From: Bifidobacterium lemurum
Lineage (GTDB): Bacteria; Actinomycetota; Actinomycetes; Actinomycetales; Bifidobacteriaceae
Assembly (NCBI RefSeq): GCF_014898175.1
Contig: NZ_CP062948.1
Location: 558,001-622,000 of the forward strand
Direction: 5' to 3'
DNA: 64,000 bases
The notes beneath the pieces are model-generated. The model did no database searches, was not told the origin of the DNA, and was given only the letters and a program-made list of their open reading frames with translations. A program made the translations under genes and the position numbers. This document shows positions 1-64,000 of the stretch, in pieces (positions within the stretch are counted from its first letter, which is position 1; every line of letters begins with the position of its first letter).

Positions 1-1
1 G

Positions 2-1315
2 TCCATGGTCTCCCCCGCCCTGCCGACGATGAGCGCCGAACTCGGCATCACCGCCGCGCAGGCGGCGGACACGCAAACCGTCTTCTTCACCTCCTCCGCC
101 ATCTTCTCACTGTTCCTCCCCCGATTAGGAGACATCGTCGGACGCAAACGCACCACCATCGGCATGCTGGCCGTCGCGACCATAGGCAGCGCCATCGCCG
201 CCGCCGCGCCGAATCTCACCCTGCTCACGCTGGGACGCGTGCTGCAGGGCGTGACCGGCCCGATCATCTCCCTATGCCTGCTGATGCTGCGCGAGCGCGT
301 CACGGACGACCGCACCTACGCCGTTCTTCTGGCGGCGGTGACATGCACCAACGGAGGCATCGCCGGCCTCGATGCCATCGCGGGCGGATGGCTCGCCTCC
401 GAATTCGGGTACCGCGCCGTATTCTGGACTTTGGCGGGCACCGGAATCTGCGGCATCGTGGCCATTGCGACCACCGCGGACGAAAGCCGGATCCCCGCCG
501 CGACGACCATGGACTGGCCGGGAGTGGCCTGCCTCGCCCTGGCGGTCGGCACGCTGCTTTGCGCCATCTCGGCCCTACGTTCAGGCAGTCTGCCCACATC
601 GACCGCGATCGCGCTGATGCTCGTGGCCGCATGCGCGTTCGCCGCCTTCTGGCGAATCGAACGCCGCGCGGCATCGCCGCTCGCACCAACCAGCTATCTG
701 ACCCAGCGAAGCACCTGGGGCTTTCTCCTCACCGTCTTCATCGCCCTCATCGGCGTATTCGCCCTGATGAACGGACTGATACCGGCGATCGCGCAGGACG
801 CGCAGGCCGGCCTCGCGCTCAGCGCCGGCGATTCCACCATCGTGACGCTGGTGCCATACGCGCTGGCGGGCATGCCCATGGCCATCCTCTCCGGCGTGCT
901 CGCCGCGCGAAACGGATATCTTGCGGTGTTCCGCGCCGGACTTGCGCTCACATCACTGGCCGCGTGCTTCGGCGTGTTCGCCGCCCTGCACCCAAGCCGA
1001 CCCTCAATCGCGGCGCTGTCCGCGATGCTCGGCCTGGGGTATGTGGGCATCGTCAACATCATGATCAACGCGCTGGCGGTCGAACTCTCCCCGAGCGACA
1101 GCCCCGGCACCCTACCCGGACTGACGGCGGGCACGTTCAATCTCGCCTCCGGCATCAGCTACCTGCTGCTGTACGGCGCGCAGGCGGGCGTCGCGGACAG
1201 GATGGGAGCCCAAACCGGATACGCCGCGGCCCTGGCGGTCAGCGCCGCGACCATGGCGCTCGCCTGGGCCTGCTCCCTGCTCATCCCACGGACCACCCCG
1301 CGGCTCATCCCCTGA
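2..1315 (+). CDS. MFS drug/metabolite exporter, 5' end cut by window
   Basis: Inner-membrane transporter of the major facilitator superfamily, resembling the 14-helix drug:H+ antiporter group (DHA2). The frame stays open to the left edge. The first in-frame Met (base 5) begins MVSPALPTM, which in this family lies at the end of the first membrane helix, so roughly 20-40 residues are probably missing and that Met is unlikely to be the true start. The cytoplasmic loop motif RLGDIVGRKRT is at about residues 40-50 of the visible part, followed by LGRVLQG. Hydrophobic segments run to the C-terminus. The gene converges on the LacI gene 50 bp downstream. The substrate cannot be read from the sequence. 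Confidence 0.8.
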   Translation, partial: SMVSPALPTMSAELGITAAQAADTQTVFFTSSAIFSLFLPRLGDIVGRKRTTIGMLAVATIGSAIAAAAPNLTLLTLGRVLQGVTGPIISLCLLMLRERVTDDRTYAVLLAAVTCTNGGIAGLDAIAGGWLASEFGYRAVFWTLAGTGICGIVAIATTADESRIPAATTMDWPGVACLALAVGTLLCAISALRSGSLPTSTAIALMLVAACAFAAFWRIERRAASPLAPTSYLTQRSTWGFLLTVFIALIGVFALMNGLIPAIAQDAQAGLALSAGDSTIVTLVPYALAGMPMAILSGVLAARNGYLAVFRAGLALTSLAACFGVFAALHPSRPSIAALSAMLGLGYVGIVNIMINALAVELSPSDSPGTLPGLTAGTFNLASGISYLLLYGAQAGVADRMGAQTGYAAALAVSAATMALAWACSLLIPRTTPRLIP

Positions 1316-1365
1316 GCGGACGAGCCGCGGGACGCAAGGCGTAGGCCCCGCGCGGAGCAAGGCCC

Positions 1366-2376
1366 CTACCGGCAGGGCGCCGTGCTGTCCCGCACCACCA
1401 GCTGCGGCGTGTACATGGTGACCACACGCTCGCGGTCAGGATGGCGCACCCGCTCCATCAGCATACGGGCCGCGTCCATGCCCATCCGTTCGTTGGGCTG
1501 GTGCATGGTCGTCAGCCCCGGAGTCATCAGTCCGGCGAACAGCACGTCGTCATAGCCGATGACGGATCGGTCGGCGGGGATGGAATACCCCATCTCCGCG
1601 GCGACCTTGCACACGGCGAGAGCGGTCAGATCATTGCAGGCGACAACCGCCGTGAACGCCTCCCAATCCATCATGCGGGCCAGCTGCAGGGCGGTTTCGT
1701 AGGTGTAGTCCCCCTCGTACACCAAGGATTCGTCATACTCCACCCCTTTGGCGGACAACGCCTCCCGATACCCCTCGTAACGGCTGCGCGCGCCCTCCAA
1801 ATGCATGGGGCCCGTGATGCAGGCGATACGGCGATGGCCGAGCCTGAGCAAGTAATCCGTCGCCGTCCGGCCGCCGACATGGTGGTCCCCCGCCACGGCG
1901 TCGCTTTGGTCCGTGCCGGAAAGGTCCATCAGCACATGGGGAATGCCCCGGGAGACAAGCGTCCGCAGACTCGCCGAGGTCTTCCGTTCGTCGCCCGCGG
2001 CATTGGCAAGGATGACGCCTTCCACGTTTTTGGAATACATCAGCTCGATGTACTCCGCCTCGCGCGACGGATCGTTGTCGGAGTCGTTGAGCAGCAGACT
2101 CCAGCCCGCGTCGTGGCAGGCGCGTTCCACTCCTTTGGCGAACGAGGAATAGAAGCCGTTGCTGATGTCCGGAACGATCAGACCGAGGGTGTGGTTGGCG
2201 CCTTGCCGCAGATCGCGGGCCGCCTGATTGCGCACGTAATGCATCTCCTCGGCGGCGCGGAGCACCTTCTGACGGGTCTCCTCGGAAACCCTAAACGGTT
2301 TGTCATTCAGTATCAGCGATACCGTCGGCACCGACGTGCCGGTCGCCTCCGCGATGTCCTTCAATGTCACTCGCAT
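1366..2376 (-). CDS. LacI-family transcriptional regulator (nucleoside hydrolase locus)
   Basis: DNA-binding repressor of about 336 residues. The N-terminal helix-turn-helix reads VTLKDIAEATGTSVPTVSLI, followed by the hinge and a periplasmic-binding-protein-like effector domain. I chose the ATG at 2376, preceded by GGAAAGGGG at a suitable distance; an in-frame GTG 18 bp upstream (2394) has a poorer ribosome site. The gene is divergent from the nucleoside hydrolase at 2500. The 123-bp gap holds a strong promoter with a LacI-type palindrome just after its -10 box, so local repression of the hydrolase is the simplest reading. The effector is probably a nucleoside or ribose, by context only. Confidence 0.88.
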   Translation of the reverse strand: MRVTLKDIAEATGTSVPTVSLILNDKPFRVSEETRQKVLRAAEEMHYVRNQAARDLRQGANHTLGLIVPDISNGFYSSFAKGVERACHDAGWSLLLNDSDNDPSREAEYIELMYSKNVEGVILANAAGDERKTSASLRTLVSRGIPHVLMDLSGTDQSDAVAGDHHVGGRTATDYLLRLGHRRIACITGPMHLEGARSRYEGYREALSAKGVEYDESLVYEGDYTYETALQLARMMDWEAFTAVVACNDLTALAVCKVAAEMGYSIPADRSVIGYDDVLFAGLMTPGLTTMHQPNERMGMDAARMLMERVRHPDRERVVTMYTPQLVVRDSTAPCR

Positions 2377-2430
2377 GTTCGCCCCTTTCCTCACCTCATT
2401 CTATGCGTTGGCGCACGGCGTGTCGCGCAG

Positions 2431-2460
2431 TTGACATTTTTTCGGATAGATGTTTAATAT
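2431..2460 (+). promoter_or_regulatory. Promoter of the nucleoside hydrolase gene
   Basis: Near-consensus sigma-70-type promoter: TTGACA at 2431-2436, an 18-bp spacer and TAATAT at 2455-2460. Transcription would begin around 2467, about 33 nt before the ATG at 2500, which has a strong AAGGAGG site. Confidence 0.8.
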
Positions 2461-2464
2461 GTCT

Positions 2465-2484
2465 TTGCCAAAACGATTTATCAA
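2465..2484. promoter_or_regulatory. LacI-type operator over the hydrolase transcription start
   Basis: The 20-bp site TTGCCAAAACGATTTATCAA matches its own reverse complement at 14 of 20 positions and is centred on CG, the usual LacI-family layout. It covers the predicted start of transcription, a position where a bound repressor would block RNA polymerase. The divergent LacI gene is the obvious candidate to bind it. Confidence 0.65.
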
Positions 2485-2499
2485 CAAGGAGGTTCCGTA

Positions 2500-3435
2500 A
2501 TGGCAAAGCATAGGATCATCATCGACTGCGACCCCGGACACGACGACGCCGTCGCGATTCTGATGGCGGCCGGCCATCCCGACATCGAGCTGCTCGGCAT
2601 CACCACCGTGCGCGGCAACCAGTCGCTGGAGAAGACCACCCGCAACGCGCTCAACGTCTGCCAGTATCTCGGCATCGACGTGCCGGTGTACAAGGGCATG
2701 AGCGTCCCCATGGTCATCGAGCCGAGGCCCGTCGAGGAACGCGTGCACGGCGATTCGGGACTTGACGGCCCGGTGTTCGACGAACTGACCAAAACCATCG
2801 AGGACAAGCACGCCATCAACTACCTCATCGACACCCTGATGGCCTCCGACGGCGACATCACGCTGGTTCCGACGGGTCCGCTGACCAACGTCGCGATGGC
2901 GATGCGCATCGAGCCCCGCATCATCCCCAAGATCAACCAGATCGTGCTGATGGGCGGCTGCTACCAGCTCGGCAATGTCACGCCTTCCGCGGAGTTCAAC
3001 ATCTGGGCCGACGGCGAGGCCGCGCATATCGTGTTCTCCAGCGGCGTGAAGGTGACCATGATGGGACTCGACATCACCCGCAAGGTGCTGTGCTATCCGT
3101 CCGTGATCGAGCGGATGAGCAAGCACGACAACCGCGCCGGCAAGCTGTTCTGCGATCTGATGACGTTCTTCAACAAGGGGCAGAAGAAGACGTTCGGCTG
3201 GGAGGGCGGCCCGCTGCATGATCCGACCACGGTCGCTTATCTGATCGACCCCTCCATCGTGACCGTCAAGAACATGCACACCGACATCGAAATCAACAGC
3301 GAGCAGAGCTACGGGCGCACCAACTGCGACTACTTCCTGCTCACCGACGACGTCAAGAACACCGACGTCGCCATCGACATCGACGTGGAGAAGTTCTGGG
3401 ATCTCGTCGAAGAGTGCATCAAGTACTACGACTGA
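2500..3435 (+). CDS. Nucleoside hydrolase (inosine-uridine preferring family)
   Basis: Cytoplasmic N-ribohydrolase that would split ribonucleosides into ribose and free base. The 311-residue length is typical of the family. The Ca2+/ribose-binding motif DCDPGHDDA is at residues 9-17. Further conserved blocks are MGGCYQLGNVTPSAEFN and HDPTTVAYL near the C-terminus, which supplies the late catalytic His/Asp. The gene stands alone, driven by a strong promoter with a LacI-type operator, which suggests induction by nucleosides or ribose. The base preference (pyrimidine or purine) cannot be decided from sequence. Start supported by AAGGAGG seven bases upstream. Confidence 0.92.
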   Translation: MAKHRIIIDCDPGHDDAVAILMAAGHPDIELLGITTVRGNQSLEKTTRNALNVCQYLGIDVPVYKGMSVPMVIEPRPVEERVHGDSGLDGPVFDELTKTIEDKHAINYLIDTLMASDGDITLVPTGPLTNVAMAMRIEPRIIPKINQIVLMGGCYQLGNVTPSAEFNIWADGEAAHIVFSSGVKVTMMGLDITRKVLCYPSVIERMSKHDNRAGKLFCDLMTFFNKGQKKTFGWEGGPLHDPTTVAYLIDPSIVTVKNMHTDIEINSEQSYGRTNCDYFLLTDDVKNTDVAIDIDVEKFWDLVEECIKYYD

Positions 3436-3690
3436 AATCAAACCGATCTCGAATAACCGCATGACTGGTGGCCTGGTTCATATATCCGACGAACCGGGCC
3501 ACCAGCGTATGGCAACGTCTCATCGCACAGGTCGGCAGCGATGCGAGACTTCCGGAAGCCGGGGTAAGCCCGGCATTTTCATAGTGCGACCTATTCAAGA
3601 CCACGGCGGACTCGAACGTATTGACGGTGGATTGCAACCCAATGGCGTGCCTGTGGTTTCCCATTGTTCGGCGGGTTGTGGGGTGACGAC

Positions 3691-3795
3691 GAGTTTGGTG
3701 TGTCGGGTTCGCCGGATACGGCCGTTTTCACACACCAAACTGCCGAATCAATCGTTCTACGTGGAGTTTGCTCGACGGGCCGGAACACCAAACTC
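3691..3795 (+). repeat. 105-bp structured repeat, copy 1 of 3
   Basis: The element starts GAGTTTGGTGTG and ends ACACCAAACTC, an inverted pair, with an internal CACACCAAACT at 3731-3741. Left arm and internal copy, or left arm and right arm, can pair, but not both. Copies of exactly the same length are at 12584-12688 (opposite orientation) and 20933-21037. No target-site duplication or transposase is seen. Confidence 0.85.
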
Positions 3796-3862
3796 TCCAT
3801 GACCGGACCGGTTGAGGGGTGTCCCGTTCGGGATTTCGAAGTGCTTGAGTTCCGTATGGTCG

Positions 3863-4605
3863 TCGCGACGCCGGAGACCGTCGGCGTGGAGGGATCGGTA
3901 TCTGCTGACGGCTCATCCACGCTGACGGGGTCGTCACCGTGGAGGAATCGTTAGTAACTGTCGCCTCTTCCACGCTGACGGCTGCGCCATCGTGGAAGAA
4001 CGGTCAGTGACTGTCGGCTCATACACGTTAGCGGAGTCGTCATCGTGGATGAATCGTCGGTCACTATCAATCCGTCCACGTTGGCGGATGTGCCACCGTG
4101 CATGAATGGTCAGCAACCGCCGACCCATCCACGTTAACGGACTCGCCACCATGGATGAATGGTCAGCAACTATCGATCCATCCACGTTAGCGGGGTCGTC
4201 ACCGTGGACGAATAGTCAGTGACTATCAATCCGTCCACGGTGAGTATGTCTAACGTGGACGAATCGTCAGCAACTGCCAATCCATCCACGCTGAGGGATG
4301 CGGCACCGTGGATGAATGGTCGGTGTCTGTCATTCCATCCACGGTGGGTACGCCTAGCGTGGATGATCCGTTAGTGACTGTCACCTCGCCCACGCTGACG
4401 GGGTCCTCACCGTGGATGAATCGTCGGCAACTATCGACCCATCCACGGTGAGTATGTCTAACGTGGACGAATCGTCAGCAACTGCCAATCCATCCACGCT
4501 GAGGGACGTGTCACCGTGGACGAATGGTCGGTAACTATCAATTCGTCCACGCCGGCGGAGATCCCACCGTGGATGAATCGTCGCTTACTGTCATCCCATC
4601 CACGC
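3863..4605. repeat. Tandem array of about fourteen 53-bp units
   Basis: The core TCCACG recurs at 3916, 3969, 4022 (variant), 4075, 4128, 4181, 4234, 4285, 4338, 4389 (variant), 4442, 4493, 4546 and 4599. Spacing is 53 bp, or 51 bp in three places, and a diverged first unit starts near 3863. Each unit pairs an arm of the CATCCACG type with a CGTGGATG type arm across a 14-16 nt loop. The whole unit is semi-conserved, so it is not a CRISPR array. The full gap 3436-4730 lies between two convergent genes and holds no credible gene. Confidence 0.85.
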
Positions 4606-4730
4606 TGAAGCATGCCGCATGGTCGGAGCGGCACTGGACGGAAGGCCGACGGCTCTATTGGACCGGCGGCCTTCCGGTATCCGCGGCATCCGCCGCATCG
4701 CGAAGATATCCCAACGACTTCGTAGCGCCG

Positions 4731-5933
4731 CTAGGATTGCTGCCGTTTGCCTTCATAGCGTAGGGAGAAGACGGCGAGGAGGATGACGGCGAGGGCGGTG
4801 AAAGGCACGCCGGACAGCGCCGGATAATGGTAGTCCATGGCGGTGGCGTTGAGGGCCGCGCCGCCGACGGCCGATCCGATCGCATTGCCGAGGTTGAAGG
4901 CGACCTGCACGGTGGCGCCGCCGATGAGTTCGCCGCCGCCTTGGCCGGCTTCGGCCATCAGCAGCTGCTGGGGCGGGTTGATGAAGAACAGGCCGAACGC
5001 GATCCACAAGGTCAGCAGTGCGGTGCCGACCTGCGCGGCGGGCGCGCCGTCGCCGCCGCTCCCCTGCACACCTTCGAAGAGGAACACACCAAGCAGGCCG
5101 ATCATGCCAATGGCCTGGCCGATGCCCGCGGCCCCCGCGTGACGCCAACGGTCAGCGACCTTGCCGCCGGCCATGCCGCCCAACACCATGCCGAATCCGG
5201 CCAAGGCCATCAGGAAGGGAACGGCGGCGCTCGACCATCCGCCCACACCGGTCAGCCATGGCGAGACGTAGCTCCACCAGCAGAACACGCCGCCGTTGCC
5301 GAGCAGCACCGCGCCGAGGATAAGCCACGGTCCGGGAGCTTTGAGGAATTTGAACTGTCCGGCCAGGCCCGCGTCTTTGATCGGAACGACGAACGGCACC
5401 CATGCGGCCACGAGCACGATGGTGAGCACCGCCCATGCGGCGAGGATGGCGAAAGAGACACGCCAGGAGACGTATTCGGCGAGCAGGGTGCCGGCGGGCA
5501 CGCCGAGCATGTTGGAGACGGTCTGTCCGGTGGTGATGACGGCCACGGCCTGGGTGGCCTTGCCTTTTTCGGCGAGGTTCTTGCCGATCACCGCGGACGC
5601 GCCGAAGAACGCACCGTGCGGAAGTCCGGCGATGAAGCGCGCGGCGATCAGCATCGCGCTGTTGAGGGCGACGGCGGAAAGCGCGTTGCCCACGAACACG
5701 ATCACCATGAAGATGAGGATGAGTTTCTTCGGCGGGGTCGTACGGCCGAACACCAGCATCAGCGTGCCGACGCATACGCCGATCGCATAGGCGGTGATGT
5801 AGTTGCCCGCGGTGGGGATGCTCACGCCCATGTCGGCGGCCGTCTGGGGCAGAATGCCCATCATCACGAATTCGGCAGCGCCGCATACGAACGCGCCGAA
5901 CGCCAGTGCCACCAGGCTTCTCATATTCTTCAT
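4731..5933 (-). CDS. MFS transporter, AraJ-like (DHA1)
   Basis: Predicted 12-helix inner-membrane exporter of 400 residues. The N-terminus (ALAFGAFVCGAAEFVMMGIL) and the following PTAGNYITAYAIGVCVG stretch are typical of the AraJ/sugar-efflux branch of the DHA1 drug:H+ antiporters; the family motif continues through RFIAGLPHGAFFG. It lies downstream of, and in the same direction as, the araBDA operon, but a 630-bp repeat-rich gap separates them, so co-transcription is doubtful. A role in sugar or sugar-analogue efflux is possible; the substrate is unknown. The start ATG at 5933 (MKNMRS) is followed by MRSLVAL at 5924, a possible alternative. Confidence 0.82.
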   Translation of the reverse strand: MKNMRSLVALAFGAFVCGAAEFVMMGILPQTAADMGVSIPTAGNYITAYAIGVCVGTLMLVFGRTTPPKKLILIFMVIVFVGNALSAVALNSAMLIAARFIAGLPHGAFFGASAVIGKNLAEKGKATQAVAVITTGQTVSNMLGVPAGTLLAEYVSWRVSFAILAAWAVLTIVLVAAWVPFVVPIKDAGLAGQFKFLKAPGPWLILGAVLLGNGGVFCWWSYVSPWLTGVGGWSSAAVPFLMALAGFGMVLGGMAGGKVADRWRHAGAAGIGQAIGMIGLLGVFLFEGVQGSGGDGAPAAQVGTALLTLWIAFGLFFINPPQQLLMAEAGQGGGELIGGATVQVAFNLGNAIGSAVGGAALNATAMDYHYPALSGVPFTALAVILLAVFSLRYEGKRQQS

Positions 5934-6124
5934 GCCGGTTCCTAAACCTCTTTAAAACACCGCAGCGGGCGCTCGCGACGAATATCGCAAACACCCGCTG
6001 TGATTCGGTGCGCCGCCTCGTACAAAGCGCCTTACCTGCCAGACAAAACGGATTCGCCCGTCATTGCGAGCGATCCACACGCCGTTGGAGAGCGATGCAC
6101 CCGTCATTGAGAGCGGAATCGAGG

Positions 6125-6178
6125 AATCCCGCATGAGATCCTTCGACTCCGCCACAGGCTCCGCTCAGGATGACAGGA
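6125..6178. repeat. Dispersed REP-like sequence (rigid-type, copy in ara region)
   Basis: Contains the GATCCTTCGACTCCG...GCTCCGCTCAGGATGAC pattern, an imperfect inverted repeat. Related sequences occur in this window at 8134-8219, 27320-27401, 38674-38710 and, inside a coding sequence, at 52030-52114. This is a multi-copy intergenic family. Confidence 0.7.
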
Positions 6179-6183
6179 GGAAG

Positions 6184-6298
6184 GACGCTCCGTTATCGCA
6201 ATGCGGAGCTCCATGGGGACAGTCCACTGGACTGTCCCCATTCCGCCAGTCACGCACTTATATGCGATTGCCACGCAATCGCGCAAGTGCGTCAGTGC
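6184..6298. repeat. 115-bp direct repeat, distal copy, with 29-bp palindrome
   Basis: Nearly identical to 6456-6570 at an offset of 272 bp. It holds a perfect palindrome (6213-6241, 14-bp arms ATGGGGACAGTCCA and their complement around one C), then a stem-loop GCGATTG...CAATCGC inside GCACTT...AAGTGC. Between the copies lies another palindrome, GAACTGCCCA-G-TGGGCAGTTC (6361-6381). The gap 5934-6563 holds no credible gene. Confidence 0.85.
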
Positions 6299-6455
6299 GG
6301 AGCACTGAGATAACGCGTGCGGCACCGGTGCGGCAGAAGGCGAAGGCGCTGAGCCGTCTTGAACTGCCCAGTGGGCAGTTCATAGGCGAAGTGAGCGCCT
6401 TGGCGCGAAGGACGGCGCAAGCCGTCGGGTACGTCGAGTCTTCTGCCGTGCCGGT

Positions 6456-6570
6456 GACGCTCCGTTACCGCAACACGGAGCTCCATGGGGACAGTCCACT
6501 GGACTGCCCCCATTCCGCCAGTCACGCACTTATATGCGATTGCTACGCAATCGCGCAAGTGCGTCAGTGC
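6456..6570. repeat. 115-bp direct repeat, proximal copy ending at the araA stop
   Basis: Second copy of the 6184-6298 element. Its right end (GTCAGTGC) overlaps the araA stop codon at 6564-6566, so the large GCACTT/AAGTGC stem-loop sits directly behind araA on the transcribed strand and may act in 3'-end formation. No U-rich tail follows, so a classical intrinsic terminator is not clear. Confidence 0.75.
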
Positions 6571-8081
6571 TGGTTGTTGAGACGGTGGTACATTTCGCTG
6601 ATCTGCAGCTCGCGTTCGAACGCGGCCGGGGTGGTGTCCGCGTCGATGGTGGCGAGTTCGACGCCGGCCATGCGGGCGAAGTCCTCCCAGGCCTCACGAC
6701 CGATGGAGGTGGTCATGCAGGTGTGGTGGGAGCCGCCGGCGCGCAGCCAGCATTCGGCGGAGACGTTGAGGCTGGGCTGCGGCTTCCAGAGGGCGCGGGC
6801 GCAGGGCAGGGCCTTGAGGGAGCCTTCGGGTTCGACGATGTCGACGACGTTCATGAGCAGGCGGAAACGCTCGCGCACGTCGGACATGGAGACGACGACC
6901 GCGTCCTTCTTGGGCGCGCCGGTGAAGACGAGGCGCACGGGGTCGGCCTTGCCGCCGATGCCGAGCGGGTGGATCTCCAGCTTGGGCTTGGCGATGGTGC
7001 CGATGGACGGGGAGACCTCGAGCATGTGGGCGCCCATGTTGAGCTCATGGCCGGGCACGAAGTTGTAGGAGTAGTCCTCCATGAGGGAGGCGCCGCCGTC
7101 GAGGCCGTAGCCCATGACGGCGCCGATGCGCACGAGGACGGCGGTCTTCCAGTCGCCTTCGGCGGAGAAGCCGAAGCCGTACTCCGAGGGGAAGCGCTGC
7201 GGGCCGACGCCGGGCAGCTGCGGCAGGGCGCCGAGGTCTTCGAAGTTGTCGACGCCGGCGGTGCAGCCGTTGGCCTGCATCATGTTGACCATCGCGGCCT
7301 CTTCCTTGGCGGCGATGAACAGGGAGTCGTACTTGGCGTCGAGCAGCTCGGGAGCCACGTCGTACTTGGCCTTGTAGTCTTCGATGATGGCCTTGACCTG
7401 GTCGTCTTTGACGGCCTCGTAGGCGGCGACGAGCTCGTTGACGGCCCAGGTGTTGATGGACGCGCCGAACACGCGCTCGGCTTCGGTCTTGTCGCCTTCG
7501 GTGACGGCCACGTTGCGCATGTTGTCGCCCCAGCGCATGACCTTCATGTTCTGGGAGGCGTCCCAGCCGGCGCAGGCGCGGACCCAGGTGGCGATCTTCT
7601 CGGCGACTTCGGGGTCGGTGTAGTGGCCGACGACGATCTTGCGGTTGATGCCGAGGCGGGAGACGATGTAGCCGAACTCACGGTCGCCGTGGGCGGCCTG
7701 GTTGAGGTTCATGAAGTCCATGTCGATGGTTTCCCACGGAATCTCCATGTGGTGCTGGGTGTTGAGCTGCAGCATCGGCTTGGTGAGCACTTCGAGGCCG
7801 CGAATCCACATCTTGGCCGGGGAGAAGGTGTGGCACCAGGTGATGACGCCGATGACGTTCGGGTTGGCGGAGGCTTCGACCATGAACTGCTTGACGCCGT
7901 CGGAGGACTTGAGGGTGGGCTTCAGCACCAGCTTGACCGGAATCTTGCCGGTGGCGTTGAGCGCGTCGACGATTTCGGTGGACTGCTCGGCCACCTGGCG
8001 CAGCGCCTCCTCGCCGTAAAGGTCCTGCGAGCCGACGCCGAACCAGATTTCCTTGCCCTCAAAGGGATTTTCCATTGCCAT
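6564..8081 (-). CDS. araA: L-arabinose isomerase
   Basis: Converts L-arabinose to L-ribulose in the cytoplasm. The 505-residue length and N-terminus (EIWFGVGSQDLYGEEALRQV) are diagnostic of AraA. Conserved blocks follow, such as WCHTFSPAKMWIRGL, LNTQHHMEIPWETIDMDFMN with metal-binding residues, and FSAEGDWKTAVLVRI. It is the third gene of the araB-araD-araA operon, 259 bp downstream of araD; that gap contains a REP-like sequence and a stem-loop. The start at 8081 (MAMENPF) has AAGGAA upstream. It ends in a 115-bp repeat element that is duplicated downstream. Confidence 0.97.
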   Translation of the reverse strand: MAMENPFEGKEIWFGVGSQDLYGEEALRQVAEQSTEIVDALNATGKIPVKLVLKPTLKSSDGVKQFMVEASANPNVIGVITWCHTFSPAKMWIRGLEVLTKPMLQLNTQHHMEIPWETIDMDFMNLNQAAHGDREFGYIVSRLGINRKIVVGHYTDPEVAEKIATWVRACAGWDASQNMKVMRWGDNMRNVAVTEGDKTEAERVFGASINTWAVNELVAAYEAVKDDQVKAIIEDYKAKYDVAPELLDAKYDSLFIAAKEEAAMVNMMQANGCTAGVDNFEDLGALPQLPGVGPQRFPSEYGFGFSAEGDWKTAVLVRIGAVMGYGLDGGASLMEDYSYNFVPGHELNMGAHMLEVSPSIGTIAKPKLEIHPLGIGGKADPVRLVFTGAPKKDAVVVSMSDVRERFRLLMNVVDIVEPEGSLKALPCARALWKPQPSLNVSAECWLRAGGSHHTCMTTSIGREAWEDFARMAGVELATIDADTTPAAFERELQISEMYHRLNNQH

Positions 8082-8133
8082 GGGTTGTTCCTTACTTCGT
8101 TGTGATTGTTTGTGTTGTGTTATCGAATTATTC

Positions 8134-8219
8134 CGTCATGCCGAGCGCAGTCGAGGCATCTGATGCCAGTTCATGGCTGGGATCCTTCGACTCCGGCCAA
8201 GGCCTCCGCTCAGGATGAC
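8134..8219. repeat. REP-like dispersed repeat between araA and araD
   Basis: Begins CGTCATGCCGAGCGCAG and ends CCTCCGCTCAGGATGAC. Both halves reappear, in the opposite order, inside the ABC-F coding sequence at 52030-52114. Non-coding here. Confidence 0.75.
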
Positions 8220-8247
8220 GACATATCGCCGTCAGGCTAGTGCTGTA

Positions 8248-8348
8248 AGCATTGATCTGACGCGCGGCCTCAAGGCGCGGAAGGCGCAGGCGTACGGCGG
8301 TACGTCAAGCCTTCCGCAACGCGGAGGACGCGCCGTCAGATCAATGCT
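8248..8348 (-). terminator. Stem-loop overlapping the araD stop codon
   Basis: Perfect 15-bp inverted repeat: AGCATTGATCTGACG at 8248-8262 and its complement at 8334-8348, the latter including the last codons and stop of araD. The loop region contains GGCGTACGGCGGTACGTC and CGCAACGCGGA, which resemble the matching parts of the element behind araB. It could mark an mRNA 3' end or a processing/stability hairpin; no U tract is seen. Confidence 0.55.
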
Positions 8349-9033
8349 GGCCGTAGACGTTTTGGTAGCGGTCGTTAAGCCTATCGATGTCTTCCTGCGC
8401 GATCGGGATGATCTCGCCGAGCTGCTTGGCGGCCCACATGGTGTGCGCGACCTCTTCGGTCATGGCGGCGGCTTTGACGGCGGCTTCCGCGTCCTTGCCG
8501 ATGGTGAAGGGACCGTGGTTCTGCATGAGGACGGCCGGGGACTTGGGATACTTCTTGAGCGTCTCCACGACGCCTTCGCCGATGGCTTCGGAGCCGATGA
8601 GGCGGAAGGGGCCGACGGGGACTTCGCCGCCGAACTCGTCGCCCATCATGGTCAGGCCGCACGGCACGTTCTGGCCGGTGGCGGCCCAGGCGGTGGCGTA
8701 GGTGGAGTGGGTGTGCACCACGCCGTACACGTCGGGCATGTGGCGGTAGATGTAGGCATGGGAGGCGGTGTCGGAGGACGGGGCTTCGGAGCCGTCGACC
8801 ACGTTGCCGTCGAGGTCGCACACGACCATGGAGCTCGGGGTGAGGTATTCGTAGCGCAGGCCGGAGGGCTTGATCACGAACAGGTCGGCGGTTTTCAAAC
8901 GCTGGGACACGTTGCCCGCGGTCCACACGACGAGGTTCCACTTGATCAGCTGGTCGTGCAGGGTGGCGACGATCTCGCGCACCTGCTTGACTTCGGCGCG
9001 CACTTCGGGACCGTAATCAGCCAAAGTTGCCAT
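8341..9033 (-). CDS. araD: L-ribulose-5-phosphate 4-epimerase
   Basis: Class II aldolase/epimerase of 230 residues that converts L-ribulose 5-phosphate to D-xylulose 5-phosphate, the entry point to the bifid shunt. Visible family features are NLVVWTAGNVSQR, the KPSG phosphate-binding segment, the zinc-site histidines in VVHTHSTYATAWA and the late QNHGPFTIG. It is the middle gene of araB-araD-araA, with AAGGAAGGAACAACA before its ATG at 9033. It is separated by 153 bp from araB and 259 bp from araA, and each gap carries a stem-loop element. Confidence 0.95.
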   Translation of the reverse strand: MATLADYGPEVRAEVKQVREIVATLHDQLIKWNLVVWTAGNVSQRLKTADLFVIKPSGLRYEYLTPSSMVVCDLDGNVVDGSEAPSSDTASHAYIYRHMPDVYGVVHTHSTYATAWAATGQNVPCGLTMMGDEFGGEVPVGPFRLIGSEAIGEGVVETLKKYPKSPAVLMQNHGPFTIGKDAEAAVKAAAMTEEVAHTMWAAKQLGEIIPIAQEDIDRLNDRYQNVYGQH

Positions 9034-9082
9034 TGTTGTTCCTTCCTTTTGCGGATGTCTTGGATTGTTCAGTTATGTTCAG

Positions 9083-9203
9083 CGCTCTTCCAGCGCTGGG
9101 AGGCGGTGATGCGTGTGTCATCAAGGCGCACTGAGGGAAGGCATACGAAGGTATGTCGACCGAGGAGCAACGCGGATGACACTCCATCACCGCTCTTCCA
9201 GCG
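9083..9203 (-). terminator. Stem-loop overlapping the araB stop codon
   Basis: Arms at 9103-9122 and 9175-9193 (GCGGTGATG...GTGTCATC, imperfect) include the araB stop at 9187-9189. The 13-mer CGCTCTTCCAGCG from the end of araB is also repeated directly at 9083-9095. The loop carries GGCATACGAAGGTATGTC and CAACGCGGA, matching the araD element in layout. Confidence 0.5.
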
Positions 9204-10824
9204 GGATGGCGGCGATGGCGGCGTGTTCAATCGGCAGCCCCTTGGTGAAGCGGTCGAAGAAGTCTTCGAAGCCGACCACGTCCTGGGCGTCGGGCGCTTC
9301 GGTGGTGGAGGCGGCGTCGGCGAAGACGCGTTCGTCGAGGTAGGCGTCGAGGGCGGTGTCAGCATGCCACAGGTAGTCGGCGAGCACGGCCATGCCCCAT
9401 GCGCCGCCTTCGGCGGCGGTGGCCATCACCTTGATGGGGGTGTTGAACGCGGCGGCGAGGATCTTCTGCGCGACCTTGGGGGTGGTGAAGATGCCGCCGT
9501 GGCCCACGAGGGAGTCGACCTGCACGTGCTCGTCCTTGGTCATCACGTCCATGCCGATTTTGACCGGGGAGAACGCGGAGAACAGCTGGGCGCGCATGAA
9601 GTTGCCGAGGTTCATGTTGGCTTCCGGTCCACGGGCGAAGACGAGTCGGCCTTCGGAAAGTCCGGCGAGGAATTCGCCGGCGCGGAAGGGATAGTTGATG
9701 AGGCCGCCGGCGTTGCGGTCCACGTCGTCGGCGATGGCCGCGCGGAACAGGGTGCCATACAGGGTGCCGGCGTCGACGGGGGTGCCGAGCGCTTCGGCGA
9801 ACTGGCCGAAGAGTCCGACCCAGGCGTTGAGGTCGGAGGTGAAGTTGTTGGCGTGGCTCATGCCCGCGAGGTCGCCGGCCGGGGTGGTGACGAGGTCGAC
9901 TTCGGGGTGCAGGCGTTCCAGCTTGCGCTCCAGCACGACCATCGCGAAGATCGAGGTGCCGGCGGAGACGTTGCCGGTGCGCACGCGCACGGAGTTGGTG
10001 GCGACCATGCCGGTGCCCGCGTCGCCTTCCGGCGGGGCGAGCACGACGCCCGGCTGCAGGGTGCCGGTCGGGTCGAGCAGGGCCGCGCCTTCGGCGGTCA
10101 GTTCGCCGGCGGGGGTGCCGGCGACGAGCGGTTCGGGCAGCAGGTCCTCGAGCGTCCACGGCTGCGCGGCGACTTCGGGCAATGCGTTGAACTGCTTGAC
10201 GAATTCGGTCTCCCACGTGTGGGTGGTCGGGTCGATGGGGAACATGCCGGAGGCGTCGCCCACGCCGAGCACCTTCTTGCCGGTGAGCTTCCAGTGCACG
10301 TAGCCGGCGAGCGTGGTGAAGAAGGCGACCTTGCCGACGTGCTCCTCGTTGTTGAGCACGGCCTGGTAGAGGTGCGCGATGCTCCAGCGTTCGGGAATGT
10401 TGTACTGGAACAGTTCGGAGAGTTTCTCGTGGGCCTCGTGGGTGTTGGTGTTCTGCCAGGTGCGGAACGGCACGAGCAGCTCGCCGGCCTCGTCGAAGGC
10501 GAGGTAGCCGTGCATCATGGCGGAGAAGCCGATATGGCCCACATGGGTGAGCTTTTCGCCGTAGGCTTTTTCGACGTCGCCGGCCATGGCGGCGTACGCG
10601 GTCTGCAGACCGGTCCAGATCTCCTCGACGGAGTAGCTCCACAGGCCGTCTTCCAAGTGGCTGGCCCATCCGAAGTCGCCGGAGGCGATGGTGGCGTAGG
10701 TGTCGTCGATGAGCACCGCCTTGATGCGGGTGGAGCCGAATTCGATGCCGAGCGAGGTTTTGCCCGCGCGGATCTTCTCGGCGATGGTGGCGACCCGCTC
10801 AGCGGCGTTTTCCGTTGCTGCCAT
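9187..10824 (-). CDS. araB: L-ribulokinase
   Basis: FGGY-type sugar kinase of about 545 residues that phosphorylates L-ribulose with ATP. The N-terminal ATPase segment reads LGIEFGSTRIKAVLIDD. The EGGAWGMAVLADYL region near the C-terminus and the position upstream of araD and araA confirm AraB. I place the start at the ATG at 10824 (MAATENAAER), with AAAGGAG eight bases upstream; a longer in-frame reading from 10941 would run through the promoter and operators. First gene of the araBDA operon, with TTGTGA-17-TACAAT and three LacI-type operators upstream, so repression in the absence of arabinose is likely. Confidence 0.96.
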   Translation of the reverse strand: MAATENAAERVATIAEKIRAGKTSLGIEFGSTRIKAVLIDDTYATIASGDFGWASHLEDGLWSYSVEEIWTGLQTAYAAMAGDVEKAYGEKLTHVGHIGFSAMMHGYLAFDEAGELLVPFRTWQNTNTHEAHEKLSELFQYNIPERWSIAHLYQAVLNNEEHVGKVAFFTTLAGYVHWKLTGKKVLGVGDASGMFPIDPTTHTWETEFVKQFNALPEVAAQPWTLEDLLPEPLVAGTPAGELTAEGAALLDPTGTLQPGVVLAPPEGDAGTGMVATNSVRVRTGNVSAGTSIFAMVVLERKLERLHPEVDLVTTPAGDLAGMSHANNFTSDLNAWVGLFGQFAEALGTPVDAGTLYGTLFRAAIADDVDRNAGGLINYPFRAGEFLAGLSEGRLVFARGPEANMNLGNFMRAQLFSAFSPVKIGMDVMTKDEHVQVDSLVGHGGIFTTPKVAQKILAAAFNTPIKVMATAAEGGAWGMAVLADYLWHADTALDAYLDERVFADAASTTEAPDAQDVVGFEDFFDRFTKGLPIEHAAIAAIPLEER

Positions 10825-10875
10825 ATGTGGACTCCTTTGGTCGATCGCGCGGCCGTCCGCGGTGATCGCTGGTTC

Positions 10876-10968
10876 TTTCAGGCGCTCACAGTTCCCGTCC
10901 TCGGAAGTCCTGTTAGCGCTCACAATCTTGCCGATACACATTGTACCGGTTCCTGTGAGCGTTCACAA
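10876..10968 (-). promoter_or_regulatory. araB promoter with three LacI-type operators
   Basis: On the minus strand, -35 TTGTGA (10963-10968), 17-bp spacer, -10 TACAAT (10940-10945). Operators of the TGTGAGCGCTCACA type lie at 10953-10968 (overlapping the -35), 10911-10926 (just after the start of transcription) and 10876-10891 (one good half-site). The same motif stands before the divergently spaced regulator gene, at 12483-12494. Confidence 0.82.
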
Positions 10969-11024
10969 CCTCGTCGTGTCCCACGCCATCCCCAAATCCT
11001 CCGCGACATCATCACCACTCCATC

Positions 11025-11225
11025 CATCGTGCGGTACATGGTGCGGTCCATCATGCGGTGGTGCCCATCGTGCGGTGACCCCATGGTGCGGTGGGTTGGA
11101 ATTTCAACGTTTTCAAGGCACCGCACCATGGAAAGTACCGCACGATGGGCACACCGCACGATGGACCGCACCATGCGATCACCACACACAGTATGATCAC
11201 CGCACCATGCGATCACCGCACCGCG
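11025..11225. repeat. Ten-fold CATSRTGCGGT array forming a giant inverted repeat
   Basis: The 11-mer CATSRTGCGGT occurs five times forward (11025, 11037, 11049, 11066, 11082). It then occurs reversed at 11120, 11137, 11153, 11165 and 11199, with a partial copy at 11215. Spacings mirror each other, so 11037-11093 pairs with 11119-11175 as arms of about 57 bp around a loop of about 25 nt. The array fills the gap between the regulator's stop and the araB promoter. No gene is seen in 10825-11236. Confidence 0.85.
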
Positions 11226-11236
11226 GAACGAAACAT

Positions 11237-12352
11237 TTACCGGCGCGGGGCGGGGCCCAGGGAACGACGATTGACCACTTCGGCGGGAATAAGCCCCACG
11301 CCATGCTGGCTGGTCAGGAACCCCGAATCCGCGCCCTCCCCCAGCAATCGCAGCACCTCGCGCATGGCGGCCACGCCCAGCCCTTCGAAGTCGGAACGCA
11401 CGGTGGTCAGCGGCGGATACATATTGTCCATGGCGGCCATGTCGTCGAATCCGACCAGACTCACATCCTGCGGAATACGCAGCCCATGCTCGTGCAGGGC
11501 GCGGGCGACTCCTACGGCCTGACTGTCGTTCGCGGTCACCACAACCGTGGGCAGGGCGACGCCGTCGCGCCCATACTCGTCGATCATATGGTTCATCTGC
11601 GCGTACGCCTCGGAGGAATCCCACGTATGGCAACGCACCACGCGCATGTCGATGGAGCTGGCCGCGGAGAGTTTGCGCCACGCGTCCAAACGGGTGTGGG
11701 CGTCGCGCCATTCGTTGGGCCCGGCGAAATACACGGCGCTTTTATGCCCGTACTCGACCAGCAGCCGCACCACGTCGGCCATCGCCCCCCATTGGTCGAT
11801 GCCGACCAGGGCGGTGCGGCGGCGGTCGGGCGCGGCGATCAGGCCCAGCCCCTCACGCACGGTCATCTGCCCATGGGTGGAGGTGACGATCACGCGTGGC
11901 TGGCTCACCTTGACGCGGCAGGCGGCGGCGAACATCACGTCGGTCGGCGTCAGGAAGATGAACGCGTCCACGTTCTGCTCGTTGAACGTATCGGTGAGGT
12001 TGTTGAAGTCGGCCTGCGTGCACAGGGCCTCGTGCACCATCATCACCGACATGAACAGGCCGTGGTCGCGCGCCATCGACTCAATGGAGGTGATGGCGGA
12101 GATCGGACCGAAGAATTTGAGGCCGCCGGCGATCAGACCAATGGTGCGCGAGCGGCGCGAGGCCAACGCGCGCGCCGAATTCGAGGGGCGGTAGCCGAGT
12201 TGTTTGATGGCCTCCTGCACGCGGGCGCGCGTCGCATCGGAGACGTCGGGCGAATCGTTGATCACGCGGGAAACGGTCTGATGGCTCACACCGGCGAGTT
12301 TGGCCACCTCGAACATCGAAGGCCGTTTGCCTGTTGTGCGGCTTGCTGCCAT
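11237..12352 (-). CDS. LacI-family regulator of arabinose genes (AraR/AraQ-like)
   Basis: Repressor of about 371 residues with helix-turn-helix PSMFEVAKLAGVSHQTVSRV and the LacI hinge ARALASRRSRTIGLI. I chose the ATG at 12352, preceded by GGGGAGG; ATGs at 12379 and 12445 are possible longer starts. A TGAGCGCTCA palindrome at its own promoter, and three copies at araB, point to autoregulation and control of araBDA. In bifidobacteria LacI proteins of this type are known to control arabinose and central sugar genes; which named regulator this one is cannot be settled from sequence alone. Confidence 0.88.
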   Translation of the reverse strand: MAASRTTGKRPSMFEVAKLAGVSHQTVSRVINDSPDVSDATRARVQEAIKQLGYRPSNSARALASRRSRTIGLIAGGLKFFGPISAITSIESMARDHGLFMSVMMVHEALCTQADFNNLTDTFNEQNVDAFIFLTPTDVMFAAACRVKVSQPRVIVTSTHGQMTVREGLGLIAAPDRRRTALVGIDQWGAMADVVRLLVEYGHKSAVYFAGPNEWRDAHTRLDAWRKLSAASSIDMRVVRCHTWDSSEAYAQMNHMIDEYGRDGVALPTVVVTANDSQAVGVARALHEHGLRIPQDVSLVGFDDMAAMDNMYPPLTTVRSDFEGLGVAAMREVLRLLGEGADSGFLTSQHGVGLIPAEVVNRRSLGPAPRR

Positions 12353-12482
12353 ATCCCGAACCTCCCCGCTGGGCGTCATCGCACGGATGCGTTTGCGAAC
12401 GGCGTTGCGCGAATCTCGCAGGCGACGCCCGTACTCGTCGCTCACGGCAATGCGAGCCCGTCGCGTCCCGCACCCAAAAAAC

Positions 12483-12501
12483 GTGAGCGCTCACAATTGT
12501 A
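12483..12501 (-). promoter_or_regulatory. Operator and -10 box before the ara regulator
   Basis: Perfect 12-bp palindrome GTGAGCGCTCAC (12483-12494) directly after a minus-strand TACAAT (12496-12501). It matches the araB operators. A bound repressor would cover the start of transcription, giving negative autoregulation. The -35 is weak. Confidence 0.7.
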
Positions 12502-12583
12502 CATCCTCAACCATGCGCCCCATGTACCCCGTGTATCCCGCGTTACATGACGCAGCCAGACGACCCCATGGCAGGCGGTTTTC

Positions 12584-12688
12584 GAGTTTGGTGTGTCGCC
12601 TCGCCGAGCCTCGCCCAAGTAAAACGATTGATTTTCGAGTTTGGTGTGCGAAATCGGCTCCGTCGGGAGAACCGGCCACACCAAACTC
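12584..12688 (-). repeat. 105-bp structured repeat, copy 2 of 3
   Basis: Same element as 3691-3795 in the opposite orientation: outer arms GAGTTTGGTGTG and CACACCAAACTC, internal GAGTTTGGTGTG at 12637-12648, total 105 bp. The gap 12353-12791 otherwise holds only the regulator's promoter. Confidence 0.85.
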
Positions 12689-12791
12689 GCGCCTCCTACA
12701 GTGAAGATACGTCCCAGACCCAATCAACGCCATCCTTTTGCGCGCGTTGGAGGAGCGGAAGGGCATAGCACACGGCCGGGCCGAGGTGGGA

Positions 12792-13640
12792 TTATCGCAG
12801 TTTCCAGCTGACGCGATGCAAAGGAGTGACGCCATGCTCGACGATGGCGGCGCGGTGCGCGGCGGAACCATAGCCCTTGTTATGGGCCCATTCGTAAGGC
12901 GCGTACCGCGGATTGCCCTGCGCGATCGAGGTCATCAGACGGTCACGCGTCACCTTGGCGATCACTGCCGCCGCGGCGACCGTGGCGCAATGCTGGTCGC
13001 CCTTGACTTTGGTGGTCACCTGCGCGGGAATCGGCACTGACGGCGCGTCGAAGGTGTTGAGCGCCTTGGTGATGTAGTCGCTGGGACCGTCGAGAATCGC
13101 GCCCACACGCACGTTGGACCTGTCGAACAGATCCACGACGCCGAACGCGTCGCGACCGCCACGTCCGTTTCGCGCAGCCGAAACGTCCGGGGCGTTCGAG
13201 TCGGTTTCCATAACGCCCACGGCCGCCGAGCCATCCGCGAAACCGGCTGGCGCGGTGGCCCCCATACCCGCGCCGTCGCCGAGTCCCAGGTCACGTTCGA
13301 CCTGATTGAGGGCGCGCAGGGCGGCCACACCCAACGCGTAGGTGATGCCCCACTCGTCGATTTCCGTATTGCCGGCCTGTCCGACCGCATAGGCGGCCGG
13401 CCATGCGCACAGTTCGTCGAACATGGCTTCACGGCGATGTTCGGTGAGCATTTTGGAATCGGCCACGCCGGCGGGGACCTCCAGCGCGGGCAGATCCCGC
13501 GTCCAGATCGCGGCGCAGCCGACCATCACCGGCCCGGCGAGCGCGCCGCGGCCGACCTCGTCGAATCCTACGATCAGGTCGAAGCCGCGGGCCGCGAGCT
13601 GGCGTTCCAGGTCGAGCGTGGGCGTCACGGAGACGCTCAT
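12792..13640 (-). CDS. rnhB: Ribonuclease HII
   Basis: Endonuclease that cuts the RNA strand of RNA-DNA hybrids and removes misincorporated ribonucleotides. About 282 residues; catalytic motif GFDEVGRGALAGPV near residue 25, then VADSKML and the closing AAIVEHGVTPLHRVSWK. It has a Gly/Ala-rich insertion of roughly 60 residues in the middle (LGLGDGAGMGATAPAG onward), longer than in the E. coli enzyme. Start at 13640 (MSVSVTPT). Its ATG overlaps the lepB stop (ATGA), which suggests translational coupling. A longer frame upstream overlaps lepB and is not real. Confidence 0.94.
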   Translation of the reverse strand: MSVSVTPTLDLERQLAARGFDLIVGFDEVGRGALAGPVMVGCAAIWTRDLPALEVPAGVADSKMLTEHRREAMFDELCAWPAAYAVGQAGNTEIDEWGITYALGVAALRALNQVERDLGLGDGAGMGATAPAGFADGSAAVGVMETDSNAPDVSAARNGRGGRDAFGVVDLFDRSNVRVGAILDGPSDYITKALNTFDAPSVPIPAQVTTKVKGDQHCATVAAAAVIAKVTRDRLMTSIAQGNPRYAPYEWAHNKGYGSAAHRAAIVEHGVTPLHRVSWKLR

Positions 13641-14596
13641 TGCGACGCTCCGGAGACGCCGAGAAGCATGGTGACGGACGCATCGGCCGAATCCACCGAA
13701 TCGGATGAGCCGCCGGACGCGTCGCCGTCGGACACGTCGGCGAACACCTCGTGATGCGCGTCCAACAGGCCGATGCGGTCCAACGGCCAGTAGCGGATCA
13801 ACCCCACGCCGACCACATCGCTGATGGGCACCAGCCCGTTCGAGCCGTCGTCCTGGTGGAAGCGTGAGTCGGCGGAGCTGGAGCGGTTGTCGCCCATGAC
13901 GAACACATGGCCTTCGGTGACGGTCACGCTGAACGCGAAGCTGGAGGGGTCCACGCCGGGGCGGATGTAGCTGGTTTCGTTGATGGCCACGCCGTTGATG
14001 GTGACGGGCTCGCCTGGCCCTTCGCAGGCGACCACGTCGCCGGGCAGACCGATCAGACGTTTGATGAGATAGTCGCCGACGATGTCGCTGTTCTGCTCGC
14101 TGCTCAGCCAGTTGGCCGGATCGTGGAACACGATCACGTCGCCGCGTTCCAGGTCGAAGACGCCGGGGGTGAGCTTGCTGGTGAGCACGCGGTCGCCGGG
14201 TTCGATGGTGTCCATCATGGATCGGCTGGGAATCGTATACAGTCCGACGAGGAAGATGCGCAGCAGCAGCACGATGATGATGGGGACGCCGCACCAGACC
14301 AGCATGTCGCGGAAGGTGAAGCTGTCGCCGCGCGCCGCCGCGTGTCGGCCGCTCGACGCCGGCGGTGGCACCGGCGTCGGGTCCACGCCGTGGTCGGCGA
14401 CTTGGAAGGTGCGGGCGTCGCGCGCTTCGGTATCGATTGCGTCGGCGTAGGCCTGCGGTTCAGGGAATTGAAATTCGGAGGATTGCGCCGCATAGGACTG
14501 CGTCATGTAAGGCTGGGATGCCCCGGCGGTGATGCGGGAGCCATCGTTCGGCTGCGACGGCGTCGTTTCGTCGCCTGTGGGATTCTCCGGCTGCAT
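13637..14596 (-). CDS. lepB: Signal peptidase I
   Basis: Membrane serine protease that removes signal peptides. A cytoplasmic N-terminal tail of about 100 residues, rich in Pro, Gln and Ser, precedes one membrane helix (GVPIIIVLLLRIFLVGLY). The catalytic Ser lies in IPSRSMMDTI and the general-base Lys in YLIKRLIGLPGDVV; box E is GHVFVMGDNRSSSADSR. I favour the ATG at 14596, with GAGGAGG close upstream, over 14608, which has no visible ribosome site. It sits between rplS and rnhB, a common actinobacterial order. Confidence 0.93.
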   Translation of the reverse strand: MQPENPTGDETTPSQPNDGSRITAGASQPYMTQSYAAQSSEFQFPEPQAYADAIDTEARDARTFQVADHGVDPTPVPPPASSGRHAAARGDSFTFRDMLVWCGVPIIIVLLLRIFLVGLYTIPSRSMMDTIEPGDRVLTSKLTPGVFDLERGDVIVFHDPANWLSSEQNSDIVGDYLIKRLIGLPGDVVACEGPGEPVTINGVAINETSYIRPGVDPSSFAFSVTVTEGHVFVMGDNRSSSADSRFHQDDGSNGLVPISDVVGVGLIRYWPLDRIGLLDAHHEVFADVSDGDASGGSSDSVDSADASVTMLLGVSGASQ

Positions 14597-14649
14597 GTCC
14601 CTCCTCATTGGGCTCGCTTAGGTTTTCCGTGGGCCATCATACCCGCCGA

Positions 14650-14686
14650 AAATGAAAACAGCCCGGAAGCCGAAGCCTCCGGGCTG
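14650..14686 (-). terminator. Intrinsic terminator after rplS
   Basis: On the minus strand CAGCCCGGAGGC pairs with its near-complement across a TTCG-type loop (14659-14686), followed by TTTTC. It lies between rplS and lepB. Confidence 0.8.
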
Positions 14687-14698
14687 AATTTCACAAAC

Positions 14699-15064
14699 TC
14701 ACTTGGCGGAGTTGTCGCGACGCTCGACGATACGAGCGGCCTTGCCACGCAGGGCGCGCAGGTAGTAGAGCTTGGCGCGGCGCACACGGCCCATACGCAC
14801 GAGCTTGATGGAGTCGATCGCCGGGGAGTGCAGCGGGAAGCGGCGCTCCACACCGGTGCCGAAGCTGATCTTGCGCACCACGAAGGTCTCGCGCACGCCA
14901 GAGCCCTGACGGGCGATCACCACGCCGGTGAAGGTCTGGATACGGGAGTTGTTGCCTTCCTTGATCTTCACGTTCACGTCGACGGTGTCGCCGGGACGGA
15001 AGGCCGGGATCTCTTCGGCCGGCTTGACGTGCTTGGCGTCAAATGCCTCAATAGCGTTAACCAT
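14699..15064 (-). CDS. rplS: 50S ribosomal protein L19
   Basis: 121-residue large-subunit protein at the 30S-50S interface. [33 protein letters not shown] and the C-terminal [19 protein letters not shown] are typical. It has its own terminator downstream, so rplS seems mostly transcribed apart from lepB. The 15065-15332 upstream region is GC-rich and can fold (for example GACGGGTT...AACCCGTC), so an autoregulatory leader is possible but not shown. Confidence 0.97.
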
Positions 15065-15332
15065 TGTTGTTCCTCGTTCGCCGCCGCATATCGGCGATAG
15101 GTCGGGGCGTCGCCCGGCGCGAAGCCGTGCGATACGCCTGCATCATCCCCACGGGTCCGCCCGAGGGGAGGTGCCGATCCGCCGGGAGTCGGGCCTTCGC
15201 AGGCCGCCCGGCTGGACCTCGTGTGGGACGGGTTTATGCGGCAACCCGTCTCACAGCACAATCAGCGAACCAGTGTACGCGCCCTCCTCGACCGAAGCAC
15301 AACCTTGACGGCTCGGCGGCGCATGGAAGATC

Positions 15333-15767
15333 CTACGAATTCGATGCCATCAGCTTGGCGACGGCGGCGCGGATGGCGGGTTCGGCCTCGTCGGGCGTGC
15401 GGATGGACTGTACGGACGCCTCGATCGGACACATGCCGGTGTGGGTGCGGTTGAGGATCATCGGCACCAGCGCGTCATAGCTCGCCTCGATGCCGCGGGA
15501 CCGCAGCACGGACAGTCCCGCCTCGCTCATCGTCTGCCCATGCACGGCGGCCACGCCGAGTCTGACGTAGAGCAGCGCCGCGGCCTTGCCGACCACACGA
15601 TCGGCGGCGGAGAATCCATGGATGTCCTGACCGTTGGCCAGCCATTGCAGCAGCGGCCTGACTCCCCGGCCCATGCCGGTGACGGTCTCCACGCCGAGGC
15701 AGGCCGCGCAGCCCAGCGTGGGGTCGCTGGCGAGCGCGGCCTTCGCGCGTTCGATATCGGCGAACAT
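15333..15767 (-). CDS. DUF1893 protein (TM1506-like)
   Basis: 144-residue protein matching the DUF1893 family: GMGRGVRPLLQWLANG, a central DRVVGKAAALLYVRLGV and a C-terminal ILNRTHTGMCPIEASV with a conserved Cys. The founding structure, TM1506, has a cytidine-deaminase-like fold, but no enzyme activity is established. It starts 8 bp after the ECF transporter gene and is the last gene of a three-gene operon. A longer reading frame upstream overlaps the transporter and is not real. Confidence 0.85.
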   Translation of the reverse strand: MFADIERAKAALASDPTLGCAACLGVETVTGMGRGVRPLLQWLANGQDIHGFSAADRVVGKAAALLYVRLGVAAVHGQTMSEAGLSVLRSRGIEASYDALVPMILNRTHTGMCPIEASVQSIRTPDEAEPAIRAAVAKLMASNS

Positions 15768-15775
15768 CGCGCCGC

Positions 15776-16348
15776 TTACCGGCCTGCGGCCGTGCGGCGG
15801 TCCACCAGCCATACGATCAGCGGCAGCAGCGCCCACTGCAGGATGAGGCCCGGCAGTCCGGCGATAACGCTCGTCCAGATGGAGGCGACGGCCACGGTGG
15901 TGTTGCCCAGCGCGAACACGGCGACGAGGATCGCCACGGCGCGCACGGCTCGGCCTGCGATCTGCGCGATTAGCACTTTGGCGACGGTCGGCAGGTTCAC
16001 ACCGCGCAGGAGCCCGGCGAACAGACCGTAGGCCGCCAGTTCGAGGATCATGAACGGCACCATGGCCGGGCCGGGCATGCCGGAGAGCGCGAAGCTGACC
16101 AGAGGGCCGAGCGCGCCGGCGGCGACGCCCGCGTAGGGGCCGGCGAGCAGTCCGACCAGCAGCACCGGCAGATGCATGGGCAGCAGGGTTTCGCCCAGGG
16201 CGGTGCCGAGTCCGAGCGAGGCGCCGGCCATGTGGAAGACCTGAGGCAGGGCGACCGCGCCGACGACGGCGAGCAGCGTGGCCCACACCTGCGTGGTGAC
16301 GGAGGGCAACGGGCGTGCGGTGGAACGGGTGATTGTCGTGGATGTCAT
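15776..16348 (-). CDS. ECF transporter S component (substrate-binding membrane protein)
   Basis: Small integral membrane protein of about 190 residues with five or six helices. The segment ETLLPMHLPVLLVGLLAGP followed by GALGPLVSFALSGMPG is typical of S components of energy-coupling-factor vitamin transporters. No ECF ATPase or T component is nearby, so it would use the shared group II module. Start at 16348 (MTSTTITRS) with AGGAGAAG upstream; it lies 11 bp after the DUF362 gene. The substrate is not known. Confidence 0.8.
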   Translation of the reverse strand: MTSTTITRSTARPLPSVTTQVWATLLAVVGAVALPQVFHMAGASLGLGTALGETLLPMHLPVLLVGLLAGPYAGVAAGALGPLVSFALSGMPGPAMVPFMILELAAYGLFAGLLRGVNLPTVAKVLIAQIAGRAVRAVAILVAVFALGNTTVAVASIWTSVIAGLPGLILQWALLPLIVWLVDRRTAAGR

Positions 16349-16359
16349 ATCTTCTCCTG

Positions 16360-17265
16360 TTAGTCGAGGTCGATGAGACGGTAGTCGCGGCTGCCGAAGC
16401 CGAGTTCGGCCGCGTGTTCGATGGTGTGGATGCCGTGGCGGCTTTCCATGCGTTCGATCAGGGGCCCGGTGTTGTCGTCGGAGAGGTAGATCCGGTCGAC
16501 GCAGGCCTGGTCGACGGCGACCGGGTCGAGCGAGGCGAGGATGCCGATGTCTCCCATCTGCGGCGCGTGCGGATTGCCGTCGCAGTCGCAGTCCACGGAC
16601 AGGTGGTTCATCACGTTGATGAACAGCATATTGCCTTTGAGCGCGTTGAACACGGCGGATGACGCCTCGGCCATCGCCTCGAGGAAGGCGTCCTGCTCGC
16701 CGCCGAAATGGTCGGGCAGGATCTCGTCCTGGCCGGAGTGGATGCGTTTCTTGCCGTTCGCCGAGGCGATGCCGATGGAGATGTTCTTGAGCGCGCCGCC
16801 GAAGCCGCCCATCACATGGCCTTTGAAGTGCGAGAGCACGGCGTAGTAGTCGTAGTTCGTGAAATGCGAGCCGACGATGTCGCCGGTGATGCGGCGGCCT
16901 CCTTCGACCGGCAGGGTGATCTCGCCTTCCTCGTCCTGGATGTCGACGGGCGCGATCTCCAGGAAGCCATGCTCCTTGATGGTCTGCCAGTGGGCGTCGA
17001 AGGTGTCGCGCGTGCCCGCGTAGGCGGTGTTGCATTCGACGATCGTGCCGTCGAGCCGCCGCACCAGATCCTTGATGAGGTTGGGATCGAGGTAGTGGGT
17101 GTTGCCGCCCTCGCCGGTGCTGAGTTTGACCGCCACCTTGCCCTGAGACCGCGCACCCAGCGCCTCGTAGGCCTTCATCAGCCCGGCGGGACTGATGTCG
17201 CGGGTCATATAGACCGCCGGCGCCATCGGATAGTCGGTGATATGGGGCTGATACGCGCCTGTCAT
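16360..17265 (-). CDS. DUF362 domain protein
   Basis: 301-residue cytoplasmic protein of the DUF362 family. Typical blocks are VAVKLSTGEGGNTHYLDP, LSHFKGHVMGGFGGALKNISIG, and DCDCDGNPHAPQMGDIGILASLDPVAVD, where the two Cys could hold metal. Start at 17265 (MTGAYQPH) with AAGGAGG upstream. First gene of the DUF362 / ECF-S / DUF1893 operon. Relatives are often annotated as ferredoxin-like proteins, but a ferredoxin domain is not evident here; the function is unknown. Confidence 0.85.
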   Translation of the reverse strand: MTGAYQPHITDYPMAPAVYMTRDISPAGLMKAYEALGARSQGKVAVKLSTGEGGNTHYLDPNLIKDLVRRLDGTIVECNTAYAGTRDTFDAHWQTIKEHGFLEIAPVDIQDEEGEITLPVEGGRRITGDIVGSHFTNYDYYAVLSHFKGHVMGGFGGALKNISIGIASANGKKRIHSGQDEILPDHFGGEQDAFLEAMAEASSAVFNALKGNMLFINVMNHLSVDCDCDGNPHAPQMGDIGILASLDPVAVDQACVDRIYLSDDNTGPLIERMESRHGIHTIEHAAELGFGSRDYRLIDLD

Positions 17266-17400
17266 TCGTGCCTCCTTGCAACGTTCACGTTCGGTTCCCT
17301 CCCCCAGAATACCGCCAGCGATATGACAAAGGGGCGGCGATTCCATGCGGAACCGACGCCCCCTGAGTGCAGTCAGACGGACAGTCCGAATCAGAACTCG

Positions 17401-17490
17401 CGACGAACAGTCCAGTGAACTGTTCGTCGCAGCGCATAGCGATAGCGTCATGCACGTCGCTATGCACAGCGTTCTGACTCTAGTCAGAAC
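17401..17490 (-). terminator. Hairpin cluster behind pgi
   Basis: A 29-bp palindrome at 17401-17429 (CGACGAACAGTCCA around G, one mismatch) and a GCATAGCGA/TCGCTATGC stem follow. GTTCTGACT-CT-AGTCAGAAC at 17471-17490 overlaps the pgi stop codon at 17484-17486. The layout resembles that behind araA. Confidence 0.5.
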
Positions 17491-19180
17491 TCCCTGTTCG
17501 CGCGGTAGAACTTGATCAGGGACTGGGTGGAGGCGTCCTGCTCGGCGAGCGCCTCGTCGTCCTGGCTGATGGCCGGGGTGATCTCCTTGGCGAGCTGCTT
17601 GCCCAGCTCGACGCCCCACTGGTCGTAGGAGTCCAGGCCCCACACGGTGCCCTCGACGAAGGTGATGTGCTCGTAGAGCGCGATCAGCTCACCCACGGCG
17701 AACGGGGTCAGCGCCACGCCGAAGATCGAGGTGGTCGGGCGGTTGCCGGTGAACACGCGGGCCGGGACGATCTCCTCGGCAGTGCCTTCGGCGCGCACCT
17801 CGTCGGCGGTCTTGCCGAACGCGAGCGCCTTGGTCTGCGCGAAGTAGTTGCCGAGGAACAGCTCGTGCACGTCCTGGTCGCCGTCCTTGGTCGGGTTCGG
17901 GGTGTTCACGAACGCGATGAAGTCGGCCGGGATGAGCTGGGTGCCCTGGTGGATCAGCTGGTAGAAGGCGTGCTGGCCGTTGGTGCCGGGCTCGCCCCAG
18001 AAGATCTCGCCGGTCTCGCAGGTGACGGGGGTGCCGTCCCAGCGCACGGACTTGCCGTTGGATTCCATGGTCAGCTGCTGCAGGTAGGCCGGGAAGCGGT
18101 GCAGGTACTGGTCGTAGGGCAGCACGGCATGCGAGGCGACCTTGAAGAAGTTGCGGTACCACACGTTGAGCATGCCGAGCGCACGACCACGTTCTTCTCG
18201 AACGGGGTCTTCTCGAAGTACTCGTCGATCTCGTGGAAGCCGTGCAGGAACTCCTCGAAGCGGGCCGGGCCGAACACCACGGCGAGGGAGGTGCCCACGG
18301 CGGAGTCGACGGAGTAGCGGCCACCGACCCAGTTCCAGAAGCCGAAGGCGTTGGCCGGGTCGATGCCGAACTCGGCGACCTTCTCCAGGTTGGTGGAGAC
18401 GGCGACGAAGTGCTTCTTGACGGCGTCGGCGTTCTGCTCGTCGGAACCGTCGATGGCGCCGGCGGCCTTGAGCTCCTCAAGCAGCCAGGTGCGGGCCTCG
18501 CGGGCGTTGGTCAGGGTCTCCAGGGTGGTGAAGGTCTTGGAGACGACGATGAACAGGGTGGTCTCCGGGTCGAGTCCCTTGGTCTTCTCGGCCAGGTCGT
18601 TGGGGTCGATGTTGGAGATGTAGCGGGCGGAGATGCCGGCGTCCGCGTAGGGCTTGAGCGCCTCGTACACCATGACGGGGCCCAGGTCGGAGCCGCCGAT
18701 GCCGATGTTGACCACGGTTTCGATCTTCTTGCCGGTCACGCCGACCCATTCGCCGGAGCGGACCTGCTCGGCGAAGGCGTAGATGCGGTCGAGCACCTCG
18801 CGCACGTCGGCGACGGTATCCTGGCCGTCGACGATGAACTTGCCGGCGTCGGTGGCGGGGCGGCGCAGCGCGGTGTGCAGCACGGCACGATCCTCGGTGT
18901 TGTTGATGTGCACGCCGGTGTACATCTGCTGGGTGCGCTCGTCGAGCTTGACAGCCTTGGCGAGGTCGGCGAACAGCTTGAGCGTCTCGGGCTTGATCAG
19001 GTTCTTGGACAGGTCGAAATGCAGGTCGCCGGCGTCGAAGGACAGCGCGTCGACGCGGTTCTCATCATCGGCGAACCACTGCTTGAGGCTGATGCCCTCG
19101 TTCTGCAGCTCGTCGTAATGCTTCTGCAGAGCGGCCCATTCAGGGGTCTTGGTGGCGTCAACAGGAGGATTGATGGCCAT
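17484..19180 (-). pseudogene. pgi: Glucose-6-phosphate isomerase with a -1 frameshift
   Basis: Pgi interconverts glucose 6-phosphate and fructose 6-phosphate, which feeds glucose into the bifid shunt. The frame from 19180 ([15 protein letters not shown]) carries the normal enzyme up to [11 protein letters not shown]. The rest ([20 protein letters not shown] to [10 protein letters not shown]) is in another frame, starting near 18180. Restoring one base near 18176-18184, for example a G in GTCGTGCGCTCGG, rebuilds a 565-residue protein of normal length with no other damage. Either the strain has a recent inactivating deletion or this is a sequencing error; the intact flanking frames favour one of these over old decay. 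The start has GAAAGG upstream. Confidence 0.9.
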
Positions 19181-19409
19181 GAATTCCATTCCTTTCATCA
19201 TTGCTGAAAGCGGTGCGGTTGCGTGCCGAAACACATACGCCGCAACACTTCGCTTCACCTCACAAGATACTCACAAAAGGGGACAGAACAACACAAACCG
19301 CACCCCGCTCCGGCAACACGCGCGACGGAAAAACCCGCCTTGCTTTTTCGACGGATTCCCCTATACTTTTCTTTTTGTGCGCGAGTAGCGAATGCTTCTC
19401 GGGCCACAC

Positions 19410-19482
19410 GCCACTTTAGCTCAGTCGGTAGAGCGGCTCACTCGTAATGAGCAGGTCGACAGTTCGATTCTGTCAAGTGGCT
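19410..19482 (+). tRNA. tRNA-Thr (anticodon CGT)
   Basis: 73-nt cloverleaf: acceptor GCCACTT/AAGTGGC, D-arm AGCTCAGTCGGTAGAGC, anticodon stem GCTCA/TGAGC with loop CTCGTAA, T-loop GTTCGATTC. The 3' CCA is not encoded. Confidence 0.95.
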
Positions 19483-19487
19483 CCCTC

Positions 19488-19511
19488 ACCCCGGTTCCGG
19501 CCGGGGTTTTT
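19488..19511 (+). terminator. Intrinsic terminator after tRNA-Thr
   Basis: CCCCGG and CCGGGG pair across a short loop and are followed by TTTTT. Confidence 0.85.
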
Positions 19512-19583
19512 CGTATGCGAACCTGACGCGCGCCTCCCCAAGGATCCGCGCTGGGCAGGCGGCTTGCTACAGTTGTGGCGTTC

Positions 19584-19664
19584 GCGCGAGTGGCGTAATT
19601 GGTAGCCGCGCAGGATTTAGGTTCCTGTGTCTTTGACGTGTGGGTTCGAGTCCCATCTCGCGCA
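19584..19664 (+). tRNA. tRNA-Leu (anticodon TAG)
   Basis: 81-nt class II tRNA: acceptor GCGCGAG/CTCGCGC with discriminator A, anticodon stem CAGGA/TCCTG with loop TTTAGGT, a long variable arm and T-loop GTTCGAGTC. Confidence 0.94.
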
Positions 19665-19863
19665 CTTCGGCGAAGCCGTCGCCCATCGCAATGCAAACTT
19701 CGGCATATTCCGAACGCGCCGTTCGACGAACACTATACTTTCTTCATGCCGGTGGCGCGCGATGGCGTGGGATCGGCCGGGCCGCCGCGTACGGGCCGTG
19801 GGAGAGGCCGCGCGCGGCGCGCGTTCCCGACACGAGTCAAGCGAACGAAGAGTGGAGGAATCC

Positions 19864-20865
19864 GTGTCCGCCATCATCCAACCTGCCAGCCTGCTGCTGA
19901 TCATCCTCGCGGGATATCTGTTCAAGCGGTTCGGCCTGTTCGGCCAGCGCGACTACCGCGTGTTGCAGACCGCCGAGTTCAACATCGTGCTGCCCGGCGC
20001 AATCATCTACTCCTTCGCCACGAATCCGCACGACATCAGCCTGCTGTGGATCGCCGCGTTCTCGTTCCTCTGCGCGCTGATTCCGCTGCTGTTCATCTTC
20101 GCTGCCACACGCAAGCGCAAGGTCTCCGACCGCGCGTTCCTTATGCTCAACGGCGCGGGATTCAACCTCGGATGCTTCTGCTTCCCCGTGGTGCAGGCGT
20201 TCTGGGGCGCGGGCGCGGTGGTGCCCGCCGCCATGTTCGACATCGGCAACTGCGTGATGGTGGCCGCCGGCACGAATGTGATGACCCAGCAGCTGCTGCA
20301 CATCCAGCCCGGCAAAACGCTCGCCGAACAGCACGCCGGCGACGCACCCACCCTGCCGTACGAGAAGCCGAAGGACCGCGACGCGCGACGGCTGACCCGC
20401 CACGCGATGGCGCGCAACATCGCCCACAGTTTCTTCGGATCGGTACCGTTCGACACCTATCTGCTGATGATCGCGCTGATGATCGCCGACGTGCGGATTC
20501 CCGAATGGATCGCGACCATCTGCCAGCCGCTGTCCAACGCGAACGCCTTCGTGGCGATGTTCATGGTTGGTATGCTTATGGACCTGCCCAGCTCACGGCA
20601 TGACGTGCGCGAACTGTTGGAGGTGATCGCCTGGCGTCTGCCGTTCGGCCTGCTGTTCGCCGCGGCCGCCTGGTTCGTGCTGCCGTTCGACGCGGCCACG
20701 CGCGCCGTCGCGGTCATCTGCTGTCTGGCGCCGATCGCGATCTTCTCCACGCTGTTCACCGACAAGGTGCTCGGCAACGCGCGTCTGGCGGGATTCTCGC
20801 TGGCGATCACGGCGATCATCTCGCTGGTCATGATGACCGTCGCGCGCATGTTCCTGCCCATCTAG
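19864..20865 (+). CDS. AEC-family transporter (auxin efflux carrier type)
   Basis: Predicted inner-membrane carrier of 333 residues with about ten helices in two halves joined by a cytoplasmic loop (residues about 155-185, charged). It opens IIQPASLLLIILAGYLFKR and contains the NIVLPG segment typical of the first half of AEC proteins. Start GTG at 19864, with GTGGAGG upstream; upstream ATGs in frame lack ribosome sites. It follows the two tRNA genes as a single gene. Substrates in this family are often malate or other organic acids; this one is not determined. Confidence 0.78.
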   Translation: MSAIIQPASLLLIILAGYLFKRFGLFGQRDYRVLQTAEFNIVLPGAIIYSFATNPHDISLLWIAAFSFLCALIPLLFIFAATRKRKVSDRAFLMLNGAGFNLGCFCFPVVQAFWGAGAVVPAAMFDIGNCVMVAAGTNVMTQQLLHIQPGKTLAEQHAGDAPTLPYEKPKDRDARRLTRHAMARNIAHSFFGSVPFDTYLLMIALMIADVRIPEWIATICQPLSNANAFVAMFMVGMLMDLPSSRHDVRELLEVIAWRLPFGLLFAAAAWFVLPFDAATRAVAVICCLAPIAIFSTLFTDKVLGNARLAGFSLAITAIISLVMMTVARMFLPI

Positions 20866-20932
20866 ACCACGAATCCGCTCGTCTGGATGGTCCGCACAGG
20901 ACTCAAAACACCCTCTTCGACAGGCGACAAAC

Positions 20933-21037
20933 AAGTTTGGTGTGCCGCGTTCGCCAGACAAGGCCGATTTTGCACACCAGACTCGAGAATCAATCGTTTT
21001 ACATAGGCAAGGCTCGACGCCCCGACACACCAAACTC
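20933..21037 (+). repeat. 105-bp structured repeat, copy 3 of 3
   Basis: Same orientation as copy 1. Outer arms AAGTTTGGTGTG and CACACCAAACTC, internal CACACCAGACTC at 20973-20984, length 105 bp. It lies between the convergent AEC transporter and FemAB genes (20866-21079). Confidence 0.85.
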
Positions 21038-21079
21038 GCCACCGGGGCGAAACAGGAGCGGAAGTACGTGGATTCACGG

Positions 21080-22351
21080 TTAGTGGCGCAGCAATTTGGA
21101 CGCGAATTCCTTGACGCCGAACCGCAACTTGTCCACCGGCAGGGTGAATTCGCCAATCAGCTCCTCCACATTGCCGTTGAATCCCTGCTTGAACTCCAGC
21201 ACGCCGCGGCCCGGATCATCGGGGTCGTCGAACACTCCGGAGATGCCGTAGAAGTTGTATCGTTTCAAGCCTCGTTCCAGACAGCGGCTCATCATCTCAT
21301 GCTGGATGGCCGTGGGCGCATAGAACTTCATGAATCTCGGATCGCTGCCGCTGGACAGGTACACCAGCTCCCGCTCATGCCAGACGAACAGGCCGACCGC
21401 CGCCGGCACCACCGCGCCTTCTCGGGAGATGACCTCCTGGGCATCCTGAACACGCTTGGAAGCGGCAAGCTCGTTCCTACGCGCCGTATCAAGCTTCTTC
21501 CTCACGGCGTCGGGATATTTCGCCTCCGGCAGCTGCGACTCAAGCCGTTCGGCCTCGGCGGTGAACGCGGCGAGTTTCTCCTGCCATGACGCCAGGTACC
21601 GATCGTAATGAATCTCGCCCACCATGAATTCCGCGCGATCGCCGAACGTGTCGAACACGCGCTGGAAGTACGCCAACTCACGGTTGCGGAAATGCTGCTT
21701 CTCGGAGCTCATCCCGCAGATCTCATGGAAGGTGCCCAGCTCTTCACGAGACATCCCACGGACCTCGACGCCGCTGTTCGCGGCGATCTTCACATTGCGC
21801 CGGGTGTTCTTCGAATAAGAGGCGAGCAGCTGGTCGGGATTCTCCAATCCCTCCAGATTCTTGACGTACACCCAACGGTTCACAACCGATCCGTATCCGC
21901 GTGTGAACCCGGCATGGCGCCATCCCAATCCGGCGTAGGCGTCCATGGCCTCCTGGTCGAGCTCACCGACGGCCTGTCCGAACGAGTCGCGAGGCTGGAT
22001 CGGCACATCGGGCCAACAGGTCACCGCGATGGCCCCATGTCGGGCCGCAGACCGGCGGAGTTCCTCGGTGATGGCGCGCAGGGCCCCGATATCATGCGGA
22101 TCGCACAACGGACCCATCCATACCGACCCCTCCAGACCGAAACGACTCGCGGTGTAGGCGACGAGGCACCCAGCGACCAACGCGCCCGACCCGTCGCGCA
22201 CGCCCAGCGCCTCGTAGGATTCGGCGACGCCGGAGGACAGGCGCGCCATGTTTGACGTTTGTTGGAATCCTCCCTGCGGGTGTCTGGAGGACAGTTCGTC
22301 CAACTCGTCCAAAGTAATGATTCCCGACGAATACTCGGCACTCACGGACAT
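21080..22351 (-). CDS. FemAB-type peptidoglycan bridge aminoacyltransferase (1)
   Basis: Would add an amino acid from aminoacyl-tRNA to the stem peptide of a lipid-linked cell-wall precursor. About 423 residues in two GNAT-like domains, with the charged antiparallel coiled coil typical of FemA/FemX at residues about 270-320 (WQEKLAAFTAEAERLESQL onward). The C-terminal signature is KRYNFYGISGVFDDPDDPG, then GVLEFKQGFNGNVEELIGEF. I chose the ATG at 22351 with GGAAAGG upstream; a TTG at 22375 is possible. Next gene upstream is a paralogue in the same direction, so the pair may add successive bridge residues. Confidence 0.88.
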   Translation of the reverse strand: MSVSAEYSSGIITLDELDELSSRHPQGGFQQTSNMARLSSGVAESYEALGVRDGSGALVAGCLVAYTASRFGLEGSVWMGPLCDPHDIGALRAITEELRRSAARHGAIAVTCWPDVPIQPRDSFGQAVGELDQEAMDAYAGLGWRHAGFTRGYGSVVNRWVYVKNLEGLENPDQLLASYSKNTRRNVKIAANSGVEVRGMSREELGTFHEICGMSSEKQHFRNRELAYFQRVFDTFGDRAEFMVGEIHYDRYLASWQEKLAAFTAEAERLESQLPEAKYPDAVRKKLDTARRNELAASKRVQDAQEVISREGAVVPAAVGLFVWHERELVYLSSGSDPRFMKFYAPTAIQHEMMSRCLERGLKRYNFYGISGVFDDPDDPGRGVLEFKQGFNGNVEELIGEFTLPVDKLRFGVKEFASKLLRH

Positions 22352-22399
22352 CGCGTCAACCTTTCCACAAACCAAACGATTACGCGCAGGCGCCGTCGG

Positions 22400-23707
22400 T
22401 CAACGACGCGCCAGCTTGCGGACGACACTTTTCACCGCGTACGTCAACGGCTTCACCGTGAGTTCGAATTCGCCGAGAAGTTCCTCGACATACCCATTGA
22501 AGCCCTGCTTGAATTCCAACACGCCACGGCCCTCATCATCGGGGTCCCCAAAAACGCCACTGATGCCGTAGAAGTTATAGCGGGCCACGCCACGCTCCAC
22601 GCATAGGCGCAGCATCGTCTCATGCTGGATGAGCGCGGAGGCGTAGAACGGCTTGTAGTCCTCCACGCTGCCGGAGAACAGGTAGATGACCTCACGCGGG
22701 TGCTCCACGAACAGCGAAGCGGCCGCAGGCAGCACATCGCCCCGTTTCGCGAATTCGGCCGCATCTGCGAGACGCTTCTCGGCCGCTTCCAGATTGCGGG
22801 TCTCCTCGCCCAGCTGACGTTCGGTTTTGGTGGTCGGATGGCCGTCGTTCTTGGCCCGCAACGCCTCGACCTTGGATCGCAAGGCATCACGCTTGGCGGT
22901 CATATCCGCCACATATTCGCCCATATGGATCTCGGCGAGCATGAAATGCGCCGAGTCGCCAAAAGACTGCTTGAACTGGCGGAAATACTCCTCGCCGCGA
23001 TATTCGAAACTGCGACGTTCGGCCGTTTGCCGTTCGATGTCGGTGAATACCGTCAGCTCGTCTTCCCCAAGCTCACGCACATGCACGCCCATCGATTGGG
23101 CGCGCTTCACGCTCCACTGCGTGCGCTTGTCATAGCTTTTCAACAGCGACCGCTCATCGGTGACGTCGGTCAGATCCTTGAGATACCGCCAACGCGGCAC
23201 CGCGGTGTACCCCGTGCCGAAACCGCCGTGGCGGAATCCCGCAGCGACCAGCGATTCCACACTCATGTCATCCGACCGGGCCGCCGCGTTCTCGTCCACG
23301 CCGGGAACCGCGGCATGCAGCACCGCATCGGATTCGAACGCCGCCCCGAAGGAGTCGCGCACCATATACGGCGCCTCCGGCGTGATCTCCAACTGCGCCG
23401 CCCCATTGGCTTTGGCATGGAACTTCAGCTGCGAGGTGAGGAACTCCACCAACTCAACGTCGTGAAAATCGCATAGGGGGCCGTCATGGATCGCCGCGAA
23501 AGTGGATAGACGGGAGCGGTGCGTTTCCAGTAGCGCCGCGGCCACGATCCGCCCATGTTCGCTGACTCCCAGATATTCCACTTCGATGCCGCGCCGCTCA
23601 CGCAGACGGCCCATGGCCGAAGTCTGCTGGAAATTACCCTGCGGATGATGCGCGGAGAAATCGTCGAACTGTTCCGGGGTGAGCGTAACCAGCGTGAATG
23701 AGCGCAT
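22400..23707 (-). CDS. FemAB-type peptidoglycan bridge aminoacyltransferase (2)
   Basis: Paralogue of the gene at 21080-22351, 435 residues, with the same architecture: HHPQGNFQQTSAMGRL near the start, a coiled coil (DALRSKVEALRAKNDG onward), and ARYNFYGISGVFGDPDDEG at the C-terminal domain. The gap to the next gene is about 48 bp, so the two are probably co-transcribed as a tandem duplication. Two copies fit a peptide bridge made in two steps, as in the MurM/MurN or FemA/FemB pairs, but the residues added cannot be read from sequence. Confidence 0.88.
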   Translation of the reverse strand: MRSFTLVTLTPEQFDDFSAHHPQGNFQQTSAMGRLRERRGIEVEYLGVSEHGRIVAAALLETHRSRLSTFAAIHDGPLCDFHDVELVEFLTSQLKFHAKANGAAQLEITPEAPYMVRDSFGAAFESDAVLHAAVPGVDENAAARSDDMSVESLVAAGFRHGGFGTGYTAVPRWRYLKDLTDVTDERSLLKSYDKRTQWSVKRAQSMGVHVRELGEDELTVFTDIERQTAERRSFEYRGEEYFRQFKQSFGDSAHFMLAEIHMGEYVADMTAKRDALRSKVEALRAKNDGHPTTKTERQLGEETRNLEAAEKRLADAAEFAKRGDVLPAAASLFVEHPREVIYLFSGSVEDYKPFYASALIQHETMLRLCVERGVARYNFYGISGVFGDPDDEGRGVLEFKQGFNGYVEELLGEFELTVKPLTYAVKSVVRKLARR

Positions 23708-23896
23708 GTGGGCACAATTCCTTTGAACGACTAGGAGGATTCTGAGGCGATGATAGCACGGCGGCAGGCTGCGGACCGAGGTTGGCCGGGCTTACGCACC
23801 CCGTTGTCGCATCGCCGCCCGGAAACGACCGAAATGCGATGCGACGACGTCTCCTCCGCCGCCACCGCGCCGACGATCGACGGATGGCACCAGCAG

Positions 23897-24595
23897 CTAC
23901 CGCAGCAGTCGTTCGACGGCGGGGGCCAGGGCGCGCAGGGCCTTGCCTCGATGGGAGATGGCGTTTTTCTCGGCCGGGGTCATCTCGGCGGAGGTCAGCG
24001 TCGCGCCGCCGTCATGCCGCGACTGGTCGTCCGGCACGAACAGCGGATCGTAGCCGAAGCCATGTTCGCCGCGGGGCTCGCGGATAATCACGCCCGGCAT
24101 CTCGCCGGTTTCCACGATCTCTTCGGCGATCCGGTACGGCGCGCCGGCGGAGTCGGCCACGTCGGCGAACGCGGTTTCCCCGCTCGCGCCCGGAGCCTCC
24201 GGTACCACCAAAGCGGCGGCGCAACGGAAACGCGCGGTGCGTTTGGCGTCCGGAATATCCTCGATCTGCGCGAGCAGCAGCGCGTTGTTCGCCGCGTCGT
24301 CGCCGTGCACGCCGGCCCAACGGGCGGAGAGGATGCCGGGGGCGTTGCCCATCACATCCACGATCAGTCCGGAATCGTCGGCGATGGCGGGCAGACCGGT
24401 GCGCCGGGCCACATCGCGGGCTTTGAGCAGCGCGTTCTCCTGGAAGGTCACGCCGTCCTCCACCGGATCGGGCAGACCAAGGCCGCCGGCGGATACCAGC
24501 TCCACGCGGTCCGCGTCCGCGCCCAGCCGCTCCTCGAGAATGCGGCGGATCTCCACCAGTTTGCCTTCGTTATGCGTGGCGACGACCAGTTTCAT
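23897..24595 (-). CDS. rdgB: Non-canonical purine NTP pyrophosphatase (HAM1 family)
   Basis: House-cleaning enzyme that hydrolyses ITP, dITP and XTP to monophosphates. About 232 residues. Motifs: THNEGKLVEI at the start, FQENALLKARDVA, ADDSGLIVD, FGYDPLFVP and SHRGKALRA. It carries a loop of about 25 residues near 130-155 that is longer than in E. coli RdgB. Start ATG at 24595 with GGAG upstream. Next to rph, as is common in actinobacteria; the 212-bp gap between them has short GTCAGATCAGG-type repeats. Confidence 0.93.
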   Translation of the reverse strand: MKLVVATHNEGKLVEIRRILEERLGADADRVELVSAGGLGLPDPVEDGVTFQENALLKARDVARRTGLPAIADDSGLIVDVMGNAPGILSARWAGVHGDDAANNALLLAQIEDIPDAKRTARFRCAAALVVPEAPGASGETAFADVADSAGAPYRIAEEIVETGEMPGVIIREPRGEHGFGYDPLFVPDDQSRHDGGATLTSAEMTPAEKNAISHRGKALRALAPAVERLLR

Positions 24596-24807
24596 ACGTG
24601 CTGCTCCTTGATTCAAAACATGGGGTTACGATGGCCGCCCGTCGCACGGGGCGGCTGCGGATTCGTCTCCGGCGAGTCCGGTCAGATCAGGCCTGACCAA
24701 GTCGAATCAGGTCGGATCAGGCCCGTCCAAACACGATTCGCGCAACCGGTCCAATCCGTTTTCAGGACGCCCGCCAACTCGACTCACCCGACCCGTCGGG
24801 CCGCGTG

Positions 24808-25572
24808 TCAGTCCAGCGACAGGGCGGCGCGCTGGGCGGCCTGCAATTCCTTGTTGCCCTTGGCCGCCAGATCGAGCAGCGCGTCCAGTTCCTTGCGCGT
24901 GAACGGGCGGTGTTCGGCGGTGCCCTGCAGTTCGATGAATTCGCCGGAACCGGTCATGGCCACGTTCATGTCGGTCATGGCCTGGCTGTCTTCGAGATAC
25001 GGCAGGTCCAGCATCGGCGTGCCGTTGACCACGCCCACGGACACGGCGGAGATGCTGTCGCGCACCACACGGTCGGCGGAACGGATGCAATGATGCTTCT
25101 CCGCCCAACGCAGCGCGTCCACCATCGCCACGTACGCGCCGGTCACGGAGGCCGTGCGCGTGCCGCCGTCGGCCTGCAGCACATCGCAGTCGAGCTGCAC
25201 CTGGTTCTCGCCCAGCGCCTTCATGTCGACCACGCCGCGCAGGCAGCGTCCGATCAGGCGGCTGATCTCATGCGTGCGGCCGCCGACCTTGCCGCGGATG
25301 GACTCGCGGTCGGTGCGTTCGGCGGTGGCGCGCGGCAGCATCGCGTATTCCGCGGTGACCCATCCCTGCCCGGAATCCTTGCGCCAGCGCGGCACGCCGG
25401 TGGTGAACGTGGCCGTGCACATCACGCGCGTGCCGCCGCATTCGATCAGCACCGACCCTTCCGGAGCGTCGGTGAAGTGGCGGGTGATGCGCACCGGCCG
25501 CAGCTCGTCGACCTGACGGCCGTCCGAACGGATGACCTGCTGTCTGCCCAACATGTCTTTGATCTCAACCAT
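24808..25572 (-). CDS. rph: Ribonuclease PH
   Basis: Phosphate-dependent 3'-5' exoribonuclease that trims tRNA 3' ends. 254 residues with [16 protein letters not shown], the [16 protein letters not shown] loop, [19 protein letters not shown], and [20 protein letters not shown]. Transcribed ahead of rdgB. Start ATG at 25572 (MVEIKDML) with AAAGG upstream. Confidence 0.96.
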
Positions 25573-25697
25573 GATTCAACCTTTCCTCCAGCCGAGCCTA
25601 GCACCCGGGTTGGTGATTTCGCCCGCCGTCCGACGCGCGCCCGACGTGGCGGGCGATCCAAACGCGAGGAAATCGCGCCGGAGCGGCGGGACGCGAC

Positions 25698-25703
25698 TAG
25701 ACT
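25698..25703 (+). promoter_or_regulatory. Probable -10 box of pncB (TAGACT)
   Basis: TAGACT 42 nt before the pncB start. The same hexamer precedes ilvB (31463-31468) and ffh (63211-63216). The -35 is weak. Confidence 0.5.
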
Positions 25704-25744
25704 TGAAGAGTCGAACGAAGTGGAATCTACGGAAAGAACAGGCC

Positions 25745-27067
25745 ATGATGGATTATTCTGCGGCGCTGATGACCGATATGTACGAGTACACGATGCTGGA
25801 CGCGACTCTGAAGGACGGCACGGCGAACCGCAAATGCGTGTTCGAGGTGTTCACCCGCCGCCTGCCCGAGGGCCGCCGCTACGGCGTGGTCGCCGGCACC
25901 GGCCGCATCCTCGACGCGCTGGAGGACCTCCACCTCGCCGACGAGGATCTGAGATTCCTCTCCGACCGAGGCATCGTCAGCAAGGAGACCATCGCCTGGC
26001 TGGAGAACTTCCGGTTCACCGGATCGATCAAGGGCTACCGCGAAGGCGAGATGTTCTTCCCGAACTCGCCGATCCTGCAGTTCGAGGGCACCTTCGGCGA
26101 ATGCACGCTGCTGGAGACGCTGGTGCTGTCGATACTGAACTACGATTCCGCCGTGGCCTCCGCCGCCTCGCGTATGACCAGCGCGGCGAAGAACCGCCCC
26201 TGCATGGATATGGGCGGCCGGCGCACCAACGAATGGGCGGCAGTGGCCGCCTCGCGCGCCGCCGTGGTGGGAGGATTCCAAGGCACCGCGAATCTGCTCG
26301 CCGCCAAAATGTATGGTCTGAAGGCCATCGGCACGGCCGCGCACTGCTTCACGCTGGTGCATGACAGCGAACGGGACGCGTTCGAATCGCAGATCGCGGC
26401 GTTGGGCAAGAACACCACGCTGCTGGTCGACACCTACAACATCGAGGAGGCCGTGAAAACCGCGGTCGAGGTTGCGGGCCCCGAACTCGGCGGCGTGCGC
26501 ATCGATTCGGGCGATCTGGCGGCGTTGGCGCAGCGCGTGCGCAACCAACTTGACGCCTTGGGGGCCACGAACACGAAGATCACCGTCACCAACGATCTGG
26601 ACGAATACGCGCTGGCCGCATTGCAGACCGCGCCGGTCGACTCCTACGGTGTGGGCACGATGCTGGTGACCGGATCGGGCGCGCCGACCTGCGCCATGGT
26701 GTACAAGCTCACCGAGCGCGAAGGCGCGGACGGCGTGATGCAGCCGGTCATGAAGAAGTCCAAAGACAAGGCCACCGTGCCTGGACGCAAGCTCGCCTAC
26801 CGCTCGTATGAGTACAATCTGGCCGATTGCGAGCATGTCGTCTCCGGAAGCGAGGAGAAGCTCGCCGCGTACACGCCCGACCCCGAGTGGAAGAATCTGC
26901 TCGTCGACTTCGTGGACCACGGTGAGATCGACCCGCAGTGGCGCGGACACGAGGCGATTATGAATGCGCACGACCATCACGCGAAGGCGCTGGCCGAACT
27001 GCCGATCACCGCCCAATCGCTGATGCGCGGCGAACCTGTGATTCCTACCGAGACTACGGTTCTGTAG
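25745..27067 (+). CDS. pncB: Nicotinate phosphoribosyltransferase
   Basis: Makes nicotinate mononucleotide from nicotinate and PRPP in NAD salvage. About 440 residues. YSAALMTDMYEYTMLDATL at the start, EVFTRRLPEGRRYGVVAG, the GGRRTNEWAAVAASRAA block and GGVRIDSGDLAALA with the phosphate-binding Ser/Gly are typical. Start is ATG at 25745, or the next ATG at 25748. Its last 20 bp (ACCGAGACTACGGTTCTGTA) recur twice downstream in a 110-bp tandem repeat. Confidence 0.95.
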   Translation: MMDYSAALMTDMYEYTMLDATLKDGTANRKCVFEVFTRRLPEGRRYGVVAGTGRILDALEDLHLADEDLRFLSDRGIVSKETIAWLENFRFTGSIKGYREGEMFFPNSPILQFEGTFGECTLLETLVLSILNYDSAVASAASRMTSAAKNRPCMDMGGRRTNEWAAVAASRAAVVGGFQGTANLLAAKMYGLKAIGTAAHCFTLVHDSERDAFESQIAALGKNTTLLVDTYNIEEAVKTAVEVAGPELGGVRIDSGDLAALAQRVRNQLDALGATNTKITVTNDLDEYALAALQTAPVDSYGVGTMLVTGSGAPTCAMVYKLTEREGADGVMQPVMKKSKDKATVPGRKLAYRSYEYNLADCEHVVSGSEEKLAAYTPDPEWKNLLVDFVDHGEIDPQWRGHEAIMNAHDHHAKALAELPITAQSLMRGEPVIPTETTVL

Positions 27068-27286
27068 GAACCTCCGCCTCGGCAGGAATCCTTCGCGGCA
27101 AGCCGACCACCTCGACTACGGGCAGCCCACCGGGCTACCCGCCTAACGGCTCAGCCACCGAGACTACGGTTCTATAGGAACCTCCGCCCCGGCAGGAATC
27201 CTTCACGGCAAGCCGCTCACCTCGCCTACAGGCAGCCCACCGGGCTACCCGCTTGACGGCTCAGCCACCGAGACTACGGTTCTATA
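27047..27286 (+). repeat. 110-bp tandem repeat starting in the pncB 3' end
   Basis: ACCGAGACTACGGTTCT begins at 27047, 27157 and 27267: two full 110-bp units plus a partial third. Each unit contains the imperfect hairpin GGCAGCCCACCGGGCTACCC. 110 is not a multiple of three, so the protein is not extended. The gap 27068-27465 has no gene. Confidence 0.9.
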
Positions 27287-27319
27287 GGCCTCACTCATCA
27301 TCCCGAGAGAACCTTACTT

Positions 27320-27401
27320 GTCATCCCGAGCGGAGTCGAGGGATCTCATGCATGATGACATCAGAGATCCCTCGACTCCGCTACGCTCCGCTCGGGATGA
27401 C
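27320..27401. repeat. REP-like inverted repeat, 27-bp class arms
   Basis: GTCATCCCGAGCGGAGTCGA near 27320 pairs with its complement near 27375-27401 around a loop, with an extra TACG bulge on the right arm. It lies between convergent pncB and the DUF3039 gene and could serve as a bidirectional terminator or a DNA-binding site. Confidence 0.75.
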
Positions 27402-27465
27402 GCGAGGTGATACGCTTCGCCCGGAATGACGGGTGATGTCCACCGGAACGACGGAGACCGAGCGA

Positions 27466-27759
27466 TCAGCGCATCATTTCGTCGTAGATGCGCTTGCAGT
27501 CGGGGCACACCGGGTACTGGGACGGATCGCGCTTGGGCACCCACACCTTGCCGCACAGGGCGACCACGGGGCGGCCGGTCAGGCGCGACTCATTGATGCG
27601 CTCCTTGGACACGTAATGCGCGAACCGGTCGGCCTCGCCGCCATCGTCGCGCTTCGTCTCCTCCTGCGTCTCGGGGCGTTCCAGCACCGCCGTGCCCGTG
27701 CCCTGATCCGGATCGGACAGCGGCGACACCGGGTCTTCAAGATCGAACATGCTCGTCAT
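27466..27759 (-). CDS. DUF3039 protein (actinobacterial)
   Basis: 97-residue acidic protein. The conserved part reads FAHYVSKERINESRL, then ALCGKVWVPKRDP and CPDCKRIYDEM; the His and three Cys could bind zinc. This matches DUF3039, found widely in actinobacteria and of unknown function. Start ATG at 27759 (MTSMFDLEDP) with GGAGG upstream; longer in-frame starts lack a ribosome site. Divergent from coaD. Confidence 0.82.
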   Translation of the reverse strand: MTSMFDLEDPVSPLSDPDQGTGTAVLERPETQEETKRDDGGEADRFAHYVSKERINESRLTGRPVVALCGKVWVPKRDPSQYPVCPDCKRIYDEMMR

Positions 27760-27853
27760 GGCGTTCCTCCACATCAACTTGGGCGACCACACGGGCTTCG
27801 GCGATTCCGCCGGCCGTCGCGGCCTGTCGTCCACCATCATAGACACGACGCGG

Positions 27854-27866
27854 TACTCTTGGACTC
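27854..27866 (+). promoter_or_regulatory. -10 box of coaD, probable leaderless start
   Basis: TACTCT (27854-27859) ends seven bases before the coaD ATG, and no Shine-Dalgarno sequence lies between. Transcription would start at or next to the ATG. Confidence 0.5.
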
Positions 27867-28367
27867 ATGACTATCGCAGTGTGCCCCGGCTCGTACGATC
27901 CCCTGACGTCCGGCCATTTGGATGTGATTGAACGCAGCGCGCGCTTCTTCGACGAAGTGCATGTGGTGGTGGCGGTGAACGCCGCCAAAACGCCGATCTT
28001 CCCGGCGGAGACCCGCGTCGATGTGATTCGCCGCGCGCTGGCGGACGCCGGCTGCACGAACGTCACCGTCTCCTCCACCGACGGACTGATCACCGACTAC
28101 TGCACCAAGGTCGGCGCCACGGTCATCGTCAAAGGACTGCGCCAGAACGGCGACTACGAAGCCGAACTGGGCATGGCTCTGGTGAACCGCAAACTCGCCG
28201 CCGTGGAGACCCTGTTCCTGCCGGCGGATCCGGTGCTCGAGCATATCTCCAGCTCCGTCGTCAAGGACGTGGCCCGCCACGGCGGCGACGTGACCGGCAT
28301 GGTGCCGGATTGCGTGGTCCCCATGCTCGCCCAGGCCCTCGCCCAGGAACGTCAGACGAAGGAGTGA
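27867..28367 (+). CDS. coaD: Phosphopantetheine adenylyltransferase
   Basis: Fourth enzyme of coenzyme A synthesis: joins AMP from ATP to 4'-phosphopantetheine. 166 residues. The nucleotidyltransferase motif [14 protein letters not shown] is at residues 8-21, and the C-terminal [15 protein letters not shown] is typical. It is followed after 2 bp by the SepIVA-like gene, so the two are probably co-transcribed. Confidence 0.96.
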
Positions 28368-28369
28368 TC

Positions 28370-29119
28370 ATGACGAACGATACGGCCAATCCTGCAGGCG
28401 ACCGTCCGACCGGATATGTGGATCTGACGGACGCGAACAACACCGACCTGTTCCCGCCGCTGGCGCAGGATGCCGGGGATGCCGCATCCGCTCCACCATC
28501 CGCCCTGTTCCCCGCAAACGCGATGCCGGATATGAGGCAGGACCGCTCCGCCGACGACGAGGACCAAAGCCACGCCGAATTCACCACCGTCTACGACATC
28601 ATCGACGATCTGGACAAGGCTCTGGACGAGGCCAAAGGCGGCCTGTTCACCCCCAGCCAGGTGAAGGTGGACCGCGACATGTTCACCGACCGGCTGACCG
28701 AGCTGAAAAAGATGCTGCCCGTGCAGCTCGAGCGCGCCTCCGCGTTGATGCGTGAGGCGGAACGCCGGCTCGAATCGGCACAGACCCAAGCCAACGCCAT
28801 CATCGCCTCGGCGCAAAGCCGCGCCTCCGACATGGTCAAGGAGGCCAACGAGCAGGCGCAGTTCCTCGCCGGGCAGGAGAACGTCACCGAAATCGCCCGG
28901 CAGAAGGCGCGCGCAATCCTCGACCAGGCGCAGGCCAAATCCGACCATCTGACGCAGGGAGCGGACCGGTACTGCTCCACGATGATGGAGGGACTGCAGC
29001 AGCAGCTGAACAAACTCAGCCAGGACGTGCAGGCCGGCATCAATGTGCTGAACGAACGCCAGCGCGCCGCCGAAGGCCGACTGCCCTCGCTGGACGAGGA
29101 CGACTATCCGCAGGCGTAG
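28370..29119 (+). CDS. SepIVA-like coiled-coil cell-division protein
   Basis: 249-residue cytoplasmic protein. A disordered acidic N-terminus (about 75 residues) leads to YDIIDDLDKALDEAKGGLF and then a long Ala/Glu/Gln-rich coiled coil. This layout, and the position between coaD and the yceD-rpmF-rnc genes, match the DivIVA-like septum protein SepIVA of mycobacteria, where the homologue lies next to yceD and rnc. A role in septum or envelope growth is inferred from that. Start ATG at 28370 with AAGGAG; the gene follows coaD after 2 bp. Confidence 0.78.
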   Translation: MTNDTANPAGDRPTGYVDLTDANNTDLFPPLAQDAGDAASAPPSALFPANAMPDMRQDRSADDEDQSHAEFTTVYDIIDDLDKALDEAKGGLFTPSQVKVDRDMFTDRLTELKKMLPVQLERASALMREAERRLESAQTQANAIIASAQSRASDMVKEANEQAQFLAGQENVTEIARQKARAILDQAQAKSDHLTQGADRYCSTMMEGLQQQLNKLSQDVQAGINVLNERQRAAEGRLPSLDEDDYPQA

Positions 29120-29164
29120 GATCGCACGACATACCGCATCATCATTCGTAAGGAAAGCAGAAAT

Positions 29165-29785
29165 ATGGCACGAGTTGAGGATTCCCCGTGGGCGATTTCC
29201 GTGGCGCAGGTCGCCACGCGGGCCGGCCAGTCGAAACCGGTGGACGCGGATTTCCCCGCGCCCGAGGGCATTGGGGACACCATCGTCGGAGTCGCGCCCG
29301 GCGCGCCGATTCATGTGAGCGGATCGTTCGATTCGATTGTGGACGGGCTGATCTTCTCCGGGCGGATCAGCGCGCCCGTCAGCACGGAATGCACGCGCTG
29401 CCTCACCCCCATCGAACACGACTGGCCGGTGAGCGTGACCGCGTTCTTCCCTTACGCGCAGGCGGAATCCAAACGTGACGCGCGGGCGGGCAAGAAAGCC
29501 CGGCGCGAGACGGAGGTGGACATCATCGCGGGCGAGGACGAGTCGGAGGACACCTACCCGCTGCTGATGGACGGCGCGTTCGCCGACATCGAGGCGATGC
29601 TGCGCGACTCGCTCGTCGAGGCGCTGCCTCTGCAGCCGCTGTGCCGTGAGGATTGCCGCGGCCTGTGCTCGCAGTGCGGGGAGAACCTCAACGAGCATCC
29701 AGACCACGGCCACGACGTGACCGACATCCGTCTCGCGGGACTGGCGGCGCTCAAAGCCCAGTTGGAAGCCGAAGCCGGCGAGTGA
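29165..29785 (+). CDS. yceD: YceD family protein (DUF177)
   Basis: 206-residue cytoplasmic protein. The conserved core includes SGRISAPVSTECTRCLTPIE and a C-terminal CREDCRGLCSQCGENLNEHP, a probable zinc-binding region. In other bacteria YceD is needed for normal 23S rRNA levels and is almost always next to rpmF, as here. Start ATG at 29165 with AAGGAAAG upstream. The 263-bp gap before rpmF holds no gene. Confidence 0.9.
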   Translation: MARVEDSPWAISVAQVATRAGQSKPVDADFPAPEGIGDTIVGVAPGAPIHVSGSFDSIVDGLIFSGRISAPVSTECTRCLTPIEHDWPVSVTAFFPYAQAESKRDARAGKKARRETEVDIIAGEDESEDTYPLLMDGAFADIEAMLRDSLVEALPLQPLCREDCRGLCSQCGENLNEHPDHGHDVTDIRLAGLAALKAQLEAEAGE

Positions 29786-30048
29786 CGGCGGCCCGGAACG
29801 AACGCGGCAGGACCGGCGTGGGCACGTCCAGACGATTGAATCCCGTCCAGCGGGCCGCATCGTCCGGGCAAACCCGCATGCGCGCGTCCAGACCGCACTC
29901 ATTCCAACTAACCATATGAGGGTTCGTGGGCCCCACATGAGCGAGTCCAGGCAAGCCCCGCGCATGTCGAAATGGACTTTGTACGAGCATTGCGCTAACA
30001 TACTGAACGCTTAAGCTCAATCGTTCGAACGAAACAGAGGATACTGAA

Positions 30049-30243
30049 ATGGCACTGCCTAAGTACAAGACCTCGCGCGCCAATACGCACTCGCGTCGCG
30101 CGAACTGGAAGGCCACCGCTACCGCTACCGTGAGCTGCCCGAACTGCGGCGCTCCGGCCCTGCCGCACATGGCCTGCCCGAGCTGCGGCTCCTTCCGCGG
30201 CCGCGTCTACCGCGAAGCCATCCAGCCGGCCCACGCCAAGTGA
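30049..30243 (+). CDS. rpmF: 50S ribosomal protein L32
   Basis: 64-residue large-subunit protein of the zinc-binding type: [20 protein letters not shown] carries the four Cys. [20 protein letters not shown] at the start is typical. A second, Cys-free L32 is not seen in this window. Confidence 0.96.
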
Positions 30244-30263
30244 TTTCGGCTGCATAACGGCAT

Positions 30264-30299
30264 AGAAGGCCCTGCCATCGACGGGTGGCGGGGCCTTCT
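30264..30299 (+). terminator. Stem-loop after rpmF
   Basis: AGAAGGCCC pairs with GGGCCTTCT, with inner pairing TGCCA/TGGCG. No clear T tract follows, so termination may be partial and rnc may be reached by read-through. Confidence 0.55.
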
Positions 30300-30315
30300 G
30301 CATAATCCCCTTCCG

Positions 30316-30434
30316 CCGACGAACGTCGTGGATTTCGCACTTTGACGAACCTTGTGCGAAATTCGCGACGTTTGTCGGCCATGCAACGTCGTGGATTTCG
30401 CACACCATCCGTCGAAATGCGAAATCCACGACGT
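30316..30434 (+). promoter_or_regulatory. Two long hairpins in the rnc leader
   Basis: Hairpin 1: 30316-30340 pairs with 30354-30378 over 25 positions; the three non-Watson-Crick pairs are all G-U, so in RNA the stem is unbroken. Hairpin 2: 30386-30402 pairs perfectly with 30418-30434 (17 bp). Both use ACGTCGTGGATTTCGCA. Hairpin 2 ends 30 nt before the rnc start. Confidence 0.85.
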
Positions 30435-30464
30435 CCCCTACCCCGGCGAAGAGACGAGAAGCAC

Positions 30465-31391
30465 ATGAAGAACCAAAATACGCACACATCCGCACACAAC
30501 GCCTCTGCCCCCGCATCCGGCGCACCCTCCGTGCATGGAACCGCACTCTCGCACGGAGCATCATCCGATTTTAAGAAGAATTCCCAACGGACCGACCCCA
30601 ACCGGACAACCGCGCGCAACACGTCCGCACACAACACAACCACCGCATCCGGCGCACACGACGCGACCGCGCCACGCACCCGCGTCTCACGCGCCTCGCA
30701 GTCGGACCAGCCGGCCGGCGCGGAACTGCTGGAGGCGCTGGGCACCACCATCAGCCCCGACCTGCTGGTGCAGGCGCTCACCCACCGCTCCTTCGCGCAC
30801 GAACATCCCGGCGTGCCCCATTACGAGCGTCTGGAATTCCTCGGCGACGCGGTGCTCGAACTCGTCGCCACCGAAACGCTGTTCGCCCGGCACCCCGACA
30901 AGTCCGAGGGCGAGCTGGCGAAGATGCGCGCGCGGGCCGTCTCCGAGGATTCACTCAGCGCCATCGCCAAGAAAAAACTGCACGTGGGACCGTATATTCT
31001 GCTCGGCCACGGCGAATCCGAGCAGGGCGGCGCCGAGAAGAACTCGATTCTGTGCGACATCGTGGAATCGCTGATCGGCGCGACCTTCCTGGAGCACGGC
31101 ATCGACGAGGCGCGCGCCGTGGTGCATCGCCTGATCGACGAGACGCTGGACGAGGTGGCCACCGAGGGTCCGGCGCTCGACTGGAAGACCTCGCTCACGG
31201 TCAAGGCGCACAAGCTCGGCAAAGGCGAGCCCGTCTACCATATGGAGGTCTCCGGCCCCGAATACGCGCAGGTGTTCACCGCCCGCGTGAGCCTGGGCGA
31301 GGACGGGACCGTCATCGGCGAGGGCCGCGGCTCCAGCAAACGCAAGGCGCAGCTGGCCGCCGCCGAAGCGGGATGGAAGACGCTGGGCTGA
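30465..31391 (+). CDS. rnc: Ribonuclease III
   Basis: Double-strand-specific endoribonuclease for rRNA processing and mRNA control. The catalytic signature ERLEFLGDAVLEL is near residue 125, the second acidic site is in EKNSILCDIVESLIGATFLEHG, and a dsRNA-binding domain (DWKTSLTVKAHKLGKG to SSKRKAQLAAAEAG) closes the protein. About 308 residues. The first 80 are a low-complexity Thr/Ser/Ala/His-rich tail absent from standard enzymes. The ATG at 30465 (MKNQNTHTS) has only a weak GAGAAG; a start nearer ELLEALGTT cannot be excluded. Upstream hairpins suggest self-cleavage of its own leader. Confidence 0.93.
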   Translation: MKNQNTHTSAHNASAPASGAPSVHGTALSHGASSDFKKNSQRTDPNRTTARNTSAHNTTTASGAHDATAPRTRVSRASQSDQPAGAELLEALGTTISPDLLVQALTHRSFAHEHPGVPHYERLEFLGDAVLELVATETLFARHPDKSEGELAKMRARAVSEDSLSAIAKKKLHVGPYILLGHGESEQGGAEKNSILCDIVESLIGATFLEHGIDEARAVVHRLIDETLDEVATEGPALDWKTSLTVKAHKLGKGEPVYHMEVSGPEYAQVFTARVSLGEDGTVIGEGRGSSKRKAQLAAAEAGWKTLG

Positions 31392-31462
31392 GCGGGAGCC
31401 GCGCTCCGCCGGACTTCACCATTCGGGCGGAACGCCGAGCCGCGCGATATCCGCCGGTACCA

Positions 31463-31468
31463 TAGACT
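31463..31468 (+). promoter_or_regulatory. Probable -10 box of ilvBN (TAGACT)
   Basis: TAGACT about 130 nt before the ilvB ATG, leaving a leader. No leader peptide with a run of Ile/Val/Leu codons was found. Confidence 0.4.
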
Positions 31469-31597
31469 GGAGAGACAACCGCATTGGATTCGCGTCACGC
31501 GCCACAAGCGCCGCGCCGAACCGCCGACGCCGCCGGAGGGCTTTGCACCGAAAAGCCCCACCCAAGGCGAGAAGTTCATCGAAGTGTGAGAGGAACC

Positions 31598-33526
31598 ATG
31601 GCATTACCTACGCCGCTTCAGGCATTCAGCAGCGTGCCCAAAACATCCGTGGGCAACGACAAGCAGACCATCGTCAACGGTGAGAAGATGACCGGCGCGC
31701 AGGCGCTGGTACGGTCTCTGGAGGAACTGGGCGTCAAGGATGTGTTCGGCCTGCCCGGCGGCGCCATCCTGCCGGTGTACGACGAGATCAAGGACAGCAC
31801 GAAGTTCCGTTTCGTGTTGGTACGTCACGAGCAGGCGGCCGGCCACGCGGCCGAAGGCTACGCGATCTCCACCGGCCGTGTGGGCGTGTGCCTCGTCACC
31901 TCCGGGCCGGGTGCCACGAACGTGGTCACCGCCATCGCCGACGCGAATATGGATTCCGTGCCGATGGTCGTCATCACCGGCCAGGTGGGTGTGGGCGCGA
32001 TCGGCACCGACGCCTTCCAGGAGGCCGATATCGTCGGCATCACCTACCCGGTGGTCAAGCATTCGTACCTCGTCACGCGCGCGCAGGACATCCCCCGCGT
32101 GCTCACCGAGGCCTTCCATATCGCCGCCACCGGCCGTCCCGGCCCCGTGGTGGTCGATCTGACCAAAACCGCGCAGACCGGCGACATGTACTTCTCATGG
32201 CCGCAGCGCATGATCCTGCCCGGATATAATCCCACGACGAAGGCGCATGGCCGCGTGCTCGCCGACGCGGCGAAGATGTTCTCGCAGTCGTACCGCCCGG
32301 TGCTGTACGTGGGCGGCGGAGCGGTCCGTTCCGGCGCCCAGCGGCAGATCGCCGAACTCGCCCGCGTCACCGGCGCGCCCGTGGTCACCACGTTGCAGGC
32401 GCGCGGCATTCTGCCCGACTCCGATTCCGCCAACCTCGGCATGCTGGGCATGCACGGCACGGTGGCGGCGACCGGCGCGGCCCAGCGTTCCGACCTGCTG
32501 GTGGCAATCGGCGCGCGCTTCGACGACCGCGTCACCGGCGATCTGACGTCGTTCGCCCCCACGGCCCGCGTCATCCACATCGATATCGACCCGGCCGAAA
32601 TCGGCAAGAACCGCGTGGCCGACGTGCCGATCGTGGGAGACGTGGCCTGCGTGCTCGACGACCTCATCCCCGAGACCACACGCACCCAGGCGATCCATGG
32701 CAAGCCGGACCTGACCCACTGGTGGGCTTCGCTGAACAAACTGCGCGAGGATTATCCCATCGACTACGACCAGCCCGAGGACCAGCCGACCGACGGCTCG
32801 CTTTCGCCGCAGTGGGTGGTCAAGCAGCTCTCCGGCATGGCCGATCCCGAAACGATCTGGGTGGCCGGCGTGGGACAGCATCAGATGTGGGCCTCGCAGC
32901 TGGTGGACTTCGAACGGCCGCGCTCGTGGATCTCCTCCGGAGGCCTGGGCACGATGGGCTACGGCCTGCCCGCCGCCATCGGCGCGTCGCTCGGCTCGCA
33001 GCGCGACTTCGAAGGACGCAAGCCGGTGTGGCTGATCGACGGCGACGGATCGTTCCAGATGAGCTCCGAAGAGCTGGCGACCGCGTTCCTCGACGGCGCG
33101 CCCGTGAAAATCGCGATCCTCAACAATTCCGTGTATGGCATGGTGCGCCAATGGCAGACCCTGTTCTACAACAAGCATTACTCGGCCACGATGCTGCGCG
33201 ACGGCGAGGCCACGAAGGACACCGCTCCCGAGGATTTCGTCGACGTGCCCGATTTTGTCAAGCTCGCCGAAGCATACGGTTGCGTGGGCCTGCGCGCCTT
33301 CACCGAAGAGCAGGCGATCGACGCGATCAAGCGGGCCAACGAGATCAACGACCGTCCGGTGCTGATCGACTTCCGCGTGTGGAAGGACGCGATGGTATGG
33401 CCGATGGTCGCCGCCGGCGCGCCCAACGACGAAGTCACCTACCGTCCCGGAACCAAGCCGCTGCGTCGAGCCGCCGCCCAGGGCGCGGATGACGCGGCCC
33501 AGGTGTCCGGCGCCGCCTCGGTGTGA
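31598..33526 (+). CDS. ilvB: Acetolactate synthase, large subunit
   Basis: ThDP enzyme that condenses pyruvate with pyruvate or 2-oxobutyrate, the first step to valine, leucine and isoleucine. 642 residues. The catalytic Glu is in [14 protein letters not shown]; the quinone/FAD-like segment is [14 protein letters not shown]; the ThDP motif [16 protein letters not shown] ends in [12 protein letters not shown]. Start ATG at 31598 with GAGAGGAA. The small subunit follows after 26 bp. Confidence 0.96.
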
Positions 33527-33552
33527 AACCCAAGCGTGTAAGGAGAAACGAT

Positions 33553-34107
33553 ATGGCCAACTATCCCGCATCCCAGCCAGGCTCCCAGCGCCACACCCTG
33601 TCGGTGCTGGTGGAGAACCGTCCCGGCGTGCTCGCCCGCGTGGCGGGCCTGTTCGCGCGCCGTGCGTTCAACATCAACTCGCTGTCCGTCTCCCCCACCG
33701 AGCGTCCGGACATCTCCCGCATCACGGTGACCGCCGATGTGGACACCGTGCCGCTGGAGCAGATTATCAAGCAGCTCAACAAGCTGCTGCATGTGCTCAA
33801 AATCGTCGAACTGGACGCCGCCACCACCGTGGACCGCGAGCTTGTGCTGATCAAGGTCGCGGCGGACGAGTCGAACCGTTCGGACGTGTTGGAGATCGTG
33901 CGCCTGTTCCGCGTGAACGTGGTCGACGTGCATCCCGAGTCGCTGACCATCGAGGCGACCGGCGCGGAGGGCAAAATCGACGCGCTGCTGGGGCTGCTGG
34001 AGCATTACGGCGTGATCGAACTGGTGCGCTCCGGCTCCGTGGCCGTCACGCGCGGCCCGCGGGCCTTGAGCGAGAAGGTGCTGGGCTCGGAGATCACCGG
34101 ACGATAG
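33553..34107 (+). CDS. ilvN: Acetolactate synthase, small (regulatory) subunit
   Basis: 184-residue regulatory partner of IlvB giving valine feedback control. The N-terminal ACT domain reads HTLSVLVENRPGVLARVAGLFARR, then FNINSLSVSPTERPDISRI. The C-terminal half is typical of IlvN/IlvH (EGKIDALLGLLEHYGVIELVRSG). AAGGAG upstream of the ATG at 33553. Confidence 0.96.
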   Translation: MANYPASQPGSQRHTLSVLVENRPGVLARVAGLFARRAFNINSLSVSPTERPDISRITVTADVDTVPLEQIIKQLNKLLHVLKIVELDAATTVDRELVLIKVAADESNRSDVLEIVRLFRVNVVDVHPESLTIEATGAEGKIDALLGLLEHYGVIELVRSGSVAVTRGPRALSEKVLGSEITGR

Positions 34108-34116
34108 GCCCAGTGG

Positions 34117-34143
34117 ACGGATAAGCCCAGTGGGCTTATCCGT
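34117..34143 (+). terminator. Perfect 27-bp palindrome behind ilvN
   Basis: ACGGATAAGCCCA around G and its exact complement (13-bp arms). It is the nearest stem-loop to the ilvN stop. Its centre CCAGTGG is shared with palindromes behind araA and pgi. Confidence 0.55.
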
Positions 34144-34207
34144 GAAACAAAATCCCGCACCACGCACCGGCCACCGCTAACACGACACGGTCGATTCCCA
34201 CACTTCC

Positions 34208-34327
34208 GTAGAAACGTTCACTGACGATTCGTCAGTGAACGTTTCTACGCGAGATGCCGGGGACTTCCGTAATTTGTATCGCTGACGAAAACTCAGCGAG
34301 GCTTATTCCGGAAGTCCCCGGCATCTC
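34208..34327. repeat. Two adjacent perfect inverted repeats
   Basis: First, 34208-34248: a 41-bp palindrome with 20-bp arms (GTAGAAACGTTCACTGACGA) around one T. Second: 34251-34269 pairs perfectly with 34309-34327 (19 bp) around a 39-nt loop that itself contains CGCTGA/TCAGCG. They are convergent-gene intergenic; the gap 34108-34478 holds no gene. Confidence 0.9.
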
Positions 34328-34478
34328 ACGTAATATCGATCGCAGCCTGCTTGCGGGCAGCCGTCGGAAACGGCCAGAAGGGAACCGTTTGGGAGGCGGA
34401 TAGGTCGAAACCCGTGGGACGCGCAACGGCTAAGCAACGCAGCGTCTAGGCAACGCAACGTCTGAACAACGCAATGAC

Positions 34479-36041
34479 TCAGCCGCGCCAGCATTCCTCA
34501 TACGGGATGCCGGTCAGCCGCTCGACCGTCTTGCGGGTCTCATCGTCGACCTGCGCCTTACTGCCGCCCGCACGCAAGCGGTCGATCTCACGCAACACCA
34601 GCAGATTCGTCTCACGGTCGATCGTCAGCTGCGACGAAATAACCCAGGCGAGCACCATGGCGATGGCGAACCATCCAAGCAGCACCGCGCCCAAACCATC
34701 GCGCGCCATTTCGGACTGCGTATCCAGCGTGGAGTCGAACCCCACCCAGCCGAGTATCGCGCCCACCGCAATCACCACGACACCGGAACCCAACTGGCGC
34801 AGGCAGGATTGGATGCCGGAGAAGGTGGCGGAACGGTAGCGCCCGGTGACCAGCTGGTCGATATCCGCGATGAACGGAAACACCGACCATGGCAGATATC
34901 CGCAGAGCGATTTGAACGCGAAGAACACCACCACGCCGGCCACCGCGAACACCGTCCACGCCGTGGAGGGCAGCACGTCCACCAACCGCCAGGCCGCGAA
35001 CATCCAGCCCACCCCCGCAAGACACCCGATGAAGTTCACCGCATACAGGCGACGGGGCCCGATGGCGGAAAGCAGCCAGCCGAACAGCGGCATCAGCGGC
35101 AGCGAGATCACGCCGCATCCCAGCAGCAGCGAGGCGAAGGCGGCGGTGCGGTTCCAATCGTAGATCACGAAGAACACGAAGGTCTGCCCGAACACATCCA
35201 TCGCCAGCTGCACCAGCAGGTAGATGGACAGATGCCGGCGGAATTCGGCGATGCGCAACGTCGAGGCATACTCCCCCAACACTTTGCCCAAGCGTCGCAG
35301 CCAGCCAAGCAACCCCACGCGACGGCGCGGGACCTCGCCGCGCGCCCACGCTCCGAAGCCCGCCTCCTCCGGCGTCATCTCCCAAGTGGCACGCCAGCAC
35401 AGAAACAGGGACAGCGAGAACCAGACGGTGAAGCCGATGGCGAAGATCATATAGCCGACCGGCCGCCATTCGCCGAATATCGCCAACGTCGCGCTGCCGG
35501 CCAATGGGATCAGCGTGCCGGTTCCGGTGGAGATGAACAGGCGCGTGGTCGACAGCTTCGTGCGTTCGTCGAAATCCTGCGCCATCTCGCCGGGAAGAGG
35601 GTTGTAGCAGGCCTGGAACGCCTGTGGCAGCATCGCCCACAGCACGTACACCACCGCATACACGCCGACCGGCAGTCCCGGAATCCACAGGAACACGCCG
35701 ATCAGCACCAATGGCGAAAGCAGGGCGAGCAGGAAGCGGCGGCGCCCGAAGCGCAGGCCGATCGGAAAACGGTAGAGATTGTCGTCGAGCACGCCGAACA
35801 CCAGCGCCGCGAACGCGCTGACGATGGCGCACGCGCCGATGATGCCTTGGGCCGTGGTGATCGACATGCCGCCGAATCGGTTCCAGAACAGCGCCAGATA
35901 GGTGGTGCCCAGCGCGAGCTGTCCGCCGCCGAAGCAGTCGCCGATGCCGAAACCGATGGCATCACGCAGGGTGATGCGCCGTTTGTCGGATGCGACGACC
36001 GCCTCGCGCAGGGCCGCGCTTTCGATTGTGCTTCCAGTCAT
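34479..36041 (-). CDS. GPH-family sugar:cation symporter
   Basis: Inner-membrane transporter of about 520 residues with 12 predicted helices, of the glycoside-pentoside-hexuronide:cation symporter type. Helix 1 region FGIGDCFGGGQLALGTTYLA, the LRFGRRRFLLALLSP loop and the polar PLPGEMAQDFDERTKL segment between helices 4 and 5 are characteristic. Start ATG at 36041 (MTGSTIESA). It follows the GH51 gene after 25 bp and probably shares a transcript with GH27 and GH51. Role inferred: uptake of arabinose-containing oligosaccharides. Confidence 0.83.
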   Translation of the reverse strand: MTGSTIESAALREAVVASDKRRITLRDAIGFGIGDCFGGGQLALGTTYLALFWNRFGGMSITTAQGIIGACAIVSAFAALVFGVLDDNLYRFPIGLRFGRRRFLLALLSPLVLIGVFLWIPGLPVGVYAVVYVLWAMLPQAFQACYNPLPGEMAQDFDERTKLSTTRLFISTGTGTLIPLAGSATLAIFGEWRPVGYMIFAIGFTVWFSLSLFLCWRATWEMTPEEAGFGAWARGEVPRRRVGLLGWLRRLGKVLGEYASTLRIAEFRRHLSIYLLVQLAMDVFGQTFVFFVIYDWNRTAAFASLLLGCGVISLPLMPLFGWLLSAIGPRRLYAVNFIGCLAGVGWMFAAWRLVDVLPSTAWTVFAVAGVVVFFAFKSLCGYLPWSVFPFIADIDQLVTGRYRSATFSGIQSCLRQLGSGVVVIAVGAILGWVGFDSTLDTQSEMARDGLGAVLLGWFAIAMVLAWVISSQLTIDRETNLLVLREIDRLRAGGSKAQVDDETRKTVERLTGIPYEECWRG

Positions 36042-36066
36042 ACTTCCGCCTGCATAAGTTCCGCGT

Positions 36067-38652
36067 TCACAGCGTAATAACCGTGAACGACCATGCGGGA
36101 GCCTCGTACACGCCGGCCGCCAGGTCGATCCGCACGGACTGCGGCGCGTACGGCGCCTCCTGCCCCACACGCCCGGCGTATTCGTCGTCGCCGGCGAGCA
36201 CGACGGCCTTCGCGTGCGCACGCCGTTCGGGCGCAAGTCCCAGCCCATCGCACACCTGCGTCAGGTCCACCTGAACCGACTCGGGCATCGCGTTGACCAC
36301 GCGCACATACGTCACGCCCGCGGCCGTATCCTGCGCGACGGTGACGGTGCGGCGCGGCTCGGCCGGATCCTCGCACCCGTCCGCGATCAGCTCGCCGTCG
36401 ATGAACAGACGCATGCTCGCGCCGCGGTCGGCGACTTCGACGCGCACGTCCCACGTGGTGCCGGGACGCACGGCGTCCATCGACACCTCCGTGCCGGCGA
36501 GCGCGTACCCGCTGCCGTCGCGCACCACCTGCACGCTGTGCCCGCGCCCGAGCGAGACGATGTTGTGGTTAGGGCCGTCCACGTCGCCCATCGCGAACTG
36601 CACGCCCCACATGCCCTCCCAGTAGGTGACCCGCGCGCGCAGCGTGTAGCTCTCGCCGCTCGTCGCCAGCGTGGTGTCGACGGGACCGTTGCCCAAGTAG
36701 TGGACGTCGGGCAGGGCGATGGTCTCGCCGTCCGCCGTTTCGATGCTGAGGTCGCGGATGTCTGCGTGCGCGCCGCCGAGGATGCGCAGGCCGATGTTCT
36801 CCGGCAGTTCGCGGGTCAGCGTGGCGGGCCCGTCGAGCGTCACCGGATAGGCGGCGTCGCAGGTGGTGGTGGCGAACATCCGCTGCACCCAGTAGCTGAT
36901 GGCGCGGTAGACGCGCTCGTTGTCGAAGTAGATGAGGTCGGGATTCCAGCTTTCGTGGCCGTTTTTGGCGAACAGCGGCGCGTAGGAGGCCATCGACACC
37001 ACGTCGCCGTTGAGCTCCATATGGCTCATGAACGCGGCTTCCGACAGGCCGTTGATGAGCTGGGTGCCCCATGAGCCGTATTCGCCGAGGTACACCTTCG
37101 GGCCGCCGCGGTCGGCGTCGTCGTAGTGGTGCAGGTTGTGGAACCACCAGCTCGGCGACTGGTAGGAGTGTTCGTCGACGACCGGGATGCCGGCTTCGCG
37201 CGCGTAGGCCCAGCCGAGTTCGTAATCCTGCCCTTCAGGTGCGGGCCCGACGGTACCGACCACGACGATTTCGGGGTAGGCGGCCTTCACCGCGTCGAAG
37301 ATGCGTTGGAAGCGGTCTTTGAACACGGGGTCGATGAGGTCCTCGTTGCCGATGCCCAGATATTCCAGCCCGAAGGGTTCGGGATGGCCGAGTTCGGCGC
37401 GGCGCGCGCCCCATGGGGTGTCGGCGTCTCCGTTGCAGAATTCGACCAGCGCGAGCACTTCGTCGATGTAGGCGGGCATGTCGCGTTCGGCGATGGGCAC
37501 GGGGCCTTGGCTGGTGTTCTGGCAGCTGACGGCCGCGGGCAGCACGGGCAGGGGTTTCGCGCCGATCGCCTCGCACAGGCACAGATATTCGTAGTAGCCG
37601 ACGCGGAAGCTCTGGTGGTAGCCCCACGTGTTGAAGTTGTGCGGGCGATGCTCAACGGCGCCGATGGTGCGGTCCCAGTGGTACATGTTCTCCATGCCCA
37701 GGCCGTGGGTGATGCAGCCGCCGGGGAAGCGCATGAACCGCGGCTTGAGTTCGGCGAGCGCCTGAACCAGGTCGGGGCGCATGTGGGCCGTCAGGCCTTG
37801 GGTTGTGGCGGCCGGTTCCAGCGAGATGAAGTCGAGGTCGAGTTCGCCCGGTTGGGTGAAGGTGAGGCGCAGCATGCCCTGGCGCGCGACGGCCGGCGGA
37901 TTGGCCGGGACGGTCGAGTTGGTCAGGTTGACCGGATTGGCCAGGGCGGTCGAGTTGGCCAGGACGGCTGGACTGGCCGGATTGACCGGGTCGTCCGGAG
38001 CGTTAGGCTCACCCGAAGGCGCGTCCTGCGCGGGATCGTCCGCGTCACCGGCGCAAGCGTATGATTCGCGGGCGATGCCGTCGGTTCCGCCGCGCGTTTC
38101 GCCGTCGTCGTCGGCCGCATCGTACGATGCGGTTCCGTCGGCCGCGACGGTGAGGTCGACGGCGAGCTGGCACCACTGCCGCGTTTCGGCCGTGACCCGC
38201 GCCCGGGCCAACGTTTCGCCCCGGTCGCCGATCAGGGCGATGTCGATGGGCATCGCGCCGGTTCCGCCGCGCTTGCGAGCCCACAGGGAGCATCGGTAGG
38301 TTTCGCCGGCGCGGAAGACCATGCCGTCGAAGCCGACGTTCTCCAACGAGGCCGGGGCGTCGCGCACCTCGACCACGGCGTAGTGCGGGTTCTCGTTTGC
38401 CACCGGATCGTCGACGCCGACGCCGAACGCGGCGAAGGATCCTTCCGGCACGATTTTGCGCCAGGCGGTGTAGCTGCTCCAGTCGCGGCTGTCGGCGCGG
38501 TTGTATTCGAAGGCGCCGTTCTGCACGAGTTCGCTGGCCAGGCCGCCGTCGGCGGAATGGCTGATGTCCTCGAAGAAGATGCCCCACAGGTCGGTGCTGA
38601 TTTTCCGCACGCCGGCCTTGTCGAGGGTGGCGGTGAGTCGTTCGTTTGTCAT
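36067..38652 (-). CDS. GH51 alpha-L-arabinofuranosidase
   Basis: Releases terminal alpha-L-arabinofuranose from arabinan, arabinoxylan or arabinogalactan fragments. 861 residues, no signal peptide, so cytoplasmic. An N-terminal CBM-like beta domain is followed by a (beta/alpha)8 barrel, with acid/base Glu437 in GIGNED and nucleophile Glu524 in YLGEYGS, and a C-terminal beta sandwich. Between residues about 175 and 258 there is an acidic then Asn/Pro/Ala-rich insertion with repeated LAN/LTN units, in the CBM-like domain. Start ATG at 38652 with AAAAAGGAAC. Middle gene of the GH27-GH51-GPH operon. Confidence 0.93.
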   Translation of the reverse strand: MTNERLTATLDKAGVRKISTDLWGIFFEDISHSADGGLASELVQNGAFEYNRADSRDWSSYTAWRKIVPEGSFAAFGVGVDDPVANENPHYAVVEVRDAPASLENVGFDGMVFRAGETYRCSLWARKRGGTGAMPIDIALIGDRGETLARARVTAETRQWCQLAVDLTVAADGTASYDAADDDGETRGGTDGIARESYACAGDADDPAQDAPSGEPNAPDDPVNPASPAVLANSTALANPVNLTNSTVPANPPAVARQGMLRLTFTQPGELDLDFISLEPAATTQGLTAHMRPDLVQALAELKPRFMRFPGGCITHGLGMENMYHWDRTIGAVEHRPHNFNTWGYHQSFRVGYYEYLCLCEAIGAKPLPVLPAAVSCQNTSQGPVPIAERDMPAYIDEVLALVEFCNGDADTPWGARRAELGHPEPFGLEYLGIGNEDLIDPVFKDRFQRIFDAVKAAYPEIVVVGTVGPAPEGQDYELGWAYAREAGIPVVDEHSYQSPSWWFHNLHHYDDADRGGPKVYLGEYGSWGTQLINGLSEAAFMSHMELNGDVVSMASYAPLFAKNGHESWNPDLIYFDNERVYRAISYWVQRMFATTTCDAAYPVTLDGPATLTRELPENIGLRILGGAHADIRDLSIETADGETIALPDVHYLGNGPVDTTLATSGESYTLRARVTYWEGMWGVQFAMGDVDGPNHNIVSLGRGHSVQVVRDGSGYALAGTEVSMDAVRPGTTWDVRVEVADRGASMRLFIDGELIADGCEDPAEPRRTVTVAQDTAAGVTYVRVVNAMPESVQVDLTQVCDGLGLAPERRAHAKAVVLAGDDEYAGRVGQEAPYAPQSVRIDLAAGVYEAPAWSFTVITL

Positions 38653-38673
38653 GATGTTCCTTTTTGGGTTGTG

Positions 38674-38710
38674 GGATTCCTTGACTCCGCTGCGCTGCGC
38701 TCGGAATGAC
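38674..38710. repeat. REP-like sequence upstream of GH51
   Basis: GGATTCCTTGACTCCGC...GCTCGGAATGAC, a diverged member of the family at 6125, 8134, 27320 and 52030. A second fragment (GTCATGCTGAGCG) lies near 38757. It occupies most of the 178-bp gap between GH27 and GH51. Confidence 0.6.
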
Positions 38711-38830
38711 GGAAGCGAAGAGCCGTCACGCCGAATGACACGGCACCTGTCCGCGTCATGCTGAGCGAAACGACGCACGCCCACGCTGTACCGAGCGCCG
38801 GCGCAGGCGTCTCCTGATTCCGCTGGATGC

Positions 38831-40234
38831 TCAGCGACGGTCGAGCGCGATCCACAGCACGCCGTGGGAGGGGATCGTGCCGGCGATCACCCGGTCTGCC
38901 CCTTCGCCTTCGATGCGCACGTCGGCCGGAGCCGCGCCGTCGGCCACGCCGGCGAACAGATCGGTGAGGGTCCACGGATCGTCGCGTCCGTCGATGCCGA
39001 CGATGGATTGCAGTTCGATGTTGCCGCCGAGCTCGTAGTCGTCGTCGCCGGTCCAGAACAGGGCCGCGTACCGGCCGTTCGGATGGGCAGATGGCGTGCC
39101 GTCGGCCCAGTCGGCGGCGTCGGCGGCCCAGACGATGAGTTCGCCGCGATAGCTGTTCTCGTCGTCCCAGCGGGCGAAGATGCGTTCGCGCACGGTTTCG
39201 TGGTTGTCGGCCGAGCCCGCGGTCACCTCGCGTAGGGCCGGGTTGGCGAGCAGGGCGATGGTTTCGGGCGTGCTGGTGGGCAGGTCGCCGCCCACCATCA
39301 GCGGCGAGCGTCCCATGCACCATAGGGCGAGCAGGGTGCGGCGCTCGTCCGGGGTCAGACGGCAGTCGCGGTCGTCCCCGCGTTCGGCGCGCAGGCCGAT
39401 ATGCCCCAGCGGCAGCATGTCGGCGTCGGCCCAGTGGCCGGCGGTCTGGAACGGGGCCCAACGGGCGAGGCGAGCGAACTGTTGGAGGATGTCCTCCCAA
39501 CGGTCCCACAGGTCGTCGGAGATGCGCCACATCTGGGCGTTCTCGCGCAGGAAGTCGACGTAGCCGGTGCTCACCCAGCCGCCGGGCGAGAGCGAAAGGC
39601 TGATGGCGCGGCCGTGCGCGGCCTCGGCTTTGGCGATGGCGCGCCGGTAGGCGGCGATCTCCTCGGAATGGAACGGGGTCTGCATGTCGTCGACTTTGAG
39701 GAAGTCGAGCCCCCATTCGGCGAATTGGTCGAGTTGCGCGTCGTACCAGGCCTGCGCGCCGGGATGGGATTGGTTGAGCCCGTAGTTGTCGGGGTTCCAC
39801 TTGCACACATGGTCGAGGTCGGCCACGTCGCGCGCGGTGTATGCGGTGCCTTTGACGGGCAGGTCGCGTTCGACGGCGAGGCGGGGGATGCCGCGCATCA
39901 TATGCGCGCCGAATTTCAGTCCCAGCGCGTGCACGGCGTCGGCGATCGGCTTGAAGCCCGCGCCGTTCGCCGCGCTCGGGAAGCGCTCCGGGTCGGGCAG
40001 CTGACGGCCGTATTCGTCGAGCACCAGTGGCGCGTTCTCATTGTAGCCGTGCGCGCGGGCGGTCGGATCGTACCAGTCGATGTCCACGACCAACGTGTCC
40101 CATCCGGCGGCGAGCAGATGCTCGGCCATGAAACGCGCGTTGGCGAGCAGCTCCTGCTCATTGAGTGTGGTGCCGTATGAATCCCAGCTGTTCCAGCCCA
40201 TCGGTGGGCGGTTCGCTTTGAGATGCCCGCTCAT
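38831..40234 (-). CDS. GH27 enzyme, probably beta-L-arabinopyranosidase
   Basis: 467-residue retaining glycosidase, no signal peptide. PMGWNSWDSYG opens the barrel; the nucleophile is Asp182 in DFLKVDD and the acid/base Asp241 in RISDD. The usual alpha-galactosidase motif IDDCW reads VDIDW here (residues 50-54): the second Asp, which contacts O6 of galactose, is Ile52. The characterised GH27 beta-L-arabinopyranosidase of Streptomyces has Ile at this site. The GH51 partner and GPH transporter agree with an arabinose substrate. Start ATG at 40234 with AAAGGA. alpha-galactosidase activity remains possible. Confidence 0.85.
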   Translation of the reverse strand: MSGHLKANRPPMGWNSWDSYGTTLNEQELLANARFMAEHLLAAGWDTLVVDIDWYDPTARAHGYNENAPLVLDEYGRQLPDPERFPSAANGAGFKPIADAVHALGLKFGAHMMRGIPRLAVERDLPVKGTAYTARDVADLDHVCKWNPDNYGLNQSHPGAQAWYDAQLDQFAEWGLDFLKVDDMQTPFHSEEIAAYRRAIAKAEAAHGRAISLSLSPGGWVSTGYVDFLRENAQMWRISDDLWDRWEDILQQFARLARWAPFQTAGHWADADMLPLGHIGLRAERGDDRDCRLTPDERRTLLALWCMGRSPLMVGGDLPTSTPETIALLANPALREVTAGSADNHETVRERIFARWDDENSYRGELIVWAADAADWADGTPSAHPNGRYAALFWTGDDDYELGGNIELQSIVGIDGRDDPWTLTDLFAGVADGAAPADVRIEGEGADRVIAGTIPSHGVLWIALDRR

Positions 40235-40341
40235 GTCGTTTCCTTTCCGTCCTTCGTCGCATGCCGGCCGCGTCGCGAGGCCGCCGATGTCGGGCGGCGG
40301 CCGTCCGGCCCGTTCCGATCCGTGTGGAATGGCCCCACACA

Positions 40342-40361
40342 AATATGTACCGTTACATATT
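40342..40361. promoter_or_regulatory. LacI-type operator before the GH27 operon
   Basis: AATATGTACCGTTACATATT equals its reverse complement at 18 of 20 positions, centred on CG. It lies 108 bp upstream of GH27, overlapping a plausible minus-strand promoter (TTGCTT and an AT-rich -10). The divergent LacI gene at 40623 is the likely binder. The rest of the 40235-40622 gap is AT-rich promoter DNA without a gene. Confidence 0.75.
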
Positions 40362-40622
40362 CTAAAGCAACATCATCACTTCGCAAACAGCATCCGCCTA
40401 TCGGAGAGTTGCCTGTTATTTCACTTAATTACAATGATTTTCACCTCGGTTTGCATTTTGTCCTGCAAGACAATATCGTTAAATAAACCCACCCATATCA
40501 TGCGGACATATCGCGGTCCGGAGCCGGCAGTCAGGCGCACCCGACAAGAAGACGCACAGCTGAAGGTCGTGATATGCGTACGATATGCGGTATCGGCCGT
40601 CAGACGCACCCAAGGAGGAGTC

Positions 40623-42002
40623 ATGGGCACAGGCAGCACCCCGACATTACGCGATGTGGCGCGAGCGGCGGGAGTGTCCCCCATGACCGCGTCGAACGCG
40701 CTGCACGGCAAGCCCGGCGTCAAGGAGTCCACGCGGCTCAAGGTGGTCGCGGCCGCGAAAAAACTCGACTACCGCATCAATCTCACCGCAAGCATGCTCA
40801 AATCCGGCCGCAGCAACATCATCCACATCGTCGTGAACGAATACGACTCACCTTTCTATTCCAAACTCGTGCAGTCGCTCAGCGCGCACACCACCGCGCG
40901 CGGACTCACCCCATTCCTCGAACAGACGCGATATTCGCCGGACGCGGCCAAACAGGCGCTGCAATCCTCCCCCTTCTCCGACCAGCTCTTCGACGGGGAG
41001 ATCCTGCACGCCTCCGGACTGAACCCGGACGCCCCAATCGACAGCATGACCCACGGCCGCCCCTTCGTGCTGATCGACTCATGCGAAATCCAGCCCACCA
41101 CCGACCAGGTGAACTTCCCCAACGAGGAGGGGGCGCGCGCCGCCGTGCGCCATCTGATCGACCGCGGATGCCAACGCGTCGCGCTCGTCGGCGAAACCTA
41201 CATGGAACGCGGCGAACTCGCGCAGGCGCAAAGTTCCGGAGCCCTGCGTCTGCGCGGCGCCAGCGGCGCGCTGCTCGACGCCGGACTGCCCTACGACGAG
41301 CCCACGGTCTTCCACGCCTACGGCATCGACGACGGCATCGCCGCCGGAGAGCGCATCGCACGTCATATTCTGGCGGCCCGCGGCACGACATCGGAGACCG
41401 CGAACCAAGACCCCCGCCCCGCGCTGATCGACAACCAGACAGCCACCGGAACGCATGTGTACGACCGCGGGGGGCACCCACAATCCGTGCAGATCGGCAA
41501 CCAGACAGCGGCGGATGCCGGTCAGTCCGCCGCTGCGCGGACCGACCGACGCACCACGGCGAACGCGAGGCAAACCACCACCGCACAGAATGACCCGCAC
41601 ACCGCGGAACGGACGAACGTTGCCGAGGAGACCGCGCCGATTCCGTTCGATGGGGTGTTCTGCGCGAACGACTGCGTCGCCTTCGCGGTGATCCGCGGCC
41701 TGAACGATCTCGGACTCGACGTGCCGCGCGATGTGAAGGTGATCGGCTTCGACGGGGCCAGCGCCGGCGCGTACGCGACCCCCAGCCTGAGCACCATCCA
41801 AGTCGACCTCGACCAACTCTCCCGCTTCGCGCTCGACCTGCTCGTCCGACGCATCGAACGCCGGGCGAACGGCGAGACGGACGAACCGCCCGCGCAACTC
41901 ACCATCGGATATCGGCTTGTCGAGCGCGAGTCCACAAGCCTGTTATCGCACGACGGAGGCCGGCGCTCCCACGCGTGCGACCCATCCATCAACCTCAAAT
42001 GA
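40623..42002 (+). CDS. LacI-family regulator with a long internal insertion
   Basis: 459 residues, against about 340 for the family. Helix-turn-helix PTLRDVARAAGVSPMTASNA, hinge LTASMLKSGRSNIIHIV, then the effector domain. Residues about 254-339 are a Thr/Gln/Asn/Arg-rich, low-complexity insertion placed before the conserved FDGVFCANDCVAFAVIRGL. A 14-residue-scale motif (ALIDNQTATG / VQIGNQTAAD) is repeated inside. The C-terminus is normal (VIGFDGASAGAYATPSLSTI). Start ATG at 40623 with AAGGAGGAG. Divergent from the GH27-GH51-GPH operon and probably its repressor. Confidence 0.87.
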   Translation: MGTGSTPTLRDVARAAGVSPMTASNALHGKPGVKESTRLKVVAAAKKLDYRINLTASMLKSGRSNIIHIVVNEYDSPFYSKLVQSLSAHTTARGLTPFLEQTRYSPDAAKQALQSSPFSDQLFDGEILHASGLNPDAPIDSMTHGRPFVLIDSCEIQPTTDQVNFPNEEGARAAVRHLIDRGCQRVALVGETYMERGELAQAQSSGALRLRGASGALLDAGLPYDEPTVFHAYGIDDGIAAGERIARHILAARGTTSETANQDPRPALIDNQTATGTHVYDRGGHPQSVQIGNQTAADAGQSAAARTDRRTTANARQTTTAQNDPHTAERTNVAEETAPIPFDGVFCANDCVAFAVIRGLNDLGLDVPRDVKVIGFDGASAGAYATPSLSTIQVDLDQLSRFALDLLVRRIERRANGETDEPPAQLTIGYRLVERESTSLLSHDGGRRSHACDPSINLK

Positions 42003-42009
42003 ACATACG

Positions 42010-42095
42010 AATGGCGGACTTCCTTGGAAATCCGCCATTATGTCATCCACGCAACGCACACGGGCTGTGCGATTCATGTAAGGAAAAGTCGCACG
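42010..42095 (+). repeat. GGAAATCCGCC hairpin element, copy A
   Basis: Hairpin AATGGCGGA...TCCGCCATT (42010-42039), then CGCACACGGGCTGTGCG and GATTCATGTAAGGAAAAGTC, ending GTCGCACG. Between convergent genes. Related copies at 43003-43091 and 45646-45732. Confidence 0.85.
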
Positions 42096-42125
42096 AGCGA
42101 TACCGCGCAACCGCTCCGTGCGACC

Positions 42126-42875
42126 TCACTCAAACAGATAATCAACCAACTCGCGCATGCGGGTCAGATGCGTCTCATCCTCCACGTTGGAGATCACCAG
42201 ATACGCGTCGTCGGGCGCGCCGTCCAGCGACGTCCACGTGGACGACTTGCTCAGGTCGAGCGCGAACGCCTGCGACGCGTCGGTCACCGGCTCGCCGTCG
42301 ACATCGACCAAGGCGTCGGCCACCGCCTCCAGCTGCGAGGACTCGAGCTTCTCCGACAGAGACGAGGCGTATCCACGCGTCTCCACCAATGCCAACGTCT
42401 CTTCGGTGGTGATCAGCACATTGATGCCCCCCGCGCTGATACGGGTGAGCAGACCGGCGGAATCGTCGGTGTAGATGTTTCCGTCCTCGGTGATGTCGTA
42501 GGAACCGTCGAACTGCGCGATCCGCTCGTCCTCGATGCCCGCGCGCTCGATGAAGCCGGTTTTCAGATCCGACATCGGCTGCGCGTAGGACTCACCGGCG
42601 TTGAGCCGCACGACCGTGAGCTCCGCATCGGGCCCACGCGTCACCATGGTGACGACAAGCGCCACGACAAACACCACGACCACCAACACCAGCCCCGTCT
42701 CCACCAGGAAATTCTGGCGGAAGAAGGGCCAACGGTCCTTAGGTGGAAGCTCACGCAGCGTTTTCCATTTCGACTGCTTCGCATATTTGTTCTCCGAGGC
42801 GAGAGCGGCGATGGCGTCCTGCTGCTCTTGCGTGAACACCACCCCACCTTTATGGTTGCTGTCGTCTGCCGTCAC
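42126..42875 (-). CDS. Single-pass membrane protein of unknown function
   Basis: 249 residues. A cytoplasmic N-terminus (about 55 residues, ending PPKDRWPFFRQNF) leads to one strong membrane helix (LVLVVVVFVVALVVTMV), then an extracytoplasmic alpha/beta domain of about 170 residues with GGINVLITTEETLALVETRG near its centre. I place the start at GTG 42875, preceded by AAGGAGG at five bases; a longer frame to 43073 has no ribosome site and overlaps a repeat. No family is recognised. It shares a strand with GH43, which lies upstream on that strand 282 bp away. Confidence 0.72.
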   Translation of the reverse strand: MTADDSNHKGGVVFTQEQQDAIAALASENKYAKQSKWKTLRELPPKDRWPFFRQNFLVETGLVLVVVVFVVALVVTMVTRGPDAELTVVRLNAGESYAQPMSDLKTGFIERAGIEDERIAQFDGSYDITEDGNIYTDDSAGLLTRISAGGINVLITTEETLALVETRGYASSLSEKLESSQLEAVADALVDVDGEPVTDASQAFALDLSKSSTWTSLDGAPDDAYLVISNVEDETHLTRMRELVDYLFE

Positions 42876-43002
42876 ACGGACCTCCTTATATGCTCGCGCT
42901 GACAGTGTACATCGTCCGCACCATCGCTGGCTGGGAGCGGGTCGCACGAATACCTTGGTCTCGTGCGTTCGTGCGCCCCTCCCGTCGGCCCCAAACGCAC
43001 AC

Positions 43003-43091
43003 AAAAAAGGCGAATTTCCTTGGAAATCCGCCCTTTTGCTTCTTACGGAACGCACACGGTCTGTGCGATTCATGTAAGGAAAAGTCGCACG
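43003..43091 (+). repeat. GGAAATCCGCC hairpin element, copy B
   Basis: AAAAAAGGCGAATTTCC pairs with GGAAATCCGCCCTTTT, giving a hairpin with an A tract before and a T tract after, as in a bidirectional terminator. CGCACACGGTCTGTGCG, GATTCATGTAAGGAAAAGTC and GTCGCACG follow. Similarity to copy C extends beyond both ends. It lies between GH43 and the membrane-protein gene. Confidence 0.87.
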
Positions 43092-43157
43092 GGACCGGGT
43101 TGGGGCGGGGTCCGTGCGAAGTCCGTGCGCTTCTCTCGCCCGACGGCCGCGCCGGAC

Positions 43158-44126
43158 TCAGAAGGTCAACGGCCGCACGTACGACCCCACGGCCGGACGC
43201 ACCGGCTCCAGCGTGCCGTCGGTGTTATGGGTCAGGGGAGCGAACACCACCTCGCGGTGACAGCCGTCGCCGCCCGTCCAGCGACCGTCTGGATGGTAGG
43301 CGAATCGATGGTAGGCGATGATCCATTCGTCGGTGCCGGGGATATTCACGATATTGTGATGCCCGGTGCCGTACAGGTGATGCTCGGGATCCTGCTCCAG
43401 CAGTGTGCGCGGCTCGCTCCACGGCCCATGCAGGGAATCCGACATCGCGTATTTGACGCAGTATTCCGGATCGCGCGTGTCGTTTTCGCTCCACGAAGCG
43501 TAGTACATGCCGTTACGGCGGTGGATCCAGATGGCCTCGCGAAAATCGCCGGGAATCCACGACCAAGCCCGCGTCTCATCGAACGACAGGCAATCGTCGG
43601 AGAATGGGGCTATCCACGCCCGGCCGTTACCCCAGAGGAAGTACCGACTGCCATCGTCGTCGACGAACGCGCCGGGATCGATGGTATGGCAGTCGTAGGT
43701 GCCCTTACGCACCAGCGGCTGCGGCTGGGGGACGAACGGGCCGTACGGGGCGTCCGCCACGGCGGCGCCGATTTGTCCGCCCGCGACAAACAGGAACACG
43801 TACTTGCCTTGGGATGATCGCACGATGGACGGCGCCCACGCGCCGTTCTCACCGTCCCACCACGGCACGTCGCGCAGGTCGAGCGCCGGATAGCGCTCCC
43901 AAGTGGCGAGGTCGTCGGAGACGTACACGCTGAATACGGTGGTCCCCCAATCGTCGACGCCGTCGTCGGTGTAGTAGAGGAAGTATCGGCCGTCGAAGAT
44001 CGCGAGATTCGGATCCGCACCGTAGCGGCGCAGCGGATTGGTCGGCAACGTCGCGTCGTTCACGCGGTGCGGAAGCAGCTCACGCTCCGCGACGCGCACG
44101 ACGGGGGGTTCAAAAGCGTTGGTCAT
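43158..44126 (-). CDS. GH43 glycosidase (arabinofuranosidase/xylosidase type)
   Basis: Inverting five-bladed beta-propeller glycosidase, 322 residues, with no signal peptide. The general base Asp is in YGADPNLAIFDG (about residue 38), the pKa modulator Asp in CHTIDPGAFVDDDG, and the acid Glu in DFREAIWIHRRNG. A late HHLYGTGHHNIVNIPG supplies the conserved His. It consists of the catalytic domain only. Start ATG at 44126 with GAAAGG. Divergent from a LacI gene with a large inverted repeat between them. The exact linkage cut cannot be read from sequence. Confidence 0.88.
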   Translation of the reverse strand: MTNAFEPPVVRVAERELLPHRVNDATLPTNPLRRYGADPNLAIFDGRYFLYYTDDGVDDWGTTVFSVYVSDDLATWERYPALDLRDVPWWDGENGAWAPSIVRSSQGKYVFLFVAGGQIGAAVADAPYGPFVPQPQPLVRKGTYDCHTIDPGAFVDDDGSRYFLWGNGRAWIAPFSDDCLSFDETRAWSWIPGDFREAIWIHRRNGMYYASWSENDTRDPEYCVKYAMSDSLHGPWSEPRTLLEQDPEHHLYGTGHHNIVNIPGTDEWIIAYHRFAYHPDGRWTGGDGCHREVVFAPLTHNTDGTLEPVRPAVGSYVRPLTF

Positions 44127-44250
44127 CGTAGTGCCTTTCTCATGCCCGCACCCGCGGGCGTAGCTTGTTATCAGGTCACAGGCGGAGCGAAAGGAGAACA
44201 CGCTCCGCCGCGGCCTCGACCATGGGAGGACTGGCGTTCCATTTCAGCCA

Positions 44251-44331
44251 TCAGCCCGACAAGACCGGAGACGATCCGCTTCTGGCAGAAACCGCGCCAA
44301 GGACGGCCTTCATCGTCTTCGTGATCCTCAT
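44251..44331 (-). CDS. Possible 26-residue peptide upstream of GH43
   Basis: Short frame MRITKTMKAVLGAVSARSGS plus six residues, stop TGA at 44251. Its ATG has an excellent AAAGGAGGAGTC ribosome site and lies on the GH43 transcript, 120 bp after the 44413-44474 promoter region and 124 bp before GH43. It may be a leader peptide, or the remains of a lost gene: the following bases in other frames also look coding-like. No homologue is recognised. Confidence 0.35.
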   Translation of the reverse strand: MRITKTMKAVLGAVSARSGSSPVLSG

Positions 44332-44412
44332 GACTCCTCCTTTATCGGGGCTGCTATGCCCCTGTGGTCGTTTCATGGCTGCATCGCCATGTATTTCCCG
44401 CTGAATTCTTGT

Positions 44413-44474
44413 TTTGACACGATTCAACTCAGTGACGGATACCGTTATACATCACTGAGTTGAATCGTGTCAAA
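44413..44474. promoter_or_regulatory. Perfect 23-bp inverted repeat with divergent promoters
   Basis: 44413-44435 and 44452-44474 are exact complements (TTTGACACGATTCAACTCAG and three more bases) around 16 nt. Each arm carries TTGACA facing inward. On the minus strand it is followed by 18 bp and TATAAC (GH43 promoter); on the plus strand a weaker -10 serves the LacI gene at 44561. The arms are probably also operator sites. The gap 44127-44560 otherwise holds only the short peptide frame. Confidence 0.82.
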
Positions 44475-44560
44475 TCATCGGGGTACACTGGGCCCAAGAA
44501 GAGGTCCTCCCAGCGAAGCCCAATAGCAACGCAACCATTGCAATATCCAAGGAGCGCAGC

Positions 44561-45577
44561 ATGGTCACGATGAGCGATGTCGCCAAGGCGGCCGGCGTGT
44601 CGCGCGCCACCGCATCCTACGCGCTGCGCGGCGACCCACGCATCGCCCCCGCGACCACGGACCGCGTGCTTCAAGCGGCGCGCGCGTTGCAATACACCAC
44701 CAATCTCTCCGCCCGCTCTCTGCGATCCGGACGCAGCGGGCTTATCGGTGTGGCGATTTTCGAACTCGACTTCCCATACCCCTCCGAAATGAGCGCCGCC
44801 ATCTCCCGCGAGGTCGCCCGCCACGGGCTCGAAGCCATCGTCCAGGAGACCTCCAATTCCAAAGAAAGCGAAATCGCGATTCTGCAGAAGGTGACGAGCC
44901 AACTGTGCGACGGTACGATTTTCAGCCCAGGCAACGTCTCCGATGAGGAGATCCGCGCGCTGTCCGGCGGCAAACCGGTGGTGCTGCTCGACGACCTCTC
45001 CCCCGATCCGGTATTCGATTCGGTGGCCACACCATGCGAGGCCGGCACCGAAACCGCCATCCGGCATCTGGTCGACATTGGATGCCGTCGCATCCTGGTG
45101 ATCGGCGCCAACTATGACATGCTCGCCGAAGACCGTGGCGCCACATCGGTATCAGGCCGCCGCCTCATCGGATGTCTCAACGCCTTCGAAGTCCTCGGCA
45201 TCACCCCCGACCCCTCGCAGTTCGTCAGTACCGAATGGCGCACCGCAAACGCCCGCGCTATGGCGCATACCCTCGTCGATTCGGGAGTCGAATTCGACGG
45301 CGCTTTCTGCATGACCGACTCGATCGCGCTTGGCTTCATCCGCGGACTGGCGGACCGGGGCGTCAATGTGCCGCAGGATGCCGCCGTCATCGGCTTCGAT
45401 GGCATCAACGAATGCGACTACTACATTCCCTCGCTCTCCACCATCGCCACCGACATGGAGGATCTGGCGCGCAAAGCGGTGGGACTGCTGCTCGACCGCA
45501 TCGACGGTGGGGGCGTCCCCGCCCGCACGCTTACCGCCGACTATAGGCTGGTCGCACGCGAGTCGACCCGACGGTAG
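44561..45577 (+). CDS. LacI-family regulator next to GH43
   Basis: 338-residue repressor. Helix-turn-helix MSDVAKAAGVSRATASYALR, hinge LSARSLRSGRSGLIGVAIF, effector domain of normal length ending ATDMEDLARKAVGLLLDRI. Start ATG at 44561 (MVTMSDVA) with AAGGAG; ATG 44570 is also possible. It faces away from GH43 across the 23-bp inverted repeat, which makes GH43 and itself the likely targets. It shares the FPYPSEMS/FPNEEGAR style of the 40623 regulator only loosely. Confidence 0.9.
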   Translation: MVTMSDVAKAAGVSRATASYALRGDPRIAPATTDRVLQAARALQYTTNLSARSLRSGRSGLIGVAIFELDFPYPSEMSAAISREVARHGLEAIVQETSNSKESEIAILQKVTSQLCDGTIFSPGNVSDEEIRALSGGKPVVLLDDLSPDPVFDSVATPCEAGTETAIRHLVDIGCRRILVIGANYDMLAEDRGATSVSGRRLIGCLNAFEVLGITPDPSQFVSTEWRTANARAMAHTLVDSGVEFDGAFCMTDSIALGFIRGLADRGVNVPQDAAVIGFDGINECDYYIPSLSTIATDMEDLARKAVGLLLDRIDGGGVPARTLTADYRLVARESTRR

Positions 45578-45645
45578 AGGCGGGTCGCACGGATACGGGC
45601 GGCCGCCGTGCCCGTGCGACCCTGTTTCGACCGCCAAACGCACAC

Positions 45646-45732
45646 GGAAGGGCGGATTTCCTTGGAAATCCGCCCTTCCTCCCGTCATGAATCGCACACG
45701 ACCTGTGCGATTCATGTAAGGAAAAGTCGCAT
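45646..45732 (+). repeat. GGAAATCCGCC hairpin element, copy C
   Basis: GGAAGGGCGGATTTCC and GGAAATCCGCCCTTCC form a near-perfect stem with a two-base loop. ATGAATCGCACACGACCTGT, GCGATTCATGTAAGG and AAAAGTCGCATG follow. It lies between the convergent LacI and ABC exporter genes. Confidence 0.87.
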
Positions 45733-45775
45733 GGGACTGAGATGGGGCGAGGTCCGTGCGAAGCCCGCGACGGGC

Positions 45776-47575
45776 CTACGCCCCGACGCCGGCTGTGATC
45801 ATCGCGTATTGCGACTCGTACAGCCGCCAATACGCACCGCGCGCCTCAAGCAGCGTCTTATGCGCGCCATGCTCGACGATCTGCCCGTGGTCGATGTAGA
45901 AGATCTCGTCCGCGTTCTCAATGGTCGACAACCGGTGCGCGATGATGAAGCTCGTGCGCCCCTTCAGCAGCGCGGCGAGCCCGGCCTGCAGCGCCTCCTC
46001 GGTGCGCGTGTCGATATTCGACGTCGCCTCGTCGAGGATCAGGATCCGCGGGTCGGCGAGCAGCACGCGAGCGAAGGCGATGAGCTGTCGCTGCCCGGCG
46101 GAGAGCGTCGAGCCACGCTCCTCCACCACGGTGTCGTAGCCGTCGGGCAGTTCCATGATGAACTCGTGCGCGTGCACGGCCCGGGCCGCAGCCTCGATCT
46201 GATCGTCCGTGGCGTCGAGCTTGCCGTAGCGGATATTCTCGCGCACGTCGCCCGAGAAGATGAACGTGTCCTGCAGCATCACGCCCATCTGCCGGCGCAG
46301 CGACTCAAGCGTCACGTCGCGCACGTCGTAGCCGTCGATCGTCACCGACCCCTCCGACACGTCGTAGAAACGCGACAGCAGCGAGATGATCGTCGTCTTG
46401 CCCGCGCCCGTCGGCCCCACCAGCGCGACCGTGCGCCCCGGTGAGACATGGAAGTCCACCAGATTGAGGATGTTGCGCCCACCCTCCTCGTAGCGGAACA
46501 CCACATCGTTGAAATCCACCGCGCCACACACCTGCGGCAGGTCGGCGGCCCCCGGCCTGTTCTCGATCTCGGGCACCACATCCAGCGTCTCGAAGATGCG
46601 CTCCAGATAGGCGGAGCAGGTGATGAGCTGGTTGTAGAAGTTGCCGATGTTGATGACCGGGTTCCAGAAGTTATTCGCGTAGCCGACGAACGCGATGAGC
46701 ACGCCCGTGGTCACGTCCACGCCGGCGAAGCCCGTGATGCCCACGAAGTAGATCAGCGCGATCGTCATCACGGAGATGGTCTGCACGCCCGGCCACATGA
46801 GGAACTGGATGTGCACCGCCTTCATCCACGCGTCGCGCACCTCGCTTTGCTGCTGCTGGAAGGTGGCGAACTGCGCTCGCTCCTGTGCGAAGGTCTGCGT
46901 GGTTTTCACTCCGGCGATCGACTCGTGGATGTACGCGTTGAGGTTCGACTGCTTGTTCGACAGCCGCTGGTAGGCGCGCCGCTGGAAATACTGCAGCACG
47001 CGCACCCAGAGGATGAGCACGGGGAACAGCACCAGGCTCCACAGCGCGAGCCGCCAGTCGACCGCGAACATAATCACCAGCGTGAGCAGGAAGGTGAACA
47101 CGTCGGAGATCACGTTGATCAGACCGGACGAAAGCGTGTCGGACAGCGTGTTCACGTAGTTGACCACACGGATCAGGATCTTGCCGTGCGGACGCGAGTC
47201 GAAGTAGCTGAACGGCAGCGTCTGGATATGCGTGAAGATGTCGCGGCGCATGTCCTTGAGCATCATCTGCCCCACGCGCGTGATCTCCACCGTGCGGTAG
47301 CGCAGGCACAGCTCGTAGACCACGATCAGCACGGCGAGCAGACCGGCGAGCAGACCCAGCAAACCCAGATCCTTGTTCGGAATCGCCTCGTCGATCATGA
47401 TTTTGGTCAGGTAGGGCACGGTGACCAGGATGCCGCTCATCGACACGACGACGATGAGGATGCGGACCACGCGGTCGAGATACGGTTTGAGATATTTGCC
47501 GACGCGCAGGATGTCGCGCAGGTTGATCTGCTCCTCGAGTTCCTCGTCCTCACGGAATGTGTTGCGTTGCGCCAT
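45776..47575 (-). CDS. ABC exporter half-transporter (catalytically complete)
   Basis: 599 residues: six-helix exporter domain, then an ATPase domain. Walker A GPTGAGKTTI, signature LSAGQRQLI, Walker B ILILDEATSNID with the catalytic Glu. It follows the other half-transporter after 18 bp. With its degenerate partner it should form a heterodimeric exporter of the BmrCD / TM287-288 type. Start ATG at 47575 (MAQRNTFRED). Substrate unknown: a drug, peptide or lipid is usual. Confidence 0.92.
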   Translation of the reverse strand: MAQRNTFREDEELEEQINLRDILRVGKYLKPYLDRVVRILIVVVSMSGILVTVPYLTKIMIDEAIPNKDLGLLGLLAGLLAVLIVVYELCLRYRTVEITRVGQMMLKDMRRDIFTHIQTLPFSYFDSRPHGKILIRVVNYVNTLSDTLSSGLINVISDVFTFLLTLVIMFAVDWRLALWSLVLFPVLILWVRVLQYFQRRAYQRLSNKQSNLNAYIHESIAGVKTTQTFAQERAQFATFQQQQSEVRDAWMKAVHIQFLMWPGVQTISVMTIALIYFVGITGFAGVDVTTGVLIAFVGYANNFWNPVINIGNFYNQLITCSAYLERIFETLDVVPEIENRPGAADLPQVCGAVDFNDVVFRYEEGGRNILNLVDFHVSPGRTVALVGPTGAGKTTIISLLSRFYDVSEGSVTIDGYDVRDVTLESLRRQMGVMLQDTFIFSGDVRENIRYGKLDATDDQIEAAARAVHAHEFIMELPDGYDTVVEERGSTLSAGQRQLIAFARVLLADPRILILDEATSNIDTRTEEALQAGLAALLKGRTSFIIAHRLSTIENADEIFYIDHGQIVEHGAHKTLLEARGAYWRLYESQYAMITAGVGA

Positions 47576-47593
47576 GGAATGCGTCCCCCTTTC

Positions 47594-49441
47594 CTACTCG
47601 CCGTAGCCTTGCGAACGGCCCGATTGCAGGCCGAGCTGTTTGTGGTAGATGTCCCAGTACCGCCCGTGCGCCTTGACCAGCTCCTCGTGCGTGCCGCGCT
47701 CGACCACCTGACCGCGTTCCAGCACGAGGATCAGGTCCGCGTCCTTCACCGATGAGATGCGGTGCGCGATGGTGATGATCGTCTTGCGGCTGTCCATCTC
47801 CTGCAGGCGGCGCTGGATCTGGGCTTCCGTCTCCATGTCGACGGCCGAGGTGGTGTCGTCCATGATGAGGATCGCCGGATCGTCCGCCAACGCGCGGGCC
47901 AGCGACAGGCGCTGCTTCTGCCCGCCGGACAGGCCCACGCCGCGCTCACCCACCACCGTGTCGTAGCCTTCGGGCATCGAGGTGATGAACTGGTCGGCGC
48001 CGGCGATCTGCGCCATACGGCGGATGAAGCACTCGTCGCGGTCGCCGCCCGCGCCGAACGCGATATTGCCGCCGATGGTGTCGGAGAACAGGAAGGTGTC
48101 CTGCGCGACGATGCACACCTGCGAGCGCAGCGTGGTCAGCGGCCAGTCGCGCGCGTCGATGCCGTCGATCATCACATGGCCGACGGTCGGATCGTAGAAG
48201 CGCGAGATGAGGTTGACCAGCGTGGATTTGCCCGAGCCGGTCTCGCCGAGGATGCCCAGCTTGCCGCCCGCGGGGATAACGAAATCGACGTCTTTGAGGA
48301 TCGGTGTTTTGGGGTCGTCGGGGAAGGCGAAGCTCACATGGTCGAAGCGGATCTCGCCGCTGATGCGGTCCGGCGCCGGCGGATGGGCCGCGCCGACCTG
48401 TTCGGCGATGACCACGGCCTGTTTGACCGTGTCTTCGGCGCCGTCCTTCTCCACGATGCGCGGCTTGGCGGTGAGCAGCTTGCGGATCTTCACGCAGGAG
48501 GCGTTGAACCGCTGCCAGTCGTTGATCAGCCAGCCGGACTGGCGCACCGGACCGTCGATCATCCACAGGAAGGAGTTGAAGCTCACCAGGTTGCCGAGGG
48601 TCATGTGGCCGCGGATCACGAGGAAGCCGCCGAGCCCTAAGGTGATGAGCTGCAGCGAGAAGCCGAGCCCGTCGAGCCAGGGCATATAGCGGCGGGTGTT
48701 GTAGGCCTGCGCCATGTTGCGCCGCATGTAGTCGTCGTTGCGCTCGTCGAATTTCTCGGTCTCGTATCCCTCGCGCACGAAGGCCTTGACCACGCGGTTG
48801 CCTTCGATGTTCTCCTCGACCATGGAGTTGAGCTCGGCGAGCGAGTTGCGGATGGCGAGGAACAGCGGGCGCGCGTGGCTCGACAGGCCGCGCGTGAGCA
48901 CGAACAGGAAGGGGGTGATGCAGGCGAGCGCGAGGGCGAGACGCCAGTCGATGGCGAACATGACGGCGAGCGCGCCGACGAACATGACCACGCAGTCGAC
49001 CACCTGATAGGTCACCCAGCTCAGGGCGTGGCGGATCGCGTCGGTGTCGGAGGTCATGCGGCTCATGATGTCGCCGGTGCGCGTGTGGTTGAAGTAGGTG
49101 AAGTCGAGCTTGTGCAGCTTCTCGTATTCGTCCGAGACGAGCCGGTATACGGAGTTCTGCCCGAAGCGCTCCATCCACATCACGTAGCCGTAGCGTGAGG
49201 CGACGCGCACCAGGGTCATGACGATCATCAGCAGGCACAGGCGGGTGAGCTCGTCGACGTGCCCCTGCACGATCACGCGGTCGACGATCATGCCGGTGAT
49301 CAGCGGAATGGACAGCGCCATCGTGTTGTTCACGACGAACAGCACGACCGAGCCCGCCACGCGCGGCCAGTCGGGCTTGCAGTATGGCAGGATCCAGCGG
49401 ATGTTGCCGGCGTTTTGGTTACGGTTCGGATCGACGTACAT
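47594..49441 (-). CDS. ABC exporter half-transporter (degenerate ATPase site)
   Basis: 615 residues: six membrane helices, then an ATPase domain with Walker A GETGSGKSTL, signature LSGGQKQRL and Walker B ILIMDDTTSAVD, where the catalytic Glu is Asp. That change marks the degenerate partner of heterodimeric exporters; the companion gene has the normal Glu. Start ATG at 49441 (MYVDPNRNQN) with no strong ribosome site. First of two genes. Confidence 0.92.
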   Translation of the reverse strand: MYVDPNRNQNAGNIRWILPYCKPDWPRVAGSVVLFVVNNTMALSIPLITGMIVDRVIVQGHVDELTRLCLLMIVMTLVRVASRYGYVMWMERFGQNSVYRLVSDEYEKLHKLDFTYFNHTRTGDIMSRMTSDTDAIRHALSWVTYQVVDCVVMFVGALAVMFAIDWRLALALACITPFLFVLTRGLSSHARPLFLAIRNSLAELNSMVEENIEGNRVVKAFVREGYETEKFDERNDDYMRRNMAQAYNTRRYMPWLDGLGFSLQLITLGLGGFLVIRGHMTLGNLVSFNSFLWMIDGPVRQSGWLINDWQRFNASCVKIRKLLTAKPRIVEKDGAEDTVKQAVVIAEQVGAAHPPAPDRISGEIRFDHVSFAFPDDPKTPILKDVDFVIPAGGKLGILGETGSGKSTLVNLISRFYDPTVGHVMIDGIDARDWPLTTLRSQVCIVAQDTFLFSDTIGGNIAFGAGGDRDECFIRRMAQIAGADQFITSMPEGYDTVVGERGVGLSGGQKQRLSLARALADDPAILIMDDTTSAVDMETEAQIQRRLQEMDSRKTIITIAHRISSVKDADLILVLERGQVVERGTHEELVKAHGRYWDIYHKQLGLQSGRSQGYGE

Positions 49442-50157
49442 GGAAGGACGGTCCCTCGTGTCTCTCTGTGTGGGCGGTCATGGTCTGGTGTGTTTGTGTT
49501 TGATGGGATGATGGTTGCACTGGCTGATGATTCGGCCGCCGACATGGCTTGCGGCCGATGTCGCAGGTGTGAAGGACCGTCGTGCGGACGCCGCGCGTCC
49601 ACGCGGGCCGACCCGTCTTCGCTCAAGGCGCGTACGCCAGCATCACCCCTGTTCCCGCGGGATCGCGACCGTGCCGCCTCAGCGCGCCTCGGTAACGCCC
49701 GCATATGAACTTTTCGTCGTTCCCTTAAGGCTTTGTTCGCCTTACAAACTCGGTTCATTCTATGCGGACGGTTTCTGATCGCAAGCCCTTGGTTTCACGG
49801 CGTGTTCGGCTTGGATACGCCGATGCGCGCCCATATGTCGGCGCACGGACGCTTCGGTCTTTTTCGTGATTTAGGCAAACGTTGTACCGCAATCGGGCCA
49901 CCACCGCCGCACGGCGGCCCATCACACCGGGCCGATTCCCATCGGGACGCGAGAAATAGGCGGCTCTTTTCCATGATGTCGGGATGGGATGCGCGCCGTC
50001 GAGCCGCACGAGGGGACGCGGCGGCGCATCCATCGCGCCGATGGGCGGAACCCGAGGAAAAAGGGAAACGGCACGCCCCAGGCCAACGAGAAGAGACGCT
50101 CCCGCGAATGGGGAGAATGATGCCATCGGTAGGGCGCAGGCGCTAAATTGGTGCCTT
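49442..50157. other. 716-bp gap between divergent ABC exporter and ABC-F genes
   Basis: No credible gene: the open frames here are short, lack ribosome sites and have shadow-type composition. It should hold the promoter of the exporter pair (minus strand) and that of the ABC-F gene at its right end. I see no long repeat in it. Confidence 0.6.
50144..50157 (+). promoter_or_regulatory. -10 box of the ABC-F gene, probable leaderless start
   Basis: TAAATT (50144-50149) ends eight bases before the ATG at 50158, with no Shine-Dalgarno sequence between. Confidence 0.5.
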
Positions 50158-52395
50158 ATGCCGACTTACGATATTGGACTGGAACACGTTTCGCTCGCCT
50201 TCGCCACCAAAACCATCTTCACCGATGTGACGCAGGGCGTGTTCGAGGGCGACCGCATCGGCATCGTGGGCCGCAACGGCGACGGAAAATCCACACTGCT
50301 GCACCTCTTCAACGGCACGCAGGAACCGGATTCCGGACGCGTGACCAAACGCGGCGGCCTCACCTTCGGCATGCTCGACCAGCGAGATCCCCTCGACGAC
50401 GACGCCACGGTGCGTCAGGCCGCGTTGGAGAACCGCGAGGACTACGAATGGGCGTCCGACACCGTCTCGCGCGAGATCGTGCAGGCGCTGCTCGGCGGCA
50501 TCAGCCTCGACGCGAAGGTCGGATCCCTCTCCGGCGGCCAGCGCCGACGCGCCGACCTGGCCCGGCTGCTGCTCAAGGACTGGGACATCCTCGCGCTTGA
50601 CGAGCCCACCAACCACTTGGACGTGGTGACGATCCACTGGCTTGCCGAACATCTGAAAAACCGTTGGTCCGCCGGATCCGGCGCGCTGCTGCTCGTCACG
50701 CACGACCGTTGGTTCCTCGACGAGGTGTGCGAATCGATGTGGGAGGTGCACGACGGGGTGATCGACCCCTTCGAGGGCGGCTATTCCGCCTACATGCTGC
50801 AGCGCGTGGAACGCGACCGCCAGGCCGACGTGCGCGAGACCAAGCGGCGCAATCTCGCGCGCAAGGAGCTCGCCTGGCTGACCCGCGGCGCGCGCGCCCG
50901 CTCCACCAAGCAGAAGTTCCATGTCAAGGCCGCGCGCGAGCTCATCGCCGACGTGCCGCCGGTGCGCAACAGCGTCGAATTGAAGCAGATGGCCACCTCG
51001 CGTCTGGGCAAGCAGGTGGTGGATCTGATCGATGTGACGCAGATCTTCGCGGACCGGGCGGTGACCTCCGAAGGGGTGGCGCTGCCCACCGGCCATGACC
51101 TGGCGGTGGGACGCGACCGCCTGGCCGACATCGACCCCGATGTGGCGGCGATGAGCGATTCCGCCTCGCGCGTGGATGTGGTGCCGGCCATGCATGACGA
51201 ACCGCAGGCGCACGGTTCTCTCGAAATCGCGGTGGACGACTGGAACGATCCCCGCCTGGCGGACGCCGGTGTGGGCGCGACGCCGGACAACGCCGCCGTC
51301 ACGGTCGACATGAACGGTGCCGCCGATTCCGCCGAGCTGCACGAAACGGCGGACACGACGGCATCCGTCACCTCCGCCGCGCAGAAAGTCACGATTTCCG
51401 GACGCAAGGTTCTCGACGACGTGACCTGGCTGATCGGTCCGGGCGACCGTTTCGGCATCGTCGGCGCGAACGGCGCAGGCAAATCCACGCTGCTGAAGAT
51501 TCTCGACGGCACGCTCACCCCCACCGCCGGACATGTGAACATCGGCAAAACCGTGAAGTTCGCGGTGCTTTCCCAGCGTCTCGACGAGCTCGAGAAGCTC
51601 GGCAAATACAAGATCAAGGAAGTGCTGAGCCGCTACAAGCCGAGCTATATCGTGGACGGCAAGGAGGTGACGCCCGGCCAGCTGATGGAGCGGCTCGGCT
51701 TCGCCTCCGCCCAGTTGATGACGCCGATCAAGGACCTCTCCGGCGGGCAGAAGCGCCGCATGCAGCTGCTGCTCATTCTGCTGGACGAGCCGAATGTGCT
51801 CATCATGGACGAGCCCGGCAACGATCTGGACACGGACATGCTCGCCGTGATGGAGGATCTGCTCGACACCTGGCCCGGCACGCTGATCGTGGTGAGCCAC
51901 GACCGCTATCTGCTCGAACGCGTGACGGACCAGCAGTTCGCGCTGATCGGCGGCAAGGTGCGGCATCTGCCCGGAGGCGTGGGCGATTATCTCGATATGG
52001 TCGAGAAGGGCGATTTCGGCGGCGCGGGGGATTCTTCGGCTTCGCTGCGCTCCGCTCAGAATGACGGTGACGCAGGTTCATCCTCTCGTCATGCCGAGCG
52101 CGGTCGAGGCATCTCAGACGGCATGAACGGTTCGGCCGACAACCCATCGAACGGCTCCGCAAAGTCGAAACTGAGCGGCAAGGAGTTCCATCAGGCGTCG
52201 AAGCGCGTGAACGCCATCGAACGCAAGCTCGCCAAACTCGAGGAGAGCCGGATGCAGCTGGAACAGCGCATGGCCGAGCACGACCCCAGCGACTACGCCG
52301 GACTCAACGAGCTCAACCAGCAGCTGCAGGCCATCGCCGAGGAATCCGAAACCCTCGAAATGGAGTGGATGGAGCTTTCCGAACAGCTCGAATAA
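50158..52395 (+). CDS. ABC-F ATPase, Uup-like, with two insertions
   Basis: 745 residues, soluble, two ATPase domains. Domain 1: GRNGDGKSTLL, LSGGQRRRADL, DILALDEPTNHLD. Domain 2: GANGAGKSTLL, LSGGQKRRMQL, VLIMDEPGNDLD. A C-terminal coiled coil (ASKRVNAIERKLAKLEESRM onward) suggests the Uup branch. Residues about 285-405 form an acidic insertion that splits the first strands of domain 2 (after VVDLIDVTQIF). A second insertion (residues about 624-652) is encoded by a REP-like repeat. ABC-F proteins act on the ribosome or in translation quality control. Start ATG at 50158. Confidence 0.92.
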   Translation: MPTYDIGLEHVSLAFATKTIFTDVTQGVFEGDRIGIVGRNGDGKSTLLHLFNGTQEPDSGRVTKRGGLTFGMLDQRDPLDDDATVRQAALENREDYEWASDTVSREIVQALLGGISLDAKVGSLSGGQRRRADLARLLLKDWDILALDEPTNHLDVVTIHWLAEHLKNRWSAGSGALLLVTHDRWFLDEVCESMWEVHDGVIDPFEGGYSAYMLQRVERDRQADVRETKRRNLARKELAWLTRGARARSTKQKFHVKAARELIADVPPVRNSVELKQMATSRLGKQVVDLIDVTQIFADRAVTSEGVALPTGHDLAVGRDRLADIDPDVAAMSDSASRVDVVPAMHDEPQAHGSLEIAVDDWNDPRLADAGVGATPDNAAVTVDMNGAADSAELHETADTTASVTSAAQKVTISGRKVLDDVTWLIGPGDRFGIVGANGAGKSTLLKILDGTLTPTAGHVNIGKTVKFAVLSQRLDELEKLGKYKIKEVLSRYKPSYIVDGKEVTPGQLMERLGFASAQLMTPIKDLSGGQKRRMQLLLILLDEPNVLIMDEPGNDLDTDMLAVMEDLLDTWPGTLIVVSHDRYLLERVTDQQFALIGGKVRHLPGGVGDYLDMVEKGDFGGAGDSSASLRSAQNDGDAGSSSRHAERGRGISDGMNGSADNPSNGSAKSKLSGKEFHQASKRVNAIERKLAKLEESRMQLEQRMAEHDPSDYAGLNELNQQLQAIAEESETLEMEWMELSEQLE
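52030..52114 (+). repeat. REP-like repeat inside the ABC-F gene
   Basis: ATTCTTCGGCTTCGCTGCGC...GCTCAGAATGAC followed by CGTCATGCCGAGCGCGGTCG. The second part matches 8134-8161 at 27 of 28 bases. It is read in frame as a Ser/Arg/Ala-rich linker. Confidence 0.8.
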
Positions 52396-52425
52396 CCGCG
52401 TCGACCCGGAAGGCGATGCCGCCAA

Positions 52426-52567
52426 TTCATCGAGTTGGCACTTGAGGCCTCCAGTTGGCACCCGCCTTGGCGGCCATCACTTCCGCAATGGCGGAATACC
52501 AACGAACGATTTTGCCGAACATCAAAGTTGGGTGCCAACTGGAGGGCCCAAGTGCCAACTCGATGAA
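52426..52567. repeat. 142-bp element with 38-bp inverted arms
   Basis: 52426-52463 and 52530-52567 are complementary except at two positions (TTCATCGAGTTGGCACTTG at the outer ends). The core GTTGGCAC occurs twice per arm. It lies between the convergent ABC-F and glutamine-amidotransferase genes. No transposase or target duplication is seen. Confidence 0.88.
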
Positions 52568-52656
52568 AACGCCCGATGGCGCAGGCCATCGAGCGGTCAC
52601 GCATCCGGCGTGGAATGCGGCGGAATACCGCGGAAACGCCCAGGCCACGCCGCAGG

Positions 52657-53388
52657 CTACGCGGCCTGCAAGGTTTTGGCATAGGCGTTGCAGCGGACCG
52701 CGAATCCGGAAAACACCGATTCGGCGAGCGGCTGCAGCGTGGAGTCGCATTGGGCGAACCGTTCACGCAGCTGCGATTTGGAGCCGCCGGCCTTTTTCAG
52801 CTCTTTGACCATACTCGGCTCATCAAGCCATTCCTCAAGCAGCGCGCCGGTGACCTCGAGATGGAACTGCAATCCCAACGCCGAGCCGATGCGGTACGCC
52901 TGCACCTTCGTGGACGCGGACCGAGCCAACAGCTGCGCCTCCGGAGGCAGCCCCACCACGTCGTTATGCCAGTGCAGCACATCGATTTGCTTATCCCACA
53001 TCGAGAAATAGTCGTGCTTGTCCACGCGCTTGATCGGCGCGAATCCGATCTCCGGAGCCTCGCCGCGGGAGAGCTTCGCCCCCAGCGCCGTGGCGATGAT
53101 CTGATGCCCCAGGCACACGCCCAGCACCGGCTTGCCCACGGCCACGCAGGCGCGTGCGAGCTTCGCCTCGGCTTTGAGTCCGGGATATTTGTCGTAGTCG
53201 GTCGCCGACATCGGACCGCCCATGATCACCACGCCGGCCACCTCGTTGAAATCCGGCAGATCCGGCTTTTTGACCGTCGCCACGTTAAGCGTCTGCGCGT
53301 CAAGACCGAGGTCCTCGAGGTTCGCCAGAATGCGCCCCGGCTTCTCCCATGGGACGTGTTGCATGATGAGCACTTGTGGTGTGACCAT
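52657..53388 (-). CDS. Class I glutamine amidotransferase-like protein
   Basis: 243 residues. The catalytic triad is visible: Cys in GVCLGHQIIA and His/Glu in LQFHLEVTG. No synthetase domain follows, so it is a stand-alone amidotransferase domain of the GMP-synthase-like group, which includes gamma-glutamyl-amine hydrolases. ATG at 53388 (MVTPQVLIM); an upstream ATG at 53412 adds eight residues. Divergent from cysS. Confidence 0.85.
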   Translation of the reverse strand: MVTPQVLIMQHVPWEKPGRILANLEDLGLDAQTLNVATVKKPDLPDFNEVAGVVIMGGPMSATDYDKYPGLKAEAKLARACVAVGKPVLGVCLGHQIIATALGAKLSRGEAPEIGFAPIKRVDKHDYFSMWDKQIDVLHWHNDVVGLPPEAQLLARSASTKVQAYRIGSALGLQFHLEVTGALLEEWLDEPSMVKELKKAGGSKSQLRERFAQCDSTLQPLAESVFSGFAVRCNAYAKTLQAA

Positions 53389-53499
53389 GCCATCTATTGT
53401 GGCACGCCCCATGACACGAGTCTTGCCGCGCGTTCCCCGCGCCGCGCCCGTCTCGCGCCAACGGCCCGCGAACGCCGCGAGTTTGTCGGGTTGCGCGAA

Positions 53500-53513
53500 T
53501 AGCCTTGACGCTT
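53500..53513 (+). promoter_or_regulatory. -10 box of cysS, probable leaderless start
   Basis: TAGCCT (53500-53505) ends eight bases before the ATG at 53514 with no Shine-Dalgarno sequence between. Confidence 0.4.
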
Positions 53514-55160
53514 ATGGAAAAAGCTCAAGAACCGCAGAATTCCGCCGTTGACGTGCAGTCCGCAGCCGCCGGCCTACGCGTGTACGACACCGCCACGCAC
53601 GCCGTGTCGGCCTTCACGCCGATCAAGCCCGGACAGGTGGGCATCTACGTGTGCGGCGCGACCGTGCAGTCCTCGCCGCATATCGGCCATATCCGCGCCG
53701 CGGTGGCCTTCGACGTGGTGCGCCGCTGGTTCATGAAACTGGGTTATCAAGTCACGTTCGTGCGCAATGTGACCGACATCGACGACAAGATCCTCGACAA
53801 GGCCGCGGCCGCCGGCCAGCAGTGGTGGGAGCGCGCGTATATCTACGAGCGCGAGTTCACGCAGGCGTACGACACGTTGGGAGTGCTTCCCCCCACCTAC
53901 GAGCCGCGCGCCACGGGGCATATGCTGGATATGGTCGAGCTTATCCAGCGCATCATCGACAACGGCCACGGCTATGTGGTGACGGACGACGAGGGCCGTC
54001 CCACCGGCAATGTGTATTTCGACGTGGCAAGCTGGCCTCATTACGGCGAGCTGACGCATCAGAAGCAGACCGCAGGAGCGGAGTCCGCCGATGAGGCGGC
54101 CGCGGTGGCCGACCGCATGGGCCCCAGCGTGGACGCGGCCGGCGACGACAAGTACAATCCGGTCGATCCGGCCGATCTTTCGCCCGACAAGCGCGACCCG
54201 CGCGACTTCGCGCTGTGGAAGGCGCCGAAGAGCACCGATCCCGAGGACGCCCGCTGGGCCACGCCGTTCGGCACGGGCCGCCCCGGTTGGCATATCGAAT
54301 GCTCGGCCATGAGCCGCCGCTACCTCAAGGACGGTTTCGATATCCATGGCGGCGGACTCGACCTGCGATTCCCGCACCATGAGAACGAGATGGCGCAAAC
54401 GCGCGCCGCCGGCTGGGATTCCGCCGCGCATTGGATGCATTCGGCGTGGGTGACCGCCAAGGGCGAGAAGATGTCGAAGTCGCTGGGCAACGGTTTGAGC
54501 GTGCCGGCCGTGCTGGCCCAGAATCCCGCGTGGGTGGTCCGCTACGCGCTGGGCGGCGTGCAGTACCGTTCGATGCTGGAATGGTCCGATCAGACGCTGG
54601 CCGAGGCGCGGGCCGCTTATGATCGCGTGGGCAATTTCGTCGAACGCGCGGGCGTCGTGTTGGACGGGCAGCCCTCGCGCGACGAGGTGCGCGCGATGAT
54701 GGCCGACCAGCTGCCGGCCGAGTTCACCGCCGCCATGAACGATGATTTCAACGTTTCCGGCGCGATCGCCGCGATGTTCTCCGCCGTGCGCGCCGGCAAC
54801 ACCCTGCTCGCCCAGATCGCCGCCGATACGGGCGCGGGCGATGACGCCGCCGGCACCGTCAAGGCCGAGCTGCGCGATACGCTGCTCGCCGTGCGCGCGA
54901 TGCTGGACACGCTGGGATTGGATCCACTGGCCGAGCCGTGGATCGACACGGCCGCAGCGGGCGCGGGCACCGGTGCCGCAGGCAACGGCGCTGCCGAGCA
55001 TGACGCGCTGGACGCGCTGGTCGCCGCCCAATTGGCCGCACGCGCCGAAGCCCGCAAGACCCGTGACTTCGCTACGGCCGACGCGATCCGCGACGTGCTG
55101 AACGCCGCCGGCATCGCCATCGAGGACGGCCCGCAGGGATCCACCTGGAGCATCAAGTAG
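53514..55160 (+). CDS. cysS: Cysteinyl-tRNA synthetase
   Basis: Charges tRNA-Cys. 548 residues. The zinc Cys is in [20 protein letters not shown] with the HIGH motif, the second zinc region is in [15 protein letters not shown], and the KMSKS loop is [10 protein letters not shown]. The C-terminal part has the usual helical bundle and [21 protein letters not shown] stretch of about 55 residues ([16 protein letters not shown] onward) enlarges the connective region. I place the start at ATG 53514. Confidence 0.95.
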
Positions 55161-55170
55161 CCGCAACGAG

Positions 55171-55280
55171 CAATCGGTCCGTCCGGTCATGTCGCCACGT
55201 CCGGTCCGGTCGGTCCGTCCGGTCCGTTCAGTCCGTTAGGTCCGTCCGGTCCGTTCGACCGCCACGATCAGTCCGTTCGG
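55171..55280. repeat. Low-complexity GTCCG-rich tract
   Basis: Repeated GTCCGTCCG / GGTCCGTTC words. It is immediately upstream of the hairpin module at 55324. The gap 55161-55588 contains no credible gene. Confidence 0.8.
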
Positions 55281-55323
55281 TCCGGGTGAGCTGGTTGGTC
55301 CGGACCGAACGGGCCAGCCGACC

Positions 55324-55520
55324 CGAACGCCATGACCTTTACGGTCCCTATTGTGACACCCCCGTCAGGAAGTGCCGTGAAACACGCTTGATTGTGGTGT
55401 TTCACGGCACTTCCTGACGGGGGTATCGCAGGAGTGCTCGTGAAACATCCCGTTCGGCTGTGTTTCACGGCACAAGCCGACGGGGGTGTAACAGGAGTGC
55501 TCGTGAAACAATTCCGATGA
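55324..55520 (+). repeat. GTGAAACA/TGTTTCAC hairpin module, left copy
   Basis: Begins CGAACGCCATGACCTTTACG. 55358-55385 and 55397-55424 are perfect complements (28 bp). Two more GTGAAACA...TGTTTCAC hairpins follow, near 55439-55470 and 55500-55535, spaced by GCAGGAGTGCTC-type words. The module recurs in the same orientation at 61708-61876. Confidence 0.9.
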
Positions 55521-55588
55521 CGTTGTTTCACGGCACTTTCCGACGGGCTAACAGGATGGGTTTCGTGCGAGGGACGCCTGATTTTCGA

Positions 55589-56899
55589 TCACCGATGGCT
55601 CGTGGCCGGAAACAGGATGGTCACTGAAAAACGGTTATGCTCCGCGGACCATTGCATCGACAGCGTGCCGCCATAACGCTCCGCCACATATCGCATGCTC
55701 CTGGTGCCGATTCCGTGATATGCCGAATCGGCTTTCGTCGTCTTCGGCAATCCGTCTACGAACGCCACGGGTTGGCTGCAATAATTGTCAATCTGTATGG
55801 CCAGCATATTGTCGCCACTCTCGCGACTGGTCAGTGAGATGATCCGATTCTCCTCCGCTTCCAGTCCTTCTCGTTCAATCGCGTTATCCAACGCGTTGCC
55901 GAGCAGCGAATACACGTCGACATCCTCAAGAAAACCGAGCTTCGAACCATCGACCAATGTGGTGAGTTCGATGCCCCGCTCCGCGCAGATCAGACTTTTC
56001 TCCATAATCAACGTATCCAACGCACGATTGCCTGAAGATATCAGCGAATCATAGATATCGATGGCTTGTTCGATTTGAGCAAGGCTGTTCTCACGTTCGA
56101 CCGGCGTGCTGACATCGCGCAACAGCGTGATCTGATGCTTCAGGTCGTGACATTTACGGTTGATGATGTCGATGTTCTCCTGCGTCAACCGGTATCGCCG
56201 CTCAGCGGCGCGAAGCATCTGCTCCATCGCGGCGTTGCGCGCCATATCCACCGAGCGGTTGAACACATTGAACTGCACCACCAGCAGCAACGCGCTGCAC
56301 GTCAACTGGTAGACCAATGTGGCCGTGCTCACATATGAAAAACTGTAGGCCCAATAGTTCAGCACCCCCACAATCAGCGAGGACACCACGACGAATGTCA
56401 GCATCGCGACATTCGAAACATCCACCTCATTACGATGAAGACGCTGCGCGCACACTTTCCACACGATGGCCAACGTCACCAAACAAGCCATCAATTCCAG
56501 CGCGACGACCATCAACCCGTCCTCCGGCATGGCCAGCTCGATCAGCAGATCCTCCATATACATCACGTTCTGCACGCCATGCGACGCGACCGCGATGAAC
56601 AACGCCCTTGTCGCGGACATTTCGAAACAGCACCAAAGCAACAGCGCCGAAACCGCCATAAGAGCGGTGAATATCCATGGATACCAGCCAATACGGAACC
56701 ACGGCAACATGTAGAAATACGATCCCGTCGCCAACCAATACCCTACGGGGATGGTGACGAACGGTGTCCACACCAGCATCCTGACCCAGAACAACGACCG
56801 CCGTCTTGCCCGCATGGCCATCAGCAATTCCACCACGAACAGCGCAACCGAGAAATTCGTCAGGCAATCCCATACCGTCACCAGCATCTCCGTCAACAC
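55589..56899 (-). CDS. GHKL-family sensor histidine kinase (AgrC-like)
   Basis: 436 residues. About six membrane helices fill the first 210 residues, then a dimerization/phosphorylation region with His in NRKCHDLKHQITLL (about residue 254) and a GHKL ATPase domain with the N-box LLGNALDNAIE and G-boxes GIGTRSMRYVAERYGG. This form pairs with LytTR regulators. It lies 36 bp downstream of the LytTR gene on the same strand. The multi-helix sensor is the type used for peptide or cell-wall signals; no peptide gene is seen nearby. Confidence 0.92.
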   Translation of the reverse strand: MLTEMLVTVWDCLTNFSVALFVVELLMAMRARRRSLFWVRMLVWTPFVTIPVGYWLATGSYFYMLPWFRIGWYPWIFTALMAVSALLLWCCFEMSATRALFIAVASHGVQNVMYMEDLLIELAMPEDGLMVVALELMACLVTLAIVWKVCAQRLHRNEVDVSNVAMLTFVVVSSLIVGVLNYWAYSFSYVSTATLVYQLTCSALLLVVQFNVFNRSVDMARNAAMEQMLRAAERRYRLTQENIDIINRKCHDLKHQITLLRDVSTPVERENSLAQIEQAIDIYDSLISSGNRALDTLIMEKSLICAERGIELTTLVDGSKLGFLEDVDVYSLLGNALDNAIEREGLEAEENRIISLTSRESGDNMLAIQIDNYCSQPVAFVDGLPKTTKADSAYHGIGTRSMRYVAERYGGTLSMQWSAEHNRFSVTILFPATSHR

Positions 56900-56935
56900 G
56901 CACCTCCCTCAGCTGTTCCGGATAACGTGCTCCTA

Positions 56936-57637
56936 TCACGAGCCGATAAATCGAACCAACGCATCCATGAATTCCTTTTTCTTGCGACGGGTCAACGGCA
57001 ATTCATCGCCGGAAACGACGACCACGTCACCGCGCACCTCATTCACATGCATAAGATTCACCAGATAACTGGCATGGCAGCGGGCGAATCGTCCCGCCTC
57101 CAAGCGCTGCTCCGTCTGGCTTAAAGTGCCCCACCCCTCCAGCACGCCGCGAGTCGTATGGTAGCGCAGTCGGTGCTGAAAGACCTCGACGTATTGGATA
57201 TCGGATTCCGGTAACCGAATCAGTCCGTTTTTGGATTGCAGCACAAACTCACGCCGACGCATTTTGCGCGCATAGGCGACGGCCTTGTCCATTTTGAACC
57301 GAAACTGCGGATAGGAGACCGGTTTCACCACAAAATCCATGGCATCGACCTCATAGCCTTTGATCGCGTACTGCGCCATGCTCGTCACGAAGATCAGACA
57401 GGTGCGCGAATCCAACTCACGCATACGGCGCGCGGCTTCCATGCCGTCGAGATGAGGCATTTCGATGTCCATGAACACGATATCGAAGGGCGAATGCCTC
57501 ACGTTCAAAAACGCCAAAGCGCTCTCGAATACGGTGCAGACGACATCCTCGCCACTTTCCTTGGCCCACCGTTCCGCGCAGGCGCGCAGCCAGCGCGCAT
57601 CCGCCGCGTCATCGTCCACTATCGCAACATTGAACAT
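56936..57637 (-). CDS. LytTR-family response regulator
   Basis: 233 residues. Receiver domain with phospho-acceptor Asp in FDIVFMDIEMPHLDG, Thr in FVTSMAQYA and Lys in VVKPVSYPQF; then a LytTR DNA-binding domain (LRLPESDIQYVEV to HASYLVNLMHVNEV). ATG at 57637 (MFNVAIVDDD) with AAGGAG upstream. Transcribed first, ahead of the kinase. Confidence 0.93.
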   Translation of the reverse strand: MFNVAIVDDDAADARWLRACAERWAKESGEDVVCTVFESALAFLNVRHSPFDIVFMDIEMPHLDGMEAARRMRELDSRTCLIFVTSMAQYAIKGYEVDAMDFVVKPVSYPQFRFKMDKAVAYARKMRRREFVLQSKNGLIRLPESDIQYVEVFQHRLRYHTTRGVLEGWGTLSQTEQRLEAGRFARCHASYLVNLMHVNEVRGDVVVVSGDELPLTRRKKKEFMDALVRFIGS

Positions 57638-57743
57638 GACAGAACACTCCTTCGTCTCCTTGAATTCCATGGTAATGGGAACGCAGCAGGACAACGGGGC
57701 CTACGGCTGCTCATCGCGTAAACCAAACGACCGATTATGCACT

Positions 57744-57797
57744 ACGCGTTGAGACGGGCCTCATCCGACGCATACGTTGAGGGCAAACGACGTTGAT
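57744..57797. promoter_or_regulatory. Candidate LytTR boxes between regulator and lipoprotein
   Basis: CGTTGA occurs at 57747, 57775 and 57791. TACGTTGAG (57773-57781) fits the LytTR half-site consensus fully, GACGTTGAT (57789-57797) at eight of nine positions. Spacing (28 and 16 bp) is not the classical 21 bp. They lie in the divergent gap 57638-57938, which has no other gene. Confidence 0.4.
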
Positions 57798-57938
57798 GGC
57801 ACGCTTCCCTCGCATTCGTAAAGCGGCAACGTCATACGCGGCACCGAAGCCGAACAGGAGAACGGAAAGGAGATGGCACTCCTCGGCACCGCGTACGCCA
57901 TCATCAACCAATACCGGCTACGAGACAAGAAGGACCTC

Positions 57939-58613
57939 ATGAAACTCGCATTGAAACCCGCGGCAGCCATTCTCTCGCTTGCGCTCGCGGTGGGCGCTCT
58001 GGGCGGCTGCGGAGCCCAGACCGACGACCAGCAGAACACGGACACCGCAGTCAGCACCGAATTCTCCACCGGCGTATTCACCAATTATGTGAACAGCGAA
58101 GGCATGGCCGGATACGTCTCCTCATTGGAGATGGGCTATGGCAACACCAACACTTTGTTCGAACGCAACACCCTGGTGCTGACCGACAACGCCGACAGCG
58201 ACCGCGGCGACATCGCCACCGCCAAGCCGTACATCGACACCTCCACCACCAAACGCTACGAGCTCACCAAGGATTTCTATGTGGGGTCCAAGGGCATCCA
58301 TCGCATCGCGATGTTCTACGGCACATGGACCAACGACGATATGGAAGTCACCTTGGAAACCCCCGAATACTGGTCGTATGTGGATTATGAAGGCGACGGA
58401 TACTACTCCTTCAACAAGGACGAGAGCTGCGATTTCATGGTGCGCACAGGCGAGGAGGGCACAGCCGGCGATATCAGCCTCAGATTCGGAGGCCCCGTGC
58501 TTCAGCCGTTCGCCGATAGCGGCAACGAACCGCAAACCGTGACGGTGAATATGGAGGATTACACCTTCGAATACCCGGCGGGAGACACCTCGGACGACGA
58601 CCCGGTCGAGTGA
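57939..58613 (+). CDS. Exported lipoprotein of unknown function
   Basis: 224 residues. Lipoprotein signal peptide: MKLALKPAAAILSLALAVGA then LGGC, with the lipobox Cys at residue 24. The mature part is acidic and Tyr/Thr-rich, with a likely beta fold (YVDYEGDGYYSFNKDESCDF). No family is recognised. ATG at 57939 has AAGAAGG; an in-frame ATG at 57873 would place 22 residues before the signal peptide and is less likely. It is divergent from the LytTR gene and 35 bp upstream of the GH3 gene, so probably in an operon with it under that system's control. Confidence 0.8.
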   Translation: MKLALKPAAAILSLALAVGALGGCGAQTDDQQNTDTAVSTEFSTGVFTNYVNSEGMAGYVSSLEMGYGNTNTLFERNTLVLTDNADSDRGDIATAKPYIDTSTTKRYELTKDFYVGSKGIHRIAMFYGTWTNDDMEVTLETPEYWSYVDYEGDGYYSFNKDESCDFMVRTGEEGTAGDISLRFGGPVLQPFADSGNEPQTVTVNMEDYTFEYPAGDTSDDDPVE

Positions 58614-58648
58614 TTCCACAACACAGCATTCATCACAAGGATTACGCA

Positions 58649-61600
58649 ATGATTAAGAATAAAAAGCATTTCGCGATAATGAACGCCATCTTCGCGGCCA
58701 TCGTCGCAGCTCTGGTGGCGTTGAACATGGTGGCGCTCTATTGGGACGGCGCACTACGTCTGGTGCTCGGCACGGTGGGCGATTCATCGAGCGTGTCCAT
58801 CGACGCCGACGGCAATCTCTATCGAACCTCGTTCAGCTCAGACGAGGAACTGGAACAGGCCCAGCTGCAACTGTCGCGGGATATCGCGGCAGAAGGCACC
58901 GTGCTATTGAAGAACGACGAAGGTGCGCTGCCGCTTGACGCCGGCTCGAGCGTCACCGTATTCGGCGAGGCCTCGACGGAATGGCTGATCAACGGCACCG
59001 GCTCCAGCGCCATCGGCACGGAGGATTTCGCCTACGTCGATGTCAAATGGTCGCTGGAAAACGCCGGCTTCACCGTGAACGAGGACGTTTGGAACTACTA
59101 CAAGGATGACGGCATCAGCCGCGGCGGCGGCAGCTCCAACGGCGACTGGTCGGTGAACGAACAGCCGTGGGATACGGTGAACGCCGATATGGGTTCCACA
59201 TTCGACGGCTACACGGACGCGGCGATCATGGTCATCGGTCGCACCGGCGGCGAAGGCGGCGATTTGGCCACTTCCATGGAACAGTTCGGCGGTTCCGCCG
59301 ATGAAAGCTACCTCGAGTTGACCGACGAAGAGGAAAGCATGCTTGCCGGCATCGCGCAAGCCGGTTTCGATAAGGTCGTCGTAGTCATCAACGCCGCCAA
59401 CCCGTTCGAGATGGGATTCCTGGATCAGGCGGAATACGGCGTGGATGCCTGCCTGTGGATGGGCCCCACCGGCGCGTATGGCCTCGGGCTCTGGGCAAGG
59501 TGCTTTCCGGCGAAGACAATCCCTCCGGCAAACTCGTGGATACACAGGTCTACGACGTGTTCTCGTCCCCTGCGATGCAGAACTTCGGCAACAGCCGGTA
59601 TGTGGATGACCAAGGCAACATCATCGGCGATGGATATACCTATGTGACGTATTCCGAAGGCATCTACGTCGGATACCGCTACTATGAGACCCGCTACGAG
59701 GATTCGATCATGGGCACCGACAACGTCGGAGACTATGACTACGAGCAGGAGGTCGCGTTCCCCTTCGGCTACGGCATGTCCTATACGGATTTCACATGGT
59801 CCAACTACACCATGAGCGAACAGGACGGCGTCATCACCGTCTCCGTTGACGTGGAGAATTCGGGAGACGCGGCGGGCAAGGACGTGCTCGAAGTTTATTT
59901 CCAGTCGCCCTACACCGATTATGATCGCGACAACGGCGTGGAGAAGTCGGCGGTGGAATTGGCCGCCTTTGCCAAAACCGATCTGCTCGAGCCCGGCGAG
60001 ACGCAGACCGTCACCGCCACGTTCGACGTCGACGACATGAAATCCTACGATGCCCAAGGCGCTCAGACCTACATCATGGACGAGGGCACCTACTATGTGA
60101 CCGCCGCACGTGACGCCCATCAGGCGGTGAACAATATGCTGACGGCCAAGGGCTACGACGTCGATGACGATTCGGCGAGCGCCGATATGGTCGCATCCTA
60201 TGAGGTCGATGCCCTGCGCACGCTGGACACCGACGACGCCACCGGCGCCACGGTCACGAACCTGTTCGATGACGCCCTCGCCGAGGACGCCGAATATCTG
60301 ACCCGCTCCAACTGGACGATGATGGATGACAACGGCATCGCCTACTCCACCTCCACCGCCGTGCAGGATGGCGTGACGTACCCGACGCACGAGGCCGACG
60401 ATGAGCTGATCGCCAACATCGACGCCACCGGCTGGGAAGCCTCCGGACGTCCGGCGGACGCCGACAACAACGATGACGTCACCGTCGATACTGACCGTGG
60501 CCTGGAACTGGTGGACATGGTTGGCCTCGATTACGACGATCCGCAGTGGGAACAGCTGCTCGACGAGCTCAAGGTCAGCGAGATGCACCTGCTGTACAAC
60601 AAGTCCGGCTTCAACACCCCGATGATCGAAAGCGTCAACAAGCCCGCCACCGCCGATACCGACGGTCCGGCTGGTCTGGCCAATTTCATGAGTGGTTGGG
60701 GCAGCTTCAACTACAGCACCGACTACATGCTCGCCTCCACATGGAATGTGGATCTCGCCCAGCAGATGGGCGAACTGGTGGGCGAGGACGGTCTGCGCTC
60801 CAACACGGTGGGCTGGTATGCCCCTGCGATGAACATGCACCGCACCCCGTTCGGCGGACGTGGCTTCGAATACTATTCCGAGGATCCGATGCTCTCCGGC
60901 GCGATGGGTACCGCCGAATGCCTGGGCGCCACCTCGAAGGGTCTGGTGACCTACATCAAGCACTTCGCGCTGAACGAGCAGGAGACGAACCGCAGTTCCG
61001 TGGCCACTTGGGCCAACGAACAGACGATTCGCGAAATCTATCTCAAACCGTTTGAGATGTCCATCAAGGAGGGCAACGCCAACGGTCTGATGGATTCGAT
61101 GAACCGTCTGGGCTTCCGCTACACGCGCGGCTATTACGCGCTGCTCACGTCGCTGCTGCGCGTCGAGTGGGGCTTCACGGGTACGGTGATCACCGACGCG
61201 GCCAATGTCTCACCAGAGGCGGTGAATGACATGTGCCTGTCCGCGGGCACGGATCTTCAGTTGACCACCGGTCAGAACAAGCTGAGCGACACGAAGTCCA
61301 ACCGAGTGCGCAACGCCTTGCGCGAGGCCTCGAAGCATACCTTGTACGCATTCGGCAACAGCGCGGCGATGAACGGCATCACCCGAGGCAGCAACCTCTC
61401 CGCCGGCAATATGGCGGTATACCAGGTGATCCTGATCGCGATCGACGTGCTAGCGGCTCTCGCCTTGGCTGTCGGCGAATGGTTCGTCATTCGCAGGTCC
61501 CGCCTTGAAGCCCCTGTGCTGACCGCGGAACAGAAACGCGCGAAGCTCATGCGCGGACTGATCATCCTTGGCGCGGTCGTGGTCGTTCTCGCCGCCGCTG

Positions 61601-61650
61601 GAATCGGACTGTATTTCTACATCGATTCCCAGATGATCTCCACAGTCTGA
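58649..61650 (+). pseudogene. Domain-permuted, membrane-anchored GH3 glycosidase with a -1 frameshift
   Basis: Restoring one base gives about 1000 residues. Order: membrane helix (AIFAAIVAALVALNMVALYW), then the domain normally second in GH3 (EGTVLLKNDEGALPL), a fibronectin-III-like part (VAFPFGYGMSYTDF), and only then the TIM barrel (TADTDGPAGL, YIKHFALNEQETNR, GTVITDAANVS with candidate nucleophile Asp), and two C-terminal helices. The frames join near 59486-59490, where GCCTCGGGCTC lacks one G (GLGALGKVLSGE restored). Start ATG at 58649 with AAGGA. It follows the lipoprotein after 35 bp. Confidence 0.88.
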
Positions 61651-61707
61651 GTGTCAACCACTCAAATGTCCCAACCGGTTCGTTCGAATCGACTGGCTCG
61701 AACGAAC

Positions 61708-61876
61708 CGAACGCCATGACCTTTACGGCCCCTATTGCGATACCCCCGTCGGATTGTGTCGTGAAACACCGCGTTCAAGCGTGTTTCACGGCACTTCCTG
61801 ACGGGGGTATCGCAGGAGTGCTCGTGAAACATCCCATTCGGTCGTGTTTCACGGCACAATCCGACGGGGGTATCAC
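61708..61876 (+). repeat. GTGAAACA/TGTTTCAC hairpin module, right copy
   Basis: Same orientation as 55324-55520 and starting with the same CGAACGCCATGACCTTTACG. Here the left arm 61739-61769 pairs with the distal arm 61844-61874 at 30 of 31 positions, the exception being a G-U pair. The gap 61651-61975 has no credible gene. Confidence 0.9.
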
Positions 61877-61975
61877 AACGGACGGCGCACAGCGACGGGC
61901 GGTTGAACGCGCGCGGGGTTGAGGCGATGGTGAAATCGCAACGGACGGTGCATACGGCGCGCAGCGACGGGCGAT

Positions 61976-62881
61976 TTAGTCGAAGACGAAGTCGACGTCG
62001 ACGATGTGCAGGCGGCGGGTGAGTTCACGTTCGAGAGCGCGCTTGCAAGCCACGAGGTTGTCGACGTCGATGGTCTCTCCTGTGCCGGCGAGGTAGACGT
62101 CGATGGTGTAGTTCATTCCGGTTTTGAAAATCAGCGTGCGATCGTACTCCGTGCCGTCCGGCAGATGACGTTGCGCGGTCTCCTCGACGAAAGCGTATGT
62201 CTCGTCATCCTCATGCACGCCGCCGATCAGCTCGACGTACGCGCCGTACAGCACTCCGAAAGGCTCCTTGACCACGGCAAGCACGATCAGCAGGGTGATG
62301 AAGAAGTCGCCCGTGTAATGCAGGAAGTCGAGCGGCGTGCCATCCGGCAGGAACACGAGGAGCACCGCGGCCGCGCCGATGCCCAGCGAAATCGCGCCGT
62401 CGATGAACGTGCTTTTCTCCTCGGCGACCAGCATGGTGCTCGCCCCACGAATCGAATGGTTCTCGCGACGGTAGTACAGCCACAATCCCAGGCAGGAAAG
62501 CACGGTGATGGCCTCGTACACCACCACCGGGCCGAAGGCGGTACGCTCGCCGATTCCATAGGCGAAGTAATCATAGGCCATCTGCGCGGTGTCGATCAGG
62601 GTGAACAGCAGCAAGGTGAGGGTGAACACCGCCTTGCAGATCGCGTAGATCGGTTCCAACGCGAACCGTCCGTTGGGGTAGCGTTCGGTGGTGCGCACGG
62701 TGTGCGAGGACAGCGCGATCGCCACCAGTCCGGAGCCTACGGAGATGGCGGTATAGGCGGTGTCGAGGAACATGGCCTTCAGGCCGGTGATGAAGAAGAC
62801 GATGACGCCGGCGGCGACCATCAAAATGTTGACGACCAGCCCCACGGTCAGGGCTTTGCGTTCTATCTGCTTATGTTGCAT
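61976..62881 (-). CDS. Cation diffusion facilitator-like membrane protein
   Basis: 301 residues: six predicted membrane helices, then a soluble C-terminal domain of about 85 residues (HEDDETYAFVEETAQRHL to RRLHIVDVDFVFD). Layout and FLDTAYTAISVGSGLVAIAL / FIDGAISLGIGAAA fit the cation efflux family, but the usual His-Asp metal pairs are not clear, so metal transport is tentative. ATG at 62881 (MQHKQIERK) with GGAGG upstream; longer in-frame starts (62914, 63019) lack ribosome sites. Confidence 0.7.
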   Translation of the reverse strand: MQHKQIERKALTVGLVVNILMVAAGVIVFFITGLKAMFLDTAYTAISVGSGLVAIALSSHTVRTTERYPNGRFALEPIYAICKAVFTLTLLLFTLIDTAQMAYDYFAYGIGERTAFGPVVVYEAITVLSCLGLWLYYRRENHSIRGASTMLVAEEKSTFIDGAISLGIGAAAVLLVFLPDGTPLDFLHYTGDFFITLLIVLAVVKEPFGVLYGAYVELIGGVHEDDETYAFVEETAQRHLPDGTEYDRTLIFKTGMNYTIDVYLAGTGETIDVDNLVACKRALERELTRRLHIVDVDFVFD

Positions 62882-63210
62882 CGGTGGGCCTCCATATTGC
62901 ATGGCAGTCTGCATTGCAGCAACGCGGCCCATCACATCGTGGACGGGTGCGCCGGCGCACGGCATGTCTGCGATAAGGGGTGTCCAGCGATATGTACGGA
63001 ACCGAAAATCGAAGTTCAATCAACAATTCGCACTACCACTGAGGTTTACTCTTTCCATGGTATCGGCCCGAAGCGTGCGGCGAGCCCCAATCAGCGGAAA
63101 GCGGATTCGGTGGAAGAACGGTGGCCGCGGACCATGCACCCGCGAGTCCACCTCATTCGGCCCGCCGGTTTCCCGAATTCGCCTGGCGTGCGCTTTTCCC
63201 GCGTCACGGC

Positions 63211-63216
63211 TAGACT
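63211..63216 (+). promoter_or_regulatory. Probable -10 box of ffh (TAGACT)
   Basis: TAGACT followed by GGAG and the ATG at 63227, giving a very short leader. The remainder of the 62882-63226 gap holds the promoter of the divergent gene, the palindrome GTGCGCCGGCGCAC near 62948 and no gene. Confidence 0.45.
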
Positions 63217-63226
63217 GGAGCGCATT

Positions 63227-64000
63227 ATGGCAGCATTTAGTTCTTTGACTGATAGGCTCTCGAATGCGTTCAAGCATTTGAAGAGCAAGGGCAAGCTTTC
63301 CGAAGCGGATATCGACGGCACGATCCGCGAGATCCGCCGCGCACTGCTCGACGCCGATGTGGCGCTCGACGTGGTGCGTTCCTTCACCGCGCGCATCCGC
63401 GAGCGCGCGCTGGGCACCGAGGTGTCGCAGGCGCTCAATCCGGCGCAGCAGGTCGTCAAAATCGTGGACGAGGAGCTCACCGAAGTGCTCGGCGCCGGCG
63501 TGGACCGTCCGCTGAACTTCGCGAAGAATCCGCCGACCGTCATCATGCTCGCCGGTCTGCAGGGCGCCGGTAAGACGACGCTCGCCGGCAAGCTGGGCTA
63601 CTGGCTCAAGGACAGCGGTCACACGCCGCTGCTGGTGGCGGCCGACTTGCAGCGTCCGAACGCGGTGACGCAGCTGCAGGTGGTGGGCGAGCGCGCCGGC
63701 GTGCCGGTGTACGCGCCGGAGAAGGGCGTGCAGTCCGATGGCGGCGAGGCGGTGGCCTCCCCCGGCCAGACCACGGGCGATCCGGTGAAGGTGGCGCGCG
63801 ACGCGGTCGCGCTGGCCAAGCAGAAGCTGTATGACACGGTGATCATCGATACCGCCGGCCGTTTGGGTGTGGACGAGGAGCTGATGAAGCAGGCCCGCGA
63901 CATCCGCGATGCCGTGCAGCCCGATGAGATTCTGTTCGTGATCGACGCGATGATCGGCCAGGACGCGGTGCAGACCGCGAAGGCCTTCGACGAGGGCGTG
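63227..64000 (+). CDS. ffh: Signal recognition particle GTPase, 3' end outside window
   Basis: First 258 codons of Ffh, the protein of the signal recognition particle that delivers membrane proteins. N-domain (FSSLTDRLSNAFKHLKSKGK), then the G domain with AGLQGAGKTTLAGKL (G1), VAADLQRPNAVTQL and IIDTAGRLGVDEEL (G3). Residues about 165-185 (VQSDGGEAVASPGQTTG) form an insertion between G-domain strands. The frame is open at the right edge. ATG at 63227 with GGAG. Confidence 0.96.
   Translation, partial: MAAFSSLTDRLSNAFKHLKSKGKLSEADIDGTIREIRRALLDADVALDVVRSFTARIRERALGTEVSQALNPAQQVVKIVDEELTEVLGAGVDRPLNFAKNPPTVIMLAGLQGAGKTTLAGKLGYWLKDSGHTPLLVAADLQRPNAVTQLQVVGERAGVPVYAPEKGVQSDGGEAVASPGQTTGDPVKVARDAVALAKQKLYDTVIIDTAGRLGVDEELMKQARDIRDAVQPDEILFVIDAMIGQDAVQTAKAFDEGV

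Follow-up and report, generated by a model that had tools for sequence, protein, structure and literature searches.

Introduction

Repeats of the REP/RAYT type are dispersed extragenic palindromes, which stand singly or in tandem and whose hairpins have a conserved tetranucleotide at their base. Promoters controlled by LytTR regulators are expected to contain a direct repeat with a spacing of about 21 bp. In P. aeruginosa and some further species, ParB has been reported to bind half-parS and, according to the excerpts of two reports considered here (PMC10419367, PMC7022226), the binding involves in P. aeruginosa heptamer motifs and several hundred bound sites; what half-parS sites do is described as enigmatic in the study on P. 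aeruginosa (PMC10419367). In B. subtilis, as described in an excerpt of PMC4331003, the ParB-family protein Noc has about 70 palindromic sites (NBS) with a sequence of their own, spread over the chromosome and absent from the terminus region.

Here we analyse a gene cassette flanked by hairpin arrays in a 64,000-nucleotide stretch of the Bifidobacterium lemurum chromosome, the whole of which is referred to as the window. An earlier note had described it as a unit that could be gained or lost by recombination between the repeats. We consider it on balance probable that two independent things overlie each other at this place, namely a gained copy of a recurrent gene module and a dispersed, protein-bound repeat with ParB as the best candidate for the binding protein. 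Among the matches listed in literature searches, no title on such a repeat was found for repetitive extragenic palindromes with Bifidobacterium, no relevant title for ParB/parS with Bifidobacterium, and no paper on the pairing of GH3 with a GHKL kinase as judged by title or start of the abstract.

Results

Insert at the cysS/cation-efflux junction

The features of the locus are as follows (window coordinates).

55169..61938, no strand: lineage-specific insert of about 6.77 kb between convergent cysS and cation-efflux genes
55174..55275, no strand: short GGTCCGT-type tandem repeat left of R1
55324..55555, plus strand: array R1, three half-parS hairpin units with 63-bp period, arms from 55377, 55440 and 55503
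55589..56899, minus strand: GHKL sensor kinase, 436 aa (HATPase_c_5, 3.4e-19)
56936..57694, minus strand: LytTR response regulator, 252 aa (Response_reg 9.6e-18, LytTR 3e-16)
57695..57872, no strand: divergent promoter region, without significant 20-23 bp direct repeat
57873..58613, plus strand: predicted lipoprotein, orphan, start at 57873 or 57939, lipobox LGGC by eye
58610..59647, plus strand: first GH3 ORF, GH3_C, hydrophobic start (by eye), frame breaks near its end
59455..61650, plus strand: second GH3 ORF, Fn3-like and GH3_N, C-terminal hydrophobic segments (by eye)
61708..61880, plus strand: array R2, two half-parS hairpin units with 63-bp period, arms from 61761 and 61824

The segment 55169-61938 is a lineage-specific gain. 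Alignment with the sister genome (G130) stops at window position 55168 and restarts at 61939; cysS and the efflux gene are separated there by 46 bp with neither array between them, so the single leftover repeat that the earlier note envisaged is not seen at this junction. The gap between the two genes is below 1 kb in 41 of the 48 genus genomes having both on one contig. The 5-bp word CAACG, corresponding to bases 3100-3104 of G130, occurs at both insert junctions, which could be a target-site duplication or be due to chance or alignment overlap. The insert extends beyond both arrays, and no transposase, integrase or recombinase was detected among its five Pfam-scanned ORFs (kinase, regulator, two GH3 ORFs and one without family). 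Of the flanking genes, cysS and the efflux gene were corroborated by Pfam, and the identity of ffh comes from the reading of the sequence.

Cassette genes

The gene content described earlier for the interval between the repeats was borne out by Pfam: the GHKL ATPase, receiver and LytTR domains of a GHKL/LytTR two-component system are all recognised, as are the GH3 domains. The GH3 gene had to be amended, being two overlapping, frame-broken ORFs and not one open gene. Its domain order, GH3_C, Fn3, GH3_N, is permuted, yet spread over the two ORFs, whereas, of the 15 GH3 matches elsewhere in the same genome that are 800 aa or longer, 14 are single ORFs of 961-1116 aa and one has 827 aa. Since the frame breaks between the two GH3 domains, this copy probably lacks enzymatic activity, provided that the break does not come from misassembly. 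The first GH3 part had no relative in the wider contig collection.

No family was found for the lipoprotein in Pfam or NCBIfam, and nothing below E 0.08 in the PDB. Relatives were present in one of the 151 genomes of the bacterial family, its own; among 396 phylum genomes six, including its own, gave matches at E <=0.01, the best of the others having E 3e-4, 26% identity and a stop. Genes resembling agrB or agrD were absent from the five scanned ORFs. A LytTR-type direct repeat (20-23 bp) was not found at 57640-57938, where 171 of 200 shuffles scored as well. Among ten module promoters, four were reached by at most 3 of 200 shuffles and six, the window's included, were not better than 20 of 200. 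By eye, the window promoter has three CGTTGA words at spacings other than 20-23 bp.

A recurrent kinase/GH3 module

The kinase/LytTR/permuted-GH3 module is recurrent, the cassette genes being one of its copies. All 11 kinases scored in the genome, the window's own among them, lie at most 5 kb from a GH3 gene (about 6e-13 under independent random placement, although several of these kinases are neighbours), and a LytTR-regulator match lies alongside eight of them and is missing from three. In other species, 17 of 20 sampled kinases have GH3 within 5 kb, with a gap of less than 400 bp in 12, and three have no GH3 match; the module is also present in G265, which belongs to a different family of the phylum. 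None of the other ten kinase-GH3 places in the genome contains an array, the nearest lying about 10 kb away, and the pairing recurs in the family without arrays, which speaks against the supposed tie between repeats and these genes. Such pairs of a GH3 gene and a dedicated GHKL kinase, 11 in this genome, would amount to a regulatory layer of glycan use.

Hairpin arrays at the cassette

That the same module stands in the same orientation at 55324 and 61708, 6.4 kb apart, was verified: direct repeats D2 (55397-55493 and 61781-61877, 97 nt, 94%) and D3 (55293-55385 and 61677-61769, 93 nt, 78%) both have a start-to-start distance of 6384, and R1 and R2 share 87% identity over 175 bp (BLAST, R2 as query against the own genome). 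The pattern TGAAACA-N13-TGTTTCA occurs five times in the window, three times in R1 (genome positions of the arm starts in G000: 613377, 613440 and 613503) and twice in R2, each time with 0 mismatches; with up to one mismatch allowed, 100 shuffles yielded none. Rfam returned nothing on the hairpins beyond sub-threshold microRNA matches, and plasmid records searched with R1 gave 0 matches. The longest exact match between R1 and R2 is 55 bp in the same orientation, and loop-out between them is therefore possible in principle.

Repeat family across the chromosome

The whole genome holds 28 units at 15 sites; one mismatch was permitted, yet all 28 are exact. Since 13 of these sites lie away from the cassette and several are gene-free insertions, the view that the arrays define it is not supported, and the earlier note's own grounds for doubt, a wide occurrence of the repeats without relation to the cassette, apply in this half. 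The 18 arm bases are identical in every unit (28/28), and units with one mismatch are absent genome-wide. In the 775 kb searched of the 2.97-Mb genome there were none with two or three mismatches and two with four, against five in the control. When loop lengths of 6-25 were tried, 28 of 29 loops had 13 nt and one had 8; the unit spacing is 63 bp in 13/13. Pairwise identity is 1.00 in the arms, 0.35 in the loop and 0.57-0.58 in the flanks. Covariation in outer-stem pairing is absent (309 of 476 cells paired, compared with 324 in shuffles), and RNA structure was accordingly rejected as the conserved quantity.

Only two of the 112 genus genomes, the own species and its sister, have the array family, and two of seven copies in the sister carry one mismatch. 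The tandem-hairpin pattern had 0 matches in the wider contig collection, which may lack entries for the window's genome or for genomes very close to it. Every one of the 15 sites has at least one predicted gene whose 3' end faces it; by ORF-based calls, ten are between genes of the same direction (upstream of one), four between convergent genes and none between divergent genes. Several sites are small gene-free insertions relative to the sister genome, such as those at 1768 kb (about 120 bp versus 8 bp) and 377 kb (about 510 bp). It should be added that other palindromic repeats were seen by eye in the sister genome at some of the same gaps. A 15.5-kb carbohydrate segment (1268631-1284118) starts at an array and is without counterpart at the matching place in the sister.

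Half-parS arms and ParB

Each arm coincides base for base with a half of parS (TGTTTCACGTGAAACA), 56 of 56 arms of the 28 units being exact over 9 bp. The arrays are not parS itself, a contiguous 16-bp palindrome (TGTTTCACGTGAAACA), as the halves in them are everted and separated by a 13-bp spacer. Contiguous parS (up to one mismatch) is confined to oriC, where four sites (two exact, two with one mismatch) lie at 1075829-1078871 beside parAB and dnaA; the ParB gene is thus present at oriC. In the 775 kb of 2.97 Mb covered, 19 of 75 half-sites are outside exact units, seven of the 19 at oriC, and no second ParB-family gene accompanies parB.

Array sites cluster around oriC, at a mean distance of 340 kb (p about 5e-5 when the 15 sites are counted singly and 1.5e-3 for 11 merged clusters). 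This clustering is not specific, because a similar concentration is seen for the 11 kinases (304 kb, p 2e-4; merged 0.012), and it was rejected as proof of ParB for the same reason.

According to the excerpt of PMC7022226 considered, the ParB proteins of C. glutamicum and S. coelicolor do not bind half-parS, which counts against ParB as the binder here. Both species are actinobacteria.

Discussion

From the invariant arms and their match to parS halves we infer that the arrays are a protein-bound DNA element with ParB as the leading candidate binder, and the sequence data suggest that the repeats are docking sites of a chromosome-organising protein and not the ends of the cassette. The module would combine a GHKL kinase, in most cases accompanied by a LytTR regulator, with an adjoining, probably membrane-anchored, domain-permuted GH3 glycosidase; at the surface, the kinase may sense a glycan or a product of glycan breakdown, and the regulator would turn on the adjoining lipoprotein and glycosidase. 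R1 and R2 would be members of the dispersed extragenic repeat, whose arms a protein may bind as DNA on one helical face, and the arrays could serve chromosomal ParB, the best candidate, as additional sites for docking or bridging at a distance from oriC. An array stands at each end of the cassette because its two operons point outwards, making both junctions gene 3' ends, which appear to be the usual kind of place for arrays. Only tentatively do we go further and propose that the arrays are dedicated extra docking sites of ParB or a ParB-family protein, with half-parS arms arranged in pairs and exactly in phase with the helix, at which the centromere-binding protein clamps or bridges the origin-side half of the chromosome. 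By analogy, such sites might be a naturally evolved counterpart of half-parS binding with a Noc-site-like layout, a possibility we hold with the same reserve.

Copying of the arrays by a transposase, as ordinary REP- or MITE-like mobile palindromes whose arms are kept for the needs of the enzyme and not for a chromosomal function, is a possible but doubtful origin. The gene-free insertions at 1768 and 377 kb, the extragenic position at gene 3' ends and the other palindromes noticed by eye in some of the same gaps of the sister genome all agree with it. Decayed copies would however be expected, and there are none with one mismatch genome-wide or with two to three in 775 kb; moreover, the arms coincide with parS halves. 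The Y1_Tnp profile (PF01797, RAYT-type), the only transposase profile searched, matched in neither the own nor the sister genome, while matching in 5 of 14 control genomes, and RAYT transposition was rejected on this basis. Somewhat less likely still is that the arrays have no relation to ParB and serve a different palindrome-binding regulator as operators, or are repeats similar to uptake sequences: inverted arms of 9 bp around a fixed spacer are operator-like and ten sites lie upstream of a co-directional gene, but four are between convergent genes, half-sites are scarce outside exact units, and the arms are halves of the genome's own parS.

An RNA function as terminators or mRNA stabilisers appears improbable. 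Stems are long, in some units perfect, and every site is 3' of a gene; nevertheless, compensatory pairing is lacking in the outer stem, the inner arm sequence is invariant with the loop fixed at 13, and the 63-bp phasing of the DNA would stay unexplained. We give least credence, and very little, to R1 and R2 as functional ends of a mobile cassette gained or lost by recombination between them. Their 55 identical bases in direct orientation, the missing segment in the sister genome and the carbohydrate segment that also begins at an array would fit, and the gain itself stands. The proposed route does not: the empty site has no repeat left and is therefore not a product of R1-R2 recombination, for which reason loop-out was rejected as its source, and most arrays are elsewhere, the insert overruns both of them, and the scanned ORFs include no recombinase.

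A small, countable and perfectly conserved set of half-parS arrays would make the role of half-parS directly testable.

Comparison with known systems

AgrC/AgrA-type systems likewise have a GHKL kinase beside a LytTR regulator; in the cassette the partner is a glycosidase, and the five scanned ORFs include no agrB- or agrD-like gene. The permuted GH3 beta-glucosidases of PDB entries 5k6l and 5wug are matched near the N-terminus of their chains by the best stretch of the N-terminal half of a paralogue, i.e. with the sandwich domain first; the enzymes here differ by the neighbouring GHKL kinase and by what appear to be membrane segments at either end, and the window copy is frame-broken. With REP/RAYT elements the arrays share the nature of dispersed extragenic palindromes, and they differ in having no Y1_Tnp gene, invariant arms and no covariation. 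Like the Noc sites of B. subtilis in the excerpt of PMC4331003, the arrays are spread over the chromosome and absent from the terminus region, whereas their sequence is that of parS. There is also a likeness to the half-parS sites of P. aeruginosa, which in the excerpts of PMC10419367 and PMC7022226 also equal one parS arm and are scattered off oriC, GTTTCAC, one of the two preferred heptamers, being contained in the arms here; the arrays of B. lemurum differ in being paired, everted and phased at 15 extragenic sites with complete conservation of the arms.

Gene content of the cassette and its flanking repeats

The earlier note had described a sensor kinase, a LytTR regulator, a lipoprotein and a GH3 gene lying between two hairpin repeats of the same orientation, and this arrangement was recovered. 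By ORF calling and Pfam searches, the genes between the hairpin arrays R1 and R2 encode a GHKL kinase, a response regulator of LytTR type, a predicted lipoprotein that matches no family, and a GH3 glycosidase. The two arrays align in the window repeat search along 97 nt (94% identity) and 93 nt (78%) and by genome BLAST along 175 bp (87%), with a longest common exact stretch of 55 bases. The GH3 gene is present but not open, its domains being split, in permuted order, over two ORFs in different frames.

Features of the cassette, with arrays defined by repeat comparison
55324-55555, R1 hairpin array, same orientation as R2
58610-59647, ORF with GH3_C domain
59455-61650, ORF with Fn3-like and GH3_N domains, in a frame other than that of the GH3_C ORF
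61708-61880, R2 hairpin array, same orientation as R1

The B. lemurum stretches examined contain 15 further GH3 matches that reach 800 aa or more; fourteen consist of a single ORF (961-1116 aa), and the last has 827 aa. A split GH3 resembling the window copy (ORFs of 534 and 499 aa) stands beside another kinase/LytTR pair in another genome (G106, stretch L161, 2201-5321). The predicted lipoprotein was present in one of 151 family genomes, that of B. lemurum itself, and nothing convincing was found among the 396 phylum genomes searched for its relatives.

Origin of the insert

In the nearest genome, G130, the alignment stops at window position 55168 and restarts at 61939, with 5 bp (CAACG) common to both insert junctions. 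There, cysS and the cation-efflux gene (products 93% and 97% identical in amino acids to those of B. lemurum) are convergent, with aligned parts 46 bp apart versus 6821 bp in B. lemurum. Across a neighbour survey of 101 genus genomes, B. lemurum included, an efflux match was found in 51; both genes shared a contig in 48 of these, with a gap below 1 kb in 41 and a larger one in seven, B. lemurum among them. G+C content is 54-62% across the insert; cysS has 65-69% and the efflux gene ~61%. The segment was thus gained, as had been thought possible; recombination between the repeats, which had been proposed as the means of its gain or loss, was rejected as the source of the empty site, since the insert (55169-61938) extends past both R1 and R2, and G130 keeps neither array at the matching place. 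The role assigned to the repeats, as ends defining the cassette, is most likely wrong.

Recurrence of the kinase/LytTR/GH3 module

The window cassette is an additional copy of a recurrent kinase/GH3 pairing. A search of B. lemurum with the window kinase gave 21 first-look candidates, of which 11 were scored; each of the 11, the window kinase among them, lies no more than 5 kb from a GH3 gene (chance under independent random placement roughly 6e-13, an overstatement for modules that adjoin one another). Eight of the kinases have a match to the LytTR regulator alongside, and none was listed beside the kinases at 1118290, 1123986 and 1236055. Among 20 other genomes, with one kinase each hand-picked from the match list, all 20 kinases had a regulator match and 17 a GH3 match within 5 kb, the gap being below 400 bp in 12; no GH3 match lay within 5 kb of the other three. 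In the five looser pairs (0.9-3.7 kb), the nearest matches were weaker (809-855 aa) in four and a split GH3 in one. GH3 matches at E 1e-60 or better occurred in four of 376 phylum genomes, B. lemurum included, with only two candidates scored per genome; in one of these, G265, of a different family, regulator, kinase and GH3 are consecutive.

By sequence, a GH3 paralogue of the window copy is nearest to beta-glucosidases of known structure, two of which (5k6l, 5wug) match in permuted order; NCBIfam scores are far under the curated cut-offs. Each kinase/regulator pair may sense a glycan or its product and drive its own surface enzyme. A LytTR-type direct repeat with 20-23 bp spacing was not distinguished in the window promoter (171 of 200 shuffles equally good), and four of ten module promoters examined reached at most 3 of 200 shuffles. 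Judged by title or abstract start, no published account of the pairing was found in the literature search.

Census and placement of the repeat family

The pattern GTGAAACA-N13-TGTTTCAC, with at most one mismatch, was searched in 112 genus genomes. It matched 28 times in B. lemurum, always exactly, seven times in G130 (five exact, two with one mismatch), once with a mismatch in each of two further genomes and in none of the remaining 108; a backward-read control gave no matches. The 28 units form 15 sites, two of them R1 and R2, and wherever R2 matches by BLAST at E <0.3, an exact unit overlaps the match or lies right beside it.

By ORF-based gene directions, four sites are convergent, ten co-directional, one unclear and none divergent; each of the 15 is 3' to one or more predicted genes, and at 1268 and 1284 kb called ORF starts overlap the array. 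The cassette is a divergon inside a convergent gap, so that at either junction the 3' ends of two genes face each other; arrays at both ends require no special link to the cassette. A leader of ~20 bp is common to R1 and R2 and reached by no other R2 BLAST match, and one array may therefore be a copy of the other.

Some sites (1177 and 1932 kb) are common to B. lemurum and G130. Several arrays are small gene-free insertions relative to G130 (~120 bp vs 8 bp at 1768 kb), and that at 377 kb belongs to an insertion of ~510 bp, tandem repeat included. A short tandem repeat of GGTCCGTT/AACGGACC type adjoins both R1 (window 55174-55275) and the 377-kb array (stretch L112, 7320-7604). Some array gaps carry another palindromic repeat in G130 (partly judged by eye). 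The reverse was also seen, a half-parS array in G130 (904950-905205) facing a TCATTCTGAGCG-type palindromic repeat in B. lemurum (1925950-1926190), as if the two replaced one another.

A 15.5-kb carbohydrate-use segment (1268631-1284118; GH1, esterases, ABC transporter, GH2-like, LacI) starts at an array and is missing from the matching place of G130, so arrays and gained segments meet outside the window too. The array at 1174.5 kb (~1174443-1174786, stretch L115) marks a rearrangement or indel junction, its flanks matching G130 places ~32 kb apart.

Constant elements of the repeat unit

Mismatches over the 18 arm bases were counted in 775,020 distinct bases of B. lemurum covering all 15 sites; genome-wide, the reach was one mismatch over 16 bases. 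There were 28 units with no mismatch, none with one, two or three, two with four and 15 with five, the last two counts being below those of reversed-arm controls (5 and 23). Mean pairwise identity of the 28 units was 1.00 in arms, 0.35 in loops and 0.57-0.58 in flanks, although the set was chosen by exact arms and the mismatch counts, not arm identity, are the fair test of conservation. Among loop lengths of 6-25 nt, 13 nt occurred 28 times, 8 nt once and no others, and neighbouring units were spaced 63 bp apart in 13 of 13 cases. Arm centres are consequently 21 and 42 bp apart, or two and four helical turns of 10.5 bp. Invariant arms and rigid geometry are as expected of a DNA site read by protein rather than of an RNA stem; covariation of the outer stem was not detected (309 of 476 cells paired vs a shuffled mean of 324).

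Relation to parS and to known systems

The arm sequences, CGTGAAACA and TGTTTCACG, correspond to the left and right halves, in one order or the other, of the parS motif, the centromere site bound by ParB. Two exact and two one-mismatch copies of parS were located in B. lemurum at 1075829-1078871, adjoined by DnaA-box word clusters and neighboured by genes carrying ParB, ParA, GidB, 60KD_IMP, DnaA, DNA polymerase III beta and gyrase B domains; G130 has four (1776186-1779227). In the 775,020 bases, 19 of 75 half-site 8-mers lie outside exact units: seven at oriC, three in partial units, four within a single coding stretch at about 1285.7 kb, and five single. The coding-stretch four are GTGAAACA half-sites in direct orientation, with spacings of 12, 21 and 12 bp, where a long ORF near one array begins (stretch L188, 18695-18750; ~1285695-1285748).

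The 15 sites lie on average 340 kb from parS and at most 855 kb, with none near the terminus; p is ~5e-5, or 1.5e-3 when the sites are merged into 11 clusters. Since the kinases of GH3 modules cluster around parS as well, this layout is weak evidence. Binding of the arrays by ParB is a tentative proposal, less likely than not. Half-parS is reported to be bound by ParB of P. aeruginosa and some other species (PMC7022226, PMC10419367), and ParB of C. glutamicum and S. coelicolor was negative in the data reviewed there (PMC7022226). The repeat family, a more surprising object than the kinase/GH3 module, is a form of half-parS site or extragenic palindrome unlike those already described, and its chromosomal layout resembles that of Noc sites (PMC4331003).
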